Shown here: positions 1-64,000 of the stretch, in pieces
How positions within the stretch are numbered: position 1 is the stretch's first letter
Layout of the letters: the number at the start of each line of letters is the position of its first letter
Notes under the pieces: model-generated
Told to the model about the DNA's origin: nothing
What the model saw: only the letters and a program-made list of their open reading frames with translations
The model's database searches: none
Assembly (NCBI GenBank): GCA_016866775.1
Contig: VGLJ01000019.1
Coordinates: 1-64,000, forward strand
Direction of reading: 5' to 3'
From: Candidatus Rokuibacteriota bacterium
GTDB taxonomy: Bacteria > Methylomirabilota > Methylomirabilia > Rokubacteriales > CSP1-6
Length of the DNA: 64,000 nt
Program-made: the position numbers and the translations under genes

Positions 1-135
1 TCGGTACCCGTCCGGCCAGCGCGACTCCCTGAGATACCGCCGGCACGCGTCTTCCGTGGCAAAGCGCACCTGGACCTCGGCGAGGGTCTTCGGGAAGTCG
101 GGCCGAGGCAACAGGGTTTCCTCGCACGCCACCAC
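1..135 (-). mobile_element. IS1595-family transposase, N-terminal part, runs off left edge
   Basis: Reading the minus strand from about 135 to the window edge gives an open frame containing PRPDFPKTLAEVQ, then ATEDACRRYL and SRWPDGYR. This is the typical N-terminus of IS1595-type (ISXO2-like) transposases, just ahead of their zinc ribbon, which would lie outside the window. The frame is open up to a TGA at 157-159. The start is uncertain: GTG at 135 or 132, or TTG at 111, which would give a family-like MPRPDF start. Whether the element is intact cannot be judged from here. Confidence 0.75.
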
Positions 136-153
136 AACATATCGCGCGATGCT

Positions 154-180
154 GAGTCAACCGGATAGGTAGAAGGGCCT
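154..180. repeat. Possible terminal inverted repeat of the IS1595 element
   Basis: The stretch reads on the minus strand as AGGCCCTTCTACCTATCCGG followed by TTGACTC. It lies just outside the transposase 5' end, where a terminal repeat should be. Only one end is in the window, so the partner repeat and the target duplication cannot be tested. Confidence 0.3.
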
Positions 181-207
181 TTATGTTGCCTACGCTCCGG
201 CAACGTC

Positions 208-1368
208 TCAGAAGCTCGTGTCGTCGTCGACCGAAAGCCCCATCCAGTGCCTTCCAATCAGAGCGTAGTGCGCCAGCCGCCCCTGCAGGTGCTGGCTCAG
301 CACGTGGACGTCCTGGAAGTACCGCTGCAGCGGGTGGCTCTCGTAGATCGCCGAGGCGCCGGCCGCGTTGTAGAGCGTGTCGACGATCTGCACGGCCAGC
401 CGGATCGGGTGCGTGATGGCCATGCGCATGGCGACGCGCTCGTCGAGCGTGATCGTGCCGCGCGCGGTGACGGCCGACCAGACCTCGCGCACGGTCTCGT
501 GGAGGAGGGCCGAGCCGGCGCGCAGCTCGGACTCCGCGCGGCCGACATCGGCCTGGGCCAGCACCTGGTCCCGCAGCAGGCCGGATTGCGAGCGCGGGCT
601 CTTGGTGCACGCCAGCTCGATGAACGCGTCCAGGCCGGCGCGCGCCACGCTCAGCGCCACCGCGGCGTCGCCGCTGCCGAACAGCAGCGTCCGCGGGAAC
701 TGGTAGAGCGGGCCGGTCTCGACCGACGGCGGATAGGTGACGAGCACCGTGCGGTTCTCTGGTACGAAGACGTCGCTCACCGCGAAGTGGTGCGTGCCCG
801 TGCCCCGCATGCCGCGGACCTGCCAGGTGTCGAGCAGCGTGGCCTGGGCGGCCGGCACGAAGAAGTAGCGCGTGTCGGGCTGGCCATTGTCGAGCATCCG
901 GGGCTGGCCGTTCTCGGTGACGGGCGCCTGGGCCGCCAGCCAGGCCGCGTGCCGGCAGCCGGTGCTGAAGCCCTGGCGACCGGTCACCCGGTAGCCGCCG
1001 GGGACAGCGATCGCGGTGGCCGTCGGCAGCGGCGTGTTGGCGACGATGCTCCGCGACGTGTCGATCCAGATCGCGCGGGCCGCGGCGTGCGGCATCCGGG
1101 CGGCGTACGTCGCGAAGACCGAGCACTGGTTGACGGTCCACGCCGTGCTCGCGTCGGCCAGGCCCAGCTCGGCGATGACCTTCACGTAGGTCGGCAGGTC
1201 GAGCTCGGGGCAGCCCAGTGCGCGCGGCAGAAGGAGGTGGAACAGCCCGGCGTCGGCCAGAGCCTCGAACAGGGGCGCGGGCAGCTCCCGGTCCGCCTCG
1301 ATCGTGGCGGCGCACGGGCGAATCTGGGCGGCCAGCTTGCGGGCGGTCTCCAGCGGGGACGGGGGCAT
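208..1368 (-). CDS. Acyl-CoA dehydrogenase-like flavoprotein (HpaH/DszC-type)
   Basis: About 386 residues, typical for this superfamily. The N-terminal helical domain has AALFEALADAGLF-like text, the middle beta domain carries GGYRVTGRQGFSTGC, and a C-terminal four-helix region follows. The GYRVTGR-FSTGC arrangement and a C-terminal FQDVHVLSQHLQ are usual in the branch that includes flavin-dependent monooxygenases (HpaH/DszC/HsaA type) rather than classical beta-oxidation dehydrogenases, so it may need reduced flavin from a partner. I chose the ATG at 1368 (MPPSPLE); the frame stays open to a GTG at 1395. It diverges from the sugar transporter only 41 bp away. A second protein of this kind lies at 50168-51382. 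Confidence 0.8.
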   Translation of the reverse strand: MPPSPLETARKLAAQIRPCAATIEADRELPAPLFEALADAGLFHLLLPRALGCPELDLPTYVKVIAELGLADASTAWTVNQCSVFATYAARMPHAAARAIWIDTSRSIVANTPLPTATAIAVPGGYRVTGRQGFSTGCRHAAWLAAQAPVTENGQPRMLDNGQPDTRYFFVPAAQATLLDTWQVRGMRGTGTHHFAVSDVFVPENRTVLVTYPPSVETGPLYQFPRTLLFGSGDAAVALSVARAGLDAFIELACTKSPRSQSGLLRDQVLAQADVGRAESELRAGSALLHETVREVWSAVTARGTITLDERVAMRMAITHPIRLAVQIVDTLYNAAGASAIYESHPLQRYFQDVHVLSQHLQGRLAHYALIGRHWMGLSVDDDTSF

Positions 1369-1409
1369 GGTTCGCCCATGATATCCTCGCGCCACCCAGG
1401 AGGCGGACC

Positions 1410-2747
1410 ATGACCACGCGACGCGACTTCCTTCGCAGGACCTCCGCCGGCGCCGCGGCGCTCGGCGTGCTCGGGGCGCCGGCCCTCGGCGCCGCGCAGG
1501 GCGCGCCCACGCGCGTGCCCATGAAGCTCACGTACTGGACGTGGGAGAACCCGCAGCAGCGCCCCTGGCAGAAGAAGCGGATCGATCAGTACACGCAGCT
1601 GCACCCGAACATCTCGGTGGAGTTCCAGTACTTCGCCTTCAGCGACCTGGGCAAGAAGGTCAGCGTCGGCTATGCCACCGGCACCGCGCCCGACGGCTTC
1701 ACGACCGGCGACTGGCTCATGCCCACCTGGCTGACGCGCAAGCTCATCGCGCCGCTCGACGTCCAGCAGCTGGGCTACGGCTCGCTCGACGCGTTCCGCA
1801 ACGACCACGCCCCGGCGTTCGTGGCGGGCGCGGTCCACGAGGGCAAGGCGTACGGGTACCCGCTGTGGTTCTACGGGGTGCCGCTGCACGTGAACACCAA
1901 GCAGTTCAGGGAGGTCGGGCTCGACCCGGTCAAGGACGAGCCGAAGACGTGGGAGCAGCTGGGCGAGGTCGCGAAGCGGCTCACCATCAAGGACGGCAGC
2001 AAGTTCACCCGGCAGGGCTTCAAGTGGGCGATGCACGCCTCGCAGTGGACCGCCTTCCAGTTCAACCCGATCCTGCTCCAGTGCGGCGGGCAGTGGTTCG
2101 ACAAGCACGGCAAGTGCACGATCAACAACGAGGCGGGCGTGCGGGCGATGACCATCCGCGCCTCGATCGCCAGGAAGTACGGCGCCGAGGACCCGGCCGA
2201 CTCGCTGGCGACGGCGCCGGTGCCGTGGATGGACTGGCTGAAGGAGCGCTGCGCGATGTTCAGCTCGCCGCCCATCGGCCCGCTGGCCGTCAAGCCCATC
2301 AACCCGCAGATGGAGGCCGAGGGGTACTACAAGGCCTACGTCATGCCCGGCGTCACCGAGGACAAGCGGTACTCGACCTGCTACGGCTTCAACTGCGTCG
2401 TCAACGCGAACGCGTCGAAGGAGAAGCAGGAAGTCCTGCACCACATGTACCGCTTCATGATGAGCGACCTGCGCGACTGCTGGATCGCCACGGCCCCGCT
2501 CACGCTGGCGCGCAAGAGCGGCTGGACCGAGCTGCCGGAGGTCAAGAGCACGCCGAACATCGAGGCGTTCCTGCGCGCCAAGGACACCGGCGTCTTCCTG
2601 CCGCGCACGCCGGTCTGGAGCGAGCTGGCCGACGCGCTGCATCGCGCGGTCCAGAAGGTCATGCTCTCCAGCGGCGACATCAAGCAGGTGCTGAACGAGG
2701 CGGCGGCCGAGGTCGACCGGGCCACCGCCGAGCTGAAGAAGGGGTAG
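1410..2747 (+). CDS. Sugar ABC transporter, extracellular substrate-binding protein
   Basis: 445 residues starting at ATG 1410, six bases after a perfect AGGAGG at 1398-1403. The N-terminus TTRRDFLRRTSAGAAALG is a twin-arginine-type signal, so the protein is probably exported folded through Tat. The body matches family-1 sugar-binding proteins (KLTYWTWENP, then YTQLHPNISVEFQ, and a conserved GYPLWFYGVPL segment). It would capture a sugar or oligosaccharide and pass it to the two permeases encoded next. The substrate cannot be deduced. Confidence 0.9.
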   Translation: MTTRRDFLRRTSAGAAALGVLGAPALGAAQGAPTRVPMKLTYWTWENPQQRPWQKKRIDQYTQLHPNISVEFQYFAFSDLGKKVSVGYATGTAPDGFTTGDWLMPTWLTRKLIAPLDVQQLGYGSLDAFRNDHAPAFVAGAVHEGKAYGYPLWFYGVPLHVNTKQFREVGLDPVKDEPKTWEQLGEVAKRLTIKDGSKFTRQGFKWAMHASQWTAFQFNPILLQCGGQWFDKHGKCTINNEAGVRAMTIRASIARKYGAEDPADSLATAPVPWMDWLKERCAMFSSPPIGPLAVKPINPQMEAEGYYKAYVMPGVTEDKRYSTCYGFNCVVNANASKEKQEVLHHMYRFMMSDLRDCWIATAPLTLARKSGWTELPEVKSTPNIEAFLRAKDTGVFLPRTPVWSELADALHRAVQKVMLSSGDIKQVLNEAAAEVDRATAELKKG

Positions 2748-2813
2748 CCGCACACGGCCGAAGGCTCGCTCGTCCTCGACCGGCCCCGGGCCGGCGCGCG
2801 CGTCCGCTACCGC

Positions 2814-3671
2814 GTGCGCCTCCGGCTCTGGGGCGTGGCGTTCGTCCTGCCGGCCCTGCTGTTCTTCGCGTTCTTCAAGTACGGGCCGATGGGCTGGGCG
2901 TTCTGGCTCAGCTTCACGTCCTACGACATGCTGTCGCCCCCGCGCTTCGTGGGGATCGACAACTTCGCGAGCCTGGCGGCGGACCCCGTGTTCGTCCAGT
3001 CGCTGCAGAACACGCTCGGCTACATCGTGGCCTCGACGCTGCTCATCACGCTGGCCGCGCTGCTGCTGGCCCTGGCGGTCAGCACGCCCGTGCCCGGCGC
3101 GCGCGCGTGCATGAGCGCGATCTTCCTCACCAACGTCATGCCGATCATCGCCGTGTGCCTGGTGTGGCGCTTCCTGCTGCATCCGCACGGCCTGGTCAAC
3201 CAGCTGCTGGCGCCGTTCGGGGCCGGCCGGATCGACTGGCTGACCAGCGACACGACGGCCATGCCGGCGATCGTCATGGTGACGGTGTGGCGCTTCGCGC
3301 CCTACTTCATGGTGGTCTTCGTCGCGGCGCTGGCGGCGATCCCCGCCGAGTACTACGAGGCGGCCGCGATCGACGGCGCGCGCGGGCTGCGCCGGTTCCG
3401 ATCGATCACGCTGCCGCTGATCCTGCCCCAGCTGTTCTTCGTCGTCGTGGTGGCCGCGCTGCTGTCGGCGCGGCTGTTCCTGATGCCGTACATCGTCACC
3501 GGCGGCGGCCCGGGCGGGGCCACGCGCGTGCTGTCGATGCTGATCTACGAGACCGGGTTCTCGTACCTCAAGATGGGCCGGGCGGCCGCGATCTCGGTGG
3601 TGCTGTTCGCGATCGTGCTGGCGCTGACGCTGGCGCAGATGAAGCTCTTCATGCGGGACGAGGAGGCGTGA
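2814..3671 (+). CDS. Sugar ABC transporter permease (MalF/UgpA-type)
   Basis: 285 residues with six likely membrane spans, starting with VAFVLPALLFFAFF. The EAA loop that contacts the ATPase reads YYEAAAIDGARGLRRFRSIT, a textbook MalF/UgpA-type motif. The GTG at 2814 is the only usable start, because the frame upstream is closed by the stop of the binding-protein gene (TAG 2745-2747). The last base overlaps the next permease (TGATG), so the two are probably translationally coupled. Confidence 0.92.
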   Translation: MRLRLWGVAFVLPALLFFAFFKYGPMGWAFWLSFTSYDMLSPPRFVGIDNFASLAADPVFVQSLQNTLGYIVASTLLITLAALLLALAVSTPVPGARACMSAIFLTNVMPIIAVCLVWRFLLHPHGLVNQLLAPFGAGRIDWLTSDTTAMPAIVMVTVWRFAPYFMVVFVAALAAIPAEYYEAAAIDGARGLRRFRSITLPLILPQLFFVVVVAALLSARLFLMPYIVTGGGPGGATRVLSMLIYETGFSYLKMGRAAAISVVLFAIVLALTLAQMKLFMRDEEA

Positions 3672-4498
3672 TGAAGAGGCGTCTCCCCGGGCTGCGCTGG
3701 CTCGGGCTGCCGCCGCTGGCCGGCCTCACGCTGCTGGTGCTGCTGCCGGTGCTGTGGATGCTGAGCACGTCGTTCCAGGCCAGCGAGAAGATGTTCCAGC
3801 TCGCCATGGACTGGATCCCCAGGTCCTGGCACCCCGAGAACTACCCGAACGCGCTGCACCGCGCGCCGTTCCCCCTGTTCTTCTTCAACAGCATCGTCGT
3901 GTCGCTGGTGGTCATGGCGGGCAACGTCGTCTTCTGCACGCTGGCGGGCTACGGGCTGGCGAAGTTCCGGTTCCCCGGCGACCGCTTCGCGCTCCTCGCC
4001 ATCCTGAGCACGCTCATGCTGCCGCTGGAGGTCACGCTCGTCCCGACCTTCCTGATCGTGCACTCGCTGGGCTGGCTCAACACGTACCAGGGCATCTTCG
4101 CCCCGCTCCTGGTCGACGCGTTCGGTATCTTCCTCATGCGGCAGTTCGTGCTCGGCGTGCCCACCGACTACCTGGAGGCCGCCCGCATCGACGGGGCGGG
4201 GGAGGTGCGCATCCTCTGGCGGATCGTGCTGCCGCAGTGCAAGCCCGCGCTGGCCGTGCTGGCCCTGTTCGCCTACCGCGACAGCTGGGACCAGTTCCTG
4301 TGGCCGCTGGCCGTGGTCTCGCGCGACGAGTACCGCACGTACCCGCTGGGGCTCGTGCGGTTCGCGGAGGACTACGGCAACCCGCAGACGGAACAGATGG
4401 CGGTGGCGGTGATGGCGACGGTCCCGGTGTTCGTGCTGTTCCTGCTGCTGCAGCGGCTGCTCAAGCGCGGCTTCGGGCTGACCGGCCTGAAGGGATAG
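3671..4498 (+). CDS. Sugar ABC transporter permease (MalG/UgpE-type)
   Basis: 275 residues, six predicted membrane spans. The EAA loop YLEAARIDGAGEVRILWRIVLPQ is the MalG/UgpE form. ATG 3671 follows AGGAGG (3661-3666) and overlaps the previous stop by one base. It pairs with the upstream MalF-type permease to form the channel. No cognate ATPase (MalK/UgpC-like) is present in the window, so the importer must use one encoded elsewhere. Confidence 0.92.
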   Translation: MKRRLPGLRWLGLPPLAGLTLLVLLPVLWMLSTSFQASEKMFQLAMDWIPRSWHPENYPNALHRAPFPLFFFNSIVVSLVVMAGNVVFCTLAGYGLAKFRFPGDRFALLAILSTLMLPLEVTLVPTFLIVHSLGWLNTYQGIFAPLLVDAFGIFLMRQFVLGVPTDYLEAARIDGAGEVRILWRIVLPQCKPALAVLALFAYRDSWDQFLWPLAVVSRDEYRTYPLGLVRFAEDYGNPQTEQMAVAVMATVPVFVLFLLLQRLLKRGFGLTGLKG

Positions 4499-4847
4499 CT
4501 CGGGGCCGCCGGGGCGCCGCCCCCGGCATGCGCTCCTCGTGACATCGCCGCAGCACGGCCAGCAGGGCGCGCCGCGCGGAGGCGGTGATCGGGCGCGGCA
4601 GCTCGACCGGGAGCCACCCTGAGCGGCTCTTCACGTCGGCCCGTCGACGCCGCTCCGCGGTGAGGTGGAAGTGCAGGAACGGCTGTCGCCGCGCGTGGAA
4701 GACGCCCGGACTCTTCTCGGCGACGCCCGCCCACGCCCGCACGCGGGCGAGCACGTCGGCCAGGTCGTCGAGCAGCTCCGGCGGGCAGTGCACTTCGCGC
4801 ACGAGCGCGGTGTCCTGAGGCGCGGTGACCCCCACATGGAGCGTCAA
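4461..4847 (-). CDS. Conserved hypothetical protein
   Basis: 128 residues from an ATG at 4847. The first 90 look like a folded protein: HVGVTAPQDTALVREVHCP, a helix PELLDDLADVLARVRAW, a SPGVFHARRQPFLHFHL strand, then ADVKSRSGWLPVELP. I recall small proteins of unknown function with a similar RQPFLHFHL core. The last 35 residues are Arg/Pro-rich and the final 38 bases overlap the permease gene on the other strand, so the C-terminus may be unstructured. No function can be assigned. Confidence 0.55.
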   Translation of the reverse strand: MTLHVGVTAPQDTALVREVHCPPELLDDLADVLARVRAWAGVAEKSPGVFHARRQPFLHFHLTAERRRRADVKSRSGWLPVELPRPITASARRALLAVLRRCHEERMPGAAPRRPRAIPSGRSARSRA

Positions 4848-4957
4848 GTCAAATCAACGTATCGACGCGTCATGATCCCGGTGGTGGTGCAGGCATGACG
4901 GTGGAAGCCTTTCCCGTTGGGGCCACCAGCCAGAATTCGCCACCTCAAGAACTCGTT

Positions 4958-4985
4958 GTAAGCTCCGGTCTTACGTCGTAAGCTC
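4958..4985. promoter_or_regulatory. Candidate autoregulatory operator upstream of the toxin-antitoxin pair
   Basis: GTAAGCTC occurs twice (4958-4965 and 4978-4985) with an inverted CTTAC between them (4970-4974). The right half forms CTTAC-GTC-GTAAG, five-base arms around three bases. It ends six bases before the antitoxin ATG, where toxin-antitoxin complexes usually bind to repress their own promoter. No Shine-Dalgarno sequence is visible before that ATG. Confidence 0.4.
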
Positions 4986-4990
4986 TTTTC

Positions 4991-5479
4991 ATGACCGCGA
5001 AGCGTTCTCGAAAGGGAGTCCGACATTCCTCACGCCGGTCAACGCGTTCTGCGTCAGACGGTACGGTATCCACGACCATGCGGCTACGGCGAGTCGTACG
5101 GACCGGCTTGGAGGCGGCGGCCGCGCGTGCTCGACGATCGGTCTCTGACGTCGCCCAGGAACTTCTTGAAGAGGGTCTTCGGATGCGTGAGTGTCCGGGC
5201 ATTTACTTCGCCACCGAGCCGGCCGGTCGAACGGCCAAGCTGTCCGGCACGGGCCTGGGCGTTTGGGAGGTTCTCAGGGACTTTGTACGGGACGAGGACG
5301 CCGACCGGGTCCGCCGTTCCTTTCCGCAACTATCGTCAGCCCAGATGAGTGCAGCATTGATCTATTACAGACGGTATCCCGACGAGATTCGTCGCGAGGT
5401 CGATGCGAACGCGGCGCTGACTGCGGAGATGCTCGAGCAGCGCTATCCCGGTCTCGTACGAGTCGTCGCCGCCGGGTGA
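4991..5479 (+). CDS. Antitoxin, DUF433 type with N-terminal DNA-binding region
   Basis: 162 residues. Residues about 30-60 (MRLRRVVRTGLEAAAARARR, then SVSDVAQELLEEGL) look like a ribbon-helix-helix DNA-binding segment. The rest matches DUF433 antitoxins: ECPGIYFATEPAGR, LSGTGLGVWEVL, and FPQLSSAQMSAALIYYRRYP followed by DEI. Such proteins neutralise a DUF5615 PIN-like partner, which is encoded directly downstream with a 4-base overlap. The first 29 residues are Arg/Ser-rich and the start could be the ATG at 5078, which keeps the conserved part. Confidence 0.8.
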   Translation: MTAKRSRKGVRHSSRRSTRSASDGTVSTTMRLRRVVRTGLEAAAARARRSVSDVAQELLEEGLRMRECPGIYFATEPAGRTAKLSGTGLGVWEVLRDFVRDEDADRVRRSFPQLSSAQMSAALIYYRRYPDEIRREVDANAALTAEMLEQRYPGLVRVVAAG

Positions 5480-5832
5480 CATTCTACCTCGACGAGAACC
5501 TATCGCCGCGCGTTGCCGAAATTCTTCGTACCCGCGGGCTCGATGCTGTGAGCGCTCACGAGATCGGTAATATCCAACTCGATGACCGACGCCAACTCCG
5601 TCATGCCACCGACGCGGGCCGCGCGATCGTCACGTGCGACGTCGCCGACTTCACAGAGCTGAGCGGCGAATTTATCGCCGCGAATCTCGAGCACGCAGGC
5701 ATCGTGCTGGTCCCGTCGACATTCCGCACGGACGAGTTCTCCGTGATCGCCGACGCGGTGGAGCAGGTGGCCCGCGAGTATCCCCAAGGACTTGGCGGCG
5801 TGGTCGTCTATCTGAAGCGCTCGCCGCGCTGA
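5476..5832 (+). CDS. DUF5615 PIN-like toxin
   Basis: 118 residues from GTG 5476, which overlaps the antitoxin stop (GTGA). TFYLDENLSPRVAEILRTRG is the DUF5615 N-terminus with its acidic pair (D-E-N). A central RAIVTCDVADFTEL supplies a further Asp pair, as in PIN nucleases. These proteins are VapC-like and probably act as RNases held in check by the DUF433 partner. The gene order antitoxin-toxin and the overlap support a type II module. Confidence 0.85.
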   Translation: MTFYLDENLSPRVAEILRTRGLDAVSAHEIGNIQLDDRRQLRHATDAGRAIVTCDVADFTELSGEFIAANLEHAGIVLVPSTFRTDEFSVIADAVEQVAREYPQGLGGVVVYLKRSPR

Positions 5833-6024
5833 CGCCGCAATACACCAGCGCCCGAATCCCGTTGAGGCCACCACAGTTCGACGCTAGATCATCTGCGCGA
5901 CTTTGACGGAAAGCAGTCGGCCAGGGCGACGGTGGATCCGCCTCGGTGGTCGCGCGCGTTGATCGATGCGAAGTCGTCGATCCCGCCGCTTGATCACGCC
6001 GGCGCGCCGTGCAATCTAGGCGCA

Positions 6025-7074
6025 ATGGAAATCCTGGTGATCGTGGCCGTCCCCGACGACGGGCTCCGTCGTATCGCGGCGGTCGACCCATCGCTCCACG
6101 TGATCGATGCGCGTGGCTGGTTCGACGTCGAGCTCCGCGAGACGTGGCCGGCATGGACCGTCCAACGGTACGTCGGAGAGCGCTCGGCACCGGCCACCGC
6201 GCGCGAGGAGCGTGACCGGGTGCTCGCGAGCGCCGAGATCATCCTCGGCGGCTTTCCATTTCCTCTCGATCTGCGCGCGCGCGCGCCGCGGATGCGCTGG
6301 TTCCATCAGCTTCCGGCCGGCGCGAGCAATCTCTTACGCGGCGATCTGTGGGGCAGCGACGTCGTCGTCACGACGTCGCGCGGTCACGGCAACACGCGTC
6401 CGATGGCGGAGTACGTCCTGGCGAACTTCTTCTACTTTGCGCGCGGAATCCATCACGCGGCTCGTGATCGGCAGCGCCGTCGGTTCGATCACCGGACCTA
6501 TCGTCCGCTGTTGTTGCAGGGGAAAACGGTCTGCGTCGTCGGCGCCGGCGGCATCGGTCAGGAGGTCGGCCGGTTGTGCGCGGGTGCCGGCATGCGGGTG
6601 ATCGGCACGCGACGCCGCGCCGCGGCCGAGAGCGCGTTGCCTGCCGGATTCAGCCGCCTCGAACCTCCCGAGCGCTTGCACGACCTCCTCCCGGAGAGCG
6701 ATGCGGTGGCGGTCTGTTGTCAGTGGACACCGGAGACGACGAAGCTGATCGGTGCCGCAGCCTTCGCCGCGATGAAGCCGAACACGATGCTGGTCAACGT
6801 CGCGCGCGGCGAGATCATCGACGAGGAGGCGTTGATCGAGACGCTCGCGGCGGGCAAGCTCCGTGGCGTGGCCCTGGACGTCTACGTCGGCGAGTTCGAG
6901 CACGAGCCCGACCGTCGGCTCTGGGAAGACGAGCGCGTCATCATCACCCCGCACGTCTCGGGCGGCACCGACGTGCGCCAGCATCGCGGGATCGACCTCT
7001 TCTGCGAGAATCTCCGGGCCTATCTGCACCGGCAGCCGCTGGTCAACGTCGTCGACTGGACCGAGGGATATTGA
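6025..7074 (+). CDS. D-isomer-specific 2-hydroxyacid dehydrogenase
   Basis: 349 residues from ATG 6025. The NAD-binding Rossmann motif is VVGAGGIGQEVGRLCAGAGM. The catalytic Arg lies in NVARGEIIDEEAL, and a PHVSGG motif near the C-terminus supplies the catalytic His. The enzyme should reduce a 2-oxoacid with NAD(P)H or do the reverse. It is followed 12 bp later by the 7087 gene in what looks like a two-gene operon. The substrate is not predictable. Confidence 0.88.
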   Translation: MEILVIVAVPDDGLRRIAAVDPSLHVIDARGWFDVELRETWPAWTVQRYVGERSAPATAREERDRVLASAEIILGGFPFPLDLRARAPRMRWFHQLPAGASNLLRGDLWGSDVVVTTSRGHGNTRPMAEYVLANFFYFARGIHHAARDRQRRRFDHRTYRPLLLQGKTVCVVGAGGIGQEVGRLCAGAGMRVIGTRRRAAAESALPAGFSRLEPPERLHDLLPESDAVAVCCQWTPETTKLIGAAAFAAMKPNTMLVNVARGEIIDEEALIETLAAGKLRGVALDVYVGEFEHEPDRRLWEDERVIITPHVSGGTDVRQHRGIDLFCENLRAYLHRQPLVNVVDWTEGY

Positions 7075-7086
7075 GAGGAGAACGTC

Positions 7087-7602
7087 ATGCCGAGAATCGC
7101 GCTCGACCTGAACACCGTGGAAGGCCGGCGGCCGATCAAGGGTGAATGGCGATTCGCGATGGGATTCGTTCCGGGCGAGCCCAACCAGGGACTCAGCGCC
7201 GAGCTTCGCGCGAGCCCGGCCCGCCTGGCGGAGTACGACGACTCCAAGTGGGAGATCTGCCGCAACGTCCGCGAGAGTCACTCCGTCGGGTTCTCGTTCT
7301 GCTGGTACCGGCTCGCCGTCGAGCTGCCGGAGCGCATCGGCGACGTTGCGGTCGCGGGCTCGCGCGTGTGGTTCGAGACGAACGCCGACAACTACGGCGA
7401 GATCTGGGTCAACGGACAGATCGATCGCGCCACGGGCGTCATTGTCGGCATCAACGCGCAGCACCGCGTGGAGATCAGCCCGCAGGCTGCACCAGGAACG
7501 AAGTACGTGATCGCGGTGCTGGTCGCGAACGGTCCGCTCGGCGAGCCGCGCGGCGGCATCTTCCTGCGCTACGCGACCCTGGCCTTCGAGTCCTCGGGAT
7601 AG
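7087..7602 (+). CDS. Hypothetical protein, beta-sandwich (galactose-binding-like)
   Basis: 171 residues, no signal peptide, preceded by GAGAGGAGA close to the ATG. Its core WYRLAVELPERIGDVAVAG, then VWFETNADNYGEIWVNGQ is the pattern of the sugar-binding jelly roll found in family-2 glycosidases. Here it stands alone without a catalytic domain. It probably binds a small molecule or carbohydrate and is co-transcribed with the hydroxyacid dehydrogenase. Confidence 0.6.
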   Translation: MPRIALDLNTVEGRRPIKGEWRFAMGFVPGEPNQGLSAELRASPARLAEYDDSKWEICRNVRESHSVGFSFCWYRLAVELPERIGDVAVAGSRVWFETNADNYGEIWVNGQIDRATGVIVGINAQHRVEISPQAAPGTKYVIAVLVANGPLGEPRGGIFLRYATLAFESSG

Positions 7603-7651
7603 ATCGTCCTGCACGCCCAGGCTCGCGGATCCCGCACGAAGTGGAGGCTCG

Positions 7652-8362
7652 TCACTCGGCGAGCCCGATGAGGCGCGCCAGCCGCTCCGGATCGGCGGCG
7701 AGCTCGGCCGAGGCGCCATCGTAGACGACACGCCCCTTGTCCATCACCACCGTGCGCGGCGAGAACGCGAGCGCCACCCGGCTGTTCTGCTCGACGAGGA
7801 CGATCGACAGCGCGCTTTCATCGCGCAAGCGGAGAAGCACGGCCGTCAGCGCCTCGACGATCACCGGCGCCAGGCCCTCCGTCGGCTCGTCCATCAGCAG
7901 CACGGCGGGATTCGTCATCAGCGCGCGCGCGATCGCGAGCATCTGCTGCTCGCCTCCAGACAGCTGGTGGCCCATGTTCGAGACACGGGCGGCCAGGTTC
8001 GGGAACAGCTCGAACACCCGCGCCTCGGTCCAGTGGCCCGGGCGCGCGGCGACCTGCAGGTTCTCGCGCACGCTGAGCGACGGGAAGATCTCGCGCTCCT
8101 GCGGCACGAAGCCGAGCCCGAGCTGCGCGCGGCGATGGATCGGCAGGCGCATGATGCTCCGGCCGCGCAGCCGCACGTCGCCGCCGTGCAGCGTGGTGTG
8201 GCCCATCACCGTCGCGAGCAGCGTCGTCTTGCCCACGCCGTTCCGGCCGATCACGCTGAGGCTCTCGCCCGGCGCGAGGCCCAGGTCGACGTCCTCGAGC
8301 ACCACGGTCTCCCCGTAACCCGCTGACACGTGCTCGAGCTCGAGCGCGCGCCCGCTAGCCAC
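7652..8362 (-). CDS. livF: Branched-chain amino-acid-type ABC transporter ATPase LivF
   Basis: 236 residues. Walker A is GRNGVGKTT (residues 39-47), the signature is LSGGEQQ, and Walker B is VLLMDEPTEGLAP, the last being characteristic of LivF. The GTG start at 8362 overlaps the end of livG by 8 bases. It powers the importer formed with LivG, LivM, LivH and the binding protein at 11033-12232. The Liv family also takes up aromatic acids, amides and urea, so the true substrate may not be an amino acid. Confidence 0.93.
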   Translation of the reverse strand: MASGRALELEHVSAGYGETVVLEDVDLGLAPGESLSVIGRNGVGKTTLLATVMGHTTLHGGDVRLRGRSIMRLPIHRRAQLGLGFVPQEREIFPSLSVRENLQVAARPGHWTEARVFELFPNLAARVSNMGHQLSGGEQQMLAIARALMTNPAVLLMDEPTEGLAPVIVEALTAVLLRLRDESALSIVLVEQNSRVALAFSPRTVVMDKGRVVYDGASAELAADPERLARLIGLAE

Positions 8363-9110
8363 GAGCGGTCTGTCCCAGGTAGACCGCGCGCACCTCCGGA
8401 TCCGCGCCGATCTCCCGCGGCGTTCCGCTCGCGAAGACGGCGCCGCTCACCATCACGGTGATCCGCTGCGCGAACCGGAAGACGAGGTCCATGTCGTGAT
8501 CGATGATGAGCACCGCGATCTCCGGCGGCAGGCGGTCGATCGCGTCGAGGATGATGTGGCTCTCGGCGCTCGGCACGCCGGCCGCGGGCTCGTCGAGCAG
8601 CAGCACCTCCGGCGAGAGCGCGAGCGCGATGGCCAGCTCGACCAGGCGCTGACGGCCGTACGGCAGCTCGGAGACGCGACGGCCCGCGTCGGCGGTCAGC
8701 CGCAACGTGTCGAGCAGGTGCATCGACTCGTTCACCACGTCCGTCCGGCGGCCCGCGGGCCGGAACATGGACGGCGCCACGCCCATCCGCTCGGCGACCG
8801 CGATGTAAACGTTCTCCAGCACCGACAGGCCGCGGAACAGGCGATTGATCTGGAACGTGCGCGCGATCCCGAGCTTGACCCGCTCGGCCTGGCCGACCCC
8901 GGTGATGTCGCGGCCCTTCAGCAGCACCTGCCCGCGAGTGGGAGAGATCACGCCGGCGAGTAGATTGACGAGCGTGGTCTTCCCGGCGCCGTTCGGGCCG
9001 ATGAGCGCGTGGCGTGCGCCGGCGTCCAGCCGGAAGTCGACTTCGCGCGTCGCGAGGAGCGCGCCGAAGTTCCGGGTGAGCGCTCGCGTCTCGAGGAGGG
9101 GCGCGGTCAC
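8355..9110 (-). CDS. livG: Branched-chain amino-acid-type ABC transporter ATPase LivG
   Basis: 251 residues from GTG 9110, overlapping livM by four bases (GTGA). Walker A is GPNGAGKTT (residues 38-46), the signature region is LPYGRQRLVELAIAL, and Walker B is VLLLDEPAAGV. The LPYGRQR form of the signature is typical of LivG rather than LivF. Confidence 0.93.
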   Translation of the reverse strand: MTAPLLETRALTRNFGALLATREVDFRLDAGARHALIGPNGAGKTTLVNLLAGVISPTRGQVLLKGRDITGVGQAERVKLGIARTFQINRLFRGLSVLENVYIAVAERMGVAPSMFRPAGRRTDVVNESMHLLDTLRLTADAGRRVSELPYGRQRLVELAIALALSPEVLLLDEPAAGVPSAESHIILDAIDRLPPEIAVLIIDHDMDLVFRFAQRITVMVSGAVFASGTPREIGADPEVRAVYLGQTARG

Positions 9111-10153
9111 AGAGGGGGGTTGGGGGTCCTGTGTTGTGGGGCCCCCATGTTCAACGGTCGCGAGACCCGAAGCCGCCGCCACACCGTCTCGCCGAGGCCG
9201 AGGATGCCGTTGTGCGCGAACAGCGCGATGACCACGAGGAGGAGGCCGAGCCCGAGCTGCCACGCCGTCGGATAGATCTTCGACAGGAAGTGGGAGAGGA
9301 CCATGTAGGCGATCGCGCCGACGAACGCGCCGTACAGGCGGCCGCGGCCGCCGAGGGCGAGCATGATGAGCACGGTCGCCGCGCGGTCGAGGCCGAGGGT
9401 GCCCAGGTTGACGTAGGCGTTGGCCTGCGCCCAGATGCCGCCCGCGATGCCCGCGATGCCCGCCGAGAGCGTGTAGCACACCGCCAGCCGCCGCGGGACC
9501 GGTGCCCCCACCGCGGGCATGCGGAGGATGTTCTCGCGGATGCCCGTCAAGCTCTGGCCGAACGGCGAGTAGACCAGCGTGCGCACGAACACGAAGCAGA
9601 GGAAGAGCACGACGAGGACGTAGAGGTACTGCGTCGTCGGGTAGAGCGGGCTGAACTCGAAGCGGCCGAGCAACGGCGCGATCGGCAGGCTGTCGAGCCC
9701 GTCGAATCCGCCGGTCCACGTGTGCGCCAGGTTGCCCGCCTCCTCGAGGAGCGCCATCGTGCAGAGCGTGAGCATCAGGAGGGTCAGGCCGCGCGTGCGC
9801 AGCAGCACGAGGCCCGAGCCGAGCCCGACGGCCGCGCCGACGATCCCCGCGAGCGCGAGGCTCGTCAGCGGCTCGTTCCAGAGGCCGTGCTTCGCCAGCA
9901 TCCCCACCGTGTAGGCGCCGACGCCGAAGAACGCGGCGTGGCCGAGCGTCACGATGCCCGCGTAGCCGAGGACGAGATCGAGCGAGAGCGCGAAGAGGAT
10001 CGTGACCAGGACCTCGGTGCCGAACCCGAGGTGTTTCGGGAACGCGAAGAAGAACCCGAGCGCGACGATCCAGGGAAGCGGCTCCCACGCGCGCACGCGG
10101 TGCCGGCGCGCGAGCGCGGTGCGCGCTTGCGCGCCGCCGCGGTACTCGCTCAC
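9107..10153 (-). CDS. livM: Branched-chain amino-acid-type ABC transporter permease LivM
   Basis: 348 residues from GTG 10153, overlapping livH by four bases. It has the LivM hallmarks: multiple membrane helices, SLDLVLGYAGIVTLGHAAFF, and a C-terminal LALGGRGRLYGAFVGA loop. Together with LivH it forms the membrane channel. Confidence 0.93.
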   Translation of the reverse strand: MSEYRGGAQARTALARRHRVRAWEPLPWIVALGFFFAFPKHLGFGTEVLVTILFALSLDLVLGYAGIVTLGHAAFFGVGAYTVGMLAKHGLWNEPLTSLALAGIVGAAVGLGSGLVLLRTRGLTLLMLTLCTMALLEEAGNLAHTWTGGFDGLDSLPIAPLLGRFEFSPLYPTTQYLYVLVVLFLCFVFVRTLVYSPFGQSLTGIRENILRMPAVGAPVPRRLAVCYTLSAGIAGIAGGIWAQANAYVNLGTLGLDRAATVLIMLALGGRGRLYGAFVGAIAYMVLSHFLSKIYPTAWQLGLGLLLVVIALFAHNGILGLGETVWRRLRVSRPLNMGAPQHRTPNPPL

Positions 10154-10998
10154 GCGGCTTTGCCTCCGAACAGCCCCTGCGGCCGCCAGAGGAGCAGGAC
10201 GATCGTGACCGCGTAGATGAACATCGGCCCGCCCTGGGGCAGGTACTTCTTGAGCACGAAGTCCAGCACCCCGATCAGGAGCGCCGCGAAGAACACGCCG
10301 GTCACCCGTCCGAGCCCTCCGACCGCCACGACGATCAGGAAGTAGACCAGGTACTTGAGCGCGTACTGGGGATCGAGGCCGAGGAACTCGGCGCCGAGGC
10401 CGCCGCCGAGCGCGGCCATGCCGCTGCCGAGAGCGAACGTGATGGTGAACAGACGCGCGATGTTGATGCCGAGCGACTCGGCCATCCGCCGGTTGTCGAC
10501 GGCGGCGCGGATCTGGGCGCCGAGCCGCGTGCGCTCGAACCCGAGCCACAGCGCGACCACGATCGCGATGCCGGTCACGATCAGCACGAGGCTGTAGGTG
10601 CGGTATTGCACGAACCCGAGATCGATCTGCCCCTGCAGCGCCCGCGGCAGCGTGAGTGGCTGGTTCTCCGGCCCGAACCGAAGGGTGAGGGACGCGATCA
10701 TGATGAAGACGAGACCGATGGTGAACAGCACCTGGTCGAGCTCGGTGGCGCGGTAGAGGCGGGCGTAGAGCAGCCGCTCGAGCACGACGCTCGCCGCCGC
10801 CGTCGCGAGGAAGCCGAAGGCGAGCGCCGTGACGAACCCCAGGCCCCAGTGCTTCATGGCGAGCACGATCGCGTACCCGCCGAGCATGGCGAAGCCGCCA
10901 TGCGCGAGGTTCACGAACCCCATCAGGCCCATCGTGACCGAGAGCCCGACGGACACGATGAACAGGATCATGCCCGCGGCGATGCCGCCGAGGAGCAT
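10150..10998 (-). CDS. livH: Branched-chain amino-acid-type ABC transporter permease LivH
   Basis: 282 residues, hydrophobic throughout. The motif SVGLSVTMGLMGFVNLAHGG near residue 20 is the LivH N-terminal signature, and a VGGLGRVTGVFFAALLIG segment is near the C-terminus. I used the ATG at 10998. The frame is open a little further upstream (LILGVDVAS-) and could begin at a CTG, which would lengthen the first membrane helix. The gene begins 34 bp after the binding-protein stop. Confidence 0.92.
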   Translation of the reverse strand: MLLGGIAAGMILFIVSVGLSVTMGLMGFVNLAHGGFAMLGGYAIVLAMKHWGLGFVTALAFGFLATAAASVVLERLLYARLYRATELDQVLFTIGLVFIMIASLTLRFGPENQPLTLPRALQGQIDLGFVQYRTYSLVLIVTGIAIVVALWLGFERTRLGAQIRAAVDNRRMAESLGINIARLFTITFALGSGMAALGGGLGAEFLGLDPQYALKYLVYFLIVVAVGGLGRVTGVFFAALLIGVLDFVLKKYLPQGGPMFIYAVTIVLLLWRPQGLFGGKAA

Positions 10999-11032
10999 GC
11001 TCGCGACGTCGACGCCGAGGATCAGCGGCGGA

Positions 11033-12232
11033 TCACTTGGGCGCGCAGGGCCCGATCTTCTGCTCCTTGCAGGCGTCCTTGACGGCGTCGATCTTGCCGA
11101 TCACCTTCTGGAACACGCGGCCGTCCTTCATCACCGCTTCCGACAGGTACTCGTTCATCACGATGTCGCGCGTGACCGGGTCGATCGAGATCGGGCCGCG
11201 CGGGCTCGCGAACTTCCAGCCCTTCACCGCCTCGAGCGCCTTCTCGGCGTCGACCTTGCCCTTCAGCGCCTGGACGACGTGGACGATCAGCGCCATGCCG
11301 TCGTACCCGCCGACGGCCATGAAGTCGGGCACGGCCGCAGCACCGTATGCTTCCTTCCACGCCGCGACGAACCGCTTGTTCTCGGGATTGTCGAGATCGG
11401 CGTGGTAGTGGTGCATGGTCACGAGGCCCACCGCGGCCGGGCCCATCGCCTGCAGCTTCGTGTCCTGCGTGATGTCGCCGGGACCGATGAGCTTGATGCC
11501 CGCTTCCTTCATGCCGAGCGCCGCGTAGGTCTTCACCACGGCGGCCGCGTGGTCGCCGGCGGGCACGAACACGAAGAAGACCTCGGGCTTCTTGTCCTTG
11601 GCGCGCTGGAAGAACGGCGTGAAGTCGGGCACGGCGCCGGCGCCGCCCATCGGGATCTCGTCGATCACCTTGCCGCCCGCGGCCTCGAACGACCGCTTGA
11701 ACGCGGCCAGGCTGTCCTTGCCGGGCGGGAAGTCGGTGTAGCCGACCACCGCGGTCTTCGCCTTGAGGATCTTGGAGGTCGCCTCGCCCATGGCGTACCC
11801 CGCGTGCCACATGCTGAAGGACGTGCGGACGTAGTACGGCGACATGTTGGTGATGTGGGCGGTGCCCGCGTTCATGATGACGGCGAGCTTCTTGCCCGCG
11901 GTCACGATCGGCGCCGACGCGATCGCGTTCGGCGAGTAGATCCAGCCCGCGAGGATGTCGACGTTTTCCTGGGTGAGGAGCTCCTGCACGGCGATCTTGG
12001 CGTCGGCGCCGCCCGGGTTCTTCACGTCCCGCTTGATCAGCTTGATCGTGTAGGGCTTGACCTTGTCCGCGTTGAGCTTGAGATACAGCTCCATGCCGCG
12101 GTCCACGAGCTGCGCGAACTCGGCGCCGATGCCGGTGTAGGGCAGGTTGACGCCGACCTTCACCTCCTGCGCCTCGGCCCACGTGGCGAGCGAGGCCAGT
12201 ACCGCGAACAGCGCGACGATCCGCTTGATCAT
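11033..12232 (-). CDS. Branched-chain amino-acid-type ABC transporter binding protein
   Basis: 399 residues with a Sec signal peptide (MIKRIVALFAVLASLATWAE ending in AQA-like AEAQ). The mature part is a periplasmic type-1 binding protein: EVKVGVNLPYTGIGAEFAQL, then the GADAKIAVQELLTQ and VDILAGWIYSP region. A GAGGAGG ribosome-binding site precedes the ATG. It is the first gene of the liv operon and diverges from the Rieske oxygenase genes, which suggests that its ligand may be an aromatic substrate of that oxygenase. Confidence 0.92.
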   Translation of the reverse strand: MIKRIVALFAVLASLATWAEAQEVKVGVNLPYTGIGAEFAQLVDRGMELYLKLNADKVKPYTIKLIKRDVKNPGGADAKIAVQELLTQENVDILAGWIYSPNAIASAPIVTAGKKLAVIMNAGTAHITNMSPYYVRTSFSMWHAGYAMGEATSKILKAKTAVVGYTDFPPGKDSLAAFKRSFEAAGGKVIDEIPMGGAGAVPDFTPFFQRAKDKKPEVFFVFVPAGDHAAAVVKTYAALGMKEAGIKLIGPGDITQDTKLQAMGPAAVGLVTMHHYHADLDNPENKRFVAAWKEAYGAAAVPDFMAVGGYDGMALIVHVVQALKGKVDAEKALEAVKGWKFASPRGPISIDPVTRDIVMNEYLSEAVMKDGRVFQKVIGKIDAVKDACKEQKIGPCAPK

Positions 12233-12272
12233 CGAGTTCCTCCTCGGGGTGTGCCTCTGCTAACCTTCGCGC
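12233..12272. promoter_or_regulatory. 40-bp divergent region between liv operon and Rieske oxygenase
   Basis: Only 40 bases separate the two ATGs. The region holds the binding-protein ribosome-binding site (GAGGAGG on the minus strand). There is too little room for two full promoters, so the transcription starts probably overlap the opposing coding sequences and the two units are likely co-regulated. Confidence 0.5.
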
Positions 12273-13586
12273 ATGGAACGCGACATCGTCAGCCTGGTCG
12301 AGCCCGACCGCGTCCGGCGCGAAGTGTACACCGATCCTGCCCTCTTCGATCTCGAGATGCGGCGTATCCACGAGACCGTCTGGATCTACTGCGGCCACGA
12401 GACGCAGGTGCCCAGGCCGGGCGACTACTACGCCGTCCAGATCGGCCGCCAGCCGATGATCATGGTGCGCGACAAGGACGGCCGGATCCACGTCCTGTAC
12501 AACCGCTGCCCGCACCGCGGCAACATGATGTGCGGCGACCGCCGCGGCAACACCGGCGGGTTCTTCAACTGCTCGTACCACGGGTGGACGTTCCAGCACG
12601 ACGGCGGGCTGCGCTCGATCCCGATGATGGAATCAGGCTACGAGGGCACGCGTTTCGGCAGGGACAACCCGGATTGCAGCATGAAGAAGGCGCCCCGCGT
12701 GGAGCGCTATCGCGGCTTCGTGTTCGCCAGCCTCGCCGCCCGGGGGCCGTCGCTCCTCGAGTTCCTCGGCGAGTCGAAGATCGCGTTCGACGACATGTGC
12801 GACCGCGCGCCCGAGGGCGAGGTCGAGATCGTGCCGAACTGCTTCCGGGTCATCCAGCACTCGAACTGGAAGATCTTCCTCGAAAACCAGCTCGACGCCC
12901 TGCACCCGTCGGTGACGCACCAGTCCACGGGCCGCGCGGCGCACGAGGTGGAGCAGGAGATCGCCAGGAAGGCGAAGAAGGGCACGGCGCCGCTCTCCTA
13001 TCACATGCTGTCGGCGTTCGCGACGGTCACCGTCGACAAGTGGGACGCCTTCCAGACGCTCAACTATCCGCACGGCCACTGCATCCTCACGGGCTACATG
13101 GGCCTCAGGCCGCAGGATCCCGACACGCTCGCCTACGACAAGATCATGATCAAGACGTACGGCCAGAAGCGTTTCGAGGAGATCGTGGGCGTCAACATCC
13201 ACCACGTGCTCATCTACCCGGGCCTCTCGGTGCAGTCGGCCCTGCAGCAGCTGCGCGCCATCCGCCCGCTCGGCGTCGATCGCACGCTGACCGAGATCTG
13301 GCACTTCCGTCTGAAGGGCGCGCCCGAGCCGATCTATCGACGGTCGCTCGCCTACTACAACCTGGTGAACTCGCCCGCCACGCTGGTGAACGCCGACGAC
13401 CTCGAGAACTTCTGGAAGTGCCACCAGGGCCTCGCGTCCGACGGCGGCGACTGGGTCACCTTCGGCCGCCACCTCGGCCGCGACATCGAGAAAAACGGCG
13501 TGGTGGAGACCGGTCCGAACATGGGCACCTCCGAAGCGCCGATGCGTAACCAGATGAAGGCCTGGGTGCAGTACATGCAGGGCTGA
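12273..13586 (+). CDS. Rieske aromatic-ring-hydroxylating oxygenase, alpha subunit
   Basis: 437 residues. The Rieske [2Fe-2S] ligands are C79 and H81 in NRCPHRG and C100 and H103 in CSYHGW. The mononuclear iron site is supported by ENQLDALHPSVTH with H211 and H216, and an Asp later in the chain completes the facial triad in this family. The protein would hydroxylate an aromatic acid using electrons from a reductase not seen nearby. The small subunit gene starts two bases after its stop. Confidence 0.93.
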   Translation: MERDIVSLVEPDRVRREVYTDPALFDLEMRRIHETVWIYCGHETQVPRPGDYYAVQIGRQPMIMVRDKDGRIHVLYNRCPHRGNMMCGDRRGNTGGFFNCSYHGWTFQHDGGLRSIPMMESGYEGTRFGRDNPDCSMKKAPRVERYRGFVFASLAARGPSLLEFLGESKIAFDDMCDRAPEGEVEIVPNCFRVIQHSNWKIFLENQLDALHPSVTHQSTGRAAHEVEQEIARKAKKGTAPLSYHMLSAFATVTVDKWDAFQTLNYPHGHCILTGYMGLRPQDPDTLAYDKIMIKTYGQKRFEEIVGVNIHHVLIYPGLSVQSALQQLRAIRPLGVDRTLTEIWHFRLKGAPEPIYRRSLAYYNLVNSPATLVNADDLENFWKCHQGLASDGGDWVTFGRHLGRDIEKNGVVETGPNMGTSEAPMRNQMKAWVQYMQG

Positions 13587-13588
13587 CG

Positions 13589-14065
13589 ATGGACCTCCAG
13601 CACCAGGTCGAGCAGTTCCTCTACCGTCAAGCCGACCTCCTGGACCGGAAGCAGTGGCAGGACTGGATCGATCTGTTCACGCCGGACGGGATCTACTGGA
13701 TGCCGCCCGACGCGACCTACCAGACGTGGGACGGGCAGCCGGCGATCTTCGCCGAGGACAGAAACTTGATGACGGTGCGCATGAAGCGCGTGCTGCACCC
13801 CGACGCCTGGTCGCAGCGCCCGCTCTGGGAGACGAGTCACGTCGTCTCGAACGTCGTCATCGAGAAAAAGCACAAGAGCGGGGAGATCGAAGTGCGCTCG
13901 CGCTTCCACATGATGGAGCTGCGCCGGGACGACGTCCGTCACTTCGCCGGCGCCTACTCGCATCGGCTCGTGAAGGTGAAGAATCAGTTCGGGATCAAGC
14001 TGCAGCGCGTGGACATGACCAACGCGCAGGCCGCGTACGACTACGTCCTGCAGGTCTGGGTCTAG
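13589..14065 (+). CDS. Ring-hydroxylating oxygenase, beta subunit
   Basis: 158 residues with the SnoaL/NTF2-like fold typical of oxygenase small subunits: VEQFLYRQADLLDRKQWQDW, then LFTPDGIYWMPP near the N-terminus and VRSRFHMMELRRDDVRHFAG later. It is non-catalytic and stabilises the alpha subunits. It lies two bases downstream of the alpha gene. Confidence 0.92.
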   Translation: MDLQHQVEQFLYRQADLLDRKQWQDWIDLFTPDGIYWMPPDATYQTWDGQPAIFAEDRNLMTVRMKRVLHPDAWSQRPLWETSHVVSNVVIEKKHKSGEIEVRSRFHMMELRRDDVRHFAGAYSHRLVKVKNQFGIKLQRVDMTNAQAAYDYVLQVWV

Positions 14066-14106
14066 CCGCTCTCAAGATTCCGTCCGCCGCTGCCGATAGG
14101 ATCGCC

Positions 14107-14598
14107 GTGGACCCTGTGACCTGCTCGCGTTCCGAGCTGGTGGCCATGCTCTCTCGCGAGCACCGCTTCTCCTCGCTCCGTCTCGACGAGCTGAGCGGCG
14201 CTGAGCTCGACAAGCTGGCTCGCTTCGCGCGGGTCTGCCGCGCGAAGGCAGGCTCGGTGGTGTTCGAGGAGGGCGCGCGCGATCCCTACCTCTGCCTGAT
14301 CGTCGACGGGGAGATCGAGCTCCGCAAGGAAGATGGCAGCGGTGCGGCGCGGATGCTGACCACCCTCGGCCCTGGCAAGCTGCTGGGCGAGATGGCCCTG
14401 CTGGACGGCGAGCCACGCTCGGCGAGCGCCGTCGCGGTCAAGGGCGCGACGCTCGTCATCGTCACCCAGGCCGACTTCGATCGGCTGCTCGAGGAATTTC
14501 CGGGCTTCGGCATGAAGTTCCTGCGACGGCTCGCGCGCCTCGTCAGCGAGCGGTTGCGGGACACCGCCGGCCGCCTCGTCGACCATCTCCCCGCCTGA
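14107..14598 (+). CDS. Cyclic nucleotide-binding domain protein
   Basis: About 163 residues from GTG 14107 (GTG 14116 is also possible). It is a single CRP/FNR-type cNMP-binding beta-roll: VFEEGARDPYLCLIVDGEIE, then the phosphate-binding cassette LLGEMALLDGEPRSASAVA. It has no C-terminal helix-turn-helix, so it is not a transcription factor by itself. The chain ends with a helical FLRRLARLVSERLRD. It may be a sensor partner for another protein. Confidence 0.8.
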   Translation: MDPVTCSRSELVAMLSREHRFSSLRLDELSGAELDKLARFARVCRAKAGSVVFEEGARDPYLCLIVDGEIELRKEDGSGAARMLTTLGPGKLLGEMALLDGEPRSASAVAVKGATLVIVTQADFDRLLEEFPGFGMKFLRRLARLVSERLRDTAGRLVDHLPA

Positions 14599-14649
14599 CC
14601 GTCACCGCCTTTCGGACGTAAGATCGCGGCCACAGTGGAGGAGGTGGCC

Positions 14650-14895
14650 ATGCTGAAGGGGACGCGTATCCCGCCTGTCGACGAAGCGAAGCTCCCGGAC
14701 GACCTTCGCGCAACGCTCGAGGAGCAGCGCAAGCTTCGGGGCGCGCCGCTCCCTCCAGCAAGAGACGAAGCTCCTGCCCGCGGCGCTCAGGTCGCTGCGC
14801 TGTTCGCGCGTCCGATGATCATCGCGTGGGAGAACGCCTCCTCGCGCTTCAACCGGGCGTTCCGCATCCCCCCGCAAGGCTTCTGGCAGCGGTGA
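14650..14895 (+). CDS. Small hypothetical protein, possibly a truncated family member
   Basis: 81 residues from ATG 14650, six bases after GAGGAGG (14638-14644); a GTG at 14635 is in frame. The N-terminal half (IPPVDEAKLPDDLRATLEEQ) resembles the start of carboxymuconolactone-decarboxylase-like (AhpD fold) proteins. The remainder does not continue that fold and lacks a CxxC motif, so this may be a decayed or truncated copy. Its stop overlaps the next start (GTGA), suggesting coupled translation. Confidence 0.5.
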   Translation: MLKGTRIPPVDEAKLPDDLRATLEEQRKLRGAPLPPARDEAPARGAQVAALFARPMIIAWENASSRFNRAFRIPPQGFWQR

Positions 14896-15617
14896 CGGTC
14901 GGCTTCGGAGGATTTCGACCCGCCGCGTTCCAGTTCCTGCGAGATCTGAGGCGGAACAACGAGAAGGTCTGGTTCGAGGCGCACCGTGACGTGTACGAGC
15001 GCGAGGTGCGGGAGCCGATGCGCCGGCTCGTCGAGGCGCTCGACGCGAGGCTTGACTCCATCGCGCCCGAGATCGTCGGCGACCCCAAGCGCTCGATGTT
15101 CCGGATCCACCGCGACGTTCGCTTCTCCAGGGACAAGTCTCCGTATAAGACCAACGCCGCCGCCTGGCTCTATCACCGTGATGCCGGACGCAAAGTAGGC
15201 ACGGTGGGCGACGGCGGGGGAGCGGGATTCTACTTTCACATCGACCCGACGACCTGCTTCGTCGCCGGTGGTCTCTGGATGCCGGCCCGGCCCGCGCTCC
15301 TCCGTATCCGCGAGGCGATCGCCGGCCAGCCTATCGCGCTGACGCGGCTCACGAGCGCACCGGCATTCCGCCGGCGGTTCGACGCGCTGAGCGACGAGGC
15401 GAAGCTCCGCCGCGTTCCCCGAGAATTCCCCCCCGATCACCCCGCGGCCGAGTGGCTGAAGCTCCAGTCGTTCACGGCCGCGGCCTCGATCGAGCCGAGC
15501 GTGGTGACGAGCCCGCGTCTGGTCGATCGCCTGTGCCGGGACTTCGAGGTGCTCGTGCCGCTGGTGCGCTGGCTCAATCGCGCGCTCGGCTACCAGCCGG
15601 CGAAGGCGAGGCGGTGA
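14892..15617 (+). CDS. DUF2461 (TIGR02453) family protein
   Basis: 241 residues from GTG 14892. The signature FLRDLRRNNEKVWFEAHRDV and the following RDVRFSRDKSPYKTN and GGGLWMP-like segment (AGGLWMPARP) identify the DUF2461 family. The family is widespread and its biochemical role is unknown. It overlaps the preceding small gene by four bases. Confidence 0.88.
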   Translation: MTVGFGGFRPAAFQFLRDLRRNNEKVWFEAHRDVYEREVREPMRRLVEALDARLDSIAPEIVGDPKRSMFRIHRDVRFSRDKSPYKTNAAAWLYHRDAGRKVGTVGDGGGAGFYFHIDPTTCFVAGGLWMPARPALLRIREAIAGQPIALTRLTSAPAFRRRFDALSDEAKLRRVPREFPPDHPAAEWLKLQSFTAAASIEPSVVTSPRLVDRLCRDFEVLVPLVRWLNRALGYQPAKARR

Positions 15618-15661
15618 GAGGAGCCGATGACTTATAGTCCCGCCACGAGAGGAGGTCTCAC

Positions 15662-16279
15662 ATGAAGCGCCCATCTTTCGCCATCGCCCTGGTGCTCGTT
15701 CTCGCGTTCGGCGGTTGCGCGGCCGGCCCATATGCCACACCACCCGGGTGGATCTCGCTGGTCAACGGCCCTCTGGGCATCGACAACTGGGACCGCATCG
15801 GCGACGCCAACTGGCGCGCGGAGGACGGCGCCATCGTGGCCGACAAGGGCCGGGGCGGTTTCCTGGTCTCGCCGTCCACGTACAGGGACTTCGAGCTCGT
15901 CGCCGAGTTCTGGGCCGCGACCGACACGAACAGCGGCATCTTCATGCGGTGCGCGGACCGTGCGCGGATCGGCGCGGCGACATGCTACGAGGTCAACATC
16001 TGGGACATCCGGCCCGACCCGAAGTACGGCACGGGAGGGATCGTCGACCACGCCGCGGTGCCGGTGCCGCTCACGAACAAGGCGGGCGGCAAGTGGAACA
16101 CCTACGAGATCACCGCGAAGGGCTCGCAGCTCGTCGTGAAGCTCAACGGCGTGCAGACGGTGAACATCCAGGACACGAAGCACGCGGCCGGCGTGATCGC
16201 GCTGCAGTATGGCGCCGGCGTGCGGGGTGCCCCGGGCGGTCCGATCAAGTGGCGAAAGGTGAACATCCGCCCGCTGTGA
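15662..16279 (+). CDS. DUF1080 lipoprotein (3-keto-disaccharide hydrolase-like)
   Basis: 205 residues. The N-terminus is a lipoprotein signal with lipobox LAFGGC, so it is anchored in a membrane facing outwards. The DUF1080 (concanavalin-like) fold is shown by WISLVNGPLGIDNWDRIGDA, DFELVAEFWA, NSGIFMRC and a C-terminal IKWRKVNIRPL strand. Some members hydrolyse 3-keto glycosides. A GAGAGGAGG-like ribosome-binding site precedes the ATG. Confidence 0.88.
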   Translation: MKRPSFAIALVLVLAFGGCAAGPYATPPGWISLVNGPLGIDNWDRIGDANWRAEDGAIVADKGRGGFLVSPSTYRDFELVAEFWAATDTNSGIFMRCADRARIGAATCYEVNIWDIRPDPKYGTGGIVDHAAVPVPLTNKAGGKWNTYEITAKGSQLVVKLNGVQTVNIQDTKHAAGVIALQYGAGVRGAPGGPIKWRKVNIRPL

Positions 16280-16306
16280 CCGCGCAAGACGCCGGACGCG
16301 GCACCG

Positions 16307-17398
16307 GTGAGGATCGTCGCGCACGTCGACATGGACGCCTTCTACGCCGCCTGCGAGGCGCGGCGCGATCCCGCGCTCCGCGATCGGCCGCTCGTCGTCG
16401 GCGCCGATCCCAAGGAGGGCCACGGCCGGGGCGTCGTGACGGCCGCGAGCTACGCGGCCCGAAAGTACGGCATCCGTTCGGCCTTGCCGATCTCGCGCGC
16501 CTGGCGCCTGGCGGAAGCCGCGCGTCGGCGCGGCGAGCCCGAAACGATCTTCGTCCGTGACGACCACGCGCTCTACCGCGAAGTCTCGGCGCGGATCATG
16601 GCGATCATCGCCGCCGCCGGCGACGCGTTCCAGAAGACGAGCGTCGACGAAGCGTATCTCGAGCTCTCGTCGCTCGGCAGCTTCGACGCGGCGGTCGAGC
16701 GCGCACGCCAGGTCAAAGCGGAGATCGTGAGCCGGGAAGGGCTGACGGCCTCGGTCGGCATCGGGCCGAACAAGCTCGTCGCCAAGATCGCCTCCGATTT
16801 CCAGAAGCCCGACGGGCTCACGCTCGTGCGACCGGACGAGGTCCAGTCGTTTCTCGATCCGCTGCGGATCCGCGTCATTCCGGGGATCGGACCCAAGACC
16901 GAGCGCTTCCTCCACGAGCGTCACATCCGGACCGTCGCCGATCTCAGGACGGTGGAGAAGGCGCAGCTCGCGGAGTGGCTCGGTCGCTGGGGCGACGACC
17001 TGTTCGCCAGGGCGCGTGGTGTCTCGGAGAGCGCGGTGTCGAACGAGCGGCAGCGCAAGTCCGTCGGCGAGCAGGAAACGTTCGAGATCGACACCCTGGA
17101 CGCGACGTTCGTGCTCGAGCGCGCTCGCGCGCTGGCCCGCACGGTGTGGCGCCGGCTCGAGGGTCACGGCTTTCGTGGGTGTCGAACGATCACCGTGACC
17201 GTCCGCTTCGAGAATTTCCTCACCTTCGCGCGCTCGCGAACCGGTCGCGAACCGTGCGCGAGCGAGGAAACGTTGTGCTCGACCGCGATCGAGCTCCTCC
17301 TGCCGTTCCTCGACGAGCGCGAGAATCCGCGGCACCGCAAGCTCCGCCTCATCGGCGTCCGCGCGGAGAAGCTCGCCCGCCCGCCGAGCCCTCAGTAG
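16307..17398 (+). CDS. dinB: DNA polymerase IV (Y-family translesion polymerase)
   Basis: 363 residues from GTG 16307. The catalytic carboxylates are in AHVDMDAFYAAC and TSVDEAYLELS. The GVVTAASYAARKYGI and SVGIGPNKLVAKIASD segments and a C-terminal little-finger domain (TVTVRFENF) complete a standard DinB. It copies damaged DNA with low fidelity. A C-terminal beta-clamp peptide is not obvious. Confidence 0.94.
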   Translation: MRIVAHVDMDAFYAACEARRDPALRDRPLVVGADPKEGHGRGVVTAASYAARKYGIRSALPISRAWRLAEAARRRGEPETIFVRDDHALYREVSARIMAIIAAAGDAFQKTSVDEAYLELSSLGSFDAAVERARQVKAEIVSREGLTASVGIGPNKLVAKIASDFQKPDGLTLVRPDEVQSFLDPLRIRVIPGIGPKTERFLHERHIRTVADLRTVEKAQLAEWLGRWGDDLFARARGVSESAVSNERQRKSVGEQETFEIDTLDATFVLERARALARTVWRRLEGHGFRGCRTITVTVRFENFLTFARSRTGREPCASEETLCSTAIELLLPFLDERENPRHRKLRLIGVRAEKLARPPSPQ

Positions 17399-17602
17399 AG
17401 GATCGGGCCCGAGGGGACGTAGAGCTGGTCAGCGCGACCCGGGCATCGCTCGGCCCGGGCTCGTCGGGGCGACGGCGCTCCAGTGAGGCGCGTGTGCCCC
17501 CTCACGGCGGGCGGAGGCCGTCGTGCAACCGCGCGGAATCGCGGCGCTCCGGCTTCGGCGCCTCTGTTGCTCTCCTGTCGCCCGACATCGTTCGAAGGAG
17601 GC

Positions 17603-17713
17603 ATGGCGGTGGACGAGAACGAGCACCCGAAGGGCGCGCTGGCGTTCATGCTGATCTATCTCGTGCCGCTGTCGGCGCTGTGGCTGAACGCGTACCTGAG
17701 GCTCTGGCGGTGA
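17603..17713 (+). CDS. ba3-type cytochrome oxidase subunit IIa
   Basis: 36 residues, too short for most gene callers. ATG 17603 follows GAAGGAGG. The sequence EHPKGALAFMLIYLVPLSAL then WLNAYLRLWR is a single membrane helix with the features of subunit IIa of ba3-type oxidases, which replaces the first helix missing from subunit II. It precedes subunit II and I genes in the same order as in other ba3 operons. Confidence 0.8.
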   Translation: MAVDENEHPKGALAFMLIYLVPLSALWLNAYLRLWR

Positions 17714-17734
17714 AGCGCGGGACGACCGTCTACC

Positions 17735-18199
17735 CTGTACGAGCTCGCCTGGATCCTGCCGAGCATCGCGATCCCCGTCGGCATGCTGGCCGCGCTCACC
17801 GTCACCGCGTTCGGCGCCGGCATTCACCTGCCGAGCGTGCACGGGCGGGTGGAGCCCGCGCAGATCGCGACGACGGCGCCCTTCGATAAACCGGGGCTCG
17901 CGCACGTCGGCCCCGACCGTTACGAGGTCTACCTCACGGGTCAGATCTGGACGTTCGCGCCGAGCGAGATCCGCGTGCCCGCGGGGTCGACCGTCACGTT
18001 CGTCGCCACGAGCCGGGACGTCGTGCACGGGCTGATCGTGCCCGGGGCGAACGTGAACACGATGCTGCTGCCCGGGCAGATCGCGCGCGTGACCGTGCGC
18101 TTCGACCGGCCCGGCGAGTACCCGATGATCTGCCACGAGTACTGCGGCATCGCGCATCACACGATGGGCGGCAAGATCATCGTGGAGCCGCGGTCGTGA
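17735..18199 (+). CDS. ba3-type cytochrome c oxidase subunit II
   Basis: About 154 residues if translation starts at CTG 17735. The single N-terminal helix begins LYELAWILPSIAIPVGML; the first ATG (17783) would remove half of it, and the frame upstream of the CTG has no ATG, GTG or TTG before the stop at 17711-17713. The C-terminal cupredoxin domain holds the CuA ligands: His in VVHGLIVPG and the cluster CHEYCGIAHHTMGG. The next gene overlaps by four bases. Confidence 0.85.
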   Translation: MYELAWILPSIAIPVGMLAALTVTAFGAGIHLPSVHGRVEPAQIATTAPFDKPGLAHVGPDRYEVYLTGQIWTFAPSEIRVPAGSTVTFVATSRDVVHGLIVPGANVNTMLLPGQIARVTVRFDRPGEYPMICHEYCGIAHHTMGGKIIVEPRS

Positions 18200-19723
18200 G
18201 CCCGCGGGTGGTCGACCGCGCGGCGCCCGCGCGCGCGACGCTGCCCGCGGAGGCGACGGACGGGCGGGAGAACCGCCTGACCGCCGCGTTCCTGATCGTG
18301 GCGCTCTTCGGGGGCAGCGTGACCGGGCTCTTGCAGGGATTGACGACGGGCGGCGTCGAGGTGCCGCCGCACCCGACGTTCATCAAGTCCTACTACCACA
18401 GCGTGTCGATCCACGGCGTGCTCGACGTGCTCGTGTGGACGACGTTCTTCATCGCGGGCTTCCTGACCTTCATCACCGCGCGCGCCCTCGGCACCTCGCT
18501 CGCGTCGCCGAGGCTCGGGTGGGCGACCTTCTGGCTGATGACCGCCGGCCTCGTCCTCGCCGCGATCCCGCTCGTCGGCAACGCCGCAACGGTCATGTTC
18601 ACGTTCTATCCGCCGCTGAAGGCCCACTGGGCGTTCTACATCGGGCTCACGCTGGTCGTCGCGGGCACGTGGCTGGTCACGCTGAACCTCGCGCTCACGC
18701 ACCGCGCCTGGCGCCGCGCGCACGCCGCCCGGCGCGCGCCGCTGGCCGCGTTCATGGCGATCACCACGATGGCGATGTGGACGCTCGCCACGGTCGGGCT
18801 CGCGGCGGAGATGCTGTTCATGCTGATCCCATGGTCGCTCGGCTGGCTGCCCGGCACCGACGCGCTGCTCGCGCGCGCGCTCTTCTGGTTCATCGGGCAT
18901 CCGATCGTCTACTTCTGGCTGCTCCCCGCCTACGTGTCGTGGTACACGCTCGTGCCGCGACAGGCGGGTGGCAAGCTCTTCTCGGAGCCGCTCGCGCGCG
19001 CGTCGTTCATCCTCTTCCTGGTCCTCTCGACACCGCTCGGGTTCCACCACCAGTACACGGATCCCGGCATCCACGCCGGCTGGAAGCTCGTCCACGCGTT
19101 CCTGACCTTCGCGGTGTTCTTTCCGAGCCTGCTGACGCTCTTCAACGTCGTCGCCTCGCTCGAGAGCGGGGCACGCGCGCGTGGCGGGCGCGGATGGCTC
19201 GCGTGGTTCTTCCGCCTCCCGTGGGGCGATCCCTCGGTGGCGGCGCAGGTCGCCGCCATGGCTGGTGCCGCACCTGGCCGGCCGCGCGCTGTGGAGCAAG
19301 AAGCTCGCGCTCGTCCAGGTCTGGCTCTGGGTCGGCGGGATGGCCGTGTTCTCCAACGCGCTCCACCGGCTCGGGCTGATGGGCATGCCGCGCCGCACAC
19401 CGGTCACGATCGCGCCCTACCTGCAGGAGAGCTGGAAACCCGCCCTGCCGCTCGTGGCGATCGGCGGCACGATGCTCTTCGTCAGCGCCATGCTCTACTT
19501 CGCGATCCTCGCGCTCACGGTGACGCGCGGGCGGCGCGAGGCGGTGGCCGCGATGCCGTTCGCGGAGGCGATGTCGGGCTCCGACCACATGCCCGCGATC
19601 ATGGATCGCTGGCGCCCGTGGCTCGCGCTCGCGGTGGCGCTGATCGTCGTCGCGTACGGTCCGACGCTCGCGCGGCTCGTCGCCACCACGCCGCTCACGA
19701 CCCCCGGGCTCCGTGTCTGGTGA
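18196..19723 (+). pseudogene. ba3-type cytochrome c oxidase subunit I, internally deleted and frameshifted
   Basis: The first 355 residues are a good ba3-type subunit I: H73 (low-spin heme ligand), H235 and Y239 in IGHPIVYFW, and H284/H285 in GFHHQY (CuB site). At 19261 the frame shifts by one, and the protein resumes in the +1 frame with LVPHLAGRALWSKK to the stop at 19721-19723. Between these parts, family members have a helix with HNTAWxxGHFH that holds the other heme ligands; here it is absent, about 55 residues by my estimate. As read, the product could not bind the active-site heme. Confidence 0.8.
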
Positions 19724-19729
19724 TCGCGC

Positions 19730-20029
19730 CTAGTAAGCGAGCCGGTGGCGGGAGTCGCTGATCAGGACGACCAACGCCGAGATCACCAGCACGCCGACCA
19801 CGACGACGAGCGCCGCGCTGATCACGAGCAGGCCGAGCGGCGGCGCGGCCTGGAGCGGGTCGTGCGGCATGAAGCCGAACAACGTGGCGAGGAGCAAGAA
19901 CGTCGCGACGCCGATCAGCGAGAGGATCTTGCCAAGCCTGATGCGGTCGAGGTCCGCTGCCGAGAGCGACAGGAAGATCGTGAGCACCGCGCTGAGCTCG
20001 ATGATGACGGCGAATGCGACCGCGAACAT
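19730..20029 (-). CDS. Small integral membrane protein, unknown function
   Basis: 99 residues from ATG 20029, preceded on the minus strand by GGAGGAG. Three membrane helices are evident: AVAFAVIIELSAVLTIFLSL, LSLIGVATFLLLATLFGF and LLVISAALVVVVGVLVISAL. It is convergent with the oxidase operon, ending seven bases from it. I do not recognise the family. Confidence 0.7.
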   Translation of the reverse strand: MFAVAFAVIIELSAVLTIFLSLSAADLDRIRLGKILSLIGVATFLLLATLFGFMPHDPLQAAPPLGLLVISAALVVVVGVLVISALVVLISDSRHRLAY

Positions 20030-20253
20030 GGCTCTCCTCCGGCTCCGAGGCACCGCGCGCGTTCCGTGAGGCCGTAGCCACACCGCCGATGCAATGGTCC
20101 GGCCAAACGCATCACGCCGGGATCATGTCGAACAACCCGTCGAGTTTTCGGAGGAAAAGCGCTACGAGGCGAGGGGCGAGCGAACGGGCGCCGGCCGCGA
20201 CTGGGGCGTCGGCGCCTCGCACACGTTTCTGCAGCCGGGGCGGGACCGCGACA

Positions 20254-21096
20254 CTAGTAGCTCGGCTTCGTGGGGTAGGGCGTCAGCTGCAGGTCGTGCG
20301 TCCAGCAGGACTTGTCCTGCGTGTGCAGGTACCAGAACGCGTCCGCGATCTTCACCGGGTTCATCACGATCTCGGGATTCTTCTGCGCGCGCGCGAGCGC
20401 TCGCGTGCCGGGTGAATCGATCAGGCCGTCGATGATCACGTTCGCCACGTGGACGCCGTGCTCGGAGTACTCCTCCGTGAGCACCTGCGCCAGCGTGCGC
20501 ATCATCACGCGCGGGTAGTACAGCGACTGTCCGGTCAGGCGCTTGCGGCCGCGCAGCGAGAACTGGTTGTTCGAGATCAGGAACGAGCCGGAACCGCGCT
20601 GGCGCATCGCCGGCAGCACTTCCTGCGCGACGAGGAACGGGCCGCGGCTCGCGATGTGCTGTGCCGTCTCGAAGATCTCGACCGGCACGTGCTCCAGCAG
20701 CTCCTTGTCGGGCGGCAGATCGCGGCCTTCGAGGTAGCCGGCGTTGTAGACGAGGACCTCGGGGTCACCCGCTCGTGTGCGGATCGTGGCGAACGCGCGC
20801 GTGATCGACTCGCGCGACACCAGGTCGAGCTCGACGGTCATGCAGGCGCCGCCTTGCTCGATGATCGCCTTCTCGAGCGCGGCCGCGTTGGCGGCGCTGC
20901 GCGTCGTCAGCACGACGAACAGACCCTCGCGCGCGAACTTCTGCGCGATCGCGCCGCCGACGCCCCAGCGGATGCCGACGGGCAGCTCGCTGTCGTCGAG
21001 CACCTTGCCGTGCGCGAGCTTCGTGTTGCGCCCATCGGCCTGCCACTTCGACGTCGCGCCGACCACCACGGCCACCGGTCTCTCGTCTGTGTTCAT
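20254..21096 (-). CDS. Short-chain dehydrogenase/reductase-like protein without the active-site Lys
   Basis: 280 residues from ATG 21096. It has the SDR nucleotide fold, VAVVVGATS at the N-terminus and a NAGYLEGRDL motif, but with a 25-residue insertion between the first strand and the GVGGAIA helix. The catalytic region reads LTGQSLYYPRVMMRTLAQVL: a Tyr is present but the usual YxxxK lysine is not. The end DKSCWTHDLQLTPY is unlike classical SDRs. It may bind NAD(P) without standard oxidoreductase chemistry. Confidence 0.8.
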   Translation of the reverse strand: MNTDERPVAVVVGATSKWQADGRNTKLAHGKVLDDSELPVGIRWGVGGAIAQKFAREGLFVVLTTRSAANAAALEKAIIEQGGACMTVELDLVSRESITRAFATIRTRAGDPEVLVYNAGYLEGRDLPPDKELLEHVPVEIFETAQHIASRGPFLVAQEVLPAMRQRGSGSFLISNNQFSLRGRKRLTGQSLYYPRVMMRTLAQVLTEEYSEHGVHVANVIIDGLIDSPGTRALARAQKNPEIVMNPVKIADAFWYLHTQDKSCWTHDLQLTPYPTKPSY

Positions 21097-21152
21097 GAGG
21101 ACGCCAGCATAGCGTAAGCTTCCGACAAGTCCCATCGGAGGAGCGCCCGGCC

Positions 21153-22382
21153 ATGAGCGGAGAGAATTGTCTGACCGGCCTGAAAGTCCTCGACCTCACC
21201 CAGTTCGAAGCCGGGCCTTCGTGCACCGAGGCGCTCGCGTGGATGGGGGCGGACGTCGTCAAGATCGAGAATCCGAAGTCCGGAGATCCGGGCCGGACGA
21301 CGCTCGGCCGGCCGGGGTCGCCGGACCGCGACAGCAACTACTTCCTTCAGTACAACGCGAACAAGCGGTCGGTTGCGGTGAACCTGAAGGATCCGCGCGG
21401 CGTCGAGCTCGTCAAGCGCATGGCGAAGCACGCCGACGTGATGATCGAGAACTTCGCGCCGGGCGCGGTCGAGCGTCTGGGGCTCGGGCCCGACGTGATC
21501 CGCGCGCTGAATCCGTCGATCATCTACTGCCAGGTGAAGGGCTTCGGCACGGGCAGTCCGTACGAACAGAGCCTCGCGTTCGACATGATCGCGCAGGCGT
21601 GCGGCGGCCTCATGAGCATCACCGGCGAGGAAGACGGCAAGCCGTGCAAGCCCGGCGCGACGATCGGCGACACCGGCACCGGCATGCTGATGGCGATCTC
21701 GATCCTCGGCGCCTACGTGCGCCGGCTGCGCACCGGCGAAGGCGAGCATCTCCAGGTGGCGATGCAGGACTCGGTCATGCACTACATCCGCAACGCGTTC
21801 ACGTACATGGAGCGGACGGGCGGCAAGGCAGCGCCGCGCGCGGGAGACAAGACCGTCGGCGGCGGCAACCCGCCGATCGGCGTCTATCCGTGCAAGGGCG
21901 GGGGACCGAACGACTACGTCTACATCTTCACCAGCCGCGCGAATCCCGAGCACTGGACGCGTCTGCTGAAAGTCATGGGCCGTGAAGATCTGATCGGCGA
22001 CGCGCGCTACGCGACGCCGGACGCGCGTACGCAGCGGCGCGAGGAAGTCGACGCGATCGTCACCGAGTGGACGCGCAAGCTCGACAAGCACGAGGCGATG
22101 CGCCTGGTCAGCCTCGCGACCATCCCCGCCGGCGCCGTGCTCGACACCGCGGAGCTCGCCGCCGACCGGACGTTCCAGGATCGTGGCATCCGCCAGACCA
22201 TGAAACATCCCACGGCGGGCGACTACGTCATGAGCGGATGGCCGGTGCGCTTCGGCGGTGAGACGCCCGCGCTCGCGCCGGCGCCGTTGCTCGGCGAGCA
22301 CGGCGCCGAAGTGCTCGGCGAGTGGCTGAAGATGGACAAGGCCGCGGTCGACGCGCTCCGCACGGACGCGGTGATCAGCTGA
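21153..22382 (+). CDS. CaiB/BaiF family CoA-transferase (copy 1)
   Basis: 409 residues, full length for family III CoA-transferases. It has GLKVLDLTQFEAGPSCTEAL, then VVKIENPKSGDPGR at the N-terminus and the active-site Asp near D173 in IGDTGTGMLMAI. These enzymes move CoA between acyl donors through a covalent acyl-Asp. Two relatives are at 36503 and 47641. Its last eight bases overlap the convergent monooxygenase gene. Confidence 0.92.
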   Translation: MSGENCLTGLKVLDLTQFEAGPSCTEALAWMGADVVKIENPKSGDPGRTTLGRPGSPDRDSNYFLQYNANKRSVAVNLKDPRGVELVKRMAKHADVMIENFAPGAVERLGLGPDVIRALNPSIIYCQVKGFGTGSPYEQSLAFDMIAQACGGLMSITGEEDGKPCKPGATIGDTGTGMLMAISILGAYVRRLRTGEGEHLQVAMQDSVMHYIRNAFTYMERTGGKAAPRAGDKTVGGGNPPIGVYPCKGGGPNDYVYIFTSRANPEHWTRLLKVMGREDLIGDARYATPDARTQRREEVDAIVTEWTRKLDKHEAMRLVSLATIPAGAVLDTAELAADRTFQDRGIRQTMKHPTAGDYVMSGWPVRFGGETPALAPAPLLGEHGAEVLGEWLKMDKAAVDALRTDAVIS

Positions 22383-23412
22383 GGGCCTTCTCCACCCTCG
22401 GCTTCACCTCGCCGATCATCAGCTCCATCGAGCGCATCGCCGTCTTGTGCGGCGTGTCGCCGACCTTGAACGAGAAGCACACGTGCTCGGGCCTGGTGGC
22501 GCCGATCTCGGCGACGAGCTTCTCGGCGACGCTGTCGGGGTCCCCGATCAGCAGGTTGTCGTAGATGGTCTCGAGCGGCGGCTCGTCGGGGAACGGCACG
22601 TCGACCAGCACGGTGCCCCGCATCACTTCCTGGCGCCGCCGGAGGCTCGACGCGAGCCGCGTCTGATAGCGCGCGTTCTCCGCGAACCGCATCCCTTCCT
22701 CGCGGCTGCTCGTGATGTGCGCGAAGCGATTGAGCGTGACGTGCGCCCGCGACACGGGCACGTTCTCCGCGGCGTACGCGGCGACGATGTCGCCGTACTG
22801 CTCGGCGAGCAGCTTCACGCCGCCGACCCGGCCCGACGTCAGCACCCGATACCCGTGCTTCGCGGCGGTGCGGAACATCGCCGGGCTGTGGCCGGCGACG
22901 TAGATCGGCAGCGGGTTCTGCACCGGGCGCGCCGGGATGTGCGTGTCGGGCATCCGGTAGTGCTTGCCGTCGTACCTGAAGAAATCCCGGCTGAAGGCGA
23001 GGTCGAGGATGTCGCAGAACTCGCTCGTCATCTCGAGGTTCTCGGCGATGTCGACGCCGAACCGCTCGAACTCGTACGGCTGGTACCCCGCGCCGATGCC
23101 GAGCATCAGCCGGCCGTTCGACAGCGCGTCGGCCGTGGCGATCTCGGCGGCGAGGCGCGCCGGGTTGTAGAGCGGCAGGACGACGACGGCGGTGCCGAGC
23201 CGGATGGTCCTGGTGACCGACGCGCAGTGCGCCACCATCATCAGCGGCGAGGCGCACAGGCAATAGTTCGAGAAGTGGTGCTCGGCGAACCACGCGATCG
23301 TGTAGCCGAGCTCGTCGGCCAGCTTCGTCTGCTCGGCGACTTCGCCGAACACCTGCGCGGCCGGCTTGTCCGGGTCGCGCGCTCCCATGAGATTGAAGAT
23401 CCCGAAGTCCAT
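22375..23412 (-). CDS. LLM-class flavin-dependent monooxygenase (copy 1)
   Basis: 345 residues from ATG 23412 (a GTG lies one codon upstream), after GAGGAGG. A luciferase-like TIM barrel is shown by DFGIFNLMG, WFAEHHFSNYCLCASPLMM and RIRLGTAVVVLPLYNPARLA. The EHHF and LGTAV motifs are standard for FMN-dependent members. It lies 9 bp after the PhyH-type gene on the same strand, so they probably form an operon. Confidence 0.9.
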   Translation of the reverse strand: MDFGIFNLMGARDPDKPAAQVFGEVAEQTKLADELGYTIAWFAEHHFSNYCLCASPLMMVAHCASVTRTIRLGTAVVVLPLYNPARLAAEIATADALSNGRLMLGIGAGYQPYEFERFGVDIAENLEMTSEFCDILDLAFSRDFFRYDGKHYRMPDTHIPARPVQNPLPIYVAGHSPAMFRTAAKHGYRVLTSGRVGGVKLLAEQYGDIVAAYAAENVPVSRAHVTLNRFAHITSSREEGMRFAENARYQTRLASSLRRRQEVMRGTVLVDVPFPDEPPLETIYDNLLIGDPDSVAEKLVAEIGATRPEHVCFSFKVGDTPHKTAMRSMELMIGEVKPRVEKALS

Positions 23413-23421
23413 CACTCCTCC

Positions 23422-24270
23422 TCAGATCGAACCGTACGCGCTGCCCTGCAGCTCGTCCCGCGGCGTGCCGTCCTTCCAGGGAAGCTCGACGTCGTAGGGC
23501 GCCCGCAGGCAGTCGTCGCCGAGACACCGGATCGGCGTGAAGTCGCGGTGCGCGATGTAGCCGGGGCGCTTGAACCGGCGGATGTGGTTCGACACGGCGC
23601 AGAGCGAGAGGTACACGCTGGTGCGATCCCACGGCGAGAGGTTCGACGTGGACGCATGGACGAGGCAGCCGTGGAACAGGATCATCGAGCCGGGCACGCC
23701 CTTCGGCGCGACGATGCCGCCGCGGTCCACGAGCTTGCGGATGGTCTCGTGGTTGATGACCCAGAGCGGATAGCTGGTCGTGCTCGTGTCGTGATCGGCC
23801 TCCAGCACGCCGAGCTTGTGGCTGCCGGGGATGAACATCAGCGGCCCGTTGAACTCGTTCACCTCGTCGAGGAAGATCGCCACGTTCATCGCGCGCGCTT
23901 CGGGCATGAGGTCGTCGTTCTTCCAGGTGCCGTAGTCCTGGTGCCACTGCCAGACGTCGCCGTCGAAGGCGGCCTTGCCGTTGATCTTGAACTGGTGCAT
24001 GTACACGTCTTCGCCGAAGAGCTGCGTCACCGGCTCGACCATGCGCGGATGGCGCGCGAGCTTGGCGAACGGCTCGCTGTACATGTGGGCCGCGAAGTTC
24101 GTCCGCACGACGTCCCCCGTCTTCTCGCGGACGTTCTCCGGGCGCCGCTGCGCGAAGAGCGCCGGCACGGCGCCCGTCAGGACCCGGACTTCGTCCCGCG
24201 TGAACAGCCCGGGGAAGAAGAGATAGCCGTCCCGGTCGAACTGGGCGATCTGTTCGTCGGTGAGCTTCAT
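23422..24270 (-). CDS. Phytanoyl-CoA dioxygenase (PhyH) family Fe(II)/2-oxoglutarate enzyme
   Basis: 282 residues. FDRDGYLFFPGLFTRDEVRV is the PhyH N-terminus. The iron ligands are seen as H and D in WHQDYGTW and a later H in VHASTSNLSPWDR, where the Arg would bind 2-oxoglutarate. It should hydroxylate an unknown substrate. It is the first gene of a pair with the monooxygenase at 22375. Confidence 0.9.
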   Translation of the reverse strand: MKLTDEQIAQFDRDGYLFFPGLFTRDEVRVLTGAVPALFAQRRPENVREKTGDVVRTNFAAHMYSEPFAKLARHPRMVEPVTQLFGEDVYMHQFKINGKAAFDGDVWQWHQDYGTWKNDDLMPEARAMNVAIFLDEVNEFNGPLMFIPGSHKLGVLEADHDTSTTSYPLWVINHETIRKLVDRGGIVAPKGVPGSMILFHGCLVHASTSNLSPWDRTSVYLSLCAVSNHIRRFKRPGYIAHRDFTPIRCLGDDCLRAPYDVELPWKDGTPRDELQGSAYGSI

Positions 24271-24361
24271 GCCCCCGATTCTATGTCATCGGGCCGTCCG
24301 GGCTTCGCTCCGCGCCGACACGCGGTAGAGTAGCGGCCACTCGCCGAGGAGGGAGAACGCC

Positions 24362-25117
24362 ATGCCGTTCTACGAGAGAGGCCCCGTCCGCATCCACTAC
24401 GAAGAGGTCGGTTCCGGCGTCCCGCTGCTGCTCATCCCGGGTGGCGGGCTCAACTCGTCGTTCCAGTCGTGGGAGACGGCGTCGCCCTTCAAGCCGATGG
24501 AGCGGTACCAGAACGACTTCCGTTGCATCTGCGCGGACCTGCGCAATGCGAACCCCGGCCAGTCGACCGGGCCGCTGGAGATCGATCGTCCGTGGGACGC
24601 CTACACCGACGACCAGCTCGGGCTGATGGACCACCTCGGCATCCAGAAGTTCCTCGTCATGGGCTTCTGCATCGGCGGGCCGATGATCCACAACCTCATC
24701 AAGCGCGCGGGCGACCGCGTCGTCGCGGCCGCGATGATGCAGCCGAGCGGCTTCCGGCCCGAGCAGCCGGACCTCTTCTATCAGAACAACACCAAGGGGT
24801 GGGGACCGCAGCTCAGCGCGAAGCGCCCCGAGATCACCCCGAAAATGGTCCACGACTTCCTCACGAGCATGTACACGAACCGCGCGGACTTCGTGTTCAC
24901 GGTGTCCCGCGACTTCGTCCGCACGATCAAGACCCCGCTGCTCATCGCGCCCGACGACGTGCCCGCGCACCCGTACAAGGTCGCGATGGAGGTGGCCCAC
25001 CTCGCGCAGAACGCCGAGGTGACGATCTATCCGTGGAAGGACTCGCAGGAGCACATCGACGAGGTCGTGGAGCACGCGCGGCGCTTCCTGAAGAAGCACG
25101 CGCCGCTCGCCGCCTAG
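24362..25117 (+). CDS. Alpha/beta hydrolase with Cys nucleophile
   Basis: 251 residues. The fold is clear (LLLIPGGGLNSSFQSWE, CADLRNANPGQS, a late IDEVVEHARRF). The nucleophile elbow is GFCIGG with Cys103 where most members have Ser. A Cys nucleophile is known in dienelactone hydrolases, so this may act on a lactone or enol ester. GGAGGGAGAACGCC precedes the ATG. The stop overlaps the convergent MBL fragment (CTAG). Confidence 0.85.
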   Translation: MPFYERGPVRIHYEEVGSGVPLLLIPGGGLNSSFQSWETASPFKPMERYQNDFRCICADLRNANPGQSTGPLEIDRPWDAYTDDQLGLMDHLGIQKFLVMGFCIGGPMIHNLIKRAGDRVVAAAMMQPSGFRPEQPDLFYQNNTKGWGPQLSAKRPEITPKMVHDFLTSMYTNRADFVFTVSRDFVRTIKTPLLIAPDDVPAHPYKVAMEVAHLAQNAEVTIYPWKDSQEHIDEVVEHARRFLKKHAPLAA

Positions 25118-25950
25118 CAGGAAATCAGGCAGTCGATCCAGCGGCCGTTCGGGTCCGGGGTGAAGAGCCCGCCCGACGGCCGCTCGTCGCTCCGGGCGTA
25201 GGGCATCTTCCGCGCGTCGAGCGCGTCGATGAGGTCCGTGAACGGGATCCCGTTGCGGAATTTTTGCTCGCCCTTCTGCGTCGAGATCAGCGCCGGGACG
25301 CTCTTCGCGAGGTGCTCCCTGATGAAGACGAGCGGCGTCGCGTTGTGGCTGCCGTGATGTCCGATCTTCAGGAGCGTCGCGCTCGCGGCGAGGCCGAGCG
25401 CCGCCTCGTTGTCGAGGATCGTCGTCCACGCGCCGACCTCGGCATCGCCCGTGAGCAAGATCCTCGCGCGTCCGACTTCGAGCACGAGGACCAGGCTCTC
25501 GCCGTTCAGGAAGCCTTCGAGCGCGTTCGCCGCGTAGAGCAGGTCGTCGTTGAAGAGCCGGATGGTGCTGAGCGTCCGGTCCTGGAACGGCCGGCGTGAC
25601 GGCAGGCGCGTGGGATCGACGCGCCACTCCGGCGGAAACGGCGACGCCATCTCGCCGTCGGACACGGGGCCCAGCGCTTCGCCGAATCCCCACGTCGAGG
25701 GCACTTTGCGATTCTTGCGGAACTTCGGGTCGCGCGGCGGCCCGAGGACGTGGGTCACGACGCCCGGCAGCACCGGCGTGACGAGCTCCGTGGGATAGCC
25801 ATCCTTCTTCTCCGGCAGGAAGCGTCGCTTCGCCTGGCGACCATCCGCCTGCCGGAAGCCCTCGAGCAAGTTCTCGATGCCGGGCGCGTTCGCCCGCGCG
25901 TTCCAGAGCATGAACTCGGCGGCCGCGCGCTCGTCCGGGTCACGCGATCG
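25114..25950 (-). pseudogene. Metallo-beta-lactamase-fold hydrolase (ComEC-like), 5' end missing
   Basis: The C-terminal part of an MBL-fold protein is present: LVLEVGRARILLTGDAEVGA and LLKIGHHGSHNATPLVF are the later metal-ligand motifs. The N-terminal half with the HxHxDH motif is absent. The frame stays open to about 26073, but residues upstream of RDPDERAAAEF lie over another gene on the plus strand and do not look like MBL sequence. The natural 5' end therefore seems cut at about 25935-25955. Confidence 0.7.
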
Positions 25951-26152
25951 CGGGACGCTCGAGCGCGGGACGACCACCGCGACGTTCGACGCGGAGGGCA
26001 CGACCGTCGTCGTCCGCAACGTGCCGGCCGAGATCTGCAACGAGTGCGGCGAAGGCCACTTCGACGCGATCACGACGGAGCGCGTGCTGGAGCTCGCGGC
26101 CGAGGCCGCGGGGTGGTCCGGCGCGCCCGTGCAGATCTGCGACTACGAGTGA
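25950..26152 (+). pseudogene. YgiT/MqsA-type zinc-finger protein, 5' end missing
   Basis: The frame reads GTLERGTTTATFDAEGTTVV, then VRNVPAEICNECGEGHFDA, and ends VQICDYE. This is the usual YgiT-type zinc-finger domain, but the first CxxC that should precede GTLERG is missing. Only the second pair (CNEC) is present. The open frame continues upstream to an ATG at 25877 through sequence that belongs to the MBL gene on the other strand. Members are often antitoxins. Confidence 0.65.
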
Positions 26153-26165
26153 GGACGGCCGGCCC

Positions 26166-26309
26166 CTAGCGAGTCGGAGCCGGCGCCGGCGCGGATGCCG
26201 TGGAGGCGCGCGTGTCGGTGACGACGGGATACTTCGCGCACGCCGTGAGCCCGGTGACGAATCCCACCAGCGCGAACGTGATGACGGCCGACGTCAGTCC
26301 GGAGTGCAT
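26166..26309 (-). CDS. Small lipoprotein
   Basis: 47 residues from ATG 26309, preceded by AAGGAGG. SAVITFALVGFVTGLTAC is a lipoprotein signal with lipobox LTAC. The mature part (AKYPVVTDTRASTASAPAPA) is short and Ala/Pro-rich, like a tether. No family can be named. Confidence 0.6.
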   Translation of the reverse strand: MHSGLTSAVITFALVGFVTGLTACAKYPVVTDTRASTASAPAPAPTR

Positions 26310-26478
26310 GCGGTGTCCTCCTTCGCATGGCCCCGCGATGTGCGGTAGTCGCCTGGAGTGCACGCCCGGTGCCACCGCGGAAAGCGCTGCGACACCGAGA
26401 CTTCCGGACGGCGCGTGACAACCCGGCCCGGACATCCGTCAGGTAGGTGACGCCGTCGCCCGGATTTATAGTCGGTGC

Positions 26479-27741
26479 GTGCCGACGAGAACGAACAGCG
26501 AAGTGCTCGAGGTCGCCGGGCGCGAGGTCACGATCTCGAATCCTGGAAAGGTCTATTTCCCGCGCAGCGGCATCACGAAACTCGACCTCGTGCGCTACTA
26601 CCTCGACGTCGGCGAAGGCGCGGTGCGCGGAGTCTTCGATCGTCCGATGGCGTTGAAGCGCTCCCCGAACGGGGTCGAAGGCGAGTTCTTCTTCCAGAAG
26701 CGCGCGCCCGCGAAGCCGCCGCCGTGGGTCAAGACCGTGACGCTCGCGTTCCCGTCGGGGCGGACGGCCGACGAGATCGTCGTCACCGACGTCGCGCAGC
26801 TCGCCTGGATCATCAATCTCGGCTGCATCGATCTCAATCCGCACCCGGTTCGTGCCGGCGATCTGGAGCACCCGGACGAGCTGCGCGTGGACCTCGATCC
26901 AGGACCGGGCGTCGGGTTCGAGCGTGTGCGCGAGGCGGCCGGCGTCGTGCGCGAAGCGCTCGCCGAGCTCGGGCTCGTCGGCTGGCCCAAGACGTCGGGC
27001 TCGCGCGGCATCCACATCTACGTGCGCCTCGAGCCGCGCTGGGGATTCGACGACGTGCGCCGCGCCGCGCTCGCCCTGGCCCGGGATGCCGCGCGCCGCG
27101 CGCCGGCGCTGATCACCAGCAAGTGGTGGAAGGAGGAGCGGCACGGCGTCTTCGTCGACTACAACCAGAACGCGAAGGACCGCACGGTGGCGTCCGCGTA
27201 CTCCGTGCGGCCGACGCCCGACGGTCGCGTCTCCGCACCGCTCACGTGGGACGAAGTGCCCGTGTGCGATCTTGGCGATTTCACGCTGAAGACCATGCCG
27301 GCGCGCTTCGCGAAGCTCGGCGATCTGATGGCGGGCATCGATCGCTCCGCCGCGCCGCTCGATTCGCTGCTCGAGCTCGCCGCGCGTCACGAGGCCGAGG
27401 GGCTCGGCGACGCGCCGTGGCCGCCGCACTACAGGAAGCAGCGCGGCGAGCCGCCGCGCGTTCAGCCGTCGAAGCGACGGACGACGTCGCTCGTCACGGT
27501 CGCGAAGGCGGCGAAGAAGGAGGACGCGCTCGCGGGCCTCGCGCGGTGGCGCGAACGCCACCCGGAAGCGTCCGCCTACGTCGGTGAAGCAGAGGTGCTC
27601 GTCGACTCCATGCGCGGCCGTCGCACGACGTGGACCCGCGTTCGCGTGAATCTTCGGAACGTCCCGGACGAGCAGCGCCCGCCGGCAGAGCCGCCCGATC
27701 CCGACTACGATCCCTGGGAGAAGATGCGCTCGAGCTCGTAG
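26479..27741 (+). CDS. LigD-type DNA polymerase/primase domain protein (NHEJ)
   Basis: 420 residues from GTG 26479. The archaeo-eukaryotic primase fold of LigD polymerases is shown by ISNPGKVYFPRSGITKLDL, the metal-binding DLDPGPG (D138 and D140), SGSRGIHIYVRL, and VDYNQNAKDRTVASAYSVRP. These enzymes fill gaps during non-homologous end joining. The ligase function is in a separate convergent gene, and the two 3' ends overlap by 37 bases. No Ku gene is in the window. Confidence 0.93.
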   Translation: MPTRTNSEVLEVAGREVTISNPGKVYFPRSGITKLDLVRYYLDVGEGAVRGVFDRPMALKRSPNGVEGEFFFQKRAPAKPPPWVKTVTLAFPSGRTADEIVVTDVAQLAWIINLGCIDLNPHPVRAGDLEHPDELRVDLDPGPGVGFERVREAAGVVREALAELGLVGWPKTSGSRGIHIYVRLEPRWGFDDVRRAALALARDAARRAPALITSKWWKEERHGVFVDYNQNAKDRTVASAYSVRPTPDGRVSAPLTWDEVPVCDLGDFTLKTMPARFAKLGDLMAGIDRSAAPLDSLLELAARHEAEGLGDAPWPPHYRKQRGEPPRVQPSKRRTTSLVTVAKAAKKEDALAGLARWRERHPEASAYVGEAEVLVDSMRGRRTTWTRVRVNLRNVPDEQRPPAEPPDPDYDPWEKMRSSS

Positions 27742-28772
27742 GGCGGCGTGACGTCGAGCTGCTCGTACGTGCACGCGGCCGGCGTCTTGTCCGGACGCCA
27801 GCGCACGAAGTGCGCGGTGTGGCGGAACCGGTCGCCCTGCATGTGATCGAACGCGACCTCGAGCACGCGCTCCGGCCGTAGCGGCTCCCACTCGAGCGAC
27901 TTGTCGCGATTCCACCGGCTCGTCGCGCCGGGCACGCGCTGATCGCTCGTCGCCCAGTCCTTCCACGGGTGCCGGGCGAGCGCGTTCGTGCGCAGCGGCG
28001 CCAGGTCCGCGACGAGCGTGCGCCGCTCCTGCGCGGAGAAGCTCGCCGCCACGCCGACGTGCTGCAGGTCACCCTGCTCGTCGTAGAGACCGAGCAGGAG
28101 CGAGCCCACCGCCTCGCCGTGCGCGTCCTTGTGCCACCGGAATCCGCCGAGCACGACGTCCACGGTGCGCTTGTGCTTCACCTTGAGCATCGTGCGCTTG
28201 CCGGGCGCGTACGGCTCGTGGCTCGGCTTCGCCATGACGCCGTCGAGCCCCGCGCCCTCGAAGCGCTCGAACCAGTCCGTCGCCACCGCGCGATCGCGCG
28301 TGATCGGCGTGAGGTGCAGGGGAGGCCGCACGCGGCCGAGCGCGCGCTCCAGTCGCGCGCGGCGCTCCGCGAACGGCCGGCCGGTGAGATCCTCGCCGTC
28401 CCCGGCGAGCAGGTCCCACAGCACGACCGACGACGGGCTCTCCTTCGCCAGCAGCTTCACGCGCGACGCGGCGGGATGCAGGCGCATCTGCAGCGCCTCG
28501 AAGTCGAGGCCGGACTCGCCGACGATGACGAGCTCGCCGTCGACCACCGCGCGCGGCGGGAGCTGCTCCAGGACCCGCGCTTCGAGCTCGGGGAAGTAGC
28601 GGTTCAGCGGCTTGAGATCGCGGCTCTGCATGAACCGCTCGCCGCCGTCGCGAAAGATCAGCACGCGGAACCCGTCCCACTTCGGCTCGTAGATCCAGCC
28701 CTCGCCCTCGGGCAGGTGATCGACGAGCTTCGCGAGCATGGGGCGAACGGGCGGCTGGACCGGCAGCTGCAC
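27705..28772 (-). CDS. ATP-dependent DNA ligase (LigC/LigD type)
   Basis: 355 residues from GTG 28772. The adenylation motif is EPKWDGFR with Lys31, followed by DGELVIVGESGLDFEALQMR and a later LDGVMAKPSHEPYAPGKR. The C-terminal OB fold ends with VEVAFDHM-type text (VLEVAFDHMQGDRFRHTAHF). It lies one base downstream of the monooxygenase stop, on the same strand, and converges on the polymerase gene. Confidence 0.93.
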   Translation of the reverse strand: MQLPVQPPVRPMLAKLVDHLPEGEGWIYEPKWDGFRVLIFRDGGERFMQSRDLKPLNRYFPELEARVLEQLPPRAVVDGELVIVGESGLDFEALQMRLHPAASRVKLLAKESPSSVVLWDLLAGDGEDLTGRPFAERRARLERALGRVRPPLHLTPITRDRAVATDWFERFEGAGLDGVMAKPSHEPYAPGKRTMLKVKHKRTVDVVLGGFRWHKDAHGEAVGSLLLGLYDEQGDLQHVGVAASFSAQERRTLVADLAPLRTNALARHPWKDWATSDQRVPGATSRWNRDKSLEWEPLRPERVLEVAFDHMQGDRFRHTAHFVRWRPDKTPAACTYEQLDVTPPYELERIFSQGS

Positions 28773-28773
28773 G

Positions 28774-29940
28774 TTAGCGGAGCGCGGACGCTCCGGTCCG
28801 CTTGAGCTTCGGGATCACGTGCTTGCCGAACATCTCGATCGACGACATCACCCGCTCGTGCGGCACGGTCTCGGTCGCCATCAGGAACTGCAGCTCGTCG
28901 ACGCCGGCGGCCTCGTGGATCGCGATGCTCTTCAGGCACGTCTCCGGGTTGCCCGCGACGAGCACGCCGCGGTCGACGAGCGTGTCGGCGTCGATCTGGT
29001 TCCACAGCGCGGAGGCGATCTGCCCGGACCCGCCCGAGAGATCCACCTGGGGCGCGCCCTCGGGGCCGTCGCCCTTGAGATAGCGCGAGAAGTTCGCGCG
29101 CAGGTGATCCGGCACGCCGCCCCACGACTCGACGAGCTGCTCGTAGAGGTGCGTCTGGTCCTTCAGATACGGGCGATCCGGGCCGAAGAACGTCCGCAGC
29201 GACTTCGCGGACAGCTCGCGCGCGGCCTTGTCGTCCCAGTCGCACAGCCCCATCGTCGCGCTCAGCCACTGGTCGTTGACGAACTTGCCGACGGGCGTCG
29301 CCTGACGGACGCGCTCCTTGTACTTCGTGATGTGCGGCGCCAGGTACGACGGCGACGCCACGCTCAGCGCCATCACGCCGATGCCGAGCTCGGCGGCGAG
29401 CTCGTAGGTGGACGGCTGCAGCGCCGCGACCCAGATCCGCGGGTGCGGCCGCTGGAACGGCTTCGGCCGGACGTCGCGCGGCGGCACGGTCCAGAACTTG
29501 CCTTCCCACGAGAACAGGCCGTCCTCCCAGACGCGCGGGATCATCCGCAGCGACTCTTCCCACATCGCGCGCGTGTTCCGCGGATCGATGCCCATGCCGA
29601 TCTGCTCGTACGGCGCCGAGCGCCCGGTGCCGAACTCGACGCGCCCGCCCGACATGTGATCGACCATCGCCACGCGCTCGGCGACGCGGACCGGGTGGTG
29701 GTAGGGGAGGATCACGACACCGAAGCCGAGGCGGATGCGCTTCGTCAGCCGGCTGAGCGCGCCGAACAGCACCTCCGGGCACGGCGACATCGAGAAGCTC
29801 GTGAGGAAGTGGTGCTCGACGAACCAGATGGCGTCGAAGCCCATCTCGTCGGCGAAGACGCACTGCTCCAGCGTCTCCTCGATGACCCTGTGATCGTCCA
29901 CGACCGGTCGCTGCATCTCGTAGGCGAGGCTCAATCGCAT
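28774..29940 (-). CDS. LLM-class flavin-dependent monooxygenase (copy 2)
   Basis: 388 residues from ATG 29940, six bases after AGGAGGA. It has IWFVEHHFLTSFSMSPCPEV and RIRLGFGVVILPYHHPVRVA, typical of luciferase-like enzymes of the alkanal monooxygenase branch. It diverges from the nitric oxide synthase gene with only 32 bases between starts. Confidence 0.9.
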   Translation of the reverse strand: MRLSLAYEMQRPVVDDHRVIEETLEQCVFADEMGFDAIWFVEHHFLTSFSMSPCPEVLFGALSRLTKRIRLGFGVVILPYHHPVRVAERVAMVDHMSGGRVEFGTGRSAPYEQIGMGIDPRNTRAMWEESLRMIPRVWEDGLFSWEGKFWTVPPRDVRPKPFQRPHPRIWVAALQPSTYELAAELGIGVMALSVASPSYLAPHITKYKERVRQATPVGKFVNDQWLSATMGLCDWDDKAARELSAKSLRTFFGPDRPYLKDQTHLYEQLVESWGGVPDHLRANFSRYLKGDGPEGAPQVDLSGGSGQIASALWNQIDADTLVDRGVLVAGNPETCLKSIAIHEAAGVDELQFLMATETVPHERVMSSIEMFGKHVIPKLKRTGASALR

Positions 29941-29972
29941 GCGCTTCCTCCTGAATGGTATTGTGACACGCC

Positions 29973-32900
29973 GTGGTGACCGACGACGCGCACCGACGAC
30001 TCCGTGCGGTTCCGTTCTTTTCTTCGCTGTCGCCTGCCGACCTCGATCGCCTGATCGCGCAGGCCGCCGTGGTGCCCGCGGCGCCCGGGGAGATCCTCAT
30101 GCGCGAAGGGGACGTCGGCGACCGGATGTTCGTCATCGAGCGCGGCTCGGTGCAGGTCTACACGACGGGCTTCGACGCGTCCGACGTCGTCCTCGCCCGC
30201 CTCGAGCCGGGACAATGGTTCGGCGAGCCGGCGCTCCTGCCCGGCGGCACCGGCCGGCGCAACGCGAGCGTGCGCGCGCTCGACGACTGCCGGCTCCTCG
30301 CGATCTCCGAGGCCGCGCTGCTCGAGGCGCTCGATCACCACAACGAGCTCGTCCGCCAGCTCCGCGCCGCCGGCGAGGCGCAGCGGCTCTTTCGCCGCAC
30401 GCGGCTCACGGAGAGCGTCTTCGCGACGCTCGGTGTCGCCGTCGGCGGACAGGCGTATCGCCTCGAGGACTTCGCCGCCGGCCAGGTCGTGTTCGAGGAG
30501 GGCGCGCGCGGCGACCGCGTGTATCTGATTCTCGACGGCCGCGCCGAAGTGAAGCGCCTCGAGAACGGCGTCGAGACCGTGCTGGCGGTGCTGCTGCCGG
30601 GACAGTTCTTCGGCGAGCTCGCCATCCTCCACGACGCGCCGCGCGCCGCGACCGTGCGGGCGATCGAGGACCTCAAGACCGTGAGCCTCGACGGCGAGTG
30701 GTTCCGCGCGGCGATCCGCCGGACGCCGGTCTTGCGCTCGCTGATGGAGGCGCTCTCGAGCATGTACCTGCTCCCGCGGCGCGGGCTCGTGACGCTGCAG
30801 ACGGGCCAGGTCGAAGGCCGGCCGAGCCTCACGGCCGTGCACACCCTGCCCGACGGCCGGCGCGTGGTCAGCACGCGCTTGGTCCAGAGCGCCGCCTTCA
30901 CCTCGCGCGTGCTCGATGCGCGTCCGGTCGAGGAGGCGCGCTTCGAGGACACCGCGCGCGGCATCTATCGCGCGATCGGTCTCGCCGGCGGCCGCCTCGT
31001 GGAGCTCCACGCCGAAGGCGAATGGACGCGGCTGGGCGAGATGCTCGGGCTGCTGCTCGACGGCACCGCTGTGGAGGAGTGGCAGCTCGCGCTCTTCCGC
31101 GACCGCGGCGAGTTCAGCGCGGAGGACCCGCGCCCGCTCTACGCGGATACGGAAGTGATCTGCGCCTGCACGCACGCGACGTGCGGACAGATCCAGCAAG
31201 CGATCGCCGACGGCTGCCACACGCTGGACGCGGTGGCGCAGCGGACGCGCGCGACCATGGTGTGCGGCGGCTGCGCGCCTCTCGTCAAGGAGATGCTCGG
31301 CGATGCCGCGTGGACCGCGGCGAACGTCGCGGAGACGGTGGACCTGGCCGACGACGTCCGGACGTTCCGGATCCGGCCGGCGTCCGGCGTGTGCGGCGCG
31401 TATCGGCCCGGCCAGCACGTGGTGCTGCAGGCGCGCATCGACAACCGATGGATCCAGCGCGCGTACACGCTGTCGTCGGCGCCCGGGGCGCGCGACACCT
31501 ACGAGATCACCATGAAGCGCGAGCCCCAGGGCGTCTTCTCGCGCTGGTTCTTCGATCGCCTGCGCCCGGACGCGCTGCTCCGGGTCTCCGAGCCGGCGGG
31601 CCACTACTACCTCGCCGACGACGAGACGCGCGACGTGGTGTGCCTCGTCGGCGGGATCGGCATGACGCCGGCGCTCTCGATGGCGCGGGCGCTCGCCGAG
31701 CAGCCGCGCCGGCTCAGGCTGCACGTCGACTACTCGATCTCGACCCGGGCGCAGGCGATTTGCGCGGAGGAGCTCTCCGCGCTGCCGCGGAGGAATCAGA
31801 GCATCTCCGTCCGGATCCGGATCACGCGCGAGACCGGCCGCTTCGGCGCCGCCGACGCGAGAGAGCTCGTCGAGCGATTTCCCGAGGCGCTGTTCTACCT
31901 GTGCGGCGGCGACGCCTACATGGAGGCGGTCGCCGGACATCTCCGCGCGTGCGGGGTGTCGGACGACCGGATCCGGATCGAGACGTTCACGGTGGCGGGA
32001 GAGAAGCCGGTCGGCGGCGCCGCGGGCACGTCCTCCGGATGTCCGGTCGACCACGCGGCGATGGTGACCGCGCCGCCGGCGACGCCGCTCGAGCGGGCGA
32101 AGGCGTTCCTCCAGCAGTACTACAACGAAACGAACGCACGGGCGGTGTTCGACCTCCGCTGGCGCCAGGTGGAAGAGGAGTTCCGCACCACCGGCACCTA
32201 CCGGCAGACGCGCGAAGAGCTCGGCTACGCGGCGCGCCTCGCGTGGCGCAACAGCACGCGCTGCGTCGGCCGTCTCTACTGGGAAGGTCTCGCGCTGCGC
32301 GACTTCCGTCACGCGACGACCGGCGAGGCGATGCTCGACGCGATCATGGGCCACATCGAGATCGCGACCAACGGCGGCGCGCTGCGGCCGGTGATCACGG
32401 TGTTCCCCGCGAGAGACGCGAACGGCGTCGGGCCGCGCGTGTGGAGCCCGCAGCTCTTCCGCTATGCCGGCTACGGCTCGCCCGACGGCACCGTGCTCGG
32501 CGATCCGGCCAACGTGGAACTGACCGACGTCGCGCAGCGGCTCGGCTGGCTGCCGCCCGAGCCCCGCGGCGCGTTCGACCTGCTGCCGATCATCGTCCGG
32601 GCGGTGGGCGAGCGCCCGGTCTGGCGCGAGATTCCCCGCGCGCTGGTGATCGAGATTCCGATCGTGCATCCGCAGTTCGGCTGGTTCGCGGAGCTCGGCC
32701 TCAAGTGGTACGCGTTGCCCGCGGTCTCCGCGATGCTCTTCGATGCGGGCGGCGTCGAGTACCCGGCCGCGCCGTTCAACGGCTGGTACATGGGCACGGA
32801 GATCGGCGCGCGGAACTTCGGCGACATCGGCCGCTACAACCTGCTCCCGGTGGTGGCGCAGAGGATGGGCCTCGACATCAGCAGCGATCGGCTGCTGTGG

Positions 32901-33173
32901 CGCGACCGCGCCATCGTCGAGCTCAACGTCGCCGTCCTCCATTCCTACGAGCGCGCCGGCGTCACGATGGTCGACCACCACGCCGCCGCGCACGCGTTCG
33001 ACAAGTTCGAGGCGCTCGAGACCCAGGCGGGGCGCCCGGTCTATGCGCGGTGGAGCTGGATCGTCCCGCCGATCTCCGGATCGGCGACGACCGTGTTCCA
33101 TCGCGAGTGGCAGGACATCGAGCTCACGCCGATCTACCGCGTGCAGCCGGACGCATGGACGGACGCTCGCTGA
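29973..33173 (+). CDS. Self-sufficient nitric oxide synthase with two cNMP-binding domains
   Basis: 1066 residues from GTG 29973 (GTG 29976 also possible). Domains in order: cNMP-binding roll 1 (about 15-125, cassette at 83-102, FGEPALLPGG then RRNASVRA); roll 2 (about 150-262, cassette 213-231, FFGELAILHDAPRAATVRA); an unassigned 130-residue segment; a BFD-like [2Fe-2S] domain with C397, C399, C431 and C434; an FNR-like FAD/NAD reductase (RAYT at 496-499, GGIGMTP at 560-566, CGG at 644); and a full NOS oxygenase (695-1066). The oxygenase has the heme-thiolate C764 in WRNSTRCVGR, KWYALPAVS, and E943 in NGWYMGTEIGAR, which binds arginine in NOS. It should make NO and citrulline from arginine. 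A reductase N-terminal to the oxygenase is known from the Sorangium cellulosum enzyme. Tandem cNMP domains suggest allosteric control by a cyclic nucleotide. Confidence 0.95.
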   Translation: MVTDDAHRRLRAVPFFSSLSPADLDRLIAQAAVVPAAPGEILMREGDVGDRMFVIERGSVQVYTTGFDASDVVLARLEPGQWFGEPALLPGGTGRRNASVRALDDCRLLAISEAALLEALDHHNELVRQLRAAGEAQRLFRRTRLTESVFATLGVAVGGQAYRLEDFAAGQVVFEEGARGDRVYLILDGRAEVKRLENGVETVLAVLLPGQFFGELAILHDAPRAATVRAIEDLKTVSLDGEWFRAAIRRTPVLRSLMEALSSMYLLPRRGLVTLQTGQVEGRPSLTAVHTLPDGRRVVSTRLVQSAAFTSRVLDARPVEEARFEDTARGIYRAIGLAGGRLVELHAEGEWTRLGEMLGLLLDGTAVEEWQLALFRDRGEFSAEDPRPLYADTEVICACTHATCGQIQQAIADGCHTLDAVAQRTRATMVCGGCAPLVKEMLGDAAWTAANVAETVDLADDVRTFRIRPASGVCGAYRPGQHVVLQARIDNRWIQRAYTLSSAPGARDTYEITMKREPQGVFSRWFFDRLRPDALLRVSEPAGHYYLADDETRDVVCLVGGIGMTPALSMARALAEQPRRLRLHVDYSISTRAQAICAEELSALPRRNQSISVRIRITRETGRFGAADARELVERFPEALFYLCGGDAYMEAVAGHLRACGVSDDRIRIETFTVAGEKPVGGAAGTSSGCPVDHAAMVTAPPATPLERAKAFLQQYYNETNARAVFDLRWRQVEEEFRTTGTYRQTREELGYAARLAWRNSTRCVGRLYWEGLALRDFRHATTGEAMLDAIMGHIEIATNGGALRPVITVFPARDANGVGPRVWSPQLFRYAGYGSPDGTVLGDPANVELTDVAQRLGWLPPEPRGAFDLLPIIVRAVGERPVWREIPRALVIEIPIVHPQFGWFAELGLKWYALPAVSAMLFDAGGVEYPAAPFNGWYMGTEIGARNFGDIGRYNLLPVVAQRMGLDISSDRLLWRDRAIVELNVAVLHSYERAGVTMVDHHAAAHAFDKFEALETQAGRPVYARWSWIVPPISGSATTVFHREWQDIELTPIYRVQPDAWTDAR

Positions 33174-33727
33174 TCCAGCCCGGCGGCCCGCCCTGGGTCG
33201 GGACCGCGGTTGACTGGCAGCGCCGCTACACGACCGACGAAGCGAAACTCGACCTCACCATCGCTCTCTCGCGCGAGAACGTGGACCGCGAGACCGGCGG
33301 CCCCTTCGGCGCCGCCGTGTTCGAGATTCCGAGCGGCGCCCTCGTCGCCGTCGGCGTCAACAGCGTCGTGCGCCTCCGGAACAGCATGTGTCACGCCGAG
33401 ATGCTCGCGCTCATGACGGCCCAGCAGCGGCGCGACTCGTTCACCCTCGCGCCGCCCGGGGTGCCCGCGCACGAGCTCGTGACCTCCTGCGAGCCGTGCG
33501 CGATGTGTCTCGGCGCGACGCTGTGGAGCGGCGTGAGCCGTCTCGTGTTCGGCGCGCGCCGGGAAGACGCCGAAGCGCTCGGGTTCGACGAGGGGCCCGT
33601 GTTCCCCGAGTCCCACCAGTACCTTCGCGATCGCGGCATCGAGATCGTCGGCGGCGTGCGCCGGGACGAGGCGCGCGCCGTCCTGCAGCTTTATCTGAGC
33701 CGCGGAGGGACCATCTACAACGCGTGA
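33155..33727 (+). CDS. Nucleoside/guanine deaminase-like zinc enzyme
   Basis: 190 residues from ATG 33155, overlapping the end of the NOS gene by 19 bases in another frame. The cytidine-deaminase-fold zinc motif is complete: CHAEMLALM supplies His and the catalytic Glu, and CEPCAMCLGA the two Cys. GGPFGAAVFE is typical of the guanine deaminase/tRNA adenosine deaminase branch. The overlap suggests co-transcription with NOS; a functional link is not obvious. Confidence 0.88.
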   Translation: MDGRSLIQPGGPPWVGTAVDWQRRYTTDEAKLDLTIALSRENVDRETGGPFGAAVFEIPSGALVAVGVNSVVRLRNSMCHAEMLALMTAQQRRDSFTLAPPGVPAHELVTSCEPCAMCLGATLWSGVSRLVFGARREDAEALGFDEGPVFPESHQYLRDRGIEIVGGVRRDEARAVLQLYLSRGGTIYNA

Positions 33728-33845
33728 CGGAAGAAGCCGGGGGAAACGCGCTTGACGACGCCCGCGTTCGGCGCGTAGGGTCTGGTCCTCTCCGCTCATC
33801 ACAGGTCGCGCTCCGTCCCGCGGTACGCACGTAGGAGGGGCGACG

Positions 33846-35555
33846 ATGGTGTCGACGCGCTTCCAGAAGGTCAGCCGATTCCTTTGCCTGCTGGTGATCC
33901 TCGTCTTCGTGACGGGCACGAGCGTCCAGGCGCAGCCCGCCGCCGGCAAGGCGAAGGTCGACCGCCTGGTGATCGGGCTCATCAACCCCTATCGCGATTA
34001 CATGCGTAACTGGATCAACGGCACGCCCGACCACAACATCCAGCACGATCCCGCCTTCGAGTGGCTGTTCGAGGTCGACGTCTCGTCGGGCGGCTACAAC
34101 CCGTGGCTCGCGAGGAGCTACGAGATGGCCAAGGACGGCCGGTCCTGGCGCATCAAGCTGCAGAAGGGCGTGCAGTTCCATCACGGCTACGGCGAGTTCA
34201 CCGCGAGGGACGTGGTGCACAACCACGGGGTGTGGTGCGACCCCAGCTACCCGGGCCGCAAGGACCCGACGATCGCCGGCTACAAGAACGGCATGTGCGC
34301 GGTCCAGCGGATCGAGGTCGTCAACGACCACGAGCTCGTCATGCACTGCAAGACCGTGTGCCTCGACCTGCTCTTCTACTACTCGAGCGCGTCCTGCATG
34401 ATCATGTTCAGCAAGGCGCAGTGGGACAAGGAAGGAGAGATGGGGTACGAGACCCGGCCCGCCGGGACGGGGCCGTACATCTTCAAGGAGCGGCAGCTCG
34501 GCCGCCACGTGCTGTACGAGCGCGCTCCGACCCCGCACTGGAAGTGGGGTGTGGTGGACTGGAAAGAAATCAAGATGACCTGGAACGTCGAGGAGCCGCC
34601 GCGTTTCGCGCAGCTCCTCGCGGGCGAAAGTCACCTCACGGAGATCAATCGGGACCTCACCAACGACGCGATCGCCAAGGGCTTCAAGCTGATCCCCAGC
34701 CGGCAGGTCGCGCAACAGACCGTCATCGCGTTCGGCGGGCTGTACTTCGGCACGGAGGACAAGGCCTCGAAGCGCTACACGGAGTACGGAGGGATGGCGG
34801 GGCGATTCGACCCCAACGTGCCGTGGACCAACAAGAAGGTGCGGCAGGCCATGAACAAGGCCATCAACCGCGACGAGCTGGTGAAGGTCTTGTACAAGGG
34901 CCGCGCGACGCCCACGTACGTGGCGGGCTTCTATCCCGACCTGCCGGGCTGGGATCCCACGTGGGCGAAGCGTTTCCCGGAGATGTACGGCTACGACCCC
35001 AAGAAAGCCAAGCAGCTCCTGACCGAGGCCGGATATCCCAAGGGCTTCAAGGCGAAGGCGTGGGTGTTCCCGTTCGCCGGCGCGCCGGAGCTTCCCCAGG
35101 TGATCGAGGCGATCGTCACGCAGCTACGCGAGGTGGGCGTCGAGATCGAGCTGGAAGAGGCCGACCTGGTCTCGGTCGTCCAGCCGAAGGTGCGGGAGCG
35201 GCGAGCGAACTGGTACCTCAGGGGTGGCGTCCCATCGAAGAAGGCCGTGGAGCCGCAGATCGCGCTGTTCAACGCCGGGAAGGGCGTCGGCCACTGGTTC
35301 GAGGACGACACGATCTACAAGATGTGGGAAGAGCTGTTGCAGATCTCGGATCCCAAGGCGTACGACGCTCAGCTCCGGCGGATCGGCAACTACAAGTTCG
35401 AGAACTTCGAGGTCATGCCGCTCTTCGACGTGCACATCGAGGTCATCGCGAACCCGAAGATCGTCAAGGACTGGCCCTTCTCCGGCTGGGACGGCGGGGA
35501 CATCGGCCACACGTTCCTGATCAGCGCGTGCAAGCAGGAGAAGCCGTGTAAGTAG
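33846..35555 (+). CDS. Peptide/nickel-type ABC transporter substrate-binding protein (orphan)
   Basis: 569 residues with a Sec signal (FLCLLVILVFVTGTSVQAQP). Family-5 binding proteins have the pattern seen here: WRIKLQKGVQFHHGYGEFTA, then TNKKVRQAMNKAINRDELVK and YDPKKAKQLLTEAGYPKGF. It would bind an oligopeptide or other solute outside the membrane. No permease or ATPase genes are adjacent, so it is an orphan component. Confidence 0.92.
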   Translation: MVSTRFQKVSRFLCLLVILVFVTGTSVQAQPAAGKAKVDRLVIGLINPYRDYMRNWINGTPDHNIQHDPAFEWLFEVDVSSGGYNPWLARSYEMAKDGRSWRIKLQKGVQFHHGYGEFTARDVVHNHGVWCDPSYPGRKDPTIAGYKNGMCAVQRIEVVNDHELVMHCKTVCLDLLFYYSSASCMIMFSKAQWDKEGEMGYETRPAGTGPYIFKERQLGRHVLYERAPTPHWKWGVVDWKEIKMTWNVEEPPRFAQLLAGESHLTEINRDLTNDAIAKGFKLIPSRQVAQQTVIAFGGLYFGTEDKASKRYTEYGGMAGRFDPNVPWTNKKVRQAMNKAINRDELVKVLYKGRATPTYVAGFYPDLPGWDPTWAKRFPEMYGYDPKKAKQLLTEAGYPKGFKAKAWVFPFAGAPELPQVIEAIVTQLREVGVEIELEEADLVSVVQPKVRERRANWYLRGGVPSKKAVEPQIALFNAGKGVGHWFEDDTIYKMWEELLQISDPKAYDAQLRRIGNYKFENFEVMPLFDVHIEVIANPKIVKDWPFSGWDGGDIGHTFLISACKQEKPCK

Positions 35556-35557
35556 GC

Positions 35558-36448
35558 TCAGCCGAGGCGCCGCTTCGCCTCCGCGTACACGTCCGGCGGC
35601 AATGGGCCCTGCCGCACGACGTCGACGTTGTGCCGGAGATGCTCGGGATCGATCGTGCCGACGATGTTCGTGTGCATGTCGGGGTGCGTGAACGTGAAGC
35701 GCAGGATGAACTCCATCGGCGACATGCTGTCGAGCAGGTCGTCGAGATGCACCTGTCGCCACCGCTCCCACTGCACGCCGGCTTGCTTGCCCGCGGTGGG
35801 CGCGCCCTTGGCGGCGCCGCCGCGAATCACGATGCCGGCACCCGCCTTGGCCGCCGCCGTGACGAGCGCCTCGTGCTCGCGCTCGACGGCGGAGTAGGGG
35901 ATCTGGAACACGTCGAACACGCCCATCGCGATGTGCTCCGGGAGGTTCGGCAGCGTTCCCGACATGCCGACGAACCGGATCGTGCCGGCGCGCTTGAGCT
36001 CGAGGACGATCTCCAGGGCGCCATCCCTCTCGAGTGTCTCCCTGGACGGCGAGCTGTGGAACTGGACCACGTCGAGATAGTCGGTCCGCATCCGGCGGAG
36101 ACTCTGCTCCACGCCCGCCAGGATGTTGTCGCGCGTGAAGACGTGCGGATTCCGCTCGCCGCGCGGAGCCGGTGGCGCCCCCACCACGCAGCCGCACTTG
36201 CTCGCGAGGTAATACTCGGAGCGCCGGTCCGAGATGTACCGGCCGATCCGTTCTTCGCTGACGCCATAGTCGATCGACGTGTCGATGTAGTTGATGCCCG
36301 CGTCGAGCGCCGCGTGGAGAATGGTTTCCGCCTGGGCCTCGGTGACGTCACGGCCGCGGGGCGCGCCACGGAGCTCCATCGCGCCGTAGCCGAGCATGGT
36401 GACCGCGAGTCCGGTTCGTCCGAGGTGGCGCCTGGGGAGCTGAGTCAT
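35558..36448 (-). CDS. Aldo/keto reductase
   Basis: 296 residues from ATG 36448. It has RRHLGRTGLAVTMLGYGAME, INYIDTSIDYGVSEERIG (catalytic Asp and Tyr), YYLASKCG (catalytic Lys) and YLDVVQFHS (His), as expected for the AKR barrel. It reduces carbonyls with NADPH. The stop lies two bases from the stop of the convergent binding-protein gene. Confidence 0.92.
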   Translation of the reverse strand: MTQLPRRHLGRTGLAVTMLGYGAMELRGAPRGRDVTEAQAETILHAALDAGINYIDTSIDYGVSEERIGRYISDRRSEYYLASKCGCVVGAPPAPRGERNPHVFTRDNILAGVEQSLRRMRTDYLDVVQFHSSPSRETLERDGALEIVLELKRAGTIRFVGMSGTLPNLPEHIAMGVFDVFQIPYSAVEREHEALVTAAAKAGAGIVIRGGAAKGAPTAGKQAGVQWERWRQVHLDDLLDSMSPMEFILRFTFTHPDMHTNIVGTIDPEHLRHNVDVVRQGPLPPDVYAEAKRRLG

Positions 36449-36502
36449 GTCGGTCTCCTGTCGGATGGCGAAGCATCGTAGCATTGGGCCCGGAGGGCAA
36501 CG

Positions 36503-37729
36503 ATGAGCGACAACAGCCGAGATCTCGAGTGCCTGGCCGGTATCCGTGTGGTGGACTTCACCCAGTTCGAGGCGGGGCCGTCCTGTACCGAGGCACTCGC
36601 GTGGCTGGGCGCCAACGTCGTCAAGATCGAGAATCCCAAGGGCGGCGATCCCGGCCGCCGGCTGCGGCCCGGGAAGGCCGATGACGACCCCTGGTACTTC
36701 CACATGTTCAACGCCAACAAGAAGTCGCTGGTGATCGACCTCAAGTCGCCGCGCGGGCGCGGGATCATCAAGGACATGCTGAAGAAGGCCGACGTCACGG
36801 TCGAGAACATGGCGCCCGGGACGATCGATCGTCTCGGGCTCGGCTACGACGAGGTGCAGAAGCTCAACCCACGGATCATCTACTGCTCGATCCAGGGCTT
36901 CGGCACCGGCAGCAAGTACGAGAAGGGCCTCGCGTTCGACATGATCGCGCAGGCCGCGGGCGGGATGATCAGCGTGACCGGCGAGCCCGACCGGCCGCCG
37001 GTCAAGCCCGGGCCGAGCTTCGGCGACACGGGCACCGGCATGCTGATGGCGCTGACGATCGTGTCCTCGCTGTTCGAGCGGCAGCGCACCGGGAAGGGCA
37101 AGCGGCTCCAGGTCGGGATGCAGGACGCGATGCTCCACTACATGCGCACGATGTTCGCCGTCCAGGCGCGCACCGGCAAGGCGGCGCCGCGCCGTGCCGG
37201 AAAGACGGCGGTCGGCAACAACGCGCCGTCCGGGCTCTATCAGTGCCGGCCGTTCGGGTCGAACGACTGGATTTACATCACGACCAGCCGCGGCAACCCC
37301 GAGCACTGGGGACGGCTGATGCGCCTCTTCGGCCGCGAGGAGCTCATCGACGACCCGCGCTATGCCACCGGCCCCGCCCGGGTCGAGCACGAGGCGGAGG
37401 TCGACGCGATCATCACCGAGTGGACGCGCAAGCACACCAAGGAAGAGGCGATGACGCTGATCAGCGGCGTCGGCGTGCCGGCCGGTGCCGTCTTCGACAC
37501 GATGGAGCTGCAGAACGATCCGAGCTTCGAGAAGCGCGGGATCATGCAGGTGATGCAGCACCCGAACGGGCCGTTCAAGATGCCGACGTGGCCGGTCCGC
37601 GTCGACGGCCAGACGGCGCGCATCAAGCCCTCGCCGCTCCTCGGCCAGCACAGCGCCGAGGTGCTGAGCGAGTGGCTCGGCCTCGGCGCGGACGACGTCG
37701 CGGCGTTGAAGAAAGAGGGCGTGCTCTAG
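36503..37729 (+). CDS. CaiB/BaiF family CoA-transferase (copy 2)
   Basis: 408 residues. The N-terminus GIRVVDFTQFEAGPSCTEAL and VVKIENPKGGDPGR, and the active-site Asp in FGDTGTGMLMAL, identify a family III CoA-transferase. It is very similar along its whole length to the copy at 47641, including EKRGIMQVMQHPNGPFKMP near the end. The PAC2 gene begins directly after its stop, so the two are co-transcribed. Confidence 0.93.
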   Translation: MSDNSRDLECLAGIRVVDFTQFEAGPSCTEALAWLGANVVKIENPKGGDPGRRLRPGKADDDPWYFHMFNANKKSLVIDLKSPRGRGIIKDMLKKADVTVENMAPGTIDRLGLGYDEVQKLNPRIIYCSIQGFGTGSKYEKGLAFDMIAQAAGGMISVTGEPDRPPVKPGPSFGDTGTGMLMALTIVSSLFERQRTGKGKRLQVGMQDAMLHYMRTMFAVQARTGKAAPRRAGKTAVGNNAPSGLYQCRPFGSNDWIYITTSRGNPEHWGRLMRLFGREELIDDPRYATGPARVEHEAEVDAIITEWTRKHTKEEAMTLISGVGVPAGAVFDTMELQNDPSFEKRGIMQVMQHPNGPFKMPTWPVRVDGQTARIKPSPLLGQHSAEVLSEWLGLGADDVAALKKEGVL

Positions 37730-38632
37730 ATGGACCACGTACAGTTCGACCGCGAGCCGTCGGCCCGGCTGACGACGCTGATCATGGGATTCGGCGGGTG
37801 GATCGACGCCGGCCGTGCCGCGACGGGCGCCGTGCGCCACCTGGTCGGCGATCTCGAAGCCGCGCGGCTGGCGCGCATCGATCCCGAAGACTTCTTCATG
37901 CTGACGCAGGAGCGCCCCGAAGTGCGGCTGACGGCCGACGGCGAGCGGGAGATTCACTGGCCACGGAGCGAGTTCTTCGCGTGGCATCCGGACGACGGCG
38001 GCGATGGCCTGCTCCTGTTCAGCGGGCCGGAGCCCCATCAGCGGTGGCGCACGTACACGAAGGCGTTCCTCGACGTTGCCGAGCAGTGTGGAGTGCGGCG
38101 GATCGTGTCGCTCGGCGCGCTGCTCGCGGGCGCGCCGCACACGCGTCCGATCCGCGTCACGGGCCGCTGCACCGATGCCGCCACGCGCTCGCTGCTCGAG
38201 GCGTGGGGGATCTATCGCCGTCCGACCTACGAAGGCCCCACCGGCATCACGACGATCCTCCTCGAGGCGGCGGCGCGGCGGCACATGGAGTACGTCGGGC
38301 TCATGGGCCAGGCGCCGCACTATCTTCAAGATAGCGAGAACCCGGCGGCGATCCACGCGCTGGTGAGCTACGTGGCGCGTCTGCTCCACCTGACGCCGGA
38401 CTTGTCTCGGTTCACGGACGCCATCCAGGAGTTCCGCGCGCAGTGCGACCGTGCGGTGGCGAAGGACAAGGCCACGCGCGAGCACGTGCGGCAGCTCGAG
38501 CAGCAGTACGACGCGGAGTCGGGCGAGGAGCGGCAAGAGCTCCCCGCCGGAGAGCTCGACTCGGACAAGCTGATGCAGGAGCTCCAGGACTTCCTGCGCA
38601 AGCAGCGGGAAGGCGGCCCCGAAGGCCGCTAG
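37730..38632 (+). CDS. PAC2 family protein
   Basis: 300 residues. It has TTLIMGFGGWIDAGRAATGA at the N-terminus, IVSLGALLAGAPHTRPIRVT, and GPTGITTILLEAAARRHMEY, which match bacterial PAC2 proteins (related to proteasome assembly chaperone 2; molecular role in bacteria unclear). The C-terminal 70 residues are charged and probably coiled coil. The stop overlaps the convergent alcohol dehydrogenase stop (CTAG). Confidence 0.88.
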   Translation: MDHVQFDREPSARLTTLIMGFGGWIDAGRAATGAVRHLVGDLEAARLARIDPEDFFMLTQERPEVRLTADGEREIHWPRSEFFAWHPDDGGDGLLLFSGPEPHQRWRTYTKAFLDVAEQCGVRRIVSLGALLAGAPHTRPIRVTGRCTDAATRSLLEAWGIYRRPTYEGPTGITTILLEAAARRHMEYVGLMGQAPHYLQDSENPAAIHALVSYVARLLHLTPDLSRFTDAIQEFRAQCDRAVAKDKATREHVRQLEQQYDAESGEERQELPAGELDSDKLMQELQDFLRKQREGGPEGR

Positions 38633-39675
38633 GGCAGGATCACCGCCTTCCCCGTCGTCTGCGTATCGAACAGCCGATACGCTTCCTCGGCCTGCTCGAG
38701 CTGCCAGCGATGCGTGAAGAGCTGCTCCACGTCGATCTTCCGGTCGGCGACGAACTCCGCGCACTCCGCCTGGCCCTGCTTCGAGAACGTCCAGGAGCCG
38801 ACGAGCGTCACCTGCCGCCGCAGGAGATCGGGGCTCACGTCGAGCGTGACCTGACCGCGCTCGCCGACGAAGCACGCGGTCCCCCACGAGCGCACCGCGC
38901 GCACGGCCGCCGCGCGCGCGTCCGGCGCCGACGACGCGTCCAGTGTCTTGTGCGCCCCCTCGCCGTGCGTGAGGTCGCGGATCGCCGCCACAGTGTCGGC
39001 CTTCCCGTCGATCACCTCGTGCGCGCCGAACGCCTGCGCCATCTTGCGCCGCTCGGGCGAGATGTCGATGGCGATCACGCGCGCGCCCATCGCGACGGCG
39101 AACTGCGTCGCCGACAGCCCGACCGGGCCCTGGCCGAAGATTGCGATCGTCTCGCCGCCCTGCAGGTTGATGCGCTTCAGCGCGCCCCACGCGGTGCCGG
39201 TGCCGCACGCGATCGCGGCGCCGGTCACGAAGGACAGCGAGTCGGGGAGGGACACCAGCGTCGACACGGGCACCTTCATGTACTTCGCGTGGCCGCCGTG
39301 ACCGCCGGAGCCGTACACCACGGTTCCCTGGAGGCACATCTGCGTCCAGCCGGCGCGGCAATGCTTGCACATGCCGCAGCCGTCGTAGTGGTGATCCATC
39401 ACGCGCTGCCCGACCTTCGCCTCCGTGTCGGTCACCGCCGAGCCCACCGCGGCGACGACGCCGCACGGCTCGTGGCCCGCGATCATCCCCGCCTTCCGCT
39501 GGATGCCGCCGGTCACCGCGCCGCCGGGATTCGCGGGCGCGCGGTAGTTGTGGAGGTCGCTGCCGCACATGCCCGAAGCCTTGATCTCGAGGACCACGTC
39601 GCGCGGCCCGGGCGTTGGATCGGGAAAGTCTCTGAGCTCCAGCTTGCGATCACCGAGAAAGACGACGCCTTTCAT
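38629..39675 (-). CDS. Zinc-dependent alcohol dehydrogenase
   Basis: 348 residues. Catalytic zinc ligands are in ASGMCGSDLHNY and IAGHEPCG. The structural zinc motif is DGCGMCKHCRAGWTQMC. The Rossmann motif is IFGQGPVGLSATQFA. ATG 39675 overlaps the stop of the amidohydrolase (ATGA), which decides the start over a GTG at 39684. It oxidises an alcohol or reduces a ketone with NAD(P). Confidence 0.93.
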   Translation of the reverse strand: MKGVVFLGDRKLELRDFPDPTPGPRDVVLEIKASGMCGSDLHNYRAPANPGGAVTGGIQRKAGMIAGHEPCGVVAAVGSAVTDTEAKVGQRVMDHHYDGCGMCKHCRAGWTQMCLQGTVVYGSGGHGGHAKYMKVPVSTLVSLPDSLSFVTGAAIACGTGTAWGALKRINLQGGETIAIFGQGPVGLSATQFAVAMGARVIAIDISPERRKMAQAFGAHEVIDGKADTVAAIRDLTHGEGAHKTLDASSAPDARAAAVRAVRSWGTACFVGERGQVTLDVSPDLLRRQVTLVGSWTFSKQGQAECAEFVADRKIDVEQLFTHRWQLEQAEEAYRLFDTQTTGKAVILP

Positions 39676-40490
39676 CGTTTCCACCCCAGCCAGTCACAGA
39701 TTGCACGCCCCATTACCAGCTCGAGATCGCGCCCGCGGAGCCAGGGTAGCTCCTCGGTGAAGAGCGTCACGCACTCGCGCCACGAGCACGGCATGCGCGT
39801 GATGTCGGTGCCCCAGAACCAGCGCGTGGGGCCGAACGCGTCGTAGAGCCGACGCAGGTTGTCGTGGATGTCGCGGAACGGATACGGCTGATCGGAATAG
39901 CTCGGTGCGCCGGTCGCCTTCATGGCCACGTTCGGATACTTCGCGAGCGCCACCACCTCCGGCAGATTCGCCCACCGTTCGGGGTGCGGTGTGGTTCCCC
40001 TGGGCCGGCCGAGATGATCGATGATCAGCTTCAGGTTCGGGTGCCGCTGCGCGACCTCGGCGACCTTCGGGAGGAGATTCGCCGCCATCATCGCGATCGG
40101 CAGGCCCGCGCGCTCCGCCGCCGGCCACAGCCAGTCGATCGTCCCGTCCGTCGGCCACGTGCTCTGCCCCGGTTCCGTGAACGTGAAGCGCAGGCCGACC
40201 ATCCCCGGGCGTTGCTTCCACGACTCCACGAGCGCGCGACTCTCCGGCTTGTCGAGCGGGAAGTTGCCGAGGATCACGAACCGGTCGGGGTGCTGGCGCG
40301 CGGCCTCGATGCACAGCTCGTTCGCATTCGGGTCCCACGGCGTGTGCGGCGTGAGCACCGCGGCATCGACACCGCCGGCGTCCATCTCCGCGAGCGCGTC
40401 ACTCTTCAGGTAGGCGGGGATCTGACGGTGCCAGGGACTGGTGGGCTTGCCGGCATTCCAGAGGTGAATCTGCGCGTCGACGATCAGCAT
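39672..40490 (-). CDS. Amidohydrolase-2 family (ACMSD-like TIM barrel) hydrolase
   Basis: 272 residues. It starts LIVDAQIHLWNAG, a family variant of the metal-binding DxHxH with the first His replaced by Gln. Further motifs are LIIDHLGRPRG and RWFWGTDITR, the last holding the catalytic Asp. Members hydrolyse lactones or decarboxylate aromatic acids. It sits between the flavin reductase and alcohol dehydrogenase genes in a four-gene minus-strand run. Confidence 0.9.
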   Translation of the reverse strand: MLIVDAQIHLWNAGKPTSPWHRQIPAYLKSDALAEMDAGGVDAAVLTPHTPWDPNANELCIEAARQHPDRFVILGNFPLDKPESRALVESWKQRPGMVGLRFTFTEPGQSTWPTDGTIDWLWPAAERAGLPIAMMAANLLPKVAEVAQRHPNLKLIIDHLGRPRGTTPHPERWANLPEVVALAKYPNVAMKATGAPSYSDQPYPFRDIHDNLRRLYDAFGPTRWFWGTDITRMPCSWRECVTLFTEELPWLRGRDLELVMGRAICDWLGWKR

Positions 40491-40507
40491 GAGATCTCCT
40501 TACTATC

Positions 40508-41101
40508 CTAGCCGCGCCCGGCGGCGAGCGGCGGCGGCCCGGACGCGCCGCCCGCGGCGCCCGGCATGTCCAGCAGCGCGTTGACGAGATCGGCCAGGGC
40601 GCTGCGCGACGCTTGATCGGCGAGCGCGCCCTCGCGGAAGTGCGCGGACTCGAGATAGACGCTGGTCGGCACCACGCGCGCGCCGAACCACGCCAGCACC
40701 GCGCGAAGCTGCCAGTCCACGCCCAGGTAGTGATGGGCCGTGGCGCCCATGGCAACGATCCCCACCGGCTTGGCGCGCAGCGCCTCGATCGGCGTGAGGT
40801 CGAGCAGGTTCTTGAGCGCGCCCGTGAAGGTGCCGCGATACACGGGGCTCGCCAGCAGCACGCAATCGGCTGCCGCCACGCGCGCCACGACCGCGCCGGT
40901 GTCGTCGTCGAACTTCTCGGGCGGGCGGCCGTCGGCGAACGAGACGCGGTGATCGGCCAGGTTCAGCAGCGACGCCGACACGCCGGGCCGCGCCGCCGCG
41001 ATCTCGACGGCCGTGGCGATCGCCGCGTTCAGACGGCCCGGTGGCGTGACGGCGCCGACGACCGCGAGAAACGTGCACGGGCGCTCACCAGCGCCCCTCA
41101 C
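40508..41101 (-). CDS. NAD(P)H-dependent FMN reductase (SsuE-like)
   Basis: 197 residues from GTG 41101, overlapping the upstream monooxygenase stop (GTGA). The flavodoxin-like fold is shown by FLAVVGAVTPPGRLNAAIAT and the DCVLLASPVYRGTFTGALKN loop. Flavin reductases of this type supply FMNH2 to two-component monooxygenases, and the gene directly upstream encodes an SsuD-like monooxygenase, so they very likely work as a pair. Confidence 0.9.
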   Translation of the reverse strand: MRGAGERPCTFLAVVGAVTPPGRLNAAIATAVEIAAARPGVSASLLNLADHRVSFADGRPPEKFDDDTGAVVARVAAADCVLLASPVYRGTFTGALKNLLDLTPIEALRAKPVGIVAMGATAHHYLGVDWQLRAVLAWFGARVVPTSVYLESAHFREGALADQASRSALADLVNALLDMPGAAGGASGPPPLAAGRG

Positions 41102-42198
41102 GTGCTCACCATCGCGGCGCGGTCGCGGCGCGCGACTTCGCTGCGCACCAGCGGGATCAGCGCGCGGCCGTAGTCCCGCGCGTCGTTCAGCGGATCGAAG
41201 CCGCGGATCAGGAGGGTCGTGCAGCCGATGTCGTAGTAGGCGAGCAGCGACTCGGCGACCTGCTCCGGCGTGCCGACCAGCGCGGTGGTGTTGCCGGCGC
41301 CGCCCATCGCCGCGGCGATCGCCGTCCACAGGCGCGTGTCGTGCACCTCGGCCTCGCGCGCGAACTCCACGAGGCGCTGCGCGCCCACCGCCTGCGGACG
41401 GATGCCTGGGCCCTCGCCCACGATGTGGCGCCCCGTCTGCCGCACCCTGGCGAGGATGCCCCGCGCGCGCTCCCACGCCTCGGCCTCCGTCGGAGCAATG
41501 ATCGGGCGCAGCGACACGCTGATGCGCGGACGTCGTCTGAAGGCCACCGCTTTCCCGTGGATGTCGGCGATGCGCTGCTTCACCGCGGCGAGTGGCTCGC
41601 CCCACAGGGCGTAGACGTCGCAGTGCTTCGCCGCCACGTCCGCCGCCGCGCCGGACGCACCACCGAAGTAGAGCGGGATGCCGCCCGGCCGGAGCGGCTT
41701 GACGTCCGAGAACGCCTTGGCGAAGCGGTAGAACTCGCCCTCGTGATCGAACGGCTCGGAGGCCGTCCACATGCGGCGCAGCACGCCCAGATACTCGTCC
41801 GTGCGGCGATAACGCGTGTCGTGATCGAGCCAGTCGCCGTCGCGCGTCTGCTCGGCATCGCTGCCGCCCGTGATGATGTGCAGCGCGATGCGGCCGTTCG
41901 TGACGTGGTCCAGCGTGGCCGCCGCGCGTGCGGTCAGCGTGGGCGCCACGAAGCCGGGACGGTGAGCGATGAGATAGCCGAGTCTCTCGGTGTGAGCGGC
42001 CGCGTACCCCGTCACCGCGAATCCCTCGGCCGACGTCGACGTGTACCCGACGAGCACGCGGTCGAAGCCGGACGTCTCGTGAGCCTGGGCGAACGCGCGC
42101 AGCCACTCGGTGTCGACGGCGCCGCCGATCACGTGCACGGCCGCGCCGTCCGCTCCCTCCGGCTTCACGCCGATCATGCCGATGATCTCGACGGGCAC
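41098..42198 (-). CDS. SsuD-like FMNH2-dependent monooxygenase (LLM class, copy 3)
   Basis: 366 residues from GTG 42198 (VPVEIIGMIGVKP). SsuD-type hallmarks: GFDRVLVGYTSTSAEGFAV, AHRPGFVAPTLTARAAATLD, GRIALHIITGGSDAEQTRDG and IPLYFGGASGAA. These enzymes split C-S or C-C bonds with O2 and FMNH2, such as alkanesulfonate desulfonation. The coupled flavin reductase downstream supports a two-component system. No sulfonate transporter is adjacent. Confidence 0.92.
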   Translation of the reverse strand: MPVEIIGMIGVKPEGADGAAVHVIGGAVDTEWLRAFAQAHETSGFDRVLVGYTSTSAEGFAVTGYAAAHTERLGYLIAHRPGFVAPTLTARAAATLDHVTNGRIALHIITGGSDAEQTRDGDWLDHDTRYRRTDEYLGVLRRMWTASEPFDHEGEFYRFAKAFSDVKPLRPGGIPLYFGGASGAAADVAAKHCDVYALWGEPLAAVKQRIADIHGKAVAFRRRPRISVSLRPIIAPTEAEAWERARGILARVRQTGRHIVGEGPGIRPQAVGAQRLVEFAREAEVHDTRLWTAIAAAMGGAGNTTALVGTPEQVAESLLAYYDIGCTTLLIRGFDPLNDARDYGRALIPLVRSEVARRDRAAMVST

Positions 42199-42224
42199 GG
42201 GGGCGATCTTATACCTCGCCGGCG

Positions 42225-42320
42225 ATGGAGATGATGGACTCGATGGCGAAGGAAAAGACCATGAAGATGCTGGCCGACATCGAGAAGATGCTGAAGGAGG
42301 TAGGGGAGCAGGCGCCCTAG
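42225..42320 (+). CDS. Possible 31-residue helical peptide
   Basis: ATG 42225 to TAG 42318 encodes MEMMDSMAKEKTMKMLADIE followed by KMLKEVGEQAP. The peptide is rich in Met and Lys and would form an amphipathic helix. No Shine-Dalgarno sequence is visible, so translation is doubtful. It starts 26 bases from the divergent monooxygenase start. Confidence 0.3.
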   Translation: MEMMDSMAKEKTMKMLADIEKMLKEVGEQAP

Positions 42321-42417
42321 CGACGCCGATCGGCACCGCCGGGCCTCCCTCGTCGAGCGGATTGACAGGCCCGCTGTCCGCGCTGTACGCGTGGACGCGG
42401 CAAGGGAGGATTCCGCG

Positions 42418-42807
42418 ATGGCGAGAGCGGTCACCGTGCGATCGGTAGCGGCGATGAAGGCGGAAGCCACGGTCGGCCCGCACCGGCTGGTCCTTGACGG
42501 GCCGCCCGAGGCGGGCGGCGGCGACGAGGGCCCGTCGCCCGCCGAGATGCTTCTCGGCGCGATCGGCGCCTGAAAGCTCTCGACCGTTCGGCGGTTCGCC
42601 GAACGTCAACCCTGGCCGATGGGGCGCATCGAGGCGCGCCTCGCCGTCACCGAGGGCCAGGGACGCATCACCGGCATCGACGTCGAGCTGGTGCTCCCGG
42701 GCCCGCTGGACGACACCCAGGTCGCGAAGCTCCGCGCGGCGGCCGAGACCTGCCGCATCAGCCGGGCGCTCGCCGTGCCGGTCACGCTGCGGCTGACGGT
42801 TTCTTAG
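42418..42807 (+). CDS. OsmC-family protein, probable selenoprotein (in-frame TGA at residue 52)
   Basis: 129 residues if TGA 42571-42573 is read through as selenocysteine. ATG 42418 follows AGGGAGGA with seven bases between. The sequence GPSPAEMLLGAIGA-U-KLSTVRRFAERQPWP aligns with the OsmC core, where most members have [28 protein letters not shown], so the TGA falls exactly at the peroxidatic Cys. After the TGA the frame continues as good OsmC sequence with the second Cys at 112 (AAETCRISRAL). OsmC proteins reduce organic hydroperoxides. A SECIS-like hairpin follows. A sequencing error or nonsense mutation is the alternative. Confidence 0.75.
42582..42607 (+). promoter_or_regulatory. Candidate bacterial SECIS element
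   Basis: CGTTCGGCG (42585-42593) pairs perfectly with CGCCGAACG (42597-42605) around a GTT loop. Two more pairs (42582-42583 with 42606-42607) extend the stem past one bulged C. The loop begins 20 bases after the TGA and its first base is G. Bacterial SECIS models call for an apical loop of at least three bases with an early G, located about 16-37 bases after the UGA, so all conditions are met. Confidence 0.65.
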
Positions 42808-44108
42808 TCCTCCTGCATCAGGTGATCGCGCTGGGTCGTGCCCGTGTACTCGCGGCGGAGGCGGCCGCGCCGCTGCAGCTCCGGCACCACCAGATCGACG
42901 AACTCCTCGACGGCGCCCGGCGAGTAGATCGGCGACAGCATGAACCCGTCGCCGCCCACCGCGTCGAAGTACGCCTCCATCTGGTCGGCCACCTGGGCCG
43001 GTGTGCCCACCATCTGCAGGAGGCCCACGCTCTGTCCGTGCCGCTGCGCCACCTCGCGCACGGTGAGCAGCTCGCCCGTCAGCGTGCGGTAGCGCGTCTG
43101 CATCCTCTGGAGCTGGGGCTCCGTGCGCTGCGCCATCAGCTCGTCGAGCGAGAGCTTCGCGAGGTCGAAGTCGAGGTGCCCGGAGAGGATCGCCAGGCCG
43201 CCCTCGAGCGGCACGAGCGCGTTGTGTTCCTCCTGCTTCTCGCGCGCGCGCGCCTCGCTCTCGCCGAGGATCGGCTGAATGCCGAAAAGGATCTTGCATG
43301 CATCATGCGGACGCCCCTCGTTGACGGTGCCGCTCTTGATGTCGTCGTAGTACGCCTTCGCGCCGGCGAGGTTCGGCTGGATGGCGAAGATCGCGTCGGC
43401 GTAGCGCGTGGCGAACGAGCGGCCCCTGGGCGAGGTGCCCGCCTGCAGGATCGCCGGTCCGTGCTGCGGCGAGCGGATGACGTTCAGCGGACCGCGCGAC
43501 TTGAAGAAGCGACCCTCGAACTCGATGCGGTGCACCTTGGCAGGGTCGGCGAAGACGCCGGCCGCGCGGTCCGTCACGACCGCGTCGGGCTCCCAGCTCT
43601 CCCAGAGCTTGCGGCAGACCTGGATGAACTCGTGCGCGCGCTCGTACCGCTCGTCCGACGGCCGAAGATCTTCGCCGTAGTTCGCGGACTGGTTGTGGTT
43701 CAGCGTCGTCACCACGTTCCAGGCCGCGCGGCCGCGCGTGAGGTGGTCCAGCGTCGCCCACAGGCGCGCGGCGTAGAAGGGGTGCGCGTGGCTGATGGAG
43801 AACGTGGCCCCGAGGCCGATCCGCGACGTCACCGCGGCCATGAAGCCGAGCAGCGGGATCGGGTCGTGCTCGGGCGCCTGCGTGGCGTGGCGGATCGCGG
43901 GCGCCATCGAGCCCGTGTACGTGTCGGAGATGTAGTTGAGGTCGGCGAAGAAGACCATGTCGAACTTGCCGCGCTCGCAGACCTGCGCGATGTGCTGGTA
44001 GAGCTCGGGCGTCGTCCATTCGTAGCCGGCGGCCGCCGTCCGCGGATGGCGCCACATCGCGAGGCTGTGGTACGTCGGCCCGTGGCACAGGAACTGTGCG
44101 AGGTGCAT
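42804..44108 (-). CDS. NtaA/SnaA/DszA-type FMNH2-dependent monooxygenase (LLM class, copy 4)
   Basis: About 434 residues from ATG 44108 (GTG 44120 is an alternative). The start MHLAQFLCHGPTYHSLAMWR and later WNVVTTLNHNQSANYGEDLR and GTSPRGRSFATRYADAIF are hallmarks of the nitrilotriacetate/DszA monooxygenase branch. The C-terminal FVDLVVPELQRRGRLRREYT is shared with the copy at 48870. It is the third gene of a minus-strand run and its stop overlaps the OsmC-family stop (TTAG). Confidence 0.9.
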   Translation of the reverse strand: MHLAQFLCHGPTYHSLAMWRHPRTAAAGYEWTTPELYQHIAQVCERGKFDMVFFADLNYISDTYTGSMAPAIRHATQAPEHDPIPLLGFMAAVTSRIGLGATFSISHAHPFYAARLWATLDHLTRGRAAWNVVTTLNHNQSANYGEDLRPSDERYERAHEFIQVCRKLWESWEPDAVVTDRAAGVFADPAKVHRIEFEGRFFKSRGPLNVIRSPQHGPAILQAGTSPRGRSFATRYADAIFAIQPNLAGAKAYYDDIKSGTVNEGRPHDACKILFGIQPILGESEARAREKQEEHNALVPLEGGLAILSGHLDFDLAKLSLDELMAQRTEPQLQRMQTRYRTLTGELLTVREVAQRHGQSVGLLQMVGTPAQVADQMEAYFDAVGGDGFMLSPIYSPGAVEEFVDLVVPELQRRGRLRREYTGTTQRDHLMQED

Positions 44109-44124
44109 CGCTCGCTTCACGATG

Positions 44125-45293
44125 TCAGACCTCGCCGGCGAAGTAGACGCGCGGGTCGGACGCGCGCACCCGCGCCTCGGGGAGACCCAGCTCCCGCCGG
44201 ACGATGTTCGTGCCTTCGACGAGCGCGACACATTTGTAGTAGGCGATCCGCCGGCTGAGGCCCTCGCGGCCGAAGCCGCAGTCGGTCGTGACGACCAGCC
44301 GCTCGGGCGGGATGTACTCGAGCGCTTTCCGGATCAGACGCGCGACGTGCTCGGGGGGCTCGACGACGGTGTTGCAGTGGCTGATCACGCCGATCCCGAT
44401 CTTCTTGTCGGTCTTGTGCTTCGCGAAGAGCGGCAGATCTCGCCCGTCGGTGCTCGCGCACTCGAAGGTGATCACGTCGGCGTCGAGGGCGAGCAGGTAC
44501 GGCAACGCGCGCTCGTAGCTGGGCGTCTCCCAGTACACGCGCTGCTGGTTCGGATTGCCCCAGCGCGTGTGGACCCAGATCTCGGCGTCCACGCCGACGA
44601 GCTGGCGGTTGAACGCCTCGGTCAGGAACTCGAGCTCGGCGTCGGTGCAGTCCGGCCGCGTGGTTCGCCCGTGATGCGGCGGCTCCTCGACCCGGATGAG
44701 CGGACAGCCGGCGGCGCTGAGCTCGCGAAGCTCGGCGTTCATGATGTCCGAGAGATCGTTGATGAGCGCGCGATCGTCCTTGTAGTACTCGTCCCACAGC
44801 ATGCTCGCGAGCGCCGGCGCGCAGATCGTGCCGAACTTCACGGGCTTGTCCGTGAGACGCTGGGCGACCTTCCACAGCGCGGCGTACTCGAGGGGCCGCG
44901 ACTGAGACGCCGCTTCACGACGGCCGGCTGATACGCCTCCTGCACTTCCCAGAGGATCTTGCCGGGACGCAGGCCATGACGCGACATCCAGCCGCGCGAG
45001 GTATCGCGATGGCCCTCGATCCCGCCGAGCCGCTCGATCGGATAGAAGAACCACGACTTGCCGCCGACGGCGAGATCGAACCGGCTGTCGCCGTCGGTCA
45101 CGATGTCGAGGCCCGCGGATTCCTGCGCGTTGATGACTGCGGCCACCGCGTCGAGGTACTGCTCGCGGAACAGCGAGTCGCCCAGCGCGGTCTTGAACGA
45201 CTGGCCGCGGAGGCTCACGTCGTACCAGAGCGGCCGGGGGTACGACCCCGTGATCGCGGTCGTCAGCTTCTGGTCGCGGGTGATGCGCAGCAT
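44125..45293 (-). pseudogene. MetE C-terminal-domain-like protein, one frameshift
   Basis: From ATG 45293 the product reads like a cobalamin-independent methionine synthase domain (TTAITGSYPRPLWYDVSLRG, DIVTDGDSRFD) up to YQPAVVKRRLSRGP. It then continues in another frame with LEYAALWKVAQRLTDKPVKF to the stop at 44125. One missing base in the run of Gs at 44892-44895 (Cs on the coding strand) explains the break. Zinc ligands are present: His and Cys in SHCNTVVE and Cys in TTDCGFG. Such a homopolymer slip may be a sequencing error. The intact protein would have about 390 residues. Confidence 0.8.
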
Positions 45294-47579
45294 TCAGCGG
45301 GCTCCTTGCGCCTCTCGAAGCAGCGCGAGCACATGCGACGGGGTGAGCGGCAGGCTACGGACCGTCACGCCGAGCGCGTCGGCGACGGCGTTCGCGATCG
45401 CGGCGCCGGCGCCGACGGTGCCGTCCTCACCGGCGCCCTTGACGCCGAGCGGATTGACCGGCGACAGGTCGTCCTCGCCGAGGTGAATCTCGAACGGAGG
45501 CACGTCGGTCGCGGTCGGCAAGGCGTAGTCCATGAGGGTCGCCGTGAGCAGCTGGCCGTCGGCGGCGTACACGAGGTCCTCTTTCAACGCCGCGCCGAGG
45601 CCCTGCGCCGTCCCGCCCACGATCTGTCCGTCGACGAGCAGCGGATTGATCGCGCGTCCGATGTCGTGGTCGATCATGTAGCGGAGGATGGTCACGAGGC
45701 CCGTCTGCGGGTCGATCTCGACCTGGACCAGGTGGGCGCCGTGGCCGTAGGTCATCTTCTCCTGCTCATAGAACTCGAGGGCTTCGAGACCAGGCTCGCG
45801 CCCCGCGGCCAGCGCGCGTGTGACGGTCGCGGCCTTCGCGAGCTCGCGGAGCGAGACCGTCCGGTCGGGCACGCCTTTGACCTGCACGCGGCCCTCGCGA
45901 AGCTCGAGGTCCTTCGGATGCGCTTCGAGCTCGTGGCCGGCGAGGAGCAGGATCTTCTCGCGCACGCGCTCGGCCGCCCGCAGGACGGCATTGCCGCCCA
46001 TGACGGTGCCGCGACTCGCGAACGCGCCGCCGCCTCCGGGCAGTAGATCGGTATCGCCGTACCGCACCGTGACGTCCTCGCAGGAGACGGAGAGCGCGTC
46101 GGCGCAGATCTGCGCGAACACCGTCTCGACGCCCTGGCCCACCGACGGCACGCCGGTGGCGACGGTCACCCGCGCGGCTTCCCACGGACCCAGGCCGGAC
46201 TTCTCGACGACGTAGGCGAGGCCGATCCCGAGGTACCGGCCGCTCGCACGTGCCCGCATCTGCTCCTCGCGGAGCGAGGCATAGCCGAAGCGATCGAGCG
46301 CCCGACGGAACAGGCGCGGGAAATCGCCGCTGTCGAACACCACCTTGCGCCCCAGCGTGGTCGTGCCGACCTCGTAGGGCATCGCGTCGGACGTGACGAA
46401 GTTTCGGCTGCGGATCTCCGCCGGGTCGATGCCCGTCGCGCGCGCGGCCACGTCGATCACGCGCTCGCGCACGAAGTTCGCCTCGAATCGCCCCGGGCCC
46501 CGGTACGTGCCCGTCGGCGTCTTGTTGGTCACGACGCACGCGGCCTCGACACGGTAGTTCGGAATCCGGTAGGGCCCGGCGAGATACGCCGCCGTGTTGT
46601 TCGGGGCCGTCGCTCCGTGGGTCCGCACGTAGGCGCCCATGTCGGTCCAGAAGCGGTCGTCGAGGCCGAGGATCACGCCATCGCGCCGGAGAGCCACGAG
46701 CACCTCGTGGTGCTGCTGGCGTGAATGATTGGTCGCCATCAGGTGCTCGCGGCGATCCTCCACCCACTTCACGGGACGTCCCCTGCGCATCGCGAGCACG
46801 GGGACGAGGAAATCCTCCGGGTACAGCTCTCCCCGGACGCCGAACGCGCCGCCGACGTCGATCTGGTGGATGTGCACGCCGTGCTCGGGCAATCCAAGGT
46901 GGTCGGCGATGATCGTCCGGCTGAAGTACGGCACCTTGGTCATGCCCCAGAGCTCGAGCACCCGACGGCCGCTGTCCCACTCGGCCATCACCCCGCGCGT
47001 CTCCATCGGCACCGCGGTGTGGCGCTGCACGTCGAACGTCTCGCGCACGACCGCGTGCGCCTCGCGGATCGCGGATTCGATGTCACCGACCACCTGACGG
47101 AAGCTCGCGGCGACGTTCGTCCCGACGGCCTCGAAGAGCAGCGGCGACCCGGCGGCCGCTGCGCGCGCGTCGACGACGGCGGGAAGCGCCTCGTACTCGA
47201 CCTCGATCCGGTCGAGGGCGTCCTCCGCGCGGTAACGATCGTCCGCGGCGACCACCGCGATCGGATCACCGACGTATCGAACCCGGTCCTGAGCGAGCGG
47301 GTACTGGAGGAATCGGCTCATGATGCCGCGATCCGACATGCGCATCGGGATCGGCCGGTGGAGCGCGGGCGCGTCCTTGTACGTGAGGACGTCCACGACG
47401 CCGGGGGCTGAGCGCGCGCGCGATGCGTCGAGGCGAACGATGCGCGCGTGGGCGTGGGGGCTGCGCAGGACCGCGACGTGGAGCATCCCGGGGCGGTCGA
47501 CGTCTCCGACAAAGCGCCCCGCACCCTGGATGAACCGCTCGTCCTCGCGACGGCGTACGCTCTGGCCGACGTATCCCAT
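45294..47579 (-). CDS. Xanthine dehydrogenase-family molybdopterin subunit (CoxL-like), orphan
   Basis: 761 residues from ATG 47579 (MGYVGQSVRRREDERFIQG). Molybdenum-cofactor regions include QIDVGGAFGVRG, TPTGTYRGPGRFEANF and PGGGGAFASRGTVMGGNAVL. The catalytic Glu is in GVKGAGEDGTVGAG. The loop where true CO dehydrogenase has AYRCSFR reads TYRGPGRF, so this is not form I CODH. The FAD and [2Fe-2S] subunits normally encoded alongside are not in the window. The MetE-like gene starts directly after its stop. Confidence 0.9.
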   Translation of the reverse strand: MGYVGQSVRRREDERFIQGAGRFVGDVDRPGMLHVAVLRSPHAHARIVRLDASRARSAPGVVDVLTYKDAPALHRPIPMRMSDRGIMSRFLQYPLAQDRVRYVGDPIAVVAADDRYRAEDALDRIEVEYEALPAVVDARAAAAGSPLLFEAVGTNVAASFRQVVGDIESAIREAHAVVRETFDVQRHTAVPMETRGVMAEWDSGRRVLELWGMTKVPYFSRTIIADHLGLPEHGVHIHQIDVGGAFGVRGELYPEDFLVPVLAMRRGRPVKWVEDRREHLMATNHSRQQHHEVLVALRRDGVILGLDDRFWTDMGAYVRTHGATAPNNTAAYLAGPYRIPNYRVEAACVVTNKTPTGTYRGPGRFEANFVRERVIDVAARATGIDPAEIRSRNFVTSDAMPYEVGTTTLGRKVVFDSGDFPRLFRRALDRFGYASLREEQMRARASGRYLGIGLAYVVEKSGLGPWEAARVTVATGVPSVGQGVETVFAQICADALSVSCEDVTVRYGDTDLLPGGGGAFASRGTVMGGNAVLRAAERVREKILLLAGHELEAHPKDLELREGRVQVKGVPDRTVSLRELAKAATVTRALAAGREPGLEALEFYEQEKMTYGHGAHLVQVEIDPQTGLVTILRYMIDHDIGRAINPLLVDGQIVGGTAQGLGAALKEDLVYAADGQLLTATLMDYALPTATDVPPFEIHLGEDDLSPVNPLGVKGAGEDGTVGAGAAIANAVADALGVTVRSLPLTPSHVLALLREAQGAR

Positions 47580-47640
47580 GGCTCGCGGTGCCGGGCATCG
47601 TAGCACCGGTCAGTGGTACGTTTTCTGCGGAGGGATCACG

Positions 47641-48867
47641 ATGAGCGACAACTGCCAGGATCTGGAATTTCTCGCCGGCTTCCGCGTGGTCGACTTCACC
47701 CAGTTCGAGGCGGGGCCCTCGTGCACGGAGGCGCTCGCGTGGCTCGGCGCGGAGGTCGTCAAGATCGAGAACCCGAAGACGGGCGATCCCGCCCGCCGGG
47801 TCATGCCGGGCAAGGAGCCCGACGACCCCTGGTACTTCCACATGTTCAACGCGAACAAGAAGTCGCTGACGGTCGATCTCAAGTCGCCGCGCGGGCTCGC
47901 GCTCGTGAAGGAGCTCTTGAAGAAGGCGGACGTCACGATCGAGAACATGGCGCCGGGTACCATCGAGCGCCTCGGCCTCGGGTACGAGGAGGTCAGGACG
48001 CTCAACCCGCGCATCATCTACTGCTCGATCCAGGGGTTCGGCACCGGCAGCCCGTACGAGAAGGGCCTCGCGTTCGACATGATCGCGCAGGCCGCCGGCG
48101 GCACGATCAGCGTGACCGGCGAGCCCGACCGGCCGCCGGTCAAGCCCGGCGTGAGCCTCGGCGACACCGGCACCGGGATGCTGATGGCGATCACGATCCT
48201 CGGCGCCTACATCGAGCGGCAGCGCACGGGGCAGGGGCGGCGCCTGCAGGTCGCGATGCAGGACGCGATGCTGCACTACATGCGCACCTGCTTCGCGGTG
48301 CAGGCGAAGACGGGGAAGGCGGCGGCCCGGCGCGGCGGCAAGAGCGTGATGGGCGCCAACTCGCCGTCCGGCCTCTATCAATGCAAGCCCTACGGTCCCA
48401 ACGACTGGATCTACGTGATGACGAGCGGCGCCAACCCCGAGCACTGGGCGCGGCTGATGAAGCTCTTCGGGCGCGAGGAGCTCATTGACGATCCGCGCTA
48501 CAACACCACCGCGGTACGGCGCGAGCGGGAGGCGGAGGTGGACGCGATCGTCACCGAGTGGACGCGCAAGCACACCAAGGAAGAGGCCATGACGCTGATC
48601 AGCGGCGTCGGCGTGCCGGCGGGCGCCGTCTTCGACACGATGGAGCTGCAGAACGAGCCGAGCTTCGAGAAGCGCGGGATCATGCAGGTGATGGAGCACG
48701 CGCGCGGGCCGTTCAAGATGCCGGCGTGGCCGGTGCGCGTGGACGGCAAGCCGCCGCGCGTGACCGCGTCGCCGCTGCTCGGCGAGCACACCGCGGATGT
48801 GCTGCACGCGTGGCTCGGCATCGGCGCCGACGAGGTCGCGGCGCTCAAGAAGGAGGGCGTGCTGTAA
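47641..48867 (+). CDS. CaiB/BaiF family CoA-transferase (copy 3)
   Basis: 408 residues from ATG 47641, preceded by GGAGGG. It has GFRVVDFTQFEAGPSCTEAL and the active-site Asp in LGDTGTGMLMAI. It is a close paralog of copy 2 at 36503 (same length, near-identical blocks), and more distant from copy 1. The monooxygenase gene follows two bases after its stop. Confidence 0.93.
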   Translation: MSDNCQDLEFLAGFRVVDFTQFEAGPSCTEALAWLGAEVVKIENPKTGDPARRVMPGKEPDDPWYFHMFNANKKSLTVDLKSPRGLALVKELLKKADVTIENMAPGTIERLGLGYEEVRTLNPRIIYCSIQGFGTGSPYEKGLAFDMIAQAAGGTISVTGEPDRPPVKPGVSLGDTGTGMLMAITILGAYIERQRTGQGRRLQVAMQDAMLHYMRTCFAVQAKTGKAAARRGGKSVMGANSPSGLYQCKPYGPNDWIYVMTSGANPEHWARLMKLFGREELIDDPRYNTTAVRREREAEVDAIVTEWTRKHTKEEAMTLISGVGVPAGAVFDTMELQNEPSFEKRGIMQVMEHARGPFKMPAWPVRVDGKPPRVTASPLLGEHTADVLHAWLGIGADEVAALKKEGVL

Positions 48868-48869
48868 CC

Positions 48870-50171
48870 ATGGCCGCGCGACGCGAGATGCATTTCGGCG
48901 TGTTCGTCCTCGGCACCGGCAACCACTCCGCCGGGTGGCGGTACGAGGGCGCCGCGACCAGCAACAACGACCTGTCCGTCATCCAGGAGATCGCGCGCGA
49001 GGCCGAGCGCGGCAAGTTCGACCTCGTGTTCGTCTCCGACGGGCTCGCCATGGATCCCGGCGATCATCCGTCGTTCATGTGCCGCTTCGAGCCGACCTCG
49101 CTCATCTCAGCGCTCAGCATGTCGACCACGCACGTCGGGCTGGGCGCGACCGTCTCGACCACGTTCGGCGAGCCGTATCACGTGGCGCGCACGTTCGCGT
49201 CCATCGACCACATCTCGAAGGGCCGCGCCGCGTGGAACGTCGTGACGACCTCGGGCGGCAAGGCCGCGCTCAACTTCAGCCGCGAAGAGCACATGGAGCA
49301 CGACCTGCGCTACGAGCGTGCCGAGGAGTTCGTCGACGTCGTGAAAGGGCTGTGGGACTGCTGGGACGAGGGCGCGATCGTCGCCGACAAGGCCACGGGA
49401 ACGTACCTCGATCCCGCGAAGGTCCGCCCGCTGAACCACAAGGGCCGCTTCTTCCAGGTGAAGGGCCCGATGAGCATGTCGCGCTCTCCGCAGGGCCATC
49501 CGGTCATCATCCAGGCCGGTGGCTCTGGGCCCGGGCTCGAGCTGGCAGCCCGGACCGCGGACGTGGTGTTCTCGGTCGTGCAGGAGCTGCCCAGCGCGAA
49601 GATCGCGTATCGCGATCTGAAGGCGCGCATGGCGAAGTCCGGCCGCACGCCGGATCAGGTCACGGTGCTGCCGGGCGTGATGCCGATCATCGGGAGCACC
49701 GAGGCCGAGGCGCGGGACAAGCTTTCGCTGCTCCAGAGCTGGATCTCGCCGACCAATGCGTTGACGCTCGTGAGTGGTCGGATCGGCTACGACGTGACCG
49801 GGTTCCCCCTCGACGAGCCCGTGCCCGCCCCGCCCCCGGGAGGGCACAGCCAGACCTTCCACCGCGTGCTCTACGAATACGCGAAGCGCGAGAACATGAC
49901 GCTCCGCGATCTCTACAACCTGACCGCGGCGGCGCGCGGGCACTGGGTGCTCTGCGGAACGCCGAAGCGGATCGCCGACACGCTCGAGGAATGGTTCGTC
50001 GAGGAAGCGGCCGACGGGTTCAACGTCCTCCCGCCGTACTTTCCGGGCGCGCTGGCCGACTTCGTCGACCTCGTGGTGCCGGAGCTTCAGGCGCGCGGGC
50101 TGTTCCGGCGAGAGTACGAGGGGACGACGCTACGCGACCACTTCGGGCTGCCGCGCGTGGCGGCGCGTTAG
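48870..50171 (+). CDS. NtaA/SnaA/DszA-type FMNH2-dependent monooxygenase (LLM class, copy 5)
   Basis: 433 residues from ATG 48870. MHFGVFVLGTGNHSAGWRYE, AAWNVVTTSGGKAALNF and VIIQAGGSGPGLELAARTAD identify the NtaA/DszA branch. It is transcribed with the CoA-transferase two bases upstream, which suggests that a CoA thioester or its product is the substrate path, though this is inference. The stop overlaps that of the convergent flavoprotein gene. Confidence 0.92.
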   Translation: MAARREMHFGVFVLGTGNHSAGWRYEGAATSNNDLSVIQEIAREAERGKFDLVFVSDGLAMDPGDHPSFMCRFEPTSLISALSMSTTHVGLGATVSTTFGEPYHVARTFASIDHISKGRAAWNVVTTSGGKAALNFSREEHMEHDLRYERAEEFVDVVKGLWDCWDEGAIVADKATGTYLDPAKVRPLNHKGRFFQVKGPMSMSRSPQGHPVIIQAGGSGPGLELAARTADVVFSVVQELPSAKIAYRDLKARMAKSGRTPDQVTVLPGVMPIIGSTEAEARDKLSLLQSWISPTNALTLVSGRIGYDVTGFPLDEPVPAPPPGGHSQTFHRVLYEYAKRENMTLRDLYNLTAAARGHWVLCGTPKRIADTLEEWFVEEAADGFNVLPPYFPGALADFVDLVVPELQARGLFRREYEGTTLRDHFGLPRVAAR

Positions 50172-51382
50172 CGAAGCCGCGGACCCGGATCCATCCCGAG
50201 GAACACGCGGCCGCCCATCGGGTACCACTCCGGCAACAGCGTCACTGCCTGGCCCACGACCTGGAGATCGCGCCAGCACTCGGCGATCCGGCTCTCGCGC
50301 CGGTACGACGTGCTGCCACCGTGCCGGTACATCAGGTCCATCGCCTCGCGCGCGCTGTCGGCGGCGTGCGTGGCGGCCAGCCGGCACCGCGCGCGTTGCT
50401 CGAGCGTGGTGTCTCCGCCCGCCGCGACGGTGTTCCAGAGCTCGGTGACCATCGCGGTGCGGTAGGCGCGACCGGCGTTGAGCATCGTGTCGGCACGGCC
50501 GATCGCGTCCTGGACCTGCGGATTCTCGCAAAGCCGCGCGGTCCGGCCGCGCGGCGTCTTCTCGCCCGCGAGCTCGATGAACGCGTCGATGCCGGCGCGC
50601 GCGATGCCGGTGATCACCGCGCTGTGGTGCGGACCCACCCACGCCTGCGCGGGGAGCGCGAACGAGATCCCCGGCCAGTGACTCCACTGGTTGTCGAGCG
50701 GGACACCGTGGTGGACCATCGTTCGCCGCTCCGGCAGGAAGACGTCGTCGACGGTCCAGTCGAAGCTGCCGGTCGCGCGCAGTCCCGACACGTCCCAGCT
50801 TCCCTCGACGAGCTGCACTTCCGAGCGCGCGAACACGCCGCGCCAGTAGACGGAGGTGCCGTCCGGGCTCCGCCGCACCGTGTCGCAGTCGAAGATCTGG
50901 AAGCTGCCGAGCATCCAGGGACTTTCCTGGCAGCCCGTGCCGAACGGCCAGCGACCGGTGACGCGGTAGCCACCCTCGACGGGCACGGCGCGTCCGCCGC
51001 CCTGCACGGCGGTGCCGGCGACCGCGGTGTCGACGCCCGGCGCGTAGATCTCCTTGATGCCTTCGTCCGGCAGGCCGAGCGAGACGAGCTGGGCGATGTT
51101 GTTGTTGCAGACGTTCCAGCCCACCGAGCCCGCGGCCGAGGACAGGATCTCGACGACGCGCAGGTAGGTCAACGGATCGACCTGCAGGCCCCCCAGCTGA
51201 CGCGGCCTCACCATGCGGTAAAAGCCCGCGGCGTGAAACCGCTCGACCAGCGCCTTGGGCAAGCGTTGCTCGCGCTCGAGCTCGTCGTGATAGCCGCGGA
51301 TCACTGGCCGCAGCGCCGCCGCGGCCCGGACCACGGGGTGCCCCTCGATGTCGGCCGGCAAGCGGTCGTCTTCTGCGATCAT
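50168..51382 (-). CDS. Acyl-CoA dehydrogenase-like flavoprotein (copy 2)
   Basis: 404 residues from ATG 51382. It has FHAAGFYRMVRPRQLGGLQV, GGYRVTGRWPFGTGCQ and a C-terminal CWRDLQVVGQAVTLLPEWY. It is related to the protein at 208-1368 and to the flavin-dependent monooxygenase branch of this superfamily. The convergent neighbour is a monooxygenase and the divergent one is NudC, 28 bases away. Confidence 0.85.
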   Translation of the reverse strand: MIAEDDRLPADIEGHPVVRAAAALRPVIRGYHDELEREQRLPKALVERFHAAGFYRMVRPRQLGGLQVDPLTYLRVVEILSSAAGSVGWNVCNNNIAQLVSLGLPDEGIKEIYAPGVDTAVAGTAVQGGGRAVPVEGGYRVTGRWPFGTGCQESPWMLGSFQIFDCDTVRRSPDGTSVYWRGVFARSEVQLVEGSWDVSGLRATGSFDWTVDDVFLPERRTMVHHGVPLDNQWSHWPGISFALPAQAWVGPHHSAVITGIARAGIDAFIELAGEKTPRGRTARLCENPQVQDAIGRADTMLNAGRAYRTAMVTELWNTVAAGGDTTLEQRARCRLAATHAADSAREAMDLMYRHGGSTSYRRESRIAECWRDLQVVGQAVTLLPEWYPMGGRVFLGMDPGPRLR

Positions 51383-51410
51383 GCCGGCAAATGATAACGG
51401 AGACCTGCTG

Positions 51411-52346
51411 ATGAGTTCCACCGAGGACGTGTATTGCTTCGGCGGCAACCCGCTCGATCGCGCCAGCGAGCGCCGCAATGATCGCGCGCGGGTGGCCGGG
51501 CTCCTCGCCGACCCGGAGACGCGGGTCCTGCCGGTGCGCGACCTGAAGCCGTTCACGCGCGGCAAAGCGGCGCCGGCGCTCGACTGGCAGCCCGTGGCGC
51601 CGTGGCGCGACCACATCGACACGGGCGCGACGGTGATCTTCCTCGGACTGGGCGAGGGCCACGCCCATCTCGCGGTCGACGCGACCGGGGCGAGCGTCGC
51701 GCCCGACATCGACACCGAGCTGATCGACGTGCGCGCCCTCGCCCCGGCGATCGCCGCCGGCGAGGCCGCCATCCTCGCCGAGGCCCGGTCGCTGCTCGAC
51801 TGGCACGCGCGTCATCGCTTCTGCGCCCAGTGCGGGTCGCCGACGACGCTCGCCTCCGCGGGGTGGTTGAGACGCTGCCCGGACTGCCGCGCCTCACACC
51901 ACCCGCGAACTGATCCCGTGGTGATCATGCTCGCCATTCGCGGTGAGCGCGCCCTGCTCGGCCGCAACCGCCGGCGCGCGGGCGCGAGGTTCTCGTGCCT
52001 CGCCGGCTACGTCGAGCCGGGAGAAACCCTGGAAGAGGCGGTGCGGCGTGAGGTCCGCGAGGAGGCGGGGATCCGGTGCGGGCGCACGCGCTACGTGGCC
52101 GCGCAACCGTGGCCGTTCCCGTCGACGCTGATGATCGGATTTCTCGCGGAGGCCTTGACGGAGGAGATCACCGTCGATTCCGAAGAGATCGCCGAGGCGC
52201 GGTGGTTCAGCCGCGACGAGATCCGCGAGATGGTGGCGCGGGCCGCCGCCGGCGCCGACGATCCGGCGCAGGTGTCGCTGCCGGCGCCCATCGCGATCGC
52301 CCATCACATCTGCCGCCGATGGTCGAGCGGCCTCGACGACGTGTGA
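51411..52346 (+). CDS. nudC: NADH pyrophosphatase, Nudix hydrolase NudC
   Basis: 311 residues from ATG 51411. The zinc ribbon is CAQCG and CPDCR around residues 140-165. The Nudix box GYVEPGETLEEAVRREVREE then AGI is complete, and the NudC-type SQPWPFPxS motif reads AQPWPFPSTLM. It hydrolyses NAD(H) and can remove NAD caps from RNA in other bacteria. Confidence 0.94.
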   Translation: MSSTEDVYCFGGNPLDRASERRNDRARVAGLLADPETRVLPVRDLKPFTRGKAAPALDWQPVAPWRDHIDTGATVIFLGLGEGHAHLAVDATGASVAPDIDTELIDVRALAPAIAAGEAAILAEARSLLDWHARHRFCAQCGSPTTLASAGWLRRCPDCRASHHPRTDPVVIMLAIRGERALLGRNRRRAGARFSCLAGYVEPGETLEEAVRREVREEAGIRCGRTRYVAAQPWPFPSTLMIGFLAEALTEEITVDSEEIAEARWFSRDEIREMVARAAAGADDPAQVSLPAPIAIAHHICRRWSSGLDDV

Positions 52347-52362
52347 CGCGCGCGGCCGGGCT

Positions 52363-52737
52363 TCAGCCGTCGCCGCAGCCGGCTCGATCGAACGATTCGA
52401 TGGAGACGCGGTACGTCGCGCCGGCCGCGGGAACGGCGGCCTCGAAGTACGCGCGATCCCGGTACGCGATGGTTCCCGGGACCCAGGCGACCCGCGTCAC
52501 GACCGGGCGCGCGCTCGCGTCGAGCTGCTCGATCCGCAGCTGGATCTTTTCCGCGCGCAAGTGGTGGTCGTTGTACACGTAGCCACGCACCACGGCCTTC
52601 GCGCCGCGCGCGACGGTCTCCCACGCGACGCGCAGCTCGGTGACCGGCGTCGCGGACACCGCCAGCGCTCGCGTTCCTCCGAAGCCCGCGGTGATCAGCG
52701 TCACCAGGCCGGCGATCACGATTGCGCGCATGTTCAT
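52363..52737 (-). CDS. Exported hypothetical protein
   Basis: 124 residues with a signal peptide (MRAIVIAGLVTLITAGFGGT, cleaved near ALA). The mature part, VVRGYVYNDHHLRAEKIQLR and ASIESFDRAG-like strands, suggests a small beta-sandwich similar to FxLYD domains. It is the last gene of the 54942-52363 minus-strand run. Function unknown. Confidence 0.65.
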   Translation of the reverse strand: MNMRAIVIAGLVTLITAGFGGTRALAVSATPVTELRVAWETVARGAKAVVRGYVYNDHHLRAEKIQLRIEQLDASARPVVTRVAWVPGTIAYRDRAYFEAAVPAAGATYRVSIESFDRAGCGDG

Positions 52738-52753
52738 CGTCCCCCTGTGGATC

Positions 52754-53191
52754 CTACTTCTTCGCGGCGAGCTGGTCGCGGATTCCCCGCAGCGCCAGCG
52801 CGTAGCCGGCGATGCCGAAGCCCGCGACCACGCTCTGGCTCACCGCCGCCGTCTGCGAGGCCGGCCCGCGGCGGATCGGATTGGAGATGTGGACCTCGGT
52901 CGTGGGGAACTTGACCTGCGAGATGGCCGCGACGAGCGCCGGATAGCCGGTGCCGAATGCCGCCGGGTTGAAGATCGCGGCATCGAAGCCTTGCTCGCTG
53001 GCGGCGTAGATCCTGTTGACGATCTCGCCCTCGAGGTTCGAGTGGAAGATCTCGACGTCGACGCCGAGCTCCTTCGCGTAGCCGCGGATGCGCTCGTCGT
53101 ATTCGGGCAGGGTCATCGGCCCGAAGATGTCGAGCTGGACCTTGCCGCGCATGTTCATGCCGGCGCCGTGGATCACCAGGATCTTGGGCAT
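52754..53191 (-). CDS. Type II 3-dehydroquinate dehydratase-like protein with altered active site
   Basis: 145 residues with the AroQ fold: KILVIHGAGMN, FHSNLEGEIVNRIYAA, FNPAAFGTGYPALVAAI and TEVHISNPI. The EVHxSN histidine is kept, but the lid loop that normally contains an Arg and a catalytic Tyr (xLGxRxPxxYG) reads MRGKVQLDIFG, and NPGAYTH is NPAAFGT. It is therefore probably not a functional shikimate-pathway enzyme and may act on another substrate. Confidence 0.8.
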   Translation of the reverse strand: MPKILVIHGAGMNMRGKVQLDIFGPMTLPEYDERIRGYAKELGVDVEIFHSNLEGEIVNRIYAASEQGFDAAIFNPAAFGTGYPALVAAISQVKFPTTEVHISNPIRRGPASQTAAVSQSVVAGFGIAGYALALRGIRDQLAAKK

Positions 53192-53210
53192 GCTCGCCTC
53201 CGTGGGGCGC

Positions 53211-53666
53211 TCAGTATTTCCCGCCGAGCTTGCTGTGGTCCCAGCTGATGACCTTGTGCGGGACGATCTTCAGGACGACGCGCTTCGGCGCGCTGGCGAC
53301 GGCGCCGGGCTGCGGCGCTGACGGGCGCGCTTGCGCCTGCCCGCGCGACGCGAACACCGCCTTCACCGCGGCCTCGCCTTCGAGGATCTCGCAGTGGCCG
53401 CGCACCATCACGCCGCGCAGGTCGCCGTAGCTGTCGCCCGTCTCGACCATCAGCGCCACCTTGGGATTGCGCCGGACGTTCACGACCTTCTGCGCCTTCC
53501 CGTAGGACGTCATGTAGAACGCGCCGTCCTTGGCGAAGTAGTTCATCGCGACGACGTGCGGGAACCCGTCCCTGTCGATCGTCGCGAGCGCGGCCTTCTT
53601 GTGCTCGCGAAAGAACGTGGCCTGCTCGTCGGGACTCAGCTGGATATGCTGGCGTCGGCTCGGCAT
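53211..53666 (-). CDS. Pyridoxamine 5'-phosphate oxidase-like flavin/F420-binding protein
   Basis: 151 residues. FFREHKKAALATIDRDGFPH, then TSYGKAQKVVNVRRNPKVAL and VRGHCEILEG are the split-barrel motifs of the PNPOx-like superfamily. Such proteins bind FMN or F420 and reduce or oxidise small substrates. It lies 13 bases after the MFS gene and 19 before the AroQ-like gene, in one operon. Confidence 0.85.
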   Translation of the reverse strand: MPSRRQHIQLSPDEQATFFREHKKAALATIDRDGFPHVVAMNYFAKDGAFYMTSYGKAQKVVNVRRNPKVALMVETGDSYGDLRGVMVRGHCEILEGEAAVKAVFASRGQAQARPSAPQPGAVASAPKRVVLKIVPHKVISWDHSKLGGKY

Positions 53667-53679
53667 CCGTGCCTCCTCC

Positions 53680-54942
53680 TCATGCGATCGGCTCTTCGGC
53701 GGGACGTGTCCGTGCCTCGGCGACCAGCAGCGCGAGCGCGATCAGCACCACCATGATCGCGCTCAGCGTGAGCGAGAGCTCGACGCCGATGAACGCGCCG
53801 ACCACCCCGATGGTAAAGCCGCTGCCGGCGCGCAGGCCCATGATCGACGTGTTGAAGAGTCCCACGACCCGGCCGCGCAGGCCGGGCGGCGCGAGCAGCT
53901 GCACCAGCGTCTGCGCCATCGACGTGTACGCGACGTTGAACGCGCCCGCCAGTACCAGAATCGACACCGCGGTCACGTAGCCGGGCGCCGCGGGAAACAG
54001 CGCCATGAGCGTGCCCCACACCGCGGCGCACACGATCGCCGCGCGCACCGTGGGCCTGACGCCGGGGAGGAACTCGAGCAGCAGCGCGCCGGTCACCGCG
54101 CCCGCCGCGTTGGCGGCGAGCAACCCGCTGTACCGGTGGCCTTCGTCGTCGCCGTGGTGATGCGCGTATTCCGGCATCTGTGCCTGGAACCCGCTGCCGA
54201 CGAAGAATGACGCCGTCCCGCCGAGCAGGATCATCAGCACGATGCGCCGGTCGAGCCCTCTCCGCGAGATGAGCTGCCACATCTCACCGAGCCCGAGGCG
54301 CGCCAGCCCTGTGGGGCGCTCCGCGCGATCCCTGTGCCCCGTGTAGCGCAGCGTCAGCAGGAAGATCGAGAGAGGCACGTAGAGGAGGACGTTCGCGACG
54401 ATGCCGCCGGGTCCGAGGAGGAACATGAGCCCGCCCCCGACGGCGGGGCCGAGCAGGGTGGCGAGGAAGCGGCTGGTCGCGTTGAGACGGATGGCGCTCG
54501 GCAGATGCGCGGGCCCGACGATGTCGTGGACGATGAGCTGGATCGCCGGGCCGGCGATCACGCCGCCCGCGCCGTGGATGAGCAGGAGCACGGCGGCGTG
54601 CCACACGCGCAGGCTTCCCGTCAGGAACAGGAGCCCCCAGCTCAGCGACGCGAGCGCGAACAGCCCCTGCGAGATCTGGATGAGGCGGCGGCAGTCGTAG
54701 CGGTCGGCGAGCGCGCCCATGTAGACGGAGAAGAGCAGGTACGGGACCCAGTGACTGATGACCGCGAAGCCGGCGAGCGTCGGCGAGTGGAAGGTCTGGA
54801 AGATCACCCAGTAGCTGATCACGTGCTCGACGTTCTCGGCGATCTGACCGATCAGCGCGAAGAGGAAATACCGGCGGTAGTCACGATGGCGCAACGCCCC
54901 GAATCTCGTCGGGGCCGCGGGCGCCGCAAGGGATCGACTCAC
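53680..54942 (-). CDS. MFS transporter
   Basis: 420 residues with about 12 membrane helices. The loop between helices 2 and 3 reads YMGALADRYDCRRLIQ, a form of the MFS GxLaDRxGRR motif. The family resembles the DHA/enterobactin-exporter (EntS) type. It heads the minus-strand operon with the PNPOx-like, AroQ-like and exported proteins. The substrate is unknown. Confidence 0.9.
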   Translation of the reverse strand: MSRSLAAPAAPTRFGALRHRDYRRYFLFALIGQIAENVEHVISYWVIFQTFHSPTLAGFAVISHWVPYLLFSVYMGALADRYDCRRLIQISQGLFALASLSWGLLFLTGSLRVWHAAVLLLIHGAGGVIAGPAIQLIVHDIVGPAHLPSAIRLNATSRFLATLLGPAVGGGLMFLLGPGGIVANVLLYVPLSIFLLTLRYTGHRDRAERPTGLARLGLGEMWQLISRRGLDRRIVLMILLGGTASFFVGSGFQAQMPEYAHHHGDDEGHRYSGLLAANAAGAVTGALLLEFLPGVRPTVRAAIVCAAVWGTLMALFPAAPGYVTAVSILVLAGAFNVAYTSMAQTLVQLLAPPGLRGRVVGLFNTSIMGLRAGSGFTIGVVGAFIGVELSLTLSAIMVVLIALALLVAEARTRPAEEPIA

Positions 54943-54992
54943 CGCGCGATGGTAGCATTGCGCCGCTCGAGATCTCAGCGGAGGAGGCGCCC

Positions 54993-55748
54993 ATGTACCA
55001 GACCGATCAGTACGAAGGCATGATCGCCGAAACGGTATCCATGCGGGGGCACAACGGAGATGTCATCAATGCGTACGTGGCGCGACCCCTCGGCGCCGGA
55101 CCGTTCCCGGGGATGGTCGTCATCCACCATGCGCCGGGCTGGGACGAATGGTACCGCGAGACCACGCGCCGCTTCGCGCACCACGGCTACGTGTCGATCT
55201 CCCCGAACCTGTACTGCCGCGACGGCCACGGCACCCCCGAGGACGTCGGGGCCAAGGTGCGGGCCGCCGGCGGCGCGCCGGACGCGCGGGTGCTCGGCGA
55301 TCTCGACGGCGCGAACGCGTGGCTTCGCTCGCTGCCGTACGTGAGCAACAAGGTTGGCATCTTCGGCACGTGCTCGGGAGGCCGGCAGGCGTTCCTGGCG
55401 GGCTGCCGGCTGAAGGGCCTCGACGGCGTGATCGAGTGCTGGGGCGGACGCGTGGTCCAGTCCAAGGAAGAGCTCACGGCGAACCAGCCGGTCGCGCCGA
55501 TCGATTACACCGCGGACCTCTCGGCGCCGATCCTCGGGCTCTTCGGCAACGAGGACAAGTCACCCACCCCCGAGCAGGTCAACGCGCACGAAGAGGCGCT
55601 CAAGAAGCACGGTAAGAAGTACGAGTTCCATCGCTACGACGGCGCCGGCCACGGCTTCTTCTACTACGACCGTCCGGCGTACCGTCAGGAGCAGGCCATG
55701 GACGGCTGGAAGAAGGTCTGGGCGTTCTGCGAGCGAACCCTGCGCTGA
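54993..55748 (+). CDS. Dienelactone hydrolase family protein
   Basis: 251 residues from ATG 54993, after GGAGGAGG. The nucleophile elbow is FGTCSGGRQ with Cys127, as in classical dienelactone hydrolases. The catalytic His is in GAGHGFFYYDRP and an Asp in GLFGNEDKSPTP. It would hydrolyse a lactone, perhaps in aromatic breakdown. The DUF6295 gene follows after 18 bases. Confidence 0.92.
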   Translation: MYQTDQYEGMIAETVSMRGHNGDVINAYVARPLGAGPFPGMVVIHHAPGWDEWYRETTRRFAHHGYVSISPNLYCRDGHGTPEDVGAKVRAAGGAPDARVLGDLDGANAWLRSLPYVSNKVGIFGTCSGGRQAFLAGCRLKGLDGVIECWGGRVVQSKEELTANQPVAPIDYTADLSAPILGLFGNEDKSPTPEQVNAHEEALKKHGKKYEFHRYDGAGHGFFYYDRPAYRQEQAMDGWKKVWAFCERTLR

Positions 55749-55766
55749 TCGAGAGGAGACTCGACC

Positions 55767-56054
55767 ATGTGCACGATGATCGCGCACCAGGTGCAGCTCG
55801 AAGGCCGCGGCAAGAGCGGACCGGAGTGGTTCGAAGTTCGCGAGGCCAACGTCTCGTACGACCATCCGTACGATCTGCCGCTCGAGCACGCGCTCAACAT
55901 CGATTTCGTCAACGAGGCGCTCGGTCCGGGCGCCCGCGTGGCGGTCGAGCTGAGCGTGGATGCGGCGCGCCAGCTCGTGAAGACCATTGAAGCGGTGCTC
56001 GCCCAGGCGGGCGAGCGCGGCGTGCTGGAAGACATTCGAGTCGTGGCGCGGTGA
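55767..56054 (+). CDS. DUF6295 family protein
   Basis: 95 residues. MCTMIAHQVQLEGRGKSG, ANVSYDHPYDLPLEHALNID and FVNEALGPGARVAVELS are the conserved blocks of this family of unknown function. The gene lies between the dienelactone hydrolase and an unassigned zinc-ribbon protein, with a 4-base overlap with the latter. Confidence 0.75.
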   Translation: MCTMIAHQVQLEGRGKSGPEWFEVREANVSYDHPYDLPLEHALNIDFVNEALGPGARVAVELSVDAARQLVKTIEAVLAQAGERGVLEDIRVVAR

Positions 56055-57010
56055 CGACCCCGATTCGCGCCGCCGCGATGGCGGCGGCGCCGTTCGTCTG
56101 GCGCGAGGACGGGCGGCCCGACTGGGGCTCGATGTGGACGAGCTTTTGCGACCTCGCTCTCCACGGCGGGCCCCCGCACCGAGGGATCGAGCAAGCGCTT
56201 CGCGAACCCTCGACGGCCGGCGCCGACGCCGCATCCGATCCCGGGATGGTGGCGGAGATGCGGCGCGGCATCTGGGAGACCACCGGTCTCTTTGCCGAGC
56301 CGCAGTCGCCGGTCTGGATTGCGGTCTCCTGTGAGTCACGGGCGATGGCCGAGTGGATCGGGGCCGCCATCGTGCTCGAGAACGTCACGGCGCGCGTGGA
56401 GGACGAGCGCTTCCTCCTGCCCGCCGGTCCGAGGTTCCGGCTCGAGGACGAGGTGAAGAGCATCGTCACCGTCGTGGCCAAGACGCATCACTACTGGGCC
56501 ATGCACGAGATCGCCGCAAAGCCCGGTCGGCCTGACGACGCGAGGGGCCACCGTGGGTTCCGTTGCGGCTCGTGTGGCCTCGACTTTCTGGTCTCCCGGC
56601 CCGTGTCGGCAGGAGATCTCGACGCGACGTGTCCGGTCGACGGGACGCGGATGGCCCGCTCGGAGCTCGTCGCCGCGCGCCGAAGCCCCTCCCTCCGCCA
56701 CGCGCACGGGCCAGGACCGATCAGGGTCGCGGTCGAGGGCGCGGACGACGAGAGGATCCGGCTCATCGACGCGCTTCGCCGCCGCTACGGTCGCCGGCGT
56801 GCTGTCGTGGCATCGCCCGCCGGGGCGATGGAAGTGAACGATCCCGCGATCGACCTCGTCCTCGTCGAAGTGGGTGAGGGCGGCGAGGCGTCGGGCTTCA
56901 GACCGGAGATGGTCGACGCGACCATCGTGATCCGAGCTGGCGAAGAAGTGAACGTCGACGTCATCATGTCGTGGCTCGAACGAGAGTTGCGCTTGAACCC
57001 GTGGCGGTAG
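56051..57010 (+). CDS. Unassigned protein with central zinc ribbon
   Basis: 319 residues from GTG 56051 (GTGA overlap). Residues 1-160 contain WTSFCDLALHGGPPHRG and WIAVSCESRAMAEWIGAAI. A zinc ribbon follows (FRCGSCGLDFLV and CPVDG). The last 110 residues (IRVAVEGADDERIRLIDALR, RRAVVASPAG, DLVLVEVGEG) resemble the order of strands in UreG/HypB GTPases but lack a P-loop. I do not recognise the family as a whole. Transcribed with the DUF6295 gene. Confidence 0.65.
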   Translation: MTTPIRAAAMAAAPFVWREDGRPDWGSMWTSFCDLALHGGPPHRGIEQALREPSTAGADAASDPGMVAEMRRGIWETTGLFAEPQSPVWIAVSCESRAMAEWIGAAIVLENVTARVEDERFLLPAGPRFRLEDEVKSIVTVVAKTHHYWAMHEIAAKPGRPDDARGHRGFRCGSCGLDFLVSRPVSAGDLDATCPVDGTRMARSELVAARRSPSLRHAHGPGPIRVAVEGADDERIRLIDALRRRYGRRRAVVASPAGAMEVNDPAIDLVLVEVGEGGEASGFRPEMVDATIVIRAGEEVNVDVIMSWLERELRLNPWR

Positions 57011-57021
57011 CGAAGGACACG

Positions 57022-58719
57022 ATGCCCTACGACCTGCTGATCAAGAACGGCCGCATCATCGACGGCTCGGGTCGGCCCGCCTTCAACGGCGACGTCGGGG
57101 TGGTCCAGGGAAAGATCGTGGAGCTCGGGCGCCTCGACGGACCGGCGCGGCGGGTCATCGAGGCTGATGGGCGCGCCGTCTCGCCGGGGTTCGTGGACAA
57201 CCACTGCCACTACGACGCGCAGGTGCTCTGGGATCCGCTCTGCACCTTCTCCTGTCATCACGGCGCCACCAGCGTCATCATCGGCAACTGCTCGCTGGCG
57301 CTCGCGCCGGTGAAGCGCGGCGAGCGCGAGAAGCTGGCCGGCATGCTCTCCTATGTCGAAGCGATTCCCATGGACGTGCTGGAGGCGGGCGTGCCGTGGA
57401 CGTGGGAGACGTTCCCCGAGTACATGAGCGCCGTCGGACAGCGGCTCGGCGTGAACGTCGGCACGCTCGTCGGCCACTCCGCCGTCAGGCTCTACGCGAT
57501 GGGGAAGGACTGCTCGGAGCGTCCGGCCACGGACGACGAGCTCGCGACGATGCGGCGCGTGGTGCGCGAGGCGCTCGAGGCGGGCGCGCTCGGGCTCTCG
57601 ATCACACGCAACATGAACCACTTCGACATCGCGGGGACGCGCATCCCCGCGGCCTGCGCGCCCGAGTCGGAGCTCTTCGCGCTGACCGACGTGCTCCGCG
57701 AGGTGGGCACGGGCGTGATCCAGTGCGGCGGCGGCACCCAACCCGAGTTGAAAGACAAGCTGCTGAGCCGGATCTCCGAGGCCTGCGGCCGTCCCGTGAT
57801 GTACAACACCATCGTCGAGCAAGCGCGCCACCCGGGCCGGTGGCGGCAGCACCTGGCGCACGTCGAGGAGACGGCGCGGCAGGGCATTCGCGCGGTGCCG
57901 CTCTGCAATCCCGGAAGCGTCGTCCAGCGGTTCACGATGAAGAACTGCCAGGTGTTCCGGAGCATGCCCACCTGGCTGCCGATCCTCCAGGGCCCCGATG
58001 CCGACAAGCTACGCGCGTATCGCGATCCGGAGATTCGCGCGAAGCTCCGCGCCGAGGTCGACGGTCCGCAGGTTCCGGACCCGAGCTTCTCCAGGCGCTG
58101 GGACCTGATGATCGTGGAGGAGACTCAGCTTTCGAAGAACCGCGGCCTCGAAGGTCAGAGCGTCGCGGAGATCGCGAAGGCCCAGGGCAAGCATCCGGTC
58201 GACGCCTTCCTCGACCTGGCAGTCGAGGAGGAGCTGAACACCGTGTTCACGCTCGGGGAAAACAACACCGACACCGAGGCCGTGGCGCAGATCCTCGGCA
58301 GCCCCTACGCCGTCGTCGGCCTCTCCGGCGGGGGCGCGCACGTGCAGTTCCACTCGAACGTGTCGAATCCCACCCGCCTGCTCGGCCACTGGGTGCGGAA
58401 GAAGAAGATCATGCCGCTCGAGCAGGCGGTGCGCCGGCTGACCTTCGACTCGGCCACCGCCTTCGGCATCTACGATCGCGGGCTCCTGCTGCCGGGGATG
58501 GCGGCGGACCTCGTGATCTTCGATCCGGATACCGTGCAGCCGGTCACGGAAGACGTGGTGCATGACTTCCCGAACAAGGGCTGGCGGATGCGCGAGCTCG
58601 CCGAGGGCATCCACTACACGGTGGTGAACGGCGAGGTCCTCCTCGAGAAGGGGACGCACACGGGGAGCTATCCCGGCCGCGTGCTGCACAACGCGAGGTA
58701 TCAGAACGGTCGGGGCTGA
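57022..58719 (+). CDS. D-aminoacylase/N-acyl-D-amino-acid deacylase-type amidohydrolase
   Basis: 565 residues from ATG 57022 (an in-frame GTG at 57001 is possible). YDLLIKNGRIIDGSGRPAFN and the metal-binding FVDNHCHYDAQVLWDP, where the first His of HxH is replaced by Cys-His context, mark the amidohydrolase superfamily. GNCSLALAPVKRG and VVGLSGGGAHVQFH are typical of the D-aminoacylase branch. It would hydrolyse an N-acyl or cyclic amide. Last gene of the 54993-58719 unit. Confidence 0.9.
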   Translation: MPYDLLIKNGRIIDGSGRPAFNGDVGVVQGKIVELGRLDGPARRVIEADGRAVSPGFVDNHCHYDAQVLWDPLCTFSCHHGATSVIIGNCSLALAPVKRGEREKLAGMLSYVEAIPMDVLEAGVPWTWETFPEYMSAVGQRLGVNVGTLVGHSAVRLYAMGKDCSERPATDDELATMRRVVREALEAGALGLSITRNMNHFDIAGTRIPAACAPESELFALTDVLREVGTGVIQCGGGTQPELKDKLLSRISEACGRPVMYNTIVEQARHPGRWRQHLAHVEETARQGIRAVPLCNPGSVVQRFTMKNCQVFRSMPTWLPILQGPDADKLRAYRDPEIRAKLRAEVDGPQVPDPSFSRRWDLMIVEETQLSKNRGLEGQSVAEIAKAQGKHPVDAFLDLAVEEELNTVFTLGENNTDTEAVAQILGSPYAVVGLSGGGAHVQFHSNVSNPTRLLGHWVRKKKIMPLEQAVRRLTFDSATAFGIYDRGLLLPGMAADLVIFDPDTVQPVTEDVVHDFPNKGWRMRELAEGIHYTVVNGEVLLEKGTHTGSYPGRVLHNARYQNGRG

Positions 58720-58760
58720 TCGCCGGCCGAGTCACGCGAGCGAACGACGACGCAGCGTTG

Positions 58761-58790
58761 ACGGCCGCCGAGCCACCCTCGGCGGGCCGT
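58761..58790 (+). terminator. Strong hairpin after the amidohydrolase gene
   Basis: ACGGCCGCCGAG and CTCGGCGGGCCGT pair around a CCACC loop with one bulged base. It lies 42 bases after the amidohydrolase stop. No T-tract follows, so termination strength is uncertain. Confidence 0.45.
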
Positions 58791-58795
58791 CGCGC

Positions 58796-58938
58796 TCAGG
58801 CGCTTGGGAGCAGTTCGGGGCGGTAATTCTGCCGCGACGTTTCGAGCTCGAGCGGCACCGGCGAGCCGAGCCACATCGCGTAGATGCTGTGGTCGTCGAC
58901 CGAGTCGTCAGTCAGCGGGTGGATCAGCACGTCAAGAG
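58796..58938 (-). pseudogene. Remnant of a DOPA 4,5-dioxygenase-like gene (3' end only)
   Basis: The minus strand encodes the last 47 or so residues of a DOPA-dioxygenase-like protein, including DDSVDDHSIYAMWLGSPVPL and ending RPELLPSA. The nucleotide sequence matches the 3' end of the intact gene at 61937-62320 with a modest number of differences, and the similarity stops near 58938. There is no start codon or N-terminal region, so this is a truncated duplicate. Confidence 0.8.
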
Positions 58939-59247
58939 CGTAGACGGCGAAAGGCCCCTATCAATGCGCGGGCGATGAGCGGTTGAGCTCGGGTTCATCC
59001 TCGGTGCCCCCCCTAGGTACAGCGGGGGAAAAGGATCGATGAAGTCCAGGTACGAGCCCTATTGAAACAGTTCGGATACAAGAGTGTGAATGGGGTCCGG
59101 CTCTAATTTGTGGGGCGCTGGCGTCACGGCGCAGTCGGGTCGCCAGAGGCAAGCTGAGACACTGCCCGCCGCAGGCGTTACTTGCGAAGTGACGTCGACA
59201 GCGCGGATACTCAATGACAACTGTCAGCCGGTGACGAGGGAACAGCG
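58939..59247. other. Non-coding stretch between gene remnant and toxin-antitoxin pair
   Basis: I see no gene here. The region is less G+C-rich than its neighbours and contains AATGGGGTCCGGCTCTAATT at 59089-59108, a type of sequence I associate with the borders of REP-like or transposase-linked elements, though I cannot show a partner. The toxin-antitoxin promoter should lie at its right end. Confidence 0.4.
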
Positions 59248-59490
59248 ATGACACGAACGATCCGGGCAAAATTCGCAAACGGTGTGTTCGAGCCGCTCGA
59301 TCCGACCGTGCGCGAGCTCGTCCACGATGGGGACGAAGTGACGCTCACGATCGACACTGGCCCGTCGGCGCCGGGTGATCCCCTGCTCGACACCGCCGGC
59401 GGCTGGCGCGGCCTGATCGATGCCGAGGCATTCAAGGAGGCGATCTACCGTGATCGGCTCGTCGTGACGCGGTCACCCGTCAAAATGTGA
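59248..59490 (+). CDS. DUF104 family antitoxin
   Basis: 80 residues. TRTIRAKFANGVFEPLDPTV and GDEVTLTID are the DUF104 (AF2212-like) antitoxin core, a small beta-barrel-type protein found upstream of PIN toxins. The stop overlaps the toxin start (GTGA), so the two are translated together. Confidence 0.85.
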   Translation: MTRTIRAKFANGVFEPLDPTVRELVHDGDEVTLTIDTGPSAPGDPLLDTAGGWRGLIDAEAFKEAIYRDRLVVTRSPVKM

Positions 59491-59888
59491 CGCCCCGTTT
59501 TCTACTCGACACCGATTGGGTGATCGATCACCTCAACGGGGTTACAGCCATCACGCAACGCCTGGAGGACCTCCGCCCGCACGCTCTCACGCTCAGCATG
59601 ATCTCGCTTGCCGAACTCTATGAGGGGGTGCATTACTCGCGGGACCCCGAACGGAGCCGCCGCGTATTGTTGCAGTTCATCGCTGGCGTGACGGTTCTGC
59701 CCGTCGACGACGAGGTGTGCGACATTTTCGGCCGCGAACGCGGAAACCTCAGGCGGCAAGGACGAACGGTCGGCGATTTCGATCTGCTGATCGGCGCGAC
59801 GGCCCTGCGGCACGACCTCACTCTTCGTACGAACAACCGTCGTCACTTCGAAATGATCGGCGGCGTCCGGCTCGTCGACGTCGCCTAG
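59487..59888 (+). CDS. vapC: VapC-type PIN-domain toxin (RNase)
   Basis: 133 residues from GTG 59487. The PIN carboxylates are D8 in FLLDTDWVIDHL, the Glu in SLAELYEGVHY, and the Asp in TVGDFDLLIGATA. A C-terminal LRTNNRRHFEMIGGVRL fits VapC proteins. It probably cleaves RNA when free of its DUF104 partner. Confidence 0.92.
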   Translation: MTPRFLLDTDWVIDHLNGVTAITQRLEDLRPHALTLSMISLAELYEGVHYSRDPERSRRVLLQFIAGVTVLPVDDEVCDIFGRERGNLRRQGRTVGDFDLLIGATALRHDLTLRTNNRRHFEMIGGVRLVDVA

Positions 59889-59890
59889 CT

Positions 59891-60160
59891 TCAGGGCCTT
59901 GGAATCCGACAACATCGGCGCTCACGAGCCGTCGGGGCCGTCTCCGAGAGAGCGCCGAATGCGACGACGCGGGCGCGCCACCGCGCGTGCGGCGCGAGCA
60001 CACCGTGATAGAGGATCAGGTTGATGCGCGGGCGCGGGGTCAGGGCGGCGAGCTTCTCGAGCAGCGCCATCGGCGCGAAGATCAGGTGGCGCGTGCCGTC
60101 CGCCCATGCCGTCTTCAGCGTGAGCATTTCCCCTTGAGCGTGGTCGGGCGAAGTGCGCAA
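59891..60160 (-). mobile_element. Remnant of an IS91-type transposase (C-terminal part)
   Basis: The minus strand encodes WADGTRHLIFAPMALLEKLA, ALTPRPRINLILYHGVLAPH and ARWR, which is the characteristic C-terminal region of IS91/IS801-like transposases (Y2 replicative type). The catalytic tyrosines and zinc-binding N-terminus are absent, and the ends read into unrelated sequence. It is a decayed fragment within the scarred accessory stretch. Confidence 0.8.
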
Positions 60161-60190
60161 ACCCTACCACGCCCGTATAGAATCGCGCGC

Positions 60191-60496
60191 ATGGCAAACC
60201 TCAGTCTCGACCGCCTCGACCATCTCGTTCTGACCGTGCGCGACGTGGACCAGACGTGCGCGTTCTACCAGCGTGTCCTCGGCATGGAGGTCGAGACATT
60301 CGGGCGTGGGCGGACCGCACTCTGCTTCATCACGAGCGCGCCGCTCGCCGACTGGGTCGAGCACCTGAAGACATGCGGCGTCGCCCTGCGCGACGGCCCT
60401 GTGAAGCGCAGCGGCGCCGAAGGCCCGATCGACTCGATCTATCTCGACGATCCGGACCAGAACTCGATCGAGGTCTCGACGTACGCGTCCTCGTAG
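60191..60496 (+). CDS. VOC/glyoxalase-family protein with internal deletion
   Basis: 101 residues from ATG 60191. LDHLVLTVRDVDQTCAFYQR, VLGMEVETFGRGRTAL and DSIYLDDPDQNSIEVS are standard VOC blocks. Family members usually have about 125-130 residues with a segment FGxQKINLHxxG...GSADL between TAL and CFIT. Here TALCFIT is continuous, so about 27 residues including a usual metal-ligand His are gone while the frame is kept. It may be inactive. Confidence 0.75.
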   Translation: MANLSLDRLDHLVLTVRDVDQTCAFYQRVLGMEVETFGRGRTALCFITSAPLADWVEHLKTCGVALRDGPVKRSGAEGPIDSIYLDDPDQNSIEVSTYASS

Positions 60497-60499
60497 GGG

Positions 60500-61910
60500 C
60501 TACCCGGCTCTGGTGACGGCGTAGAGGCTGCCTTCGGACGACACGACGTACATCGTGGTGCCCACCACGATCGGGCTCCCGCTGACCTCGCCTGCCGTCC
60601 GGAACTCCCACCGCACCGCGCCGGTGCGGGCGTCCAGGCCAACGACGGCCCCGTTCGCGGCACCGACCAGCACCGATGTCCCTGCGACCGTCTGGGCCGC
60701 GGTGATATCCGTCTTCAGATCCACGCCCCAGCGTGTGCTGCCGGTTCCGGTATCGAGGGCCACGACCTTCCCGCGGGAGGTCGTGACATAGGCGGTGTCA
60801 TGGGTGATCGCCGGCGTGTGGATCACATCGCCCCCGACGCGCCGTGACCACACCGTTGCCTTCTGGACCGGTGGCTGCGACAGCATGCCCCACACGTACA
60901 AGTTGCTCTTCCAGAACACGATCGCCCGCTCGAGGGGATAGGTCGTGGCCTGCCAATCGATGGCCCACACGCGGCCCCAGACGGTCCCGAAGTACGCGCG
61001 GTCGCCCTGGATCGCCACCGCTCCCCCGAGGTGCCGGCCCAGGCCGGTATCGTAGACGAGGCGCTCGCGTCCAGTGTCCGCGCTGACCACGTGAATGCGG
61101 CTCGACCGTGAAGCCACGACGACTCGCTTGTCGGCGTACGCGACGGCATCGACCACCCAGTCGTGAGCCGTGAACGCCCAGCGCCGCCGTCCGGTGGCGG
61201 CATCGAGCGCGTGGAGCTTCTTGTCCGCCGTCCCGATATAGACGGTCCCGAGCACCACGATAGGTGAGCCCAGGATGGGATGCGCCAGGTCCGCTTCCCA
61301 GATCCGCACGCCGGTCCAGCGATTGAGGGCCGACGCGGCCGGGGCGATTGGCGAAGATCACGAGTTCGCCCGCGACCGCAGGGGTGGAGCTGGAGGGCCC
61401 GCCACTCCGGTACTCCCAGACGGTGCGGCTCGTCTGTCGGTCCAGGGCCAGCGTGCGACCGTCTCCCGTCGTGAAATAGACGTGCGGCTCCACGACCGCC
61501 GGCGACGCGAGGAGCGGCCCTGACGCGCGATACGTCCATCTGACCTGGTGCGAAAAGGGCGCGTGGTCGGGGATGAAGCCGGTATTTTCCGGGGTCCGTC
61601 GGGCCTGCGCCCAGGTATGGGGCGCGACGCTGGCGCTGACGCTCGTGGTTGCACTCGGGGGATCGACGCCGAGATCGAAAAAGACGCCCAGAGCCCAGGT
61701 CGTGGTCCCTCCTATGACGGCGAGCGCGACTCCGAGACGGACCAGGCGGCGTCGCAACGCCCGGCGTCGCCGGGAGCGCGCGATCTGCTCCGCCTCGGCG
61801 CGTGGCACGACGGCAAGACCAAGGAACACGCCACAGGCCGGGCACCTGCCTTGACTATCCGCAGGGTCGATCTGCCCGCAGGCACGGCAGACCCGGACAT
61901 CGCCCGTCAG
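60500..61910 (-). pseudogene. Membrane-anchored beta-propeller (PQQ-like) protein with zinc ribbon, frameshifted
   Basis: The N-terminal frame reads RVCRACGQIDPADSQGRCPA, then CGVFLG, a double CxxC zinc ribbon, followed by a membrane helix LGVALAVIGGTTTWALGVFF and PQQ-type repeats (VRWTYRASGPLLASPAVVEP). At 61348-61349 one extra base breaks the frame; the repeats continue in another frame (RIWEADLAHPILGSPIVVLG) to TAG 60500. The start is unclear: no ATG or GTG precedes the ribbon, and CTG 61910 is the nearest candidate. Function probably scaffolding or binding outside the cell. Confidence 0.7.
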
Positions 61911-61936
61911 TTGAGGAGACGGGAGGCCGTCGCCGC

Positions 61937-62320
61937 TCAGGCGCTCGGGAGGAGCTCGGCGCGGTAACTACGCCGCAACGTCTCGAGCTTCAGCGGCACC
62001 GGCGAGCCGAGCCACAGCGCGTAGATGCTGTGGTCGTCGACCGAGTCGTTCGTCAGCGGGTGGACCAGCACGTCGAGGCCGTCGCGGTGCAACATGAGCC
62101 ACTCGACAACGGGCCCGAACTGCTCGGGCTTGAAGATGACCTGGGCGTTCGCGACGGGATGCGGCCCGGTCGGCCCGTCGCGGAAGCCGCCGAACTCGAC
62201 CGTGAACTTCTCGCCGATGACGGCGCACAGCCGCTCCGCGATCGGACGTGTCTTCTGCGGATCGTAGTAGATGTGCGCGTGATAGCCCCGGTTCGGGATG
62301 GCGTCGGCAGCGTCGGTCAT
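61937..62320 (-). CDS. DOPA 4,5-dioxygenase family protein
   Basis: 127 residues from ATG 62320, after AGGAGG. RGYHAHIYYDPQKTRPIAER, GPHPVANAQVIFKPEQFGPV and VLVHPLTNDSVDDHS hold the three conserved His blocks of this family, which cleaves catecholic rings. A partial copy of its 3' end lies 3 kb away at 58796-58938. Confidence 0.9.
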   Translation of the reverse strand: MTDAADAIPNRGYHAHIYYDPQKTRPIAERLCAVIGEKFTVEFGGFRDGPTGPHPVANAQVIFKPEQFGPVVEWLMLHRDGLDVLVHPLTNDSVDDHSIYALWLGSPVPLKLETLRRSYRAELLPSA

Positions 62321-62396
62321 CGTCCATCCTCCTGCCTGGGATCGTCGGGGTCGGACGCGCCGGAGGCTACCACAACAGCGCGTATACTCGCCGACG

Positions 62397-63101
62397 ATGA
62401 CCCGACATTTCGGCGTGCTCATTCCGTCCACGAACACGACGGTCGAGATCGAGTCGCGGCTCCTGCCCGCGACGTACCAGGCGCATTTCGGGCGCCTCAA
62501 GTCGAGCGGCGGCGGCAGCTTCTCGCCGAGCCGCGACGAGGACATCGACTACCAGTCGCAGCTGCTCGGCACGGCGAAGGTCGAGCTGGTGATCCTCGCG
62601 CAGACCTCCGCCAGTCTCTTCGCCGACGACTACGACGACGTGGTCACGAAGCGGATGAGCGGCGGCGCCGGCGTGCCGGCGATCACGTCGGCGCAGGCGG
62701 TCGGCCGCGCCGTGCGCGCGCTCGGCGCGCGGCGCATCGCCATCGTGTCGCCGTACTCGGAGCCGGTGAACCAGCGCGCCCTGCGCTACTTCAAGACGAA
62801 GCACGGGCTCGAGACGATCGCGCTCGAAGGCTTCGGCGCGACCGACGCGTACGCGATCGGCAAGCTCGGCCCGGAGAACGCACGCGAGGCGTTCGCGCGG
62901 ATCGATCGGCCGGAGATCGAAGCGTTCGTGGTGCCCGGCGGCAACTTCCCGACGATGCCGGCGATTGCCGCGTGGGAGCGCGAGTTCACGAAGCCCGTGG
63001 TGACGACGAATCAGGCGTCGTTCTGGGCGATGCTCCGCGCGTTCGACAGCGCCGACCGCGTCCCGGGCTTCGGCCGTCTGCTCGCGGAGCTACCGGCCTG
63101 A
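62397..63101 (+). CDS. Asp/Glu racemase or maleate isomerase-like protein lacking both Cys
   Basis: 234 residues from ATG 62397. HFGVLIPSTNTTVEIESRLL, LVILAQTSASLFADDYDD and AFVVPGGNFPTMPAI follow the arylmalonate decarboxylase/maleate isomerase pattern. Where those enzymes have a catalytic Cys (YGCTS and SCTN type motifs) this one has AQTSAS and PGGNFPT. The reaction must differ, or the protein is a binding protein. Confidence 0.8.
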   Translation: MTRHFGVLIPSTNTTVEIESRLLPATYQAHFGRLKSSGGGSFSPSRDEDIDYQSQLLGTAKVELVILAQTSASLFADDYDDVVTKRMSGGAGVPAITSAQAVGRAVRALGARRIAIVSPYSEPVNQRALRYFKTKHGLETIALEGFGATDAYAIGKLGPENAREAFARIDRPEIEAFVVPGGNFPTMPAIAAWEREFTKPVVTTNQASFWAMLRAFDSADRVPGFGRLLAELPA

Positions 63102-63526
63102 AGCGAGTCATCTTTCTCGACATCGACGGCGTGCTGGCGCCGATCCGCCGGTGGGATCGCTACGGCGATCTGGAGCCCGCGTGCATGCAGGTCTTGAACG
63201 AGATCGTGTCCTCCAGCGGTGCCGACGTCGTCGTCTCGTCGACCTGGAGGCACGGCAAGACCGTCGCCGAGCTGCAGACGATACTGGACACCGGAGGCTT
63301 CGTCGGGCGCGTCGTGGACAAGACGCCGAGCGACATCCCCGGCGCCGGGCGGGGAGAAGAGATCGCCGCCTGGCTCGCGGACCATGCGGTCGACGCCTAC
63401 GTGATCATCGACGATCACGGCGGCATGGGCGAGCTCGGCGATCGTCTCCTTCTGACGCAGCCGGGGTACGGACTGCGGCCCGCCGACGTGGCGCGCGCGC
63501 TCGCGCTGTTCACGAATCACGTGTGA
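63098..63526 (+). CDS. HAD-superfamily protein (Swiss-Army-Knife RNA-repair-type HAD)
   Basis: 142 residues if it starts at CTG 63098, which overlaps the preceding stop (CTGA). There is no ATG, GTG or TTG before the catalytic motif FLDIDGVL (D8 and D10), so a canonical start would destroy the active site. SSGADVVVSSTWRHGKTVAE supplies motif II and VIIDDHG the later acid motif. Related HADs occur in RNA end-repair proteins; here the domain stands alone. Confidence 0.75.
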   Translation: MKRVIFLDIDGVLAPIRRWDRYGDLEPACMQVLNEIVSSSGADVVVSSTWRHGKTVAELQTILDTGGFVGRVVDKTPSDIPGAGRGEEIAAWLADHAVDAYVIIDDHGGMGELGDRLLLTQPGYGLRPADVARALALFTNHV

Positions 63527-63530
63527 GCGC

Positions 63531-64000
63531 ATGAAGCCGTTCCGCTTCGGGATCAACGTGCGGGACGCCGGGTCGCGCACCGAGTGGCAGGACAAGGCGC
63601 GCAAGGCCGAGGCCCTCGGCTACGCCGTGCTCCTCGTGCCCGATCACCTGTCGGGCATGCTGGCGACCATCCCGGCCGTGATGAGCGCCGCGGACGCCAC
63701 GCGGCACCTCGGGATCGGCACGAACGTGCTCAACAACGATCTGCGCCATCCCGTGCTGCTCGCGCGCGAAGCGGCGACGATCGACCTCTTGACCGACGGC
63801 CGGCTCGAGCTCGGGCTCGGCGCAGGGTACGTGAAGACGGAATACGATCAGGCCGGGCTTCGCTTCGATCGGGGCGGCATCAGGGTCGACCGGCTCGCCG
63901 AGTCGGTGGCGATCATCAAGGCCCTGCTCGGCGGCGCCGAGGTCACGGCGGCCGGCGAGCACTATCGCGTGACCGGCCACACGATCCATCCGCGTCCCGT
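63531..64000 (+). CDS. LLM-class flavin/F420-dependent oxidoreductase, 5' part
   Basis: From ATG 63531 the frame is open to the right edge, giving 156 residues. FRFGINVRDAGSRTEWQD, GYAVLLVPDHLSGMLATIPA and TNVLNNDLRHPVLLAREAAT match TIGR03621-like luciferase-family oxidoreductases, many of which use F420. DGRLELGLGAGYVKTEYDQA is the usual next block. The rest lies outside the window. Confidence 0.88.
   Translation, partial: MKPFRFGINVRDAGSRTEWQDKARKAEALGYAVLLVPDHLSGMLATIPAVMSAADATRHLGIGTNVLNNDLRHPVLLAREAATIDLLTDGRLELGLGAGYVKTEYDQAGLRFDRGGIRVDRLAESVAIIKALLGGAEVTAAGEHYRVTGHTIHPRP

Follow-up and report, generated by a model that had tools for sequence, protein, structure and literature searches.

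How is NO production controlled in a bacterial synthase that carries its own reductase and, in front of it, a pair of cyclic-nucleotide-binding domains? NO synthases (NOS) under calcium control are found in animals, where the input comes through calmodulin, and in Synechococcus PCC 7335, whose SyNOS has a C2 domain; for most bacterial NO synthases we know of no control on the protein. The question is raised by a gene in a 64,000-nucleotide stretch of DNA from a Candidatus Rokuibacteriota bacterium (the window). We analysed the domains of its product, their relatives in other genomes and the genes that surround it.

Domain organization of the window protein

The gene lies at 29973-33173 on the + strand (as do all parts of it given below) and is a single open reading frame for 1066 amino acids, uninterrupted for 1066 codons from the GTG at 29973 to the TGA ending at 33173; an adjacent GTG at 29976 is an alternative start. 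Its product has the architecture cNMP-cNMP-linker-BFD-FNR-NOS on one chain, that is, from N to C terminus, two cyclic-nucleotide (cNMP)-binding domains, a linker, a BFD-type [2Fe-2S] domain, an FNR-like FAD/NAD reductase part and a NOS oxygenase domain. This layout had been predicted from the letters of the DNA alone (the sequence-only reading), and Pfam searches covering the three regions of the protein confirmed it. The cNMP_binding model (PF00027) matched two N-terminal stretches (E 2.7e-45), domain A at 30081-30341 (residues 37-123) and domain B at 30456-30722 (approximately residues 162-250, placed from the second PF00027 stretch, phmmer matches to PKA/PKG chains and the strands of the predicted model). 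The linker (30756-31148, residues 262-392) is followed by the BFD-like domain (31155-31298, residues 395-442; Fer2_BFD, E 4.3e-11), the FNR-like FAD-binding domain (31323-31607, residues 451-545; FAD_binding_6, E 3.5e-10) and the NAD(P)-binding domain with a GGIGMTP motif (31647-31931, residues 559-653), for which the NAD_binding_1 match (E 0.0004, 21.4 bits) narrowly missed the curated cut-off of 22.

The fused reductase that had been proposed is thus located. All four BFD cysteines (C397, C399, C431 and C434) are present in every sequence of the family alignment, and the region is matched by bacterioferritin-associated ferredoxins of known structure. For the FNR part, the closest curated NCBI model is the reductase half of NO-inducible flavohaemoglobin, with a score far below the model's cut-off. 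The linker gave no Pfam or PDB match by sequence; its predicted fold weakly resembles part of a ferredoxin reductase of the BphA4/putidaredoxin-reductase type (Foldseek probability about 0.99, with no E-value below 0.001), the linker-BFD piece being predicted with a mean pLDDT of 87. The model of the full-length protein is of moderate quality (pLDDT 69, pTM 0.38) and too loose to be read for domain contacts or gating.

The NOS oxygenase domain (32088-33158, residues 706-1062) is complete (NO_synthase, PF02898, E 1.5e-147). Its model is matched by NOS of animals and of B. subtilis, the latter with 46-47% identity. The haem-ligand Cys764 (32262-32264, within WRNSTRCVGR) and the substrate-site Glu943 (32799-32801, the position of nNOS Glu592, within GWYMGTEIG) carry the numbers given to them in the sequence-only reading, and both are invariant in the family alignment. 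As a separate observation, a Cys-Pro-x-x-His motif, possibly a metal or interface site, stands just before the NOS domain (32040-32054, residues 690-694, CPVDH; CPVEH in locus L101 and CPFAH in L010, two fused NOS genes described below).

Comparison with other types of NOS

Oxygenase-only NOS, as in Bacillus, Streptomyces and Deinococcus, have the same oxygenase domain without reductase and without sensor. They mostly also differ at Val918 of the window protein (32724-32726), which corresponds to Val567 of rat nNOS, a residue that matters for the haem pocket and potential NO production (PMC6120233). All bacterial NOS have been said to carry Ile there (PMC6104048). The sampled sequences contradict this universal statement: the residue is Val in all 22 fused proteins, and the 21 oxygenase-only NOS sampled have 16 Ile, 4 Val and 1 Leu. 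Since the Val of the fused proteins is shared within one lineage, it may reflect a single event.

SyNOS and animal NOS share with the window protein, as we read it, the NOS oxygenase chemistry and a regulatory input on a self-sufficient enzyme. In contrast to it, their input is calcium, acting via a C2 domain or calmodulin, their reductase is a C-terminal diflavin one with no Fe-S centre, and they carry C2/globin domains or a calmodulin site rather than cNMP domains (PMC12922734, PMC6104048). The window protein is not of this diflavin kind, as the Pfam scan found no flavodoxin-like FMN domain in it and its NOS domain is C-terminal, with no CYPOR-like FMN/FAD reductase behind. It has instead what marks the type of scNOS from Sorangium cellulosum: a four-Cys BFD domain and FNR-like FAD and NAD domains, with the reductase before the oxygenase in one chain.

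We also noted, in a cyanobacterial genome, a frame for a cNMP-binding domain (L112:7707-8012, +) just downstream of a SyNOS-type gene that ends at 7467, with a short second NOS-like piece between the two (about 7480-7590). Broken or partial NOS pieces occur in four genomes of the cyanobacterial phylum (G338, G281, G362 and G491), pointing to repeated NOS decay in the sample of that phylum.

The cNMP-type NOS is a small family and not an assembly artefact

Among the matches listed, full-length collinear relatives of the window protein were found in a Sericytochromatia MAG (L004), Reyranella (L005), two Gammaproteobacteria (L006 and L007), a Rhodospirillales MAG (L008) and Polyangium sp. 6x1 (L010). 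The same scan of genome contigs listed a relative on a cut-off alphaproteobacterial contig (L009). Five more full-length cNMP-type members came from genomes of the Polyangium family, Polyangiaceae (L102-L106); the family has at least these members. L004, L006, L008 and L010 were scanned with Pfam, which confirmed both cNMP domains in each. Judged by these sequences, the cNMP-type fused NOS is not a one-off; it forms a small family with members in four phyla or more. Relatives borne on plasmids gave oxygenase-type matches only (query residues of about 676-1064), with no fusion.

An assembly break within the gene, which would have undone the sequence-only reading, was not found: genomes of other phyla, assembled independently, have the same collinear order, which excludes an assembly error as the source of the fusion. 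A chimeric or contaminant contig might nevertheless be suspected, as the window's assembly is fragmented into 159 contigs and an intact NOS is present in only 1 of the 95 genomes of the phylum sample, so that the fused NOS is not a core pathway in the phylum. We regard this suspicion as next to negligible. Besides the independent genomes with the same order, the GC3 of the gene (0.93) is host-like, most of its convincing neighbours having roughly 0.9-0.97. Moreover, decayed pieces of NOS lie at L107:6524-6763 (-) and L108:6685-6891 (+); the two genomes share a genus, which falls within the family of the window's own genome. The window protein is the best match of the L107 remnant (104 bits versus 82 for the next NOS) and the second-best match of the L108 remnant among the NOS proteins compared. 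Both remnants adjoin the same predicted gene, a phosphodiesterase/phosphatase-like frame as read from the sequence; neither locus retains a trace of the sensor or reductase part. They represent loss of NOS within the window's family. Together, collinear homologues, host-like GC3 and the remnants in the family rule out a chimera as the origin of the fusion itself.

A sister subtype carries EF-hands in place of the cNMP domains

In six genomes of Polyangium's family (L096-L101), one of which we take to be S. cellulosum So0157-2, the NOS protein matches residues 263-1066 of the window protein at about 43% identity and nothing before residue 263. Pfam found a pair of EF-hands in the N-terminal part of L101, the only one of the six scanned, and of the cyanobacterial L110; EF-hand loops are readable directly in the sequence of the other L096-L101 proteins and of L109, also cyanobacterial. 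In all of these the pair is preceded by an N-terminal region without assigned identity. L113 gave no EF-hand by Pfam, though its layout is of the EF type, and L114 is interrupted by a stop.

The Sorangium NOS has been described as having two EF-hands and a BFD domain (PMC7400543), the reversed, reductase-first order has been described for fused NOS, and scNOS is reported to be a characterised enzyme whose fused 2Fe2S/FAD/NAD reductase is of this kind (PMC3701330). The sequence-only reading had compared the window protein with scNOS. The comparison holds for the reductase and all else within residues 263-1066: scNOS (Agapie et al. 2009) shares the linker, the BFD [2Fe-2S] domain, the FNR-like FAD/NAD domains, the C-terminal NOS and the haem-pocket Val. 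It fails for the N terminus, as the window protein is not scNOS with sensors added; in the scNOS type the N-terminal 260 residues are unrelated to the two cNMP domains, and the EF-hand module of Sorangium is absent from the window protein. Having two cNMP domains and no EF-hand, the window NOS is a sister subtype and not scNOS itself. Cyanobacterial EF-hand fused NOS of the Microcoleus/Crinalium type (L109 and L110; PMC3701330, PMC7400543) likewise have the same reductase-first order and NOS core, with EF-hands where the window protein has cNMP domains. The linker, being common to both sensor types, is part of the core.

In the tree of the linker-BFD-FNR core, a single branch (support 100/99) splits the cNMP type from the EF-hand type, with the window protein adjoining the EF-hand side (98/96), a placement that carries a long-branch warning. 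In the NOS-domain tree the EF type groups together with support of 100/98, the cNMP type less firmly, with 76/92. The simplest account of these sequences would be a single exchange of the N-terminal sensor, in either direction, as the core tree is unrooted. Bacteria thus seem to put NO production under different second messengers by exchanging one end of the enzyme. Whether the exchanged input is indeed a second messenger on a common catalytic core, calcium for the EF-hand branch and a cyclic nucleotide for the cNMP branch, with NO directly under cAMP/cGMP control in the latter, we consider an even bet. The EF-hand branch would in that case amount to a sensor-exchange experiment made by nature on a single enzyme, and the idea is testable at once because a single family of culturable myxobacteria contains both branches.

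Of the parts, the NOS domain and its fusion to an Fe-S/FAD/NAD reductase were already known. The literature searched, mostly outside the subscription journals, contained no mention of calcium control of scNOS and no cNMP-linked NOS. Nor did it describe the cNMP-sensor subtype, its distribution among phyla or its place as sister to the EF-hand subtype, all of which appear to be new.

Conservation of the cyclic-nucleotide-binding sites

The phosphate-binding cassettes of both cNMP domains, rated as good in the sequence-only reading, contain the expected Glu and Arg: E85 and R96 in cassette A (GEPALLPGGTGRRNAS; 30222-30269, residues 84-99), E215 and R224 in cassette B (GELAILHDAPRAAT; 30612-30653, residues 214-227). 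That reading would have suffered had the cassettes not been conserved in homologues. However, all 12 proteins that extend into this part have Glu85 and Arg96, and Glu215 and Arg224 are kept in 10 of the 12, both being lost together in the gammaproteobacterial L006 and L007. Seven diverse N-terminal regions, only 23-37% identical to the window protein, have 16 invariant positions, E85 and R96 included. Of the proteins with solved structures, those that match residues 1-266 best are, bar one large Toxoplasma protein, cGMP- and cAMP-dependent protein kinases.

Class III nucleotidyl cyclases, which are common, gave matches over the Pfam cut-off in all eight genomes tested, one in each of three genomes and 15 to 23 in the other five, the window's genome having 23. 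For five of the genomes the contig with the NOS gene was identified, and none of these contigs carries a cyclase match. Given the conserved E85/R96 and the cyclases in the genomes tested, the sequences make binding of a cNMP likely, at least at site A.

It is also conceivable that the enzyme is a constitutive, self-sufficient NOS, with the cNMP-fold domains serving as a structural or dimerisation scaffold or sensing another ligand. Several CRP/FNR-family regulators behave in this way, and many proteins of the CRP/FNR fold bind no cNMP; the degenerate site B of L006 and L007 and the lack of a linked cyclase gene would also fit. Such a role, however, does not account for the phosphate- and ribose-contacting residues of site A being invariant despite low overall identity, nor for cassettes that look PKA/PKG-like, and the paired loss in site B is the pattern of a binding site that is kept or abandoned as a unit. 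We regard a scaffold or a sensor of another ligand as unlikely, and infer that NO output may be switched by a cyclic nucleotide.

Proposed control of NO synthesis

With some confidence we propose that the window protein is a self-sufficient NO synthase with its output controlled by a 3',5'-cyclic nucleotide. As is known for the family, NAD(P)H would reduce the FAD of the FNR domain, the BFD-type [2Fe-2S] domain would pass single electrons to the Cys764-ligated haem, and the oxygenase, a dimer by the family rule, would convert L-arginine to citrulline and NO with tetrahydropterin or tetrahydrofolate. In the absence of ligand, the tandem cNMP domains may hold the Fe-S shuttle away from the haem; binding of cAMP or cGMP, chiefly to site A, would release it, similar to what calmodulin does for the FMN domain in mammalian NOS. 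The identity of the ligand, the gating of electron transfer, the direction of control and a signalling role are what we infer; for the gating, we take as analogues the action of calmodulin on animal NOS and a cAMP-activated mycobacterial acetyltransferase. In the latter, KAT, a cNMP domain fused at the N terminus switches the enzyme (PMC5861322), and in KAT as in PKG cNMP domains with intact Glu/Arg cassettes control an enzyme on the same chain. In PKA/PKG the cNMP domains are in tandem, as in the window protein. The enzyme controlled is in each of these cases a different one.

In animals NO acts upstream of cGMP. If the proposal is true, control of NO by cAMP or cGMP would reverse this order, and a NOS gated by a cNMP would connect cyclic nucleotide to NO directly, within one protein.

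Genes surrounding the NOS gene

The surroundings of the gene bear on the use of the NO. Downstream, a cytidine/nucleoside-deaminase-like gene (PF00383; 33155-33727, +) overlaps the 3' end of the NOS gene by 19 bases, which suggests translational coupling, and is probably its operon partner. On the other side, a divergent gene for a luciferase-like monooxygenase (28774-29940, -) starts 32 bases upstream of the NOS start. Neither is conserved beside other fused NOS genes, and comparison of fused NOS loci between genomes revealed no conserved gene neighbourhood that could serve as a functional clue.

It is possible that the enzyme is cNMP-controlled but makes NO for metabolism (nitration or detoxification chemistry, or use of arginine nitrogen) and not for signalling. 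Its neighbours in the window are catabolic, including, besides the monooxygenase and the deaminase, a solute-binding protein and a CoA-transferase, and SyNOS turns arginine nitrogen into nitrate (PMC6104048). Yet none of these neighbours is conserved between genomes, no nitrating P450 or globin domain is attached to the protein, and a second-messenger sensor would be unusual for a purely metabolic enzyme. A metabolic purpose appears improbable, and we retain cyclic-nucleotide control, with a probable signalling role for the NO, as the preferred reading.

Further upstream, LigD-type polymerase and ATP-dependent DNA ligase domains are encoded by separate convergent genes (26479-27741, +, and 27705-28772, -) that overlap slightly.

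Follow-up and report, generated by a model that had tools for sequence, protein, structure and literature searches.

A predicted OsmC-like selenoprotein subfamily, and an Ohr-like relative with predicted selenocysteine at the resolving site

The OsmC-like gene and its in-frame TGA

The window, a 64,000-nucleotide stretch of DNA from Candidatus Rokuibacteriota bacterium (positions 1 to 64,000 of contig VGLJ01000019.1), contains an OsmC-like gene whose forward-strand frame, 42418-42807, is interrupted by one internal stop, a TGA at codon 52 of 129. The gene stands alone between two luciferase-like monooxygenase genes on the minus strand. The features of the locus are:

41101-42198, minus strand: luciferase-like monooxygenase gene, flanking the OsmC gene
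42404..42409, plus strand: GGGAGG, presumably the ribosome-binding site, 8 nt 5' of the ATG
42418..42807, plus strand: predicted OsmC-like selenoprotein gene; ATG start, 129 aa, Sec52 and Cys112, stop TAG at 42805-42807
42571..42573, plus strand: TGA, the predicted Sec codon, at the position of the first catalytic (peroxidatic) Cys; TGA in 38/38 fetched TGA-bearing members
42582..42607, plus strand: predicted bacterial SECIS hairpin; conserved 7-bp stem of 42586-42592 with 42598-42604, invariant GU of the loop region at 42594-42595, 20 nt after the TGA
42751..42753, plus strand: TGC, which encodes Cys112, the second of the two conserved Cys positions (resolving), from sequence and alignment
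42807-44135, minus strand: luciferase-like monooxygenase gene, flanking the OsmC gene

The GC content at third codon positions (GC3) is 0.88 5' of the TGA and 0.91 3' of it, so that both halves of the gene look coding and in one frame. Read through as a whole, the product scores 49.8 bits against Pfam OsmC (PF02566, cut-off 27.5) and belongs to the family, whereas the 5' piece, up to the TGA, has no Pfam match at E 0.001 and the 3' piece reaches 20.5 bits to Pfam OsmC, under the cut-off of 27.5. Since neither piece passes alone and the read-through does, the OsmC domain spans the TGA. In alignments with homologues, residue 52 falls in the invariant first Cys column and residue 112 in the second. 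An earlier sequence-only reading of this DNA had described an OsmC frame intact on both sides of a single TGA, with the TGA at the catalytic Cys and Cys112 retained, and each of these points is borne out. The terms peroxidatic, for residue 52, and resolving, for Cys112, are assigned here from fold and alignment.

When the window protein was searched at E 1e-5 against the class, whose 95 genomes are also the 95 of the phylum considered below, 46 matches were obtained in 40 genomes, and 38 of these, from 35 genomes, contain a single TGA each. These 38 were all fetched (30 + 8), and in every one the TGA is the residue-52 codon in the aligned helix; the Cys112 motif is present in 36, the exceptions being a sequence that meets a contig end (L026) and one with a frame break (L168). 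The other eight matches are without a stop, seven of them being Cys OsmC proteins of other subfamilies (26-43% identity over the aligned stretch) and the last a fragment without the site (L169). None of the 95 genomes yielded a member of the window subfamily with Cys at residue 52. DNA identity to the window gene is only 74-77% for the three nearest relatives, which are thus separate sequences, and the TGA at the residue-52 codon persists down to ∼31% amino-acid identity. Position 52, at which the sequence-only reading had asked for homologues to be aligned, is TGA across the subfamily and Cys in the Cys relatives. In another phylum (198 genomes, the phylum of a Desulfobacterales record), all 12 matches are without a stop.

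The gene neighbourhood is not shared, in that no orthologous neighbours were found at the OsmC genes of the three nearest relatives; distant (26-34%) monooxygenase matches occur near the OsmC gene in two of the three. A 31-codon ORF at 42225-42317 on the plus strand, in the gap that separates the OsmC gene from its monooxygenase neighbour, has no Pfam match at E 0.1, and nothing matching this ORF was found around the OsmC genes of the three nearest relatives.

The predicted SECIS hairpin and the selenocysteine machinery

With a GUU loop and a spacing of 20 nt, the hairpin falls within the definition of a bacterial SECIS element (a G in the loop, 16-37 nt). Folded as 40 nt it has an energy of -16.3 kcal/mol and a z of -2.65, with z of -1.36 at 50 nt and -0.86 at 60 nt. 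The published SECIS model, as given in the available text of PMC13188914, is matched by 30/30 window-type genes and 29/30 genes of a second type described below (L019-type). The same model is also passed by 260 of 400 random positions of the window, where the DNA is GC-rich; a match proves little alone for this reason, and the bare model was set aside as proof.

Covariation was assessed on 24 sequences of one register out of 30 aligned, six with the register shifted by one base being set aside. In this set, 94.8% of 154 stem cells are paired, three of the seven stem pairs have changed on both sides, and the covariation score is 0.549 compared with 0.177 in shuffles (0/500 shuffles as high). 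Two further measures, one counting pairs that vary on both sides and the other further pair types, were not above shuffles, and 8 of the 22 distinct sequences leave the outer pair 16-34 unpaired. Compared with synonymous recodings, the native hairpin has the greater stability in 37/37 Sec genes, L168 being excluded (mean z -1.91; p ≤0.05 in 24); these counts are inflated by kinship among the genes. For 80 Cys homologues the mean z is -0.28, with 46 below zero and nine at p ≤0.05, and it is -0.19 for the 55 with a GC content of at least 62%. Similarly, 6.6 of 7 stem positions are paired in Sec genes and 4.2 of 7 in Cys homologues. This contrast is more than protein sequence alone explains. Conservation of the loop GU is partly imposed by Leu/Met-Tyr codons in most relatives, and freezing of stem codons gives no signal in the window type (share 0.56 inside and 0.53 outside the stem), so that here the evidence for the hairpin is covariation.

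The window genome (G000) is a draft of 159 contigs with an estimated completeness of 97.5%. It encodes a tRNA-Sec (70 bits, gathering score 47; reported by ARAGORN as tRNA-SeC, anticodon tca), SelA (592 bits) and SelB (381 bits), with selA, selB and tRNA-Sec close together on contig 43. SelD (335 bits) is found on contig 31 (L015:1483-2535); its gene has one in-frame TGA, at SCAGU, and is itself a predicted selenoprotein gene. In the same region (L015), a second forward frame upstream of selD encodes a 71-aa Pup-like protein ending in GGE (Pfam PF05639, 79.4 bits); Pup is best known from another phylum than that of the window genome. All four components on which the proposal of a selenoprotein had been made to depend (selA, selB, selD and tRNA-Sec) are therefore present, and together with the conserved TGA and the covarying downstream hairpin they support that proposal. 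The presence of selA is uninformative as a discriminator. It is found in 33 of the 35 genomes carrying a window-type TGA gene (one of the two others is 95% complete), in 83/95 genomes of the phylum, and in 17 of 30 Cys-form genomes tested, out of 80 Cys loci; with 83/95 positive, it does not separate carriers from non-carriers.

Two further OsmC genes and the known OsmC selenoproteins

A Pfam OsmC search of the window genome gave three matches over the cut-off, and each of the three has a single TGA, which falls on a catalytic Cys position. In addition to the window gene these are:

L018:1333-1839, G000 contig 7: OsmC gene whose TGA falls on the first Cys position
L019:1384-1803, equal to G000 contig 37:36743-37162: Ohr-like gene of the OsmC family, in which peroxidatic Cys55 is retained and the codon of the resolving Cys, 118, is TGA

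The L018 protein is a member of the family NF041052, OsmC_like_Se (165 bits), and has the motif ULMT. OsmC-like UxxT selenoproteins have been known since 2005, from the Sargasso Sea survey (PMC1088965), and appear in the GOS survey (PMC2398784) and in a 2022 review (PMC9312934), in the text of each that was available. The window protein has in common with this type the OsmC domain, predicted Sec at the first catalytic Cys and a bacterial SECIS downstream. However, it scores 46.3 bits against NF041052, far under the cut-off of 95 and outside that family, and its motif is UKLST (Ser at +3, Thr at +4), with UTSMT, UTSIT, UTVLT and the like in its relatives. It also differs from the UxxT type in having its own Cys relatives in many phyla. 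The Sec/Cys exchange in OsmC-like proteins that the sequence-only reading mentions from sequence surveys concerns, in the published OsmC selenoprotein, a different subfamily from that of the window protein. The available text of a 2026 selenoprotein inventory lists OsmC once, as UxxT, with no entry for Sec at a resolving site (PMC13188914). The low NF041052 score and this listing argue that the window type is a second OsmC selenoprotein subfamily, with predicted Sec at the usual site.

Compared with the Cys proteins of the OsmC family (PF02566), the window protein has the same fold and the same two redox positions; they carry Cys in place of Sec and lack a selected hairpin after the codon. Such Cys homologues, 30-43% identical over the alignment, occur in Myxococcota, Acidobacteriota, Pseudomonadota, Planctomycetota and others. 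In a wider contig scan the search pattern closed with a Cys codon; only Cys forms could be returned, and its 80 Cys loci are uninformative on Sec forms elsewhere. A quick tree drawn from 37 Sec rows and 87 Cys rows (L168 and L169 left out), built on few columns and with 50 of 121 forks open, requires at least three changes of state; its starred branches force at least two, and it gives no direction. The tree does not separate gain from loss, and a single origin of Sec was not adopted.

In the window protein, as in Ohr, the peroxidatic and resolving residues lie in one subunit. The TGA is at the peroxidatic site in the window gene, whereas in L019 it is at the resolving site. The L019 protein scores 49.4 bits against Pfam OsmC and 24.8 bits against the Ohr model TIGR03561, the cut-off of which is 88.85. 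Its first Cys is residue 55, within SSCGV, and its TGA is at residue 118, within RGR-U-PLYRT; in an alignment to Ohr chains over both sites, residue 118 falls on the second Cys of Ohr. Its structural model (pLDDT 81.4) is weaker than that of the window protein, and its PDB matches are mostly of large rmsd. Among the 95 genomes, TGA is present in 41/41 L019-type matches from 39 genomes, and of the 40 that were fetched all have U before PL together with the first Cys; selA is found in 34 of the 39 genomes. One of these 40, on G064:C333 (L080/L187), diverges right after the Sec codon and runs into a TAA, as a decayed copy or an assembly break might. Outside the phylum, an L019-type match was found in one of 148 genomes (E 1e-12; L188); it retains the first Cys and has its TGA at the same resolving position.

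For this type the stem codons are informative: those of Thr123 (ACG), Val124 (GTC), Ala127 (GCG) and Thr128 (ACC) are identical in 28/28 sequences, the partial rows L078 and L080 being left out, and among 39 conserved codons of 4- or 6-fold degeneracy elsewhere in the gene the top codon has a share of 0.64 on average and 0.89 at most. The hairpin is more stable than its recodings in 29/29 genes (mean z -1.43; seven at p ≤0.05). L019 is thereby predicted to represent a sister subfamily with a new arrangement, in which the peroxidatic Cys is kept and Sec occupies the resolving position. A literature search for Sec in Ohr or organic hydroperoxide resistance proteins listed no paper on this, and the candidates of a groundwater survey that the inventory mentions may include some of these genes. 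It is likely that a single phylum places selenium at either end of the OsmC/Ohr two-thiol site, as Sec-Cys in the window type and Cys-Sec in L019, with a third, UxxT type alongside.

Proposed redox cycle, alternatives and implications

An AF2 model of the window protein, built with Cys at position 52 from a 59-sequence alignment, has a mean pLDDT of 93.9, and its top PDB fold matches are OsmC/Ohr structures. Residue 52 lies in the helix 41-62 and Cys112 directly before the helix 113-117, and the two redox residues of the Ohr/OsmC peroxidases are thus kept as predicted Sec52 and Cys112. In Ohr, as described in the available part of PMC5962072, hydroperoxide oxidises the peroxidatic Cys, a disulfide is then made by the resolving Cys, and its reduction falls to a lipoylated protein.

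We propose, with a probability of about 0.95, that the window gene encodes an OsmC-fold selenoprotein in which UGA52 is decoded by means of the hairpin; the protein would probably follow an Ohr-like redox cycle. A ribosome reaching UGA at codon 52 would not terminate; the downstream hairpin would recruit SelB with Sec-tRNA(Sec), and Sec would be inserted, placing selenium at the nucleophilic, peroxidatic site on the long central helix. If Ohr is a guide, the selenolate would attack an organic hydroperoxide or a related electrophile to give a selenenic acid, Cys112 would resolve this to a selenenylsulfide, and a cellular dithiol would reduce the latter and close the cycle. Peroxide as substrate, the reductant and Sec insertion are thus our extrapolation from a TGA, a hairpin, a machinery and a fold that come from sequence and modelling. 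Two more OsmC proteins of the window genome would rely on this mechanism, selenium being placed at the resolving position in one of them.

A single base change would suffice to turn a Cys codon into TGA, by mutation in a pseudogene or by a sequencing or assembly error, leaving a 51-aa fragment as the only product, and the window does come from a draft genome of many contigs. Errors would however scatter, and close relatives would show Cys forms; instead the codon is the same in 38 places, far beyond close kin, and the hairpin after it covaries. Misreading of TGC or TGT is in effect excluded by this recurrence in 35 genomes, and decay or error is a highly improbable explanation. No more credible is a genuine UGA that is read otherwise, as Cys or Trp by reassignment or by plain read-through. 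An open frame under another code is no proof of Sec, and near-cognate read-through is a general phenomenon, but UGA seems to act as a terminator elsewhere in this genome (the L018 gene ends in TGA), each gene has a single internal TGA, at a redox Cys, a tRNA-Sec with anticodon tca is accompanied by SelA, SelB and SelD, and the hairpin signal is absent from the Cys homologues.

The chemistry allows more latitude than the decoding, and a selenoprotein that uses the OsmC fold and Sec for another redox task, for example the detoxification of other electrophiles, is a possibility we take seriously while considering it the less probable one. OsmC-like proteins of unassigned function are among the nearest matches by fold; by sequence, the PDB entry closest to the window protein is an OsmC fusion of 400 aa; and a counterpart of the catalytic Arg19 of Ohr was not identified in the window subfamily. 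At least one OsmC-like protein is reported to be without peroxidase activity (PMC4069020, in the text available), FTN_1133 being reported as inactive as a thiol peroxidase. Against this, the window protein retains the OsmC helix along with the two redox positions, and in Ohr it is these that serve to reduce hydroperoxide, according to the available part of PMC5962072. Overall, a gene that seems to be broken by a stop would, most probably, yield a functional redox enzyme carrying Sec at its catalytic site.

Gene callers split or drop such genes, and a conserved redox enzyme is likely to be missing from annotation as a result. The window type would widen the OsmC selenoproteins to a second subfamily, lying under the cut-off of the curated NCBIfam model, and the predicted Cys-Sec arrangement is shared by all L019-type members seen within the phylum, with one further case outside. 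If selenium does occur at either end of the site, these proteins would offer a natural comparison of where selenium pays within one fold, and Sec-Cys, Cys-Sec and Cys-Cys versions of the same small fold would make the gain from Sec at each catalytic step directly testable.

Follow-up and report, generated by a model that had tools for sequence, protein, structure and literature searches.

Does the TGA at codon 52 of an osmC-like gene end translation, or is it read as selenocysteine (Sec)? The gene lies in a 64-kb stretch of DNA that was analysed as a whole and is called the window below. A hairpin noticed by eye just downstream of this TGA very probably is a genuine signal for recoding. Judged from the sequence, the hairpin at 42585–42605 is with high probability a bacterial SECIS element recoding UGA-52 as Sec. 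We document here the signal, its placement and covariation, its restriction to TGA homologs, its use of codons that preserve the pairing, and the complete Sec machinery of the genome. A standard annotation would truncate, split or miss this OsmC gene. The locus carries the following features:

42404–42410, plus strand: Shine-Dalgarno-like site GGGAGGA, 7 nt 5' of the ATG (consensus match only)
42418–42807, plus strand: predicted OsmC-like selenoprotein gene (P0001), with a PF02566 match spanning the TGA and TGA-containing orthologs
42571–42573, plus strand: TGA in frame as codon 52, where OsmC has its first (peroxidatic) Cys; it aligns with an invariant column, occupied by Cys in Cys-form homologs
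42585–42605, plus strand: bacterial SECIS-type hairpin with a 9-bp stem and a GUU loop, from sequence, recodings, homologs and covariation
42594–42596, plus strand: apical loop GUU (GTT), with G and U at UGA+21/+22 in all TGA homologs compared
42751–42753, plus strand: TGC, Cys112, the second (resolving) Cys of the OsmC pair, in an invariant alignment column

The open reading frame runs from the ATG at 42418 to the stop codon at 42805–42807, and with the TGA read as Sec it encodes 129 residues. The Pfam family PF02566 matched the protein with an E-value of 5e-13 and 49.8 bits (gathering 27.5), and the match crossed the TGA. Both catalytic OsmC positions were found in invariant alignment columns, as Sec52 and Cys112, and the motif at the Sec was U-K-L-S-T (UxxS). 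Solved OsmC/Ohr structures matched the alignment, the fold assignment itself being based on sequence. TGA-containing orthologs, ~70% identical, were present in three related genomes. The gene is flanked on the minus strand by two flavin-dependent monooxygenase-like genes (41098–42200 and 42804–44231). In the homolog loci such flanks were not found next to OsmC, except for one weak match. The neighborhood is thus unconserved, and gene context adds no support.

The first-pass annotation had described a perfect 9-bp hairpin with a GTT loop, 11 nt past the OsmC TGA, and the sequence reads exactly so. The 11-nt spacer AAGCTCTCGAC (42574–42584) separates the TGA from the 5' arm CGTTCGGCG (42585–42593), which pairs with the 3' arm CGCCGAACG (42597–42605). 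The loop follows 20 nt after the UGA and its first base is G, as read directly from the sequence. On the plus strand of the window this was the sole perfect 9-bp hairpin with a 3-nt loop; with loops of 3–6 nt, 9-bp hairpins occurred seven times in the window, some of them being one place counted at two loop sizes.

The stem arms overlap the codons for VRRFAER, and the earlier proposal that codon choice makes this partly coding palindrome perfect held up. Of 200,000 synonymous recodings drawn from local codon usage, a fraction of 2.5e-5 retained the full set of nine Watson-Crick pairs; the fraction was 5.5e-5 when G-U pairs were allowed and a G was required at +21. The local hairpin had a free energy of -15.0 kcal/mol, reached by 0 of 3,000 recodings (mean -7.8). 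It requires a GTT valine codon, which makes up ~1% of valine codons in the neighboring genes. The wider 61-nt stretch was of ordinary stability for its composition (z -0.23), so that the exceptional feature is the placed local hairpin and not the overall stability.

The hairpin had also been said to follow the usual rules for bacterial SECIS elements, and it satisfied every numeric constraint of the published model. The bSECISearch model has a loop of 3–9 nt, an upper stem of 4–16 bp, a UGA-to-loop distance of 16–37 nt and a free energy of at most -7.5 kcal/mol, with a G at one of the first two loop bases, after which G or U is usual (PMC13188914). The window hairpin has 9 bp and a 3-nt loop, both within range, and its 20-nt distance from the UGA, its -15.0 kcal/mol and its GUU loop likewise agree with the model. 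Compared with the bacterial SECIS consensus, its loop of 3 nt is as short as the range allows, and no feature falls outside. In most relatives the loop is 5 nt long (UGUAY), with the G-U at the same distance from the UGA, whereas an extra pair (20–24, counting the base after the UGA as +1) gives the window hairpin its GUU loop. No Rfam family reached its gathering score in a scan of the window.

Homologs with and without Sec offer a clean, quantitative test of a SECIS. We searched 195 genomes and found an OsmC match in 82. Among the best ~35 matches, nearly all had exactly one TGA, and in each of the translated homologs the TGA was at the same position and was followed by a hairpin. Single-TGA homologs with the TGA at this codon came from many genomes of the class and from two genomes outside it. 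In 26 of the 32 distinct TGA sequences, bases 13–19 paired with 25–31 (at least 6 of 7 pairs) around a loop at 20–24. The remaining six, three each from the class families f5 and f8, had the stem shifted by one, with 14–19 pairing with 24–29. Every one of the 32 had a loop G at +21, with U next to it at +22.

For comparison, we cut 70 homologs with a Cys codon, drawn from many phyla, at the corresponding codon. At least five contiguous pairs from the loop, in either register, together with G-U at +21/+22, were found in 32/32 distinct TGA homologs and in 1/70 Cys homologs, counts that are not independent trials, as sequences are related within each set. Equal conservation of the hairpin in Cys-codon homologs, which the first-pass annotation had named as evidence against a SECIS, is therefore not what these sets show, with ancestry partly confounded with the codon (the TGA set is mostly of one class and the Cys set of many phyla). 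We looked for an equal pairing frequency in the Cys homologs and did not see it. When the pair run was scored with G-U counted as half, the TGA sequences had a mean of 6.44, against 1.87 in their own synonymous recodings, and the Cys sequences 1.30, against 1.19.

Four Cys homologs from Myxococcota and Verrucomicrobiota (L087, L095, L117 and L123) were nested in a well-supported, mostly-Sec clade. Their peptide was nearly the same, but position +21 held C or T and the stem was absent. The tree (107 sequences, few columns, weak deep forks) was used only for this nested Cys clade. A further candidate for a close Cys homolog, G008:C200 (51%), was dropped, its frame being without the first half of OsmC.

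Stem covariation was checked in 29 aligned TGA sequences with the structure 13–19/25–31. The score was 0.504, compared with 0.172 after shuffling and 0.022–0.120 in slid registers. Pairing cells amounted to 92.6% (shuffled 75.6%), and 34 cells had changed on both sides (shuffled 10.0). Three core pairs changed on both sides, two of the seven pairs never varied, and the outermost pair, 13–31, was unpaired in 13 of the 29 sequences. In the VLLYARR group, the second codon of the 5' arm was TTG (Leu) for GCG (Ala); the Ala and Arg of the 3' arm were unchanged, but they were written GCA and AGA, which account for 4% and 1% of codons in the window. Three window-rare codons, TTG, GCA and AGA, thus restored the pairing.

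In the window clade, which comprises the four nearest orthologs (~70% identical), the peptide VRRFAER was identical. Codon choice alone, and not two-sided covariation, therefore supports the stem there. One of six conserved-residue codons in the stem varied synonymously, with a U-G pair kept, versus 50 of 66 outside the stem (Fisher p 0.007).

The genome of the window (5.13 Mb, a draft of 159 contigs, 97.5% complete) encoded SelA, SelB, SelD and tRNA-Sec, all above curated cut-offs. SelB (381 bits, cut-off 242), SelA (592 bits, cut-off 268) and tRNA-Sec (70 bits, gathering 47; ARAGORN anticodon TCA, i.e., UCA in the tRNA) were located within ~4.3 kb of contig C43. SelD (336 bits, cut-off 125) was on contig C31 (24695–25639). 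In a search of relatives, SelB was above its cut-off in 82 of 93 genomes. The selD gene (L153) itself contained a single in-frame TGA (CASCAGU) and, after it, a stable hairpin with a 4-nt loop, GATC, whose G is at +22.

One alternative takes the TGA for a genuine stop codon, an error of sequencing or assembly, or a mutation in a pseudogene, with the hairpin arising incidentally from G+C-rich coding sequence. It would suit a draft in 159 contigs, a window with seven 9-bp stems with loops of 3–6 nt, and a 61-nt region of no unusual stability. We consider this very improbable, as homologs in many genomes carry the TGA at this codon, with an open frame before and after it, the stem is kept in so few synonymous recodings (2.5e-5), and it covaries. 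A protein-level constraint on the VRRFAER helix, instead of an RNA function, could likewise have fixed the stem, and the identity of this peptide in the four closest orthologs speaks in its favor. This is the least credible explanation of all, because Cys homologs with very similar peptides paired as their own recodings did (1.30 vs 1.19), and because the VLLYARR group restored the pairing by TTG, GCA and AGA with Ala and Arg on the 3' side unchanged.

In general, a stem that follows a stop codon can increase read-through. The hairpin might therefore stimulate ordinary UGA suppression, for example with insertion of Trp or Cys, and not SelB-dependent insertion of Sec. Such suppression is hardly to be expected here: the residue is at the catalytic Cys position, the loop and the spacing match the SECIS model, and the whole Sec pathway is encoded in the genome. 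On the SECIS reading, which we prefer, the OsmC-like gene of the window almost certainly encodes a real selenoprotein of an already recognized type.

In the E. coli system, SelB binds the SECIS loop and brings Sec-tRNA to the UGA (PMC13188914). By analogy, SelB with Sec-tRNA(UCA) and GTP would bind the GU-containing loop 20 nt after UGA-52 and deliver Sec to the ribosomal A site, where the UGA would be read as Sec. The predicted product is a 129-residue protein of the OsmC family, probably a hydroperoxide reductase. In its presumed peroxidase chemistry, Sec52 would be the attacking residue and Cys112 the resolving thiol of an OsmC/Ohr-type pair. The Cys-form OsmC/Ohr hydroperoxide resistance proteins (PDB 1vla, 1ukk, 6mjn and others) share the domain and the catalytic positions. 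They have Cys at the first position, where the window protein has Sec, and no such hairpin was present in the Cys-homolog mRNAs tested, with the single exception among 70 given above.

OsmC-like selenoproteins with the motif UxxT were reported in 2005 and 2008 from the Sargasso Sea and GOS selenoproteomes (PMC1088965, PMC2398784), and the OsmC-like selenoprotein is included in current lists (PMC13188914, PMC9312934). For one Methylomirabilota MAG, 63 selenoproteins were predicted, as cited in a review (PMC13188914). The window protein shares with the published OsmC-like selenoproteins (PMC1088965, PMC2398784) the OsmC/PF02566 domain, the Sec at the first Cys position and a bacterial SECIS directly downstream. 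It differs in its motif, U-K-L-S-T (UxxS) as opposed to UxxT. Against the NCBIfam model NF041052, OsmC-related (seleno)protein, it scored 46.3 bits, below the curated cut-off of 95, and six relatives from the class scored 41–59 bits. The UKLST motif and the score of 46 bits against a cut-off of 95 point to a further subfamily of the known OsmC selenoproteins.

Two more OsmC selenogenes were detected in the same genome. One, on contig C7 (L211, 17045–17497), belongs to a different family, with a UxxT motif (FULMT). It is of the type covered by NF041052, its relative L175 scoring 155 bits, and its hairpin has a GUA loop that also starts at UGA+21. In a different genome, the OsmC gene L179 (G070:C96) had its TGA in the first position (LATUMTTT), while its second position (LSPVYDV) lacked Cys.

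The third OsmC gene of the window's genome was OsmC/Ohr-like (L210, 1244–1654; C37:36743–37153). Its first position is Cys (SSCGVTLIE) and its second the in-frame TGA (GRUPLYRT), and it carries a conserved GGTCGC/GCGACC hairpin with the loop G at +21 or +22. In the papers that we consulted, Sec at the resolving position of OsmC was nowhere described, though this does not prove it new. We lean towards the view that this genome and its class use Sec in the OsmC fold in more than one way, as the attacking residue (window and C7 genes) and, in a separate family, as the resolving residue with a Cys attacker (C37 gene). If so, the window gene would represent an undescribed subfamily of OsmC selenoproteins, within a system that can place selenium on either side of the catalytic pair. 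The resolving-Sec family would make it testable why selenium sits on one or the other side of the same catalytic pair.

Relatives of the C37 gene (L180–L199, L217–L242 and L243–L245) were found in ~40 of 95 genomes of the class, with three TGA matches outside it. In one copy, L213 (G042:C333), a TAA comes three codons past the TGA and the hairpin is missing; this copy may be decayed or mis-assembled. A relative in G142 had Cys at the second position (RCPLYRT). All 29 distinct intact sequences of this family from the class had a 6–7 bp stem and a G at +21 or +22.
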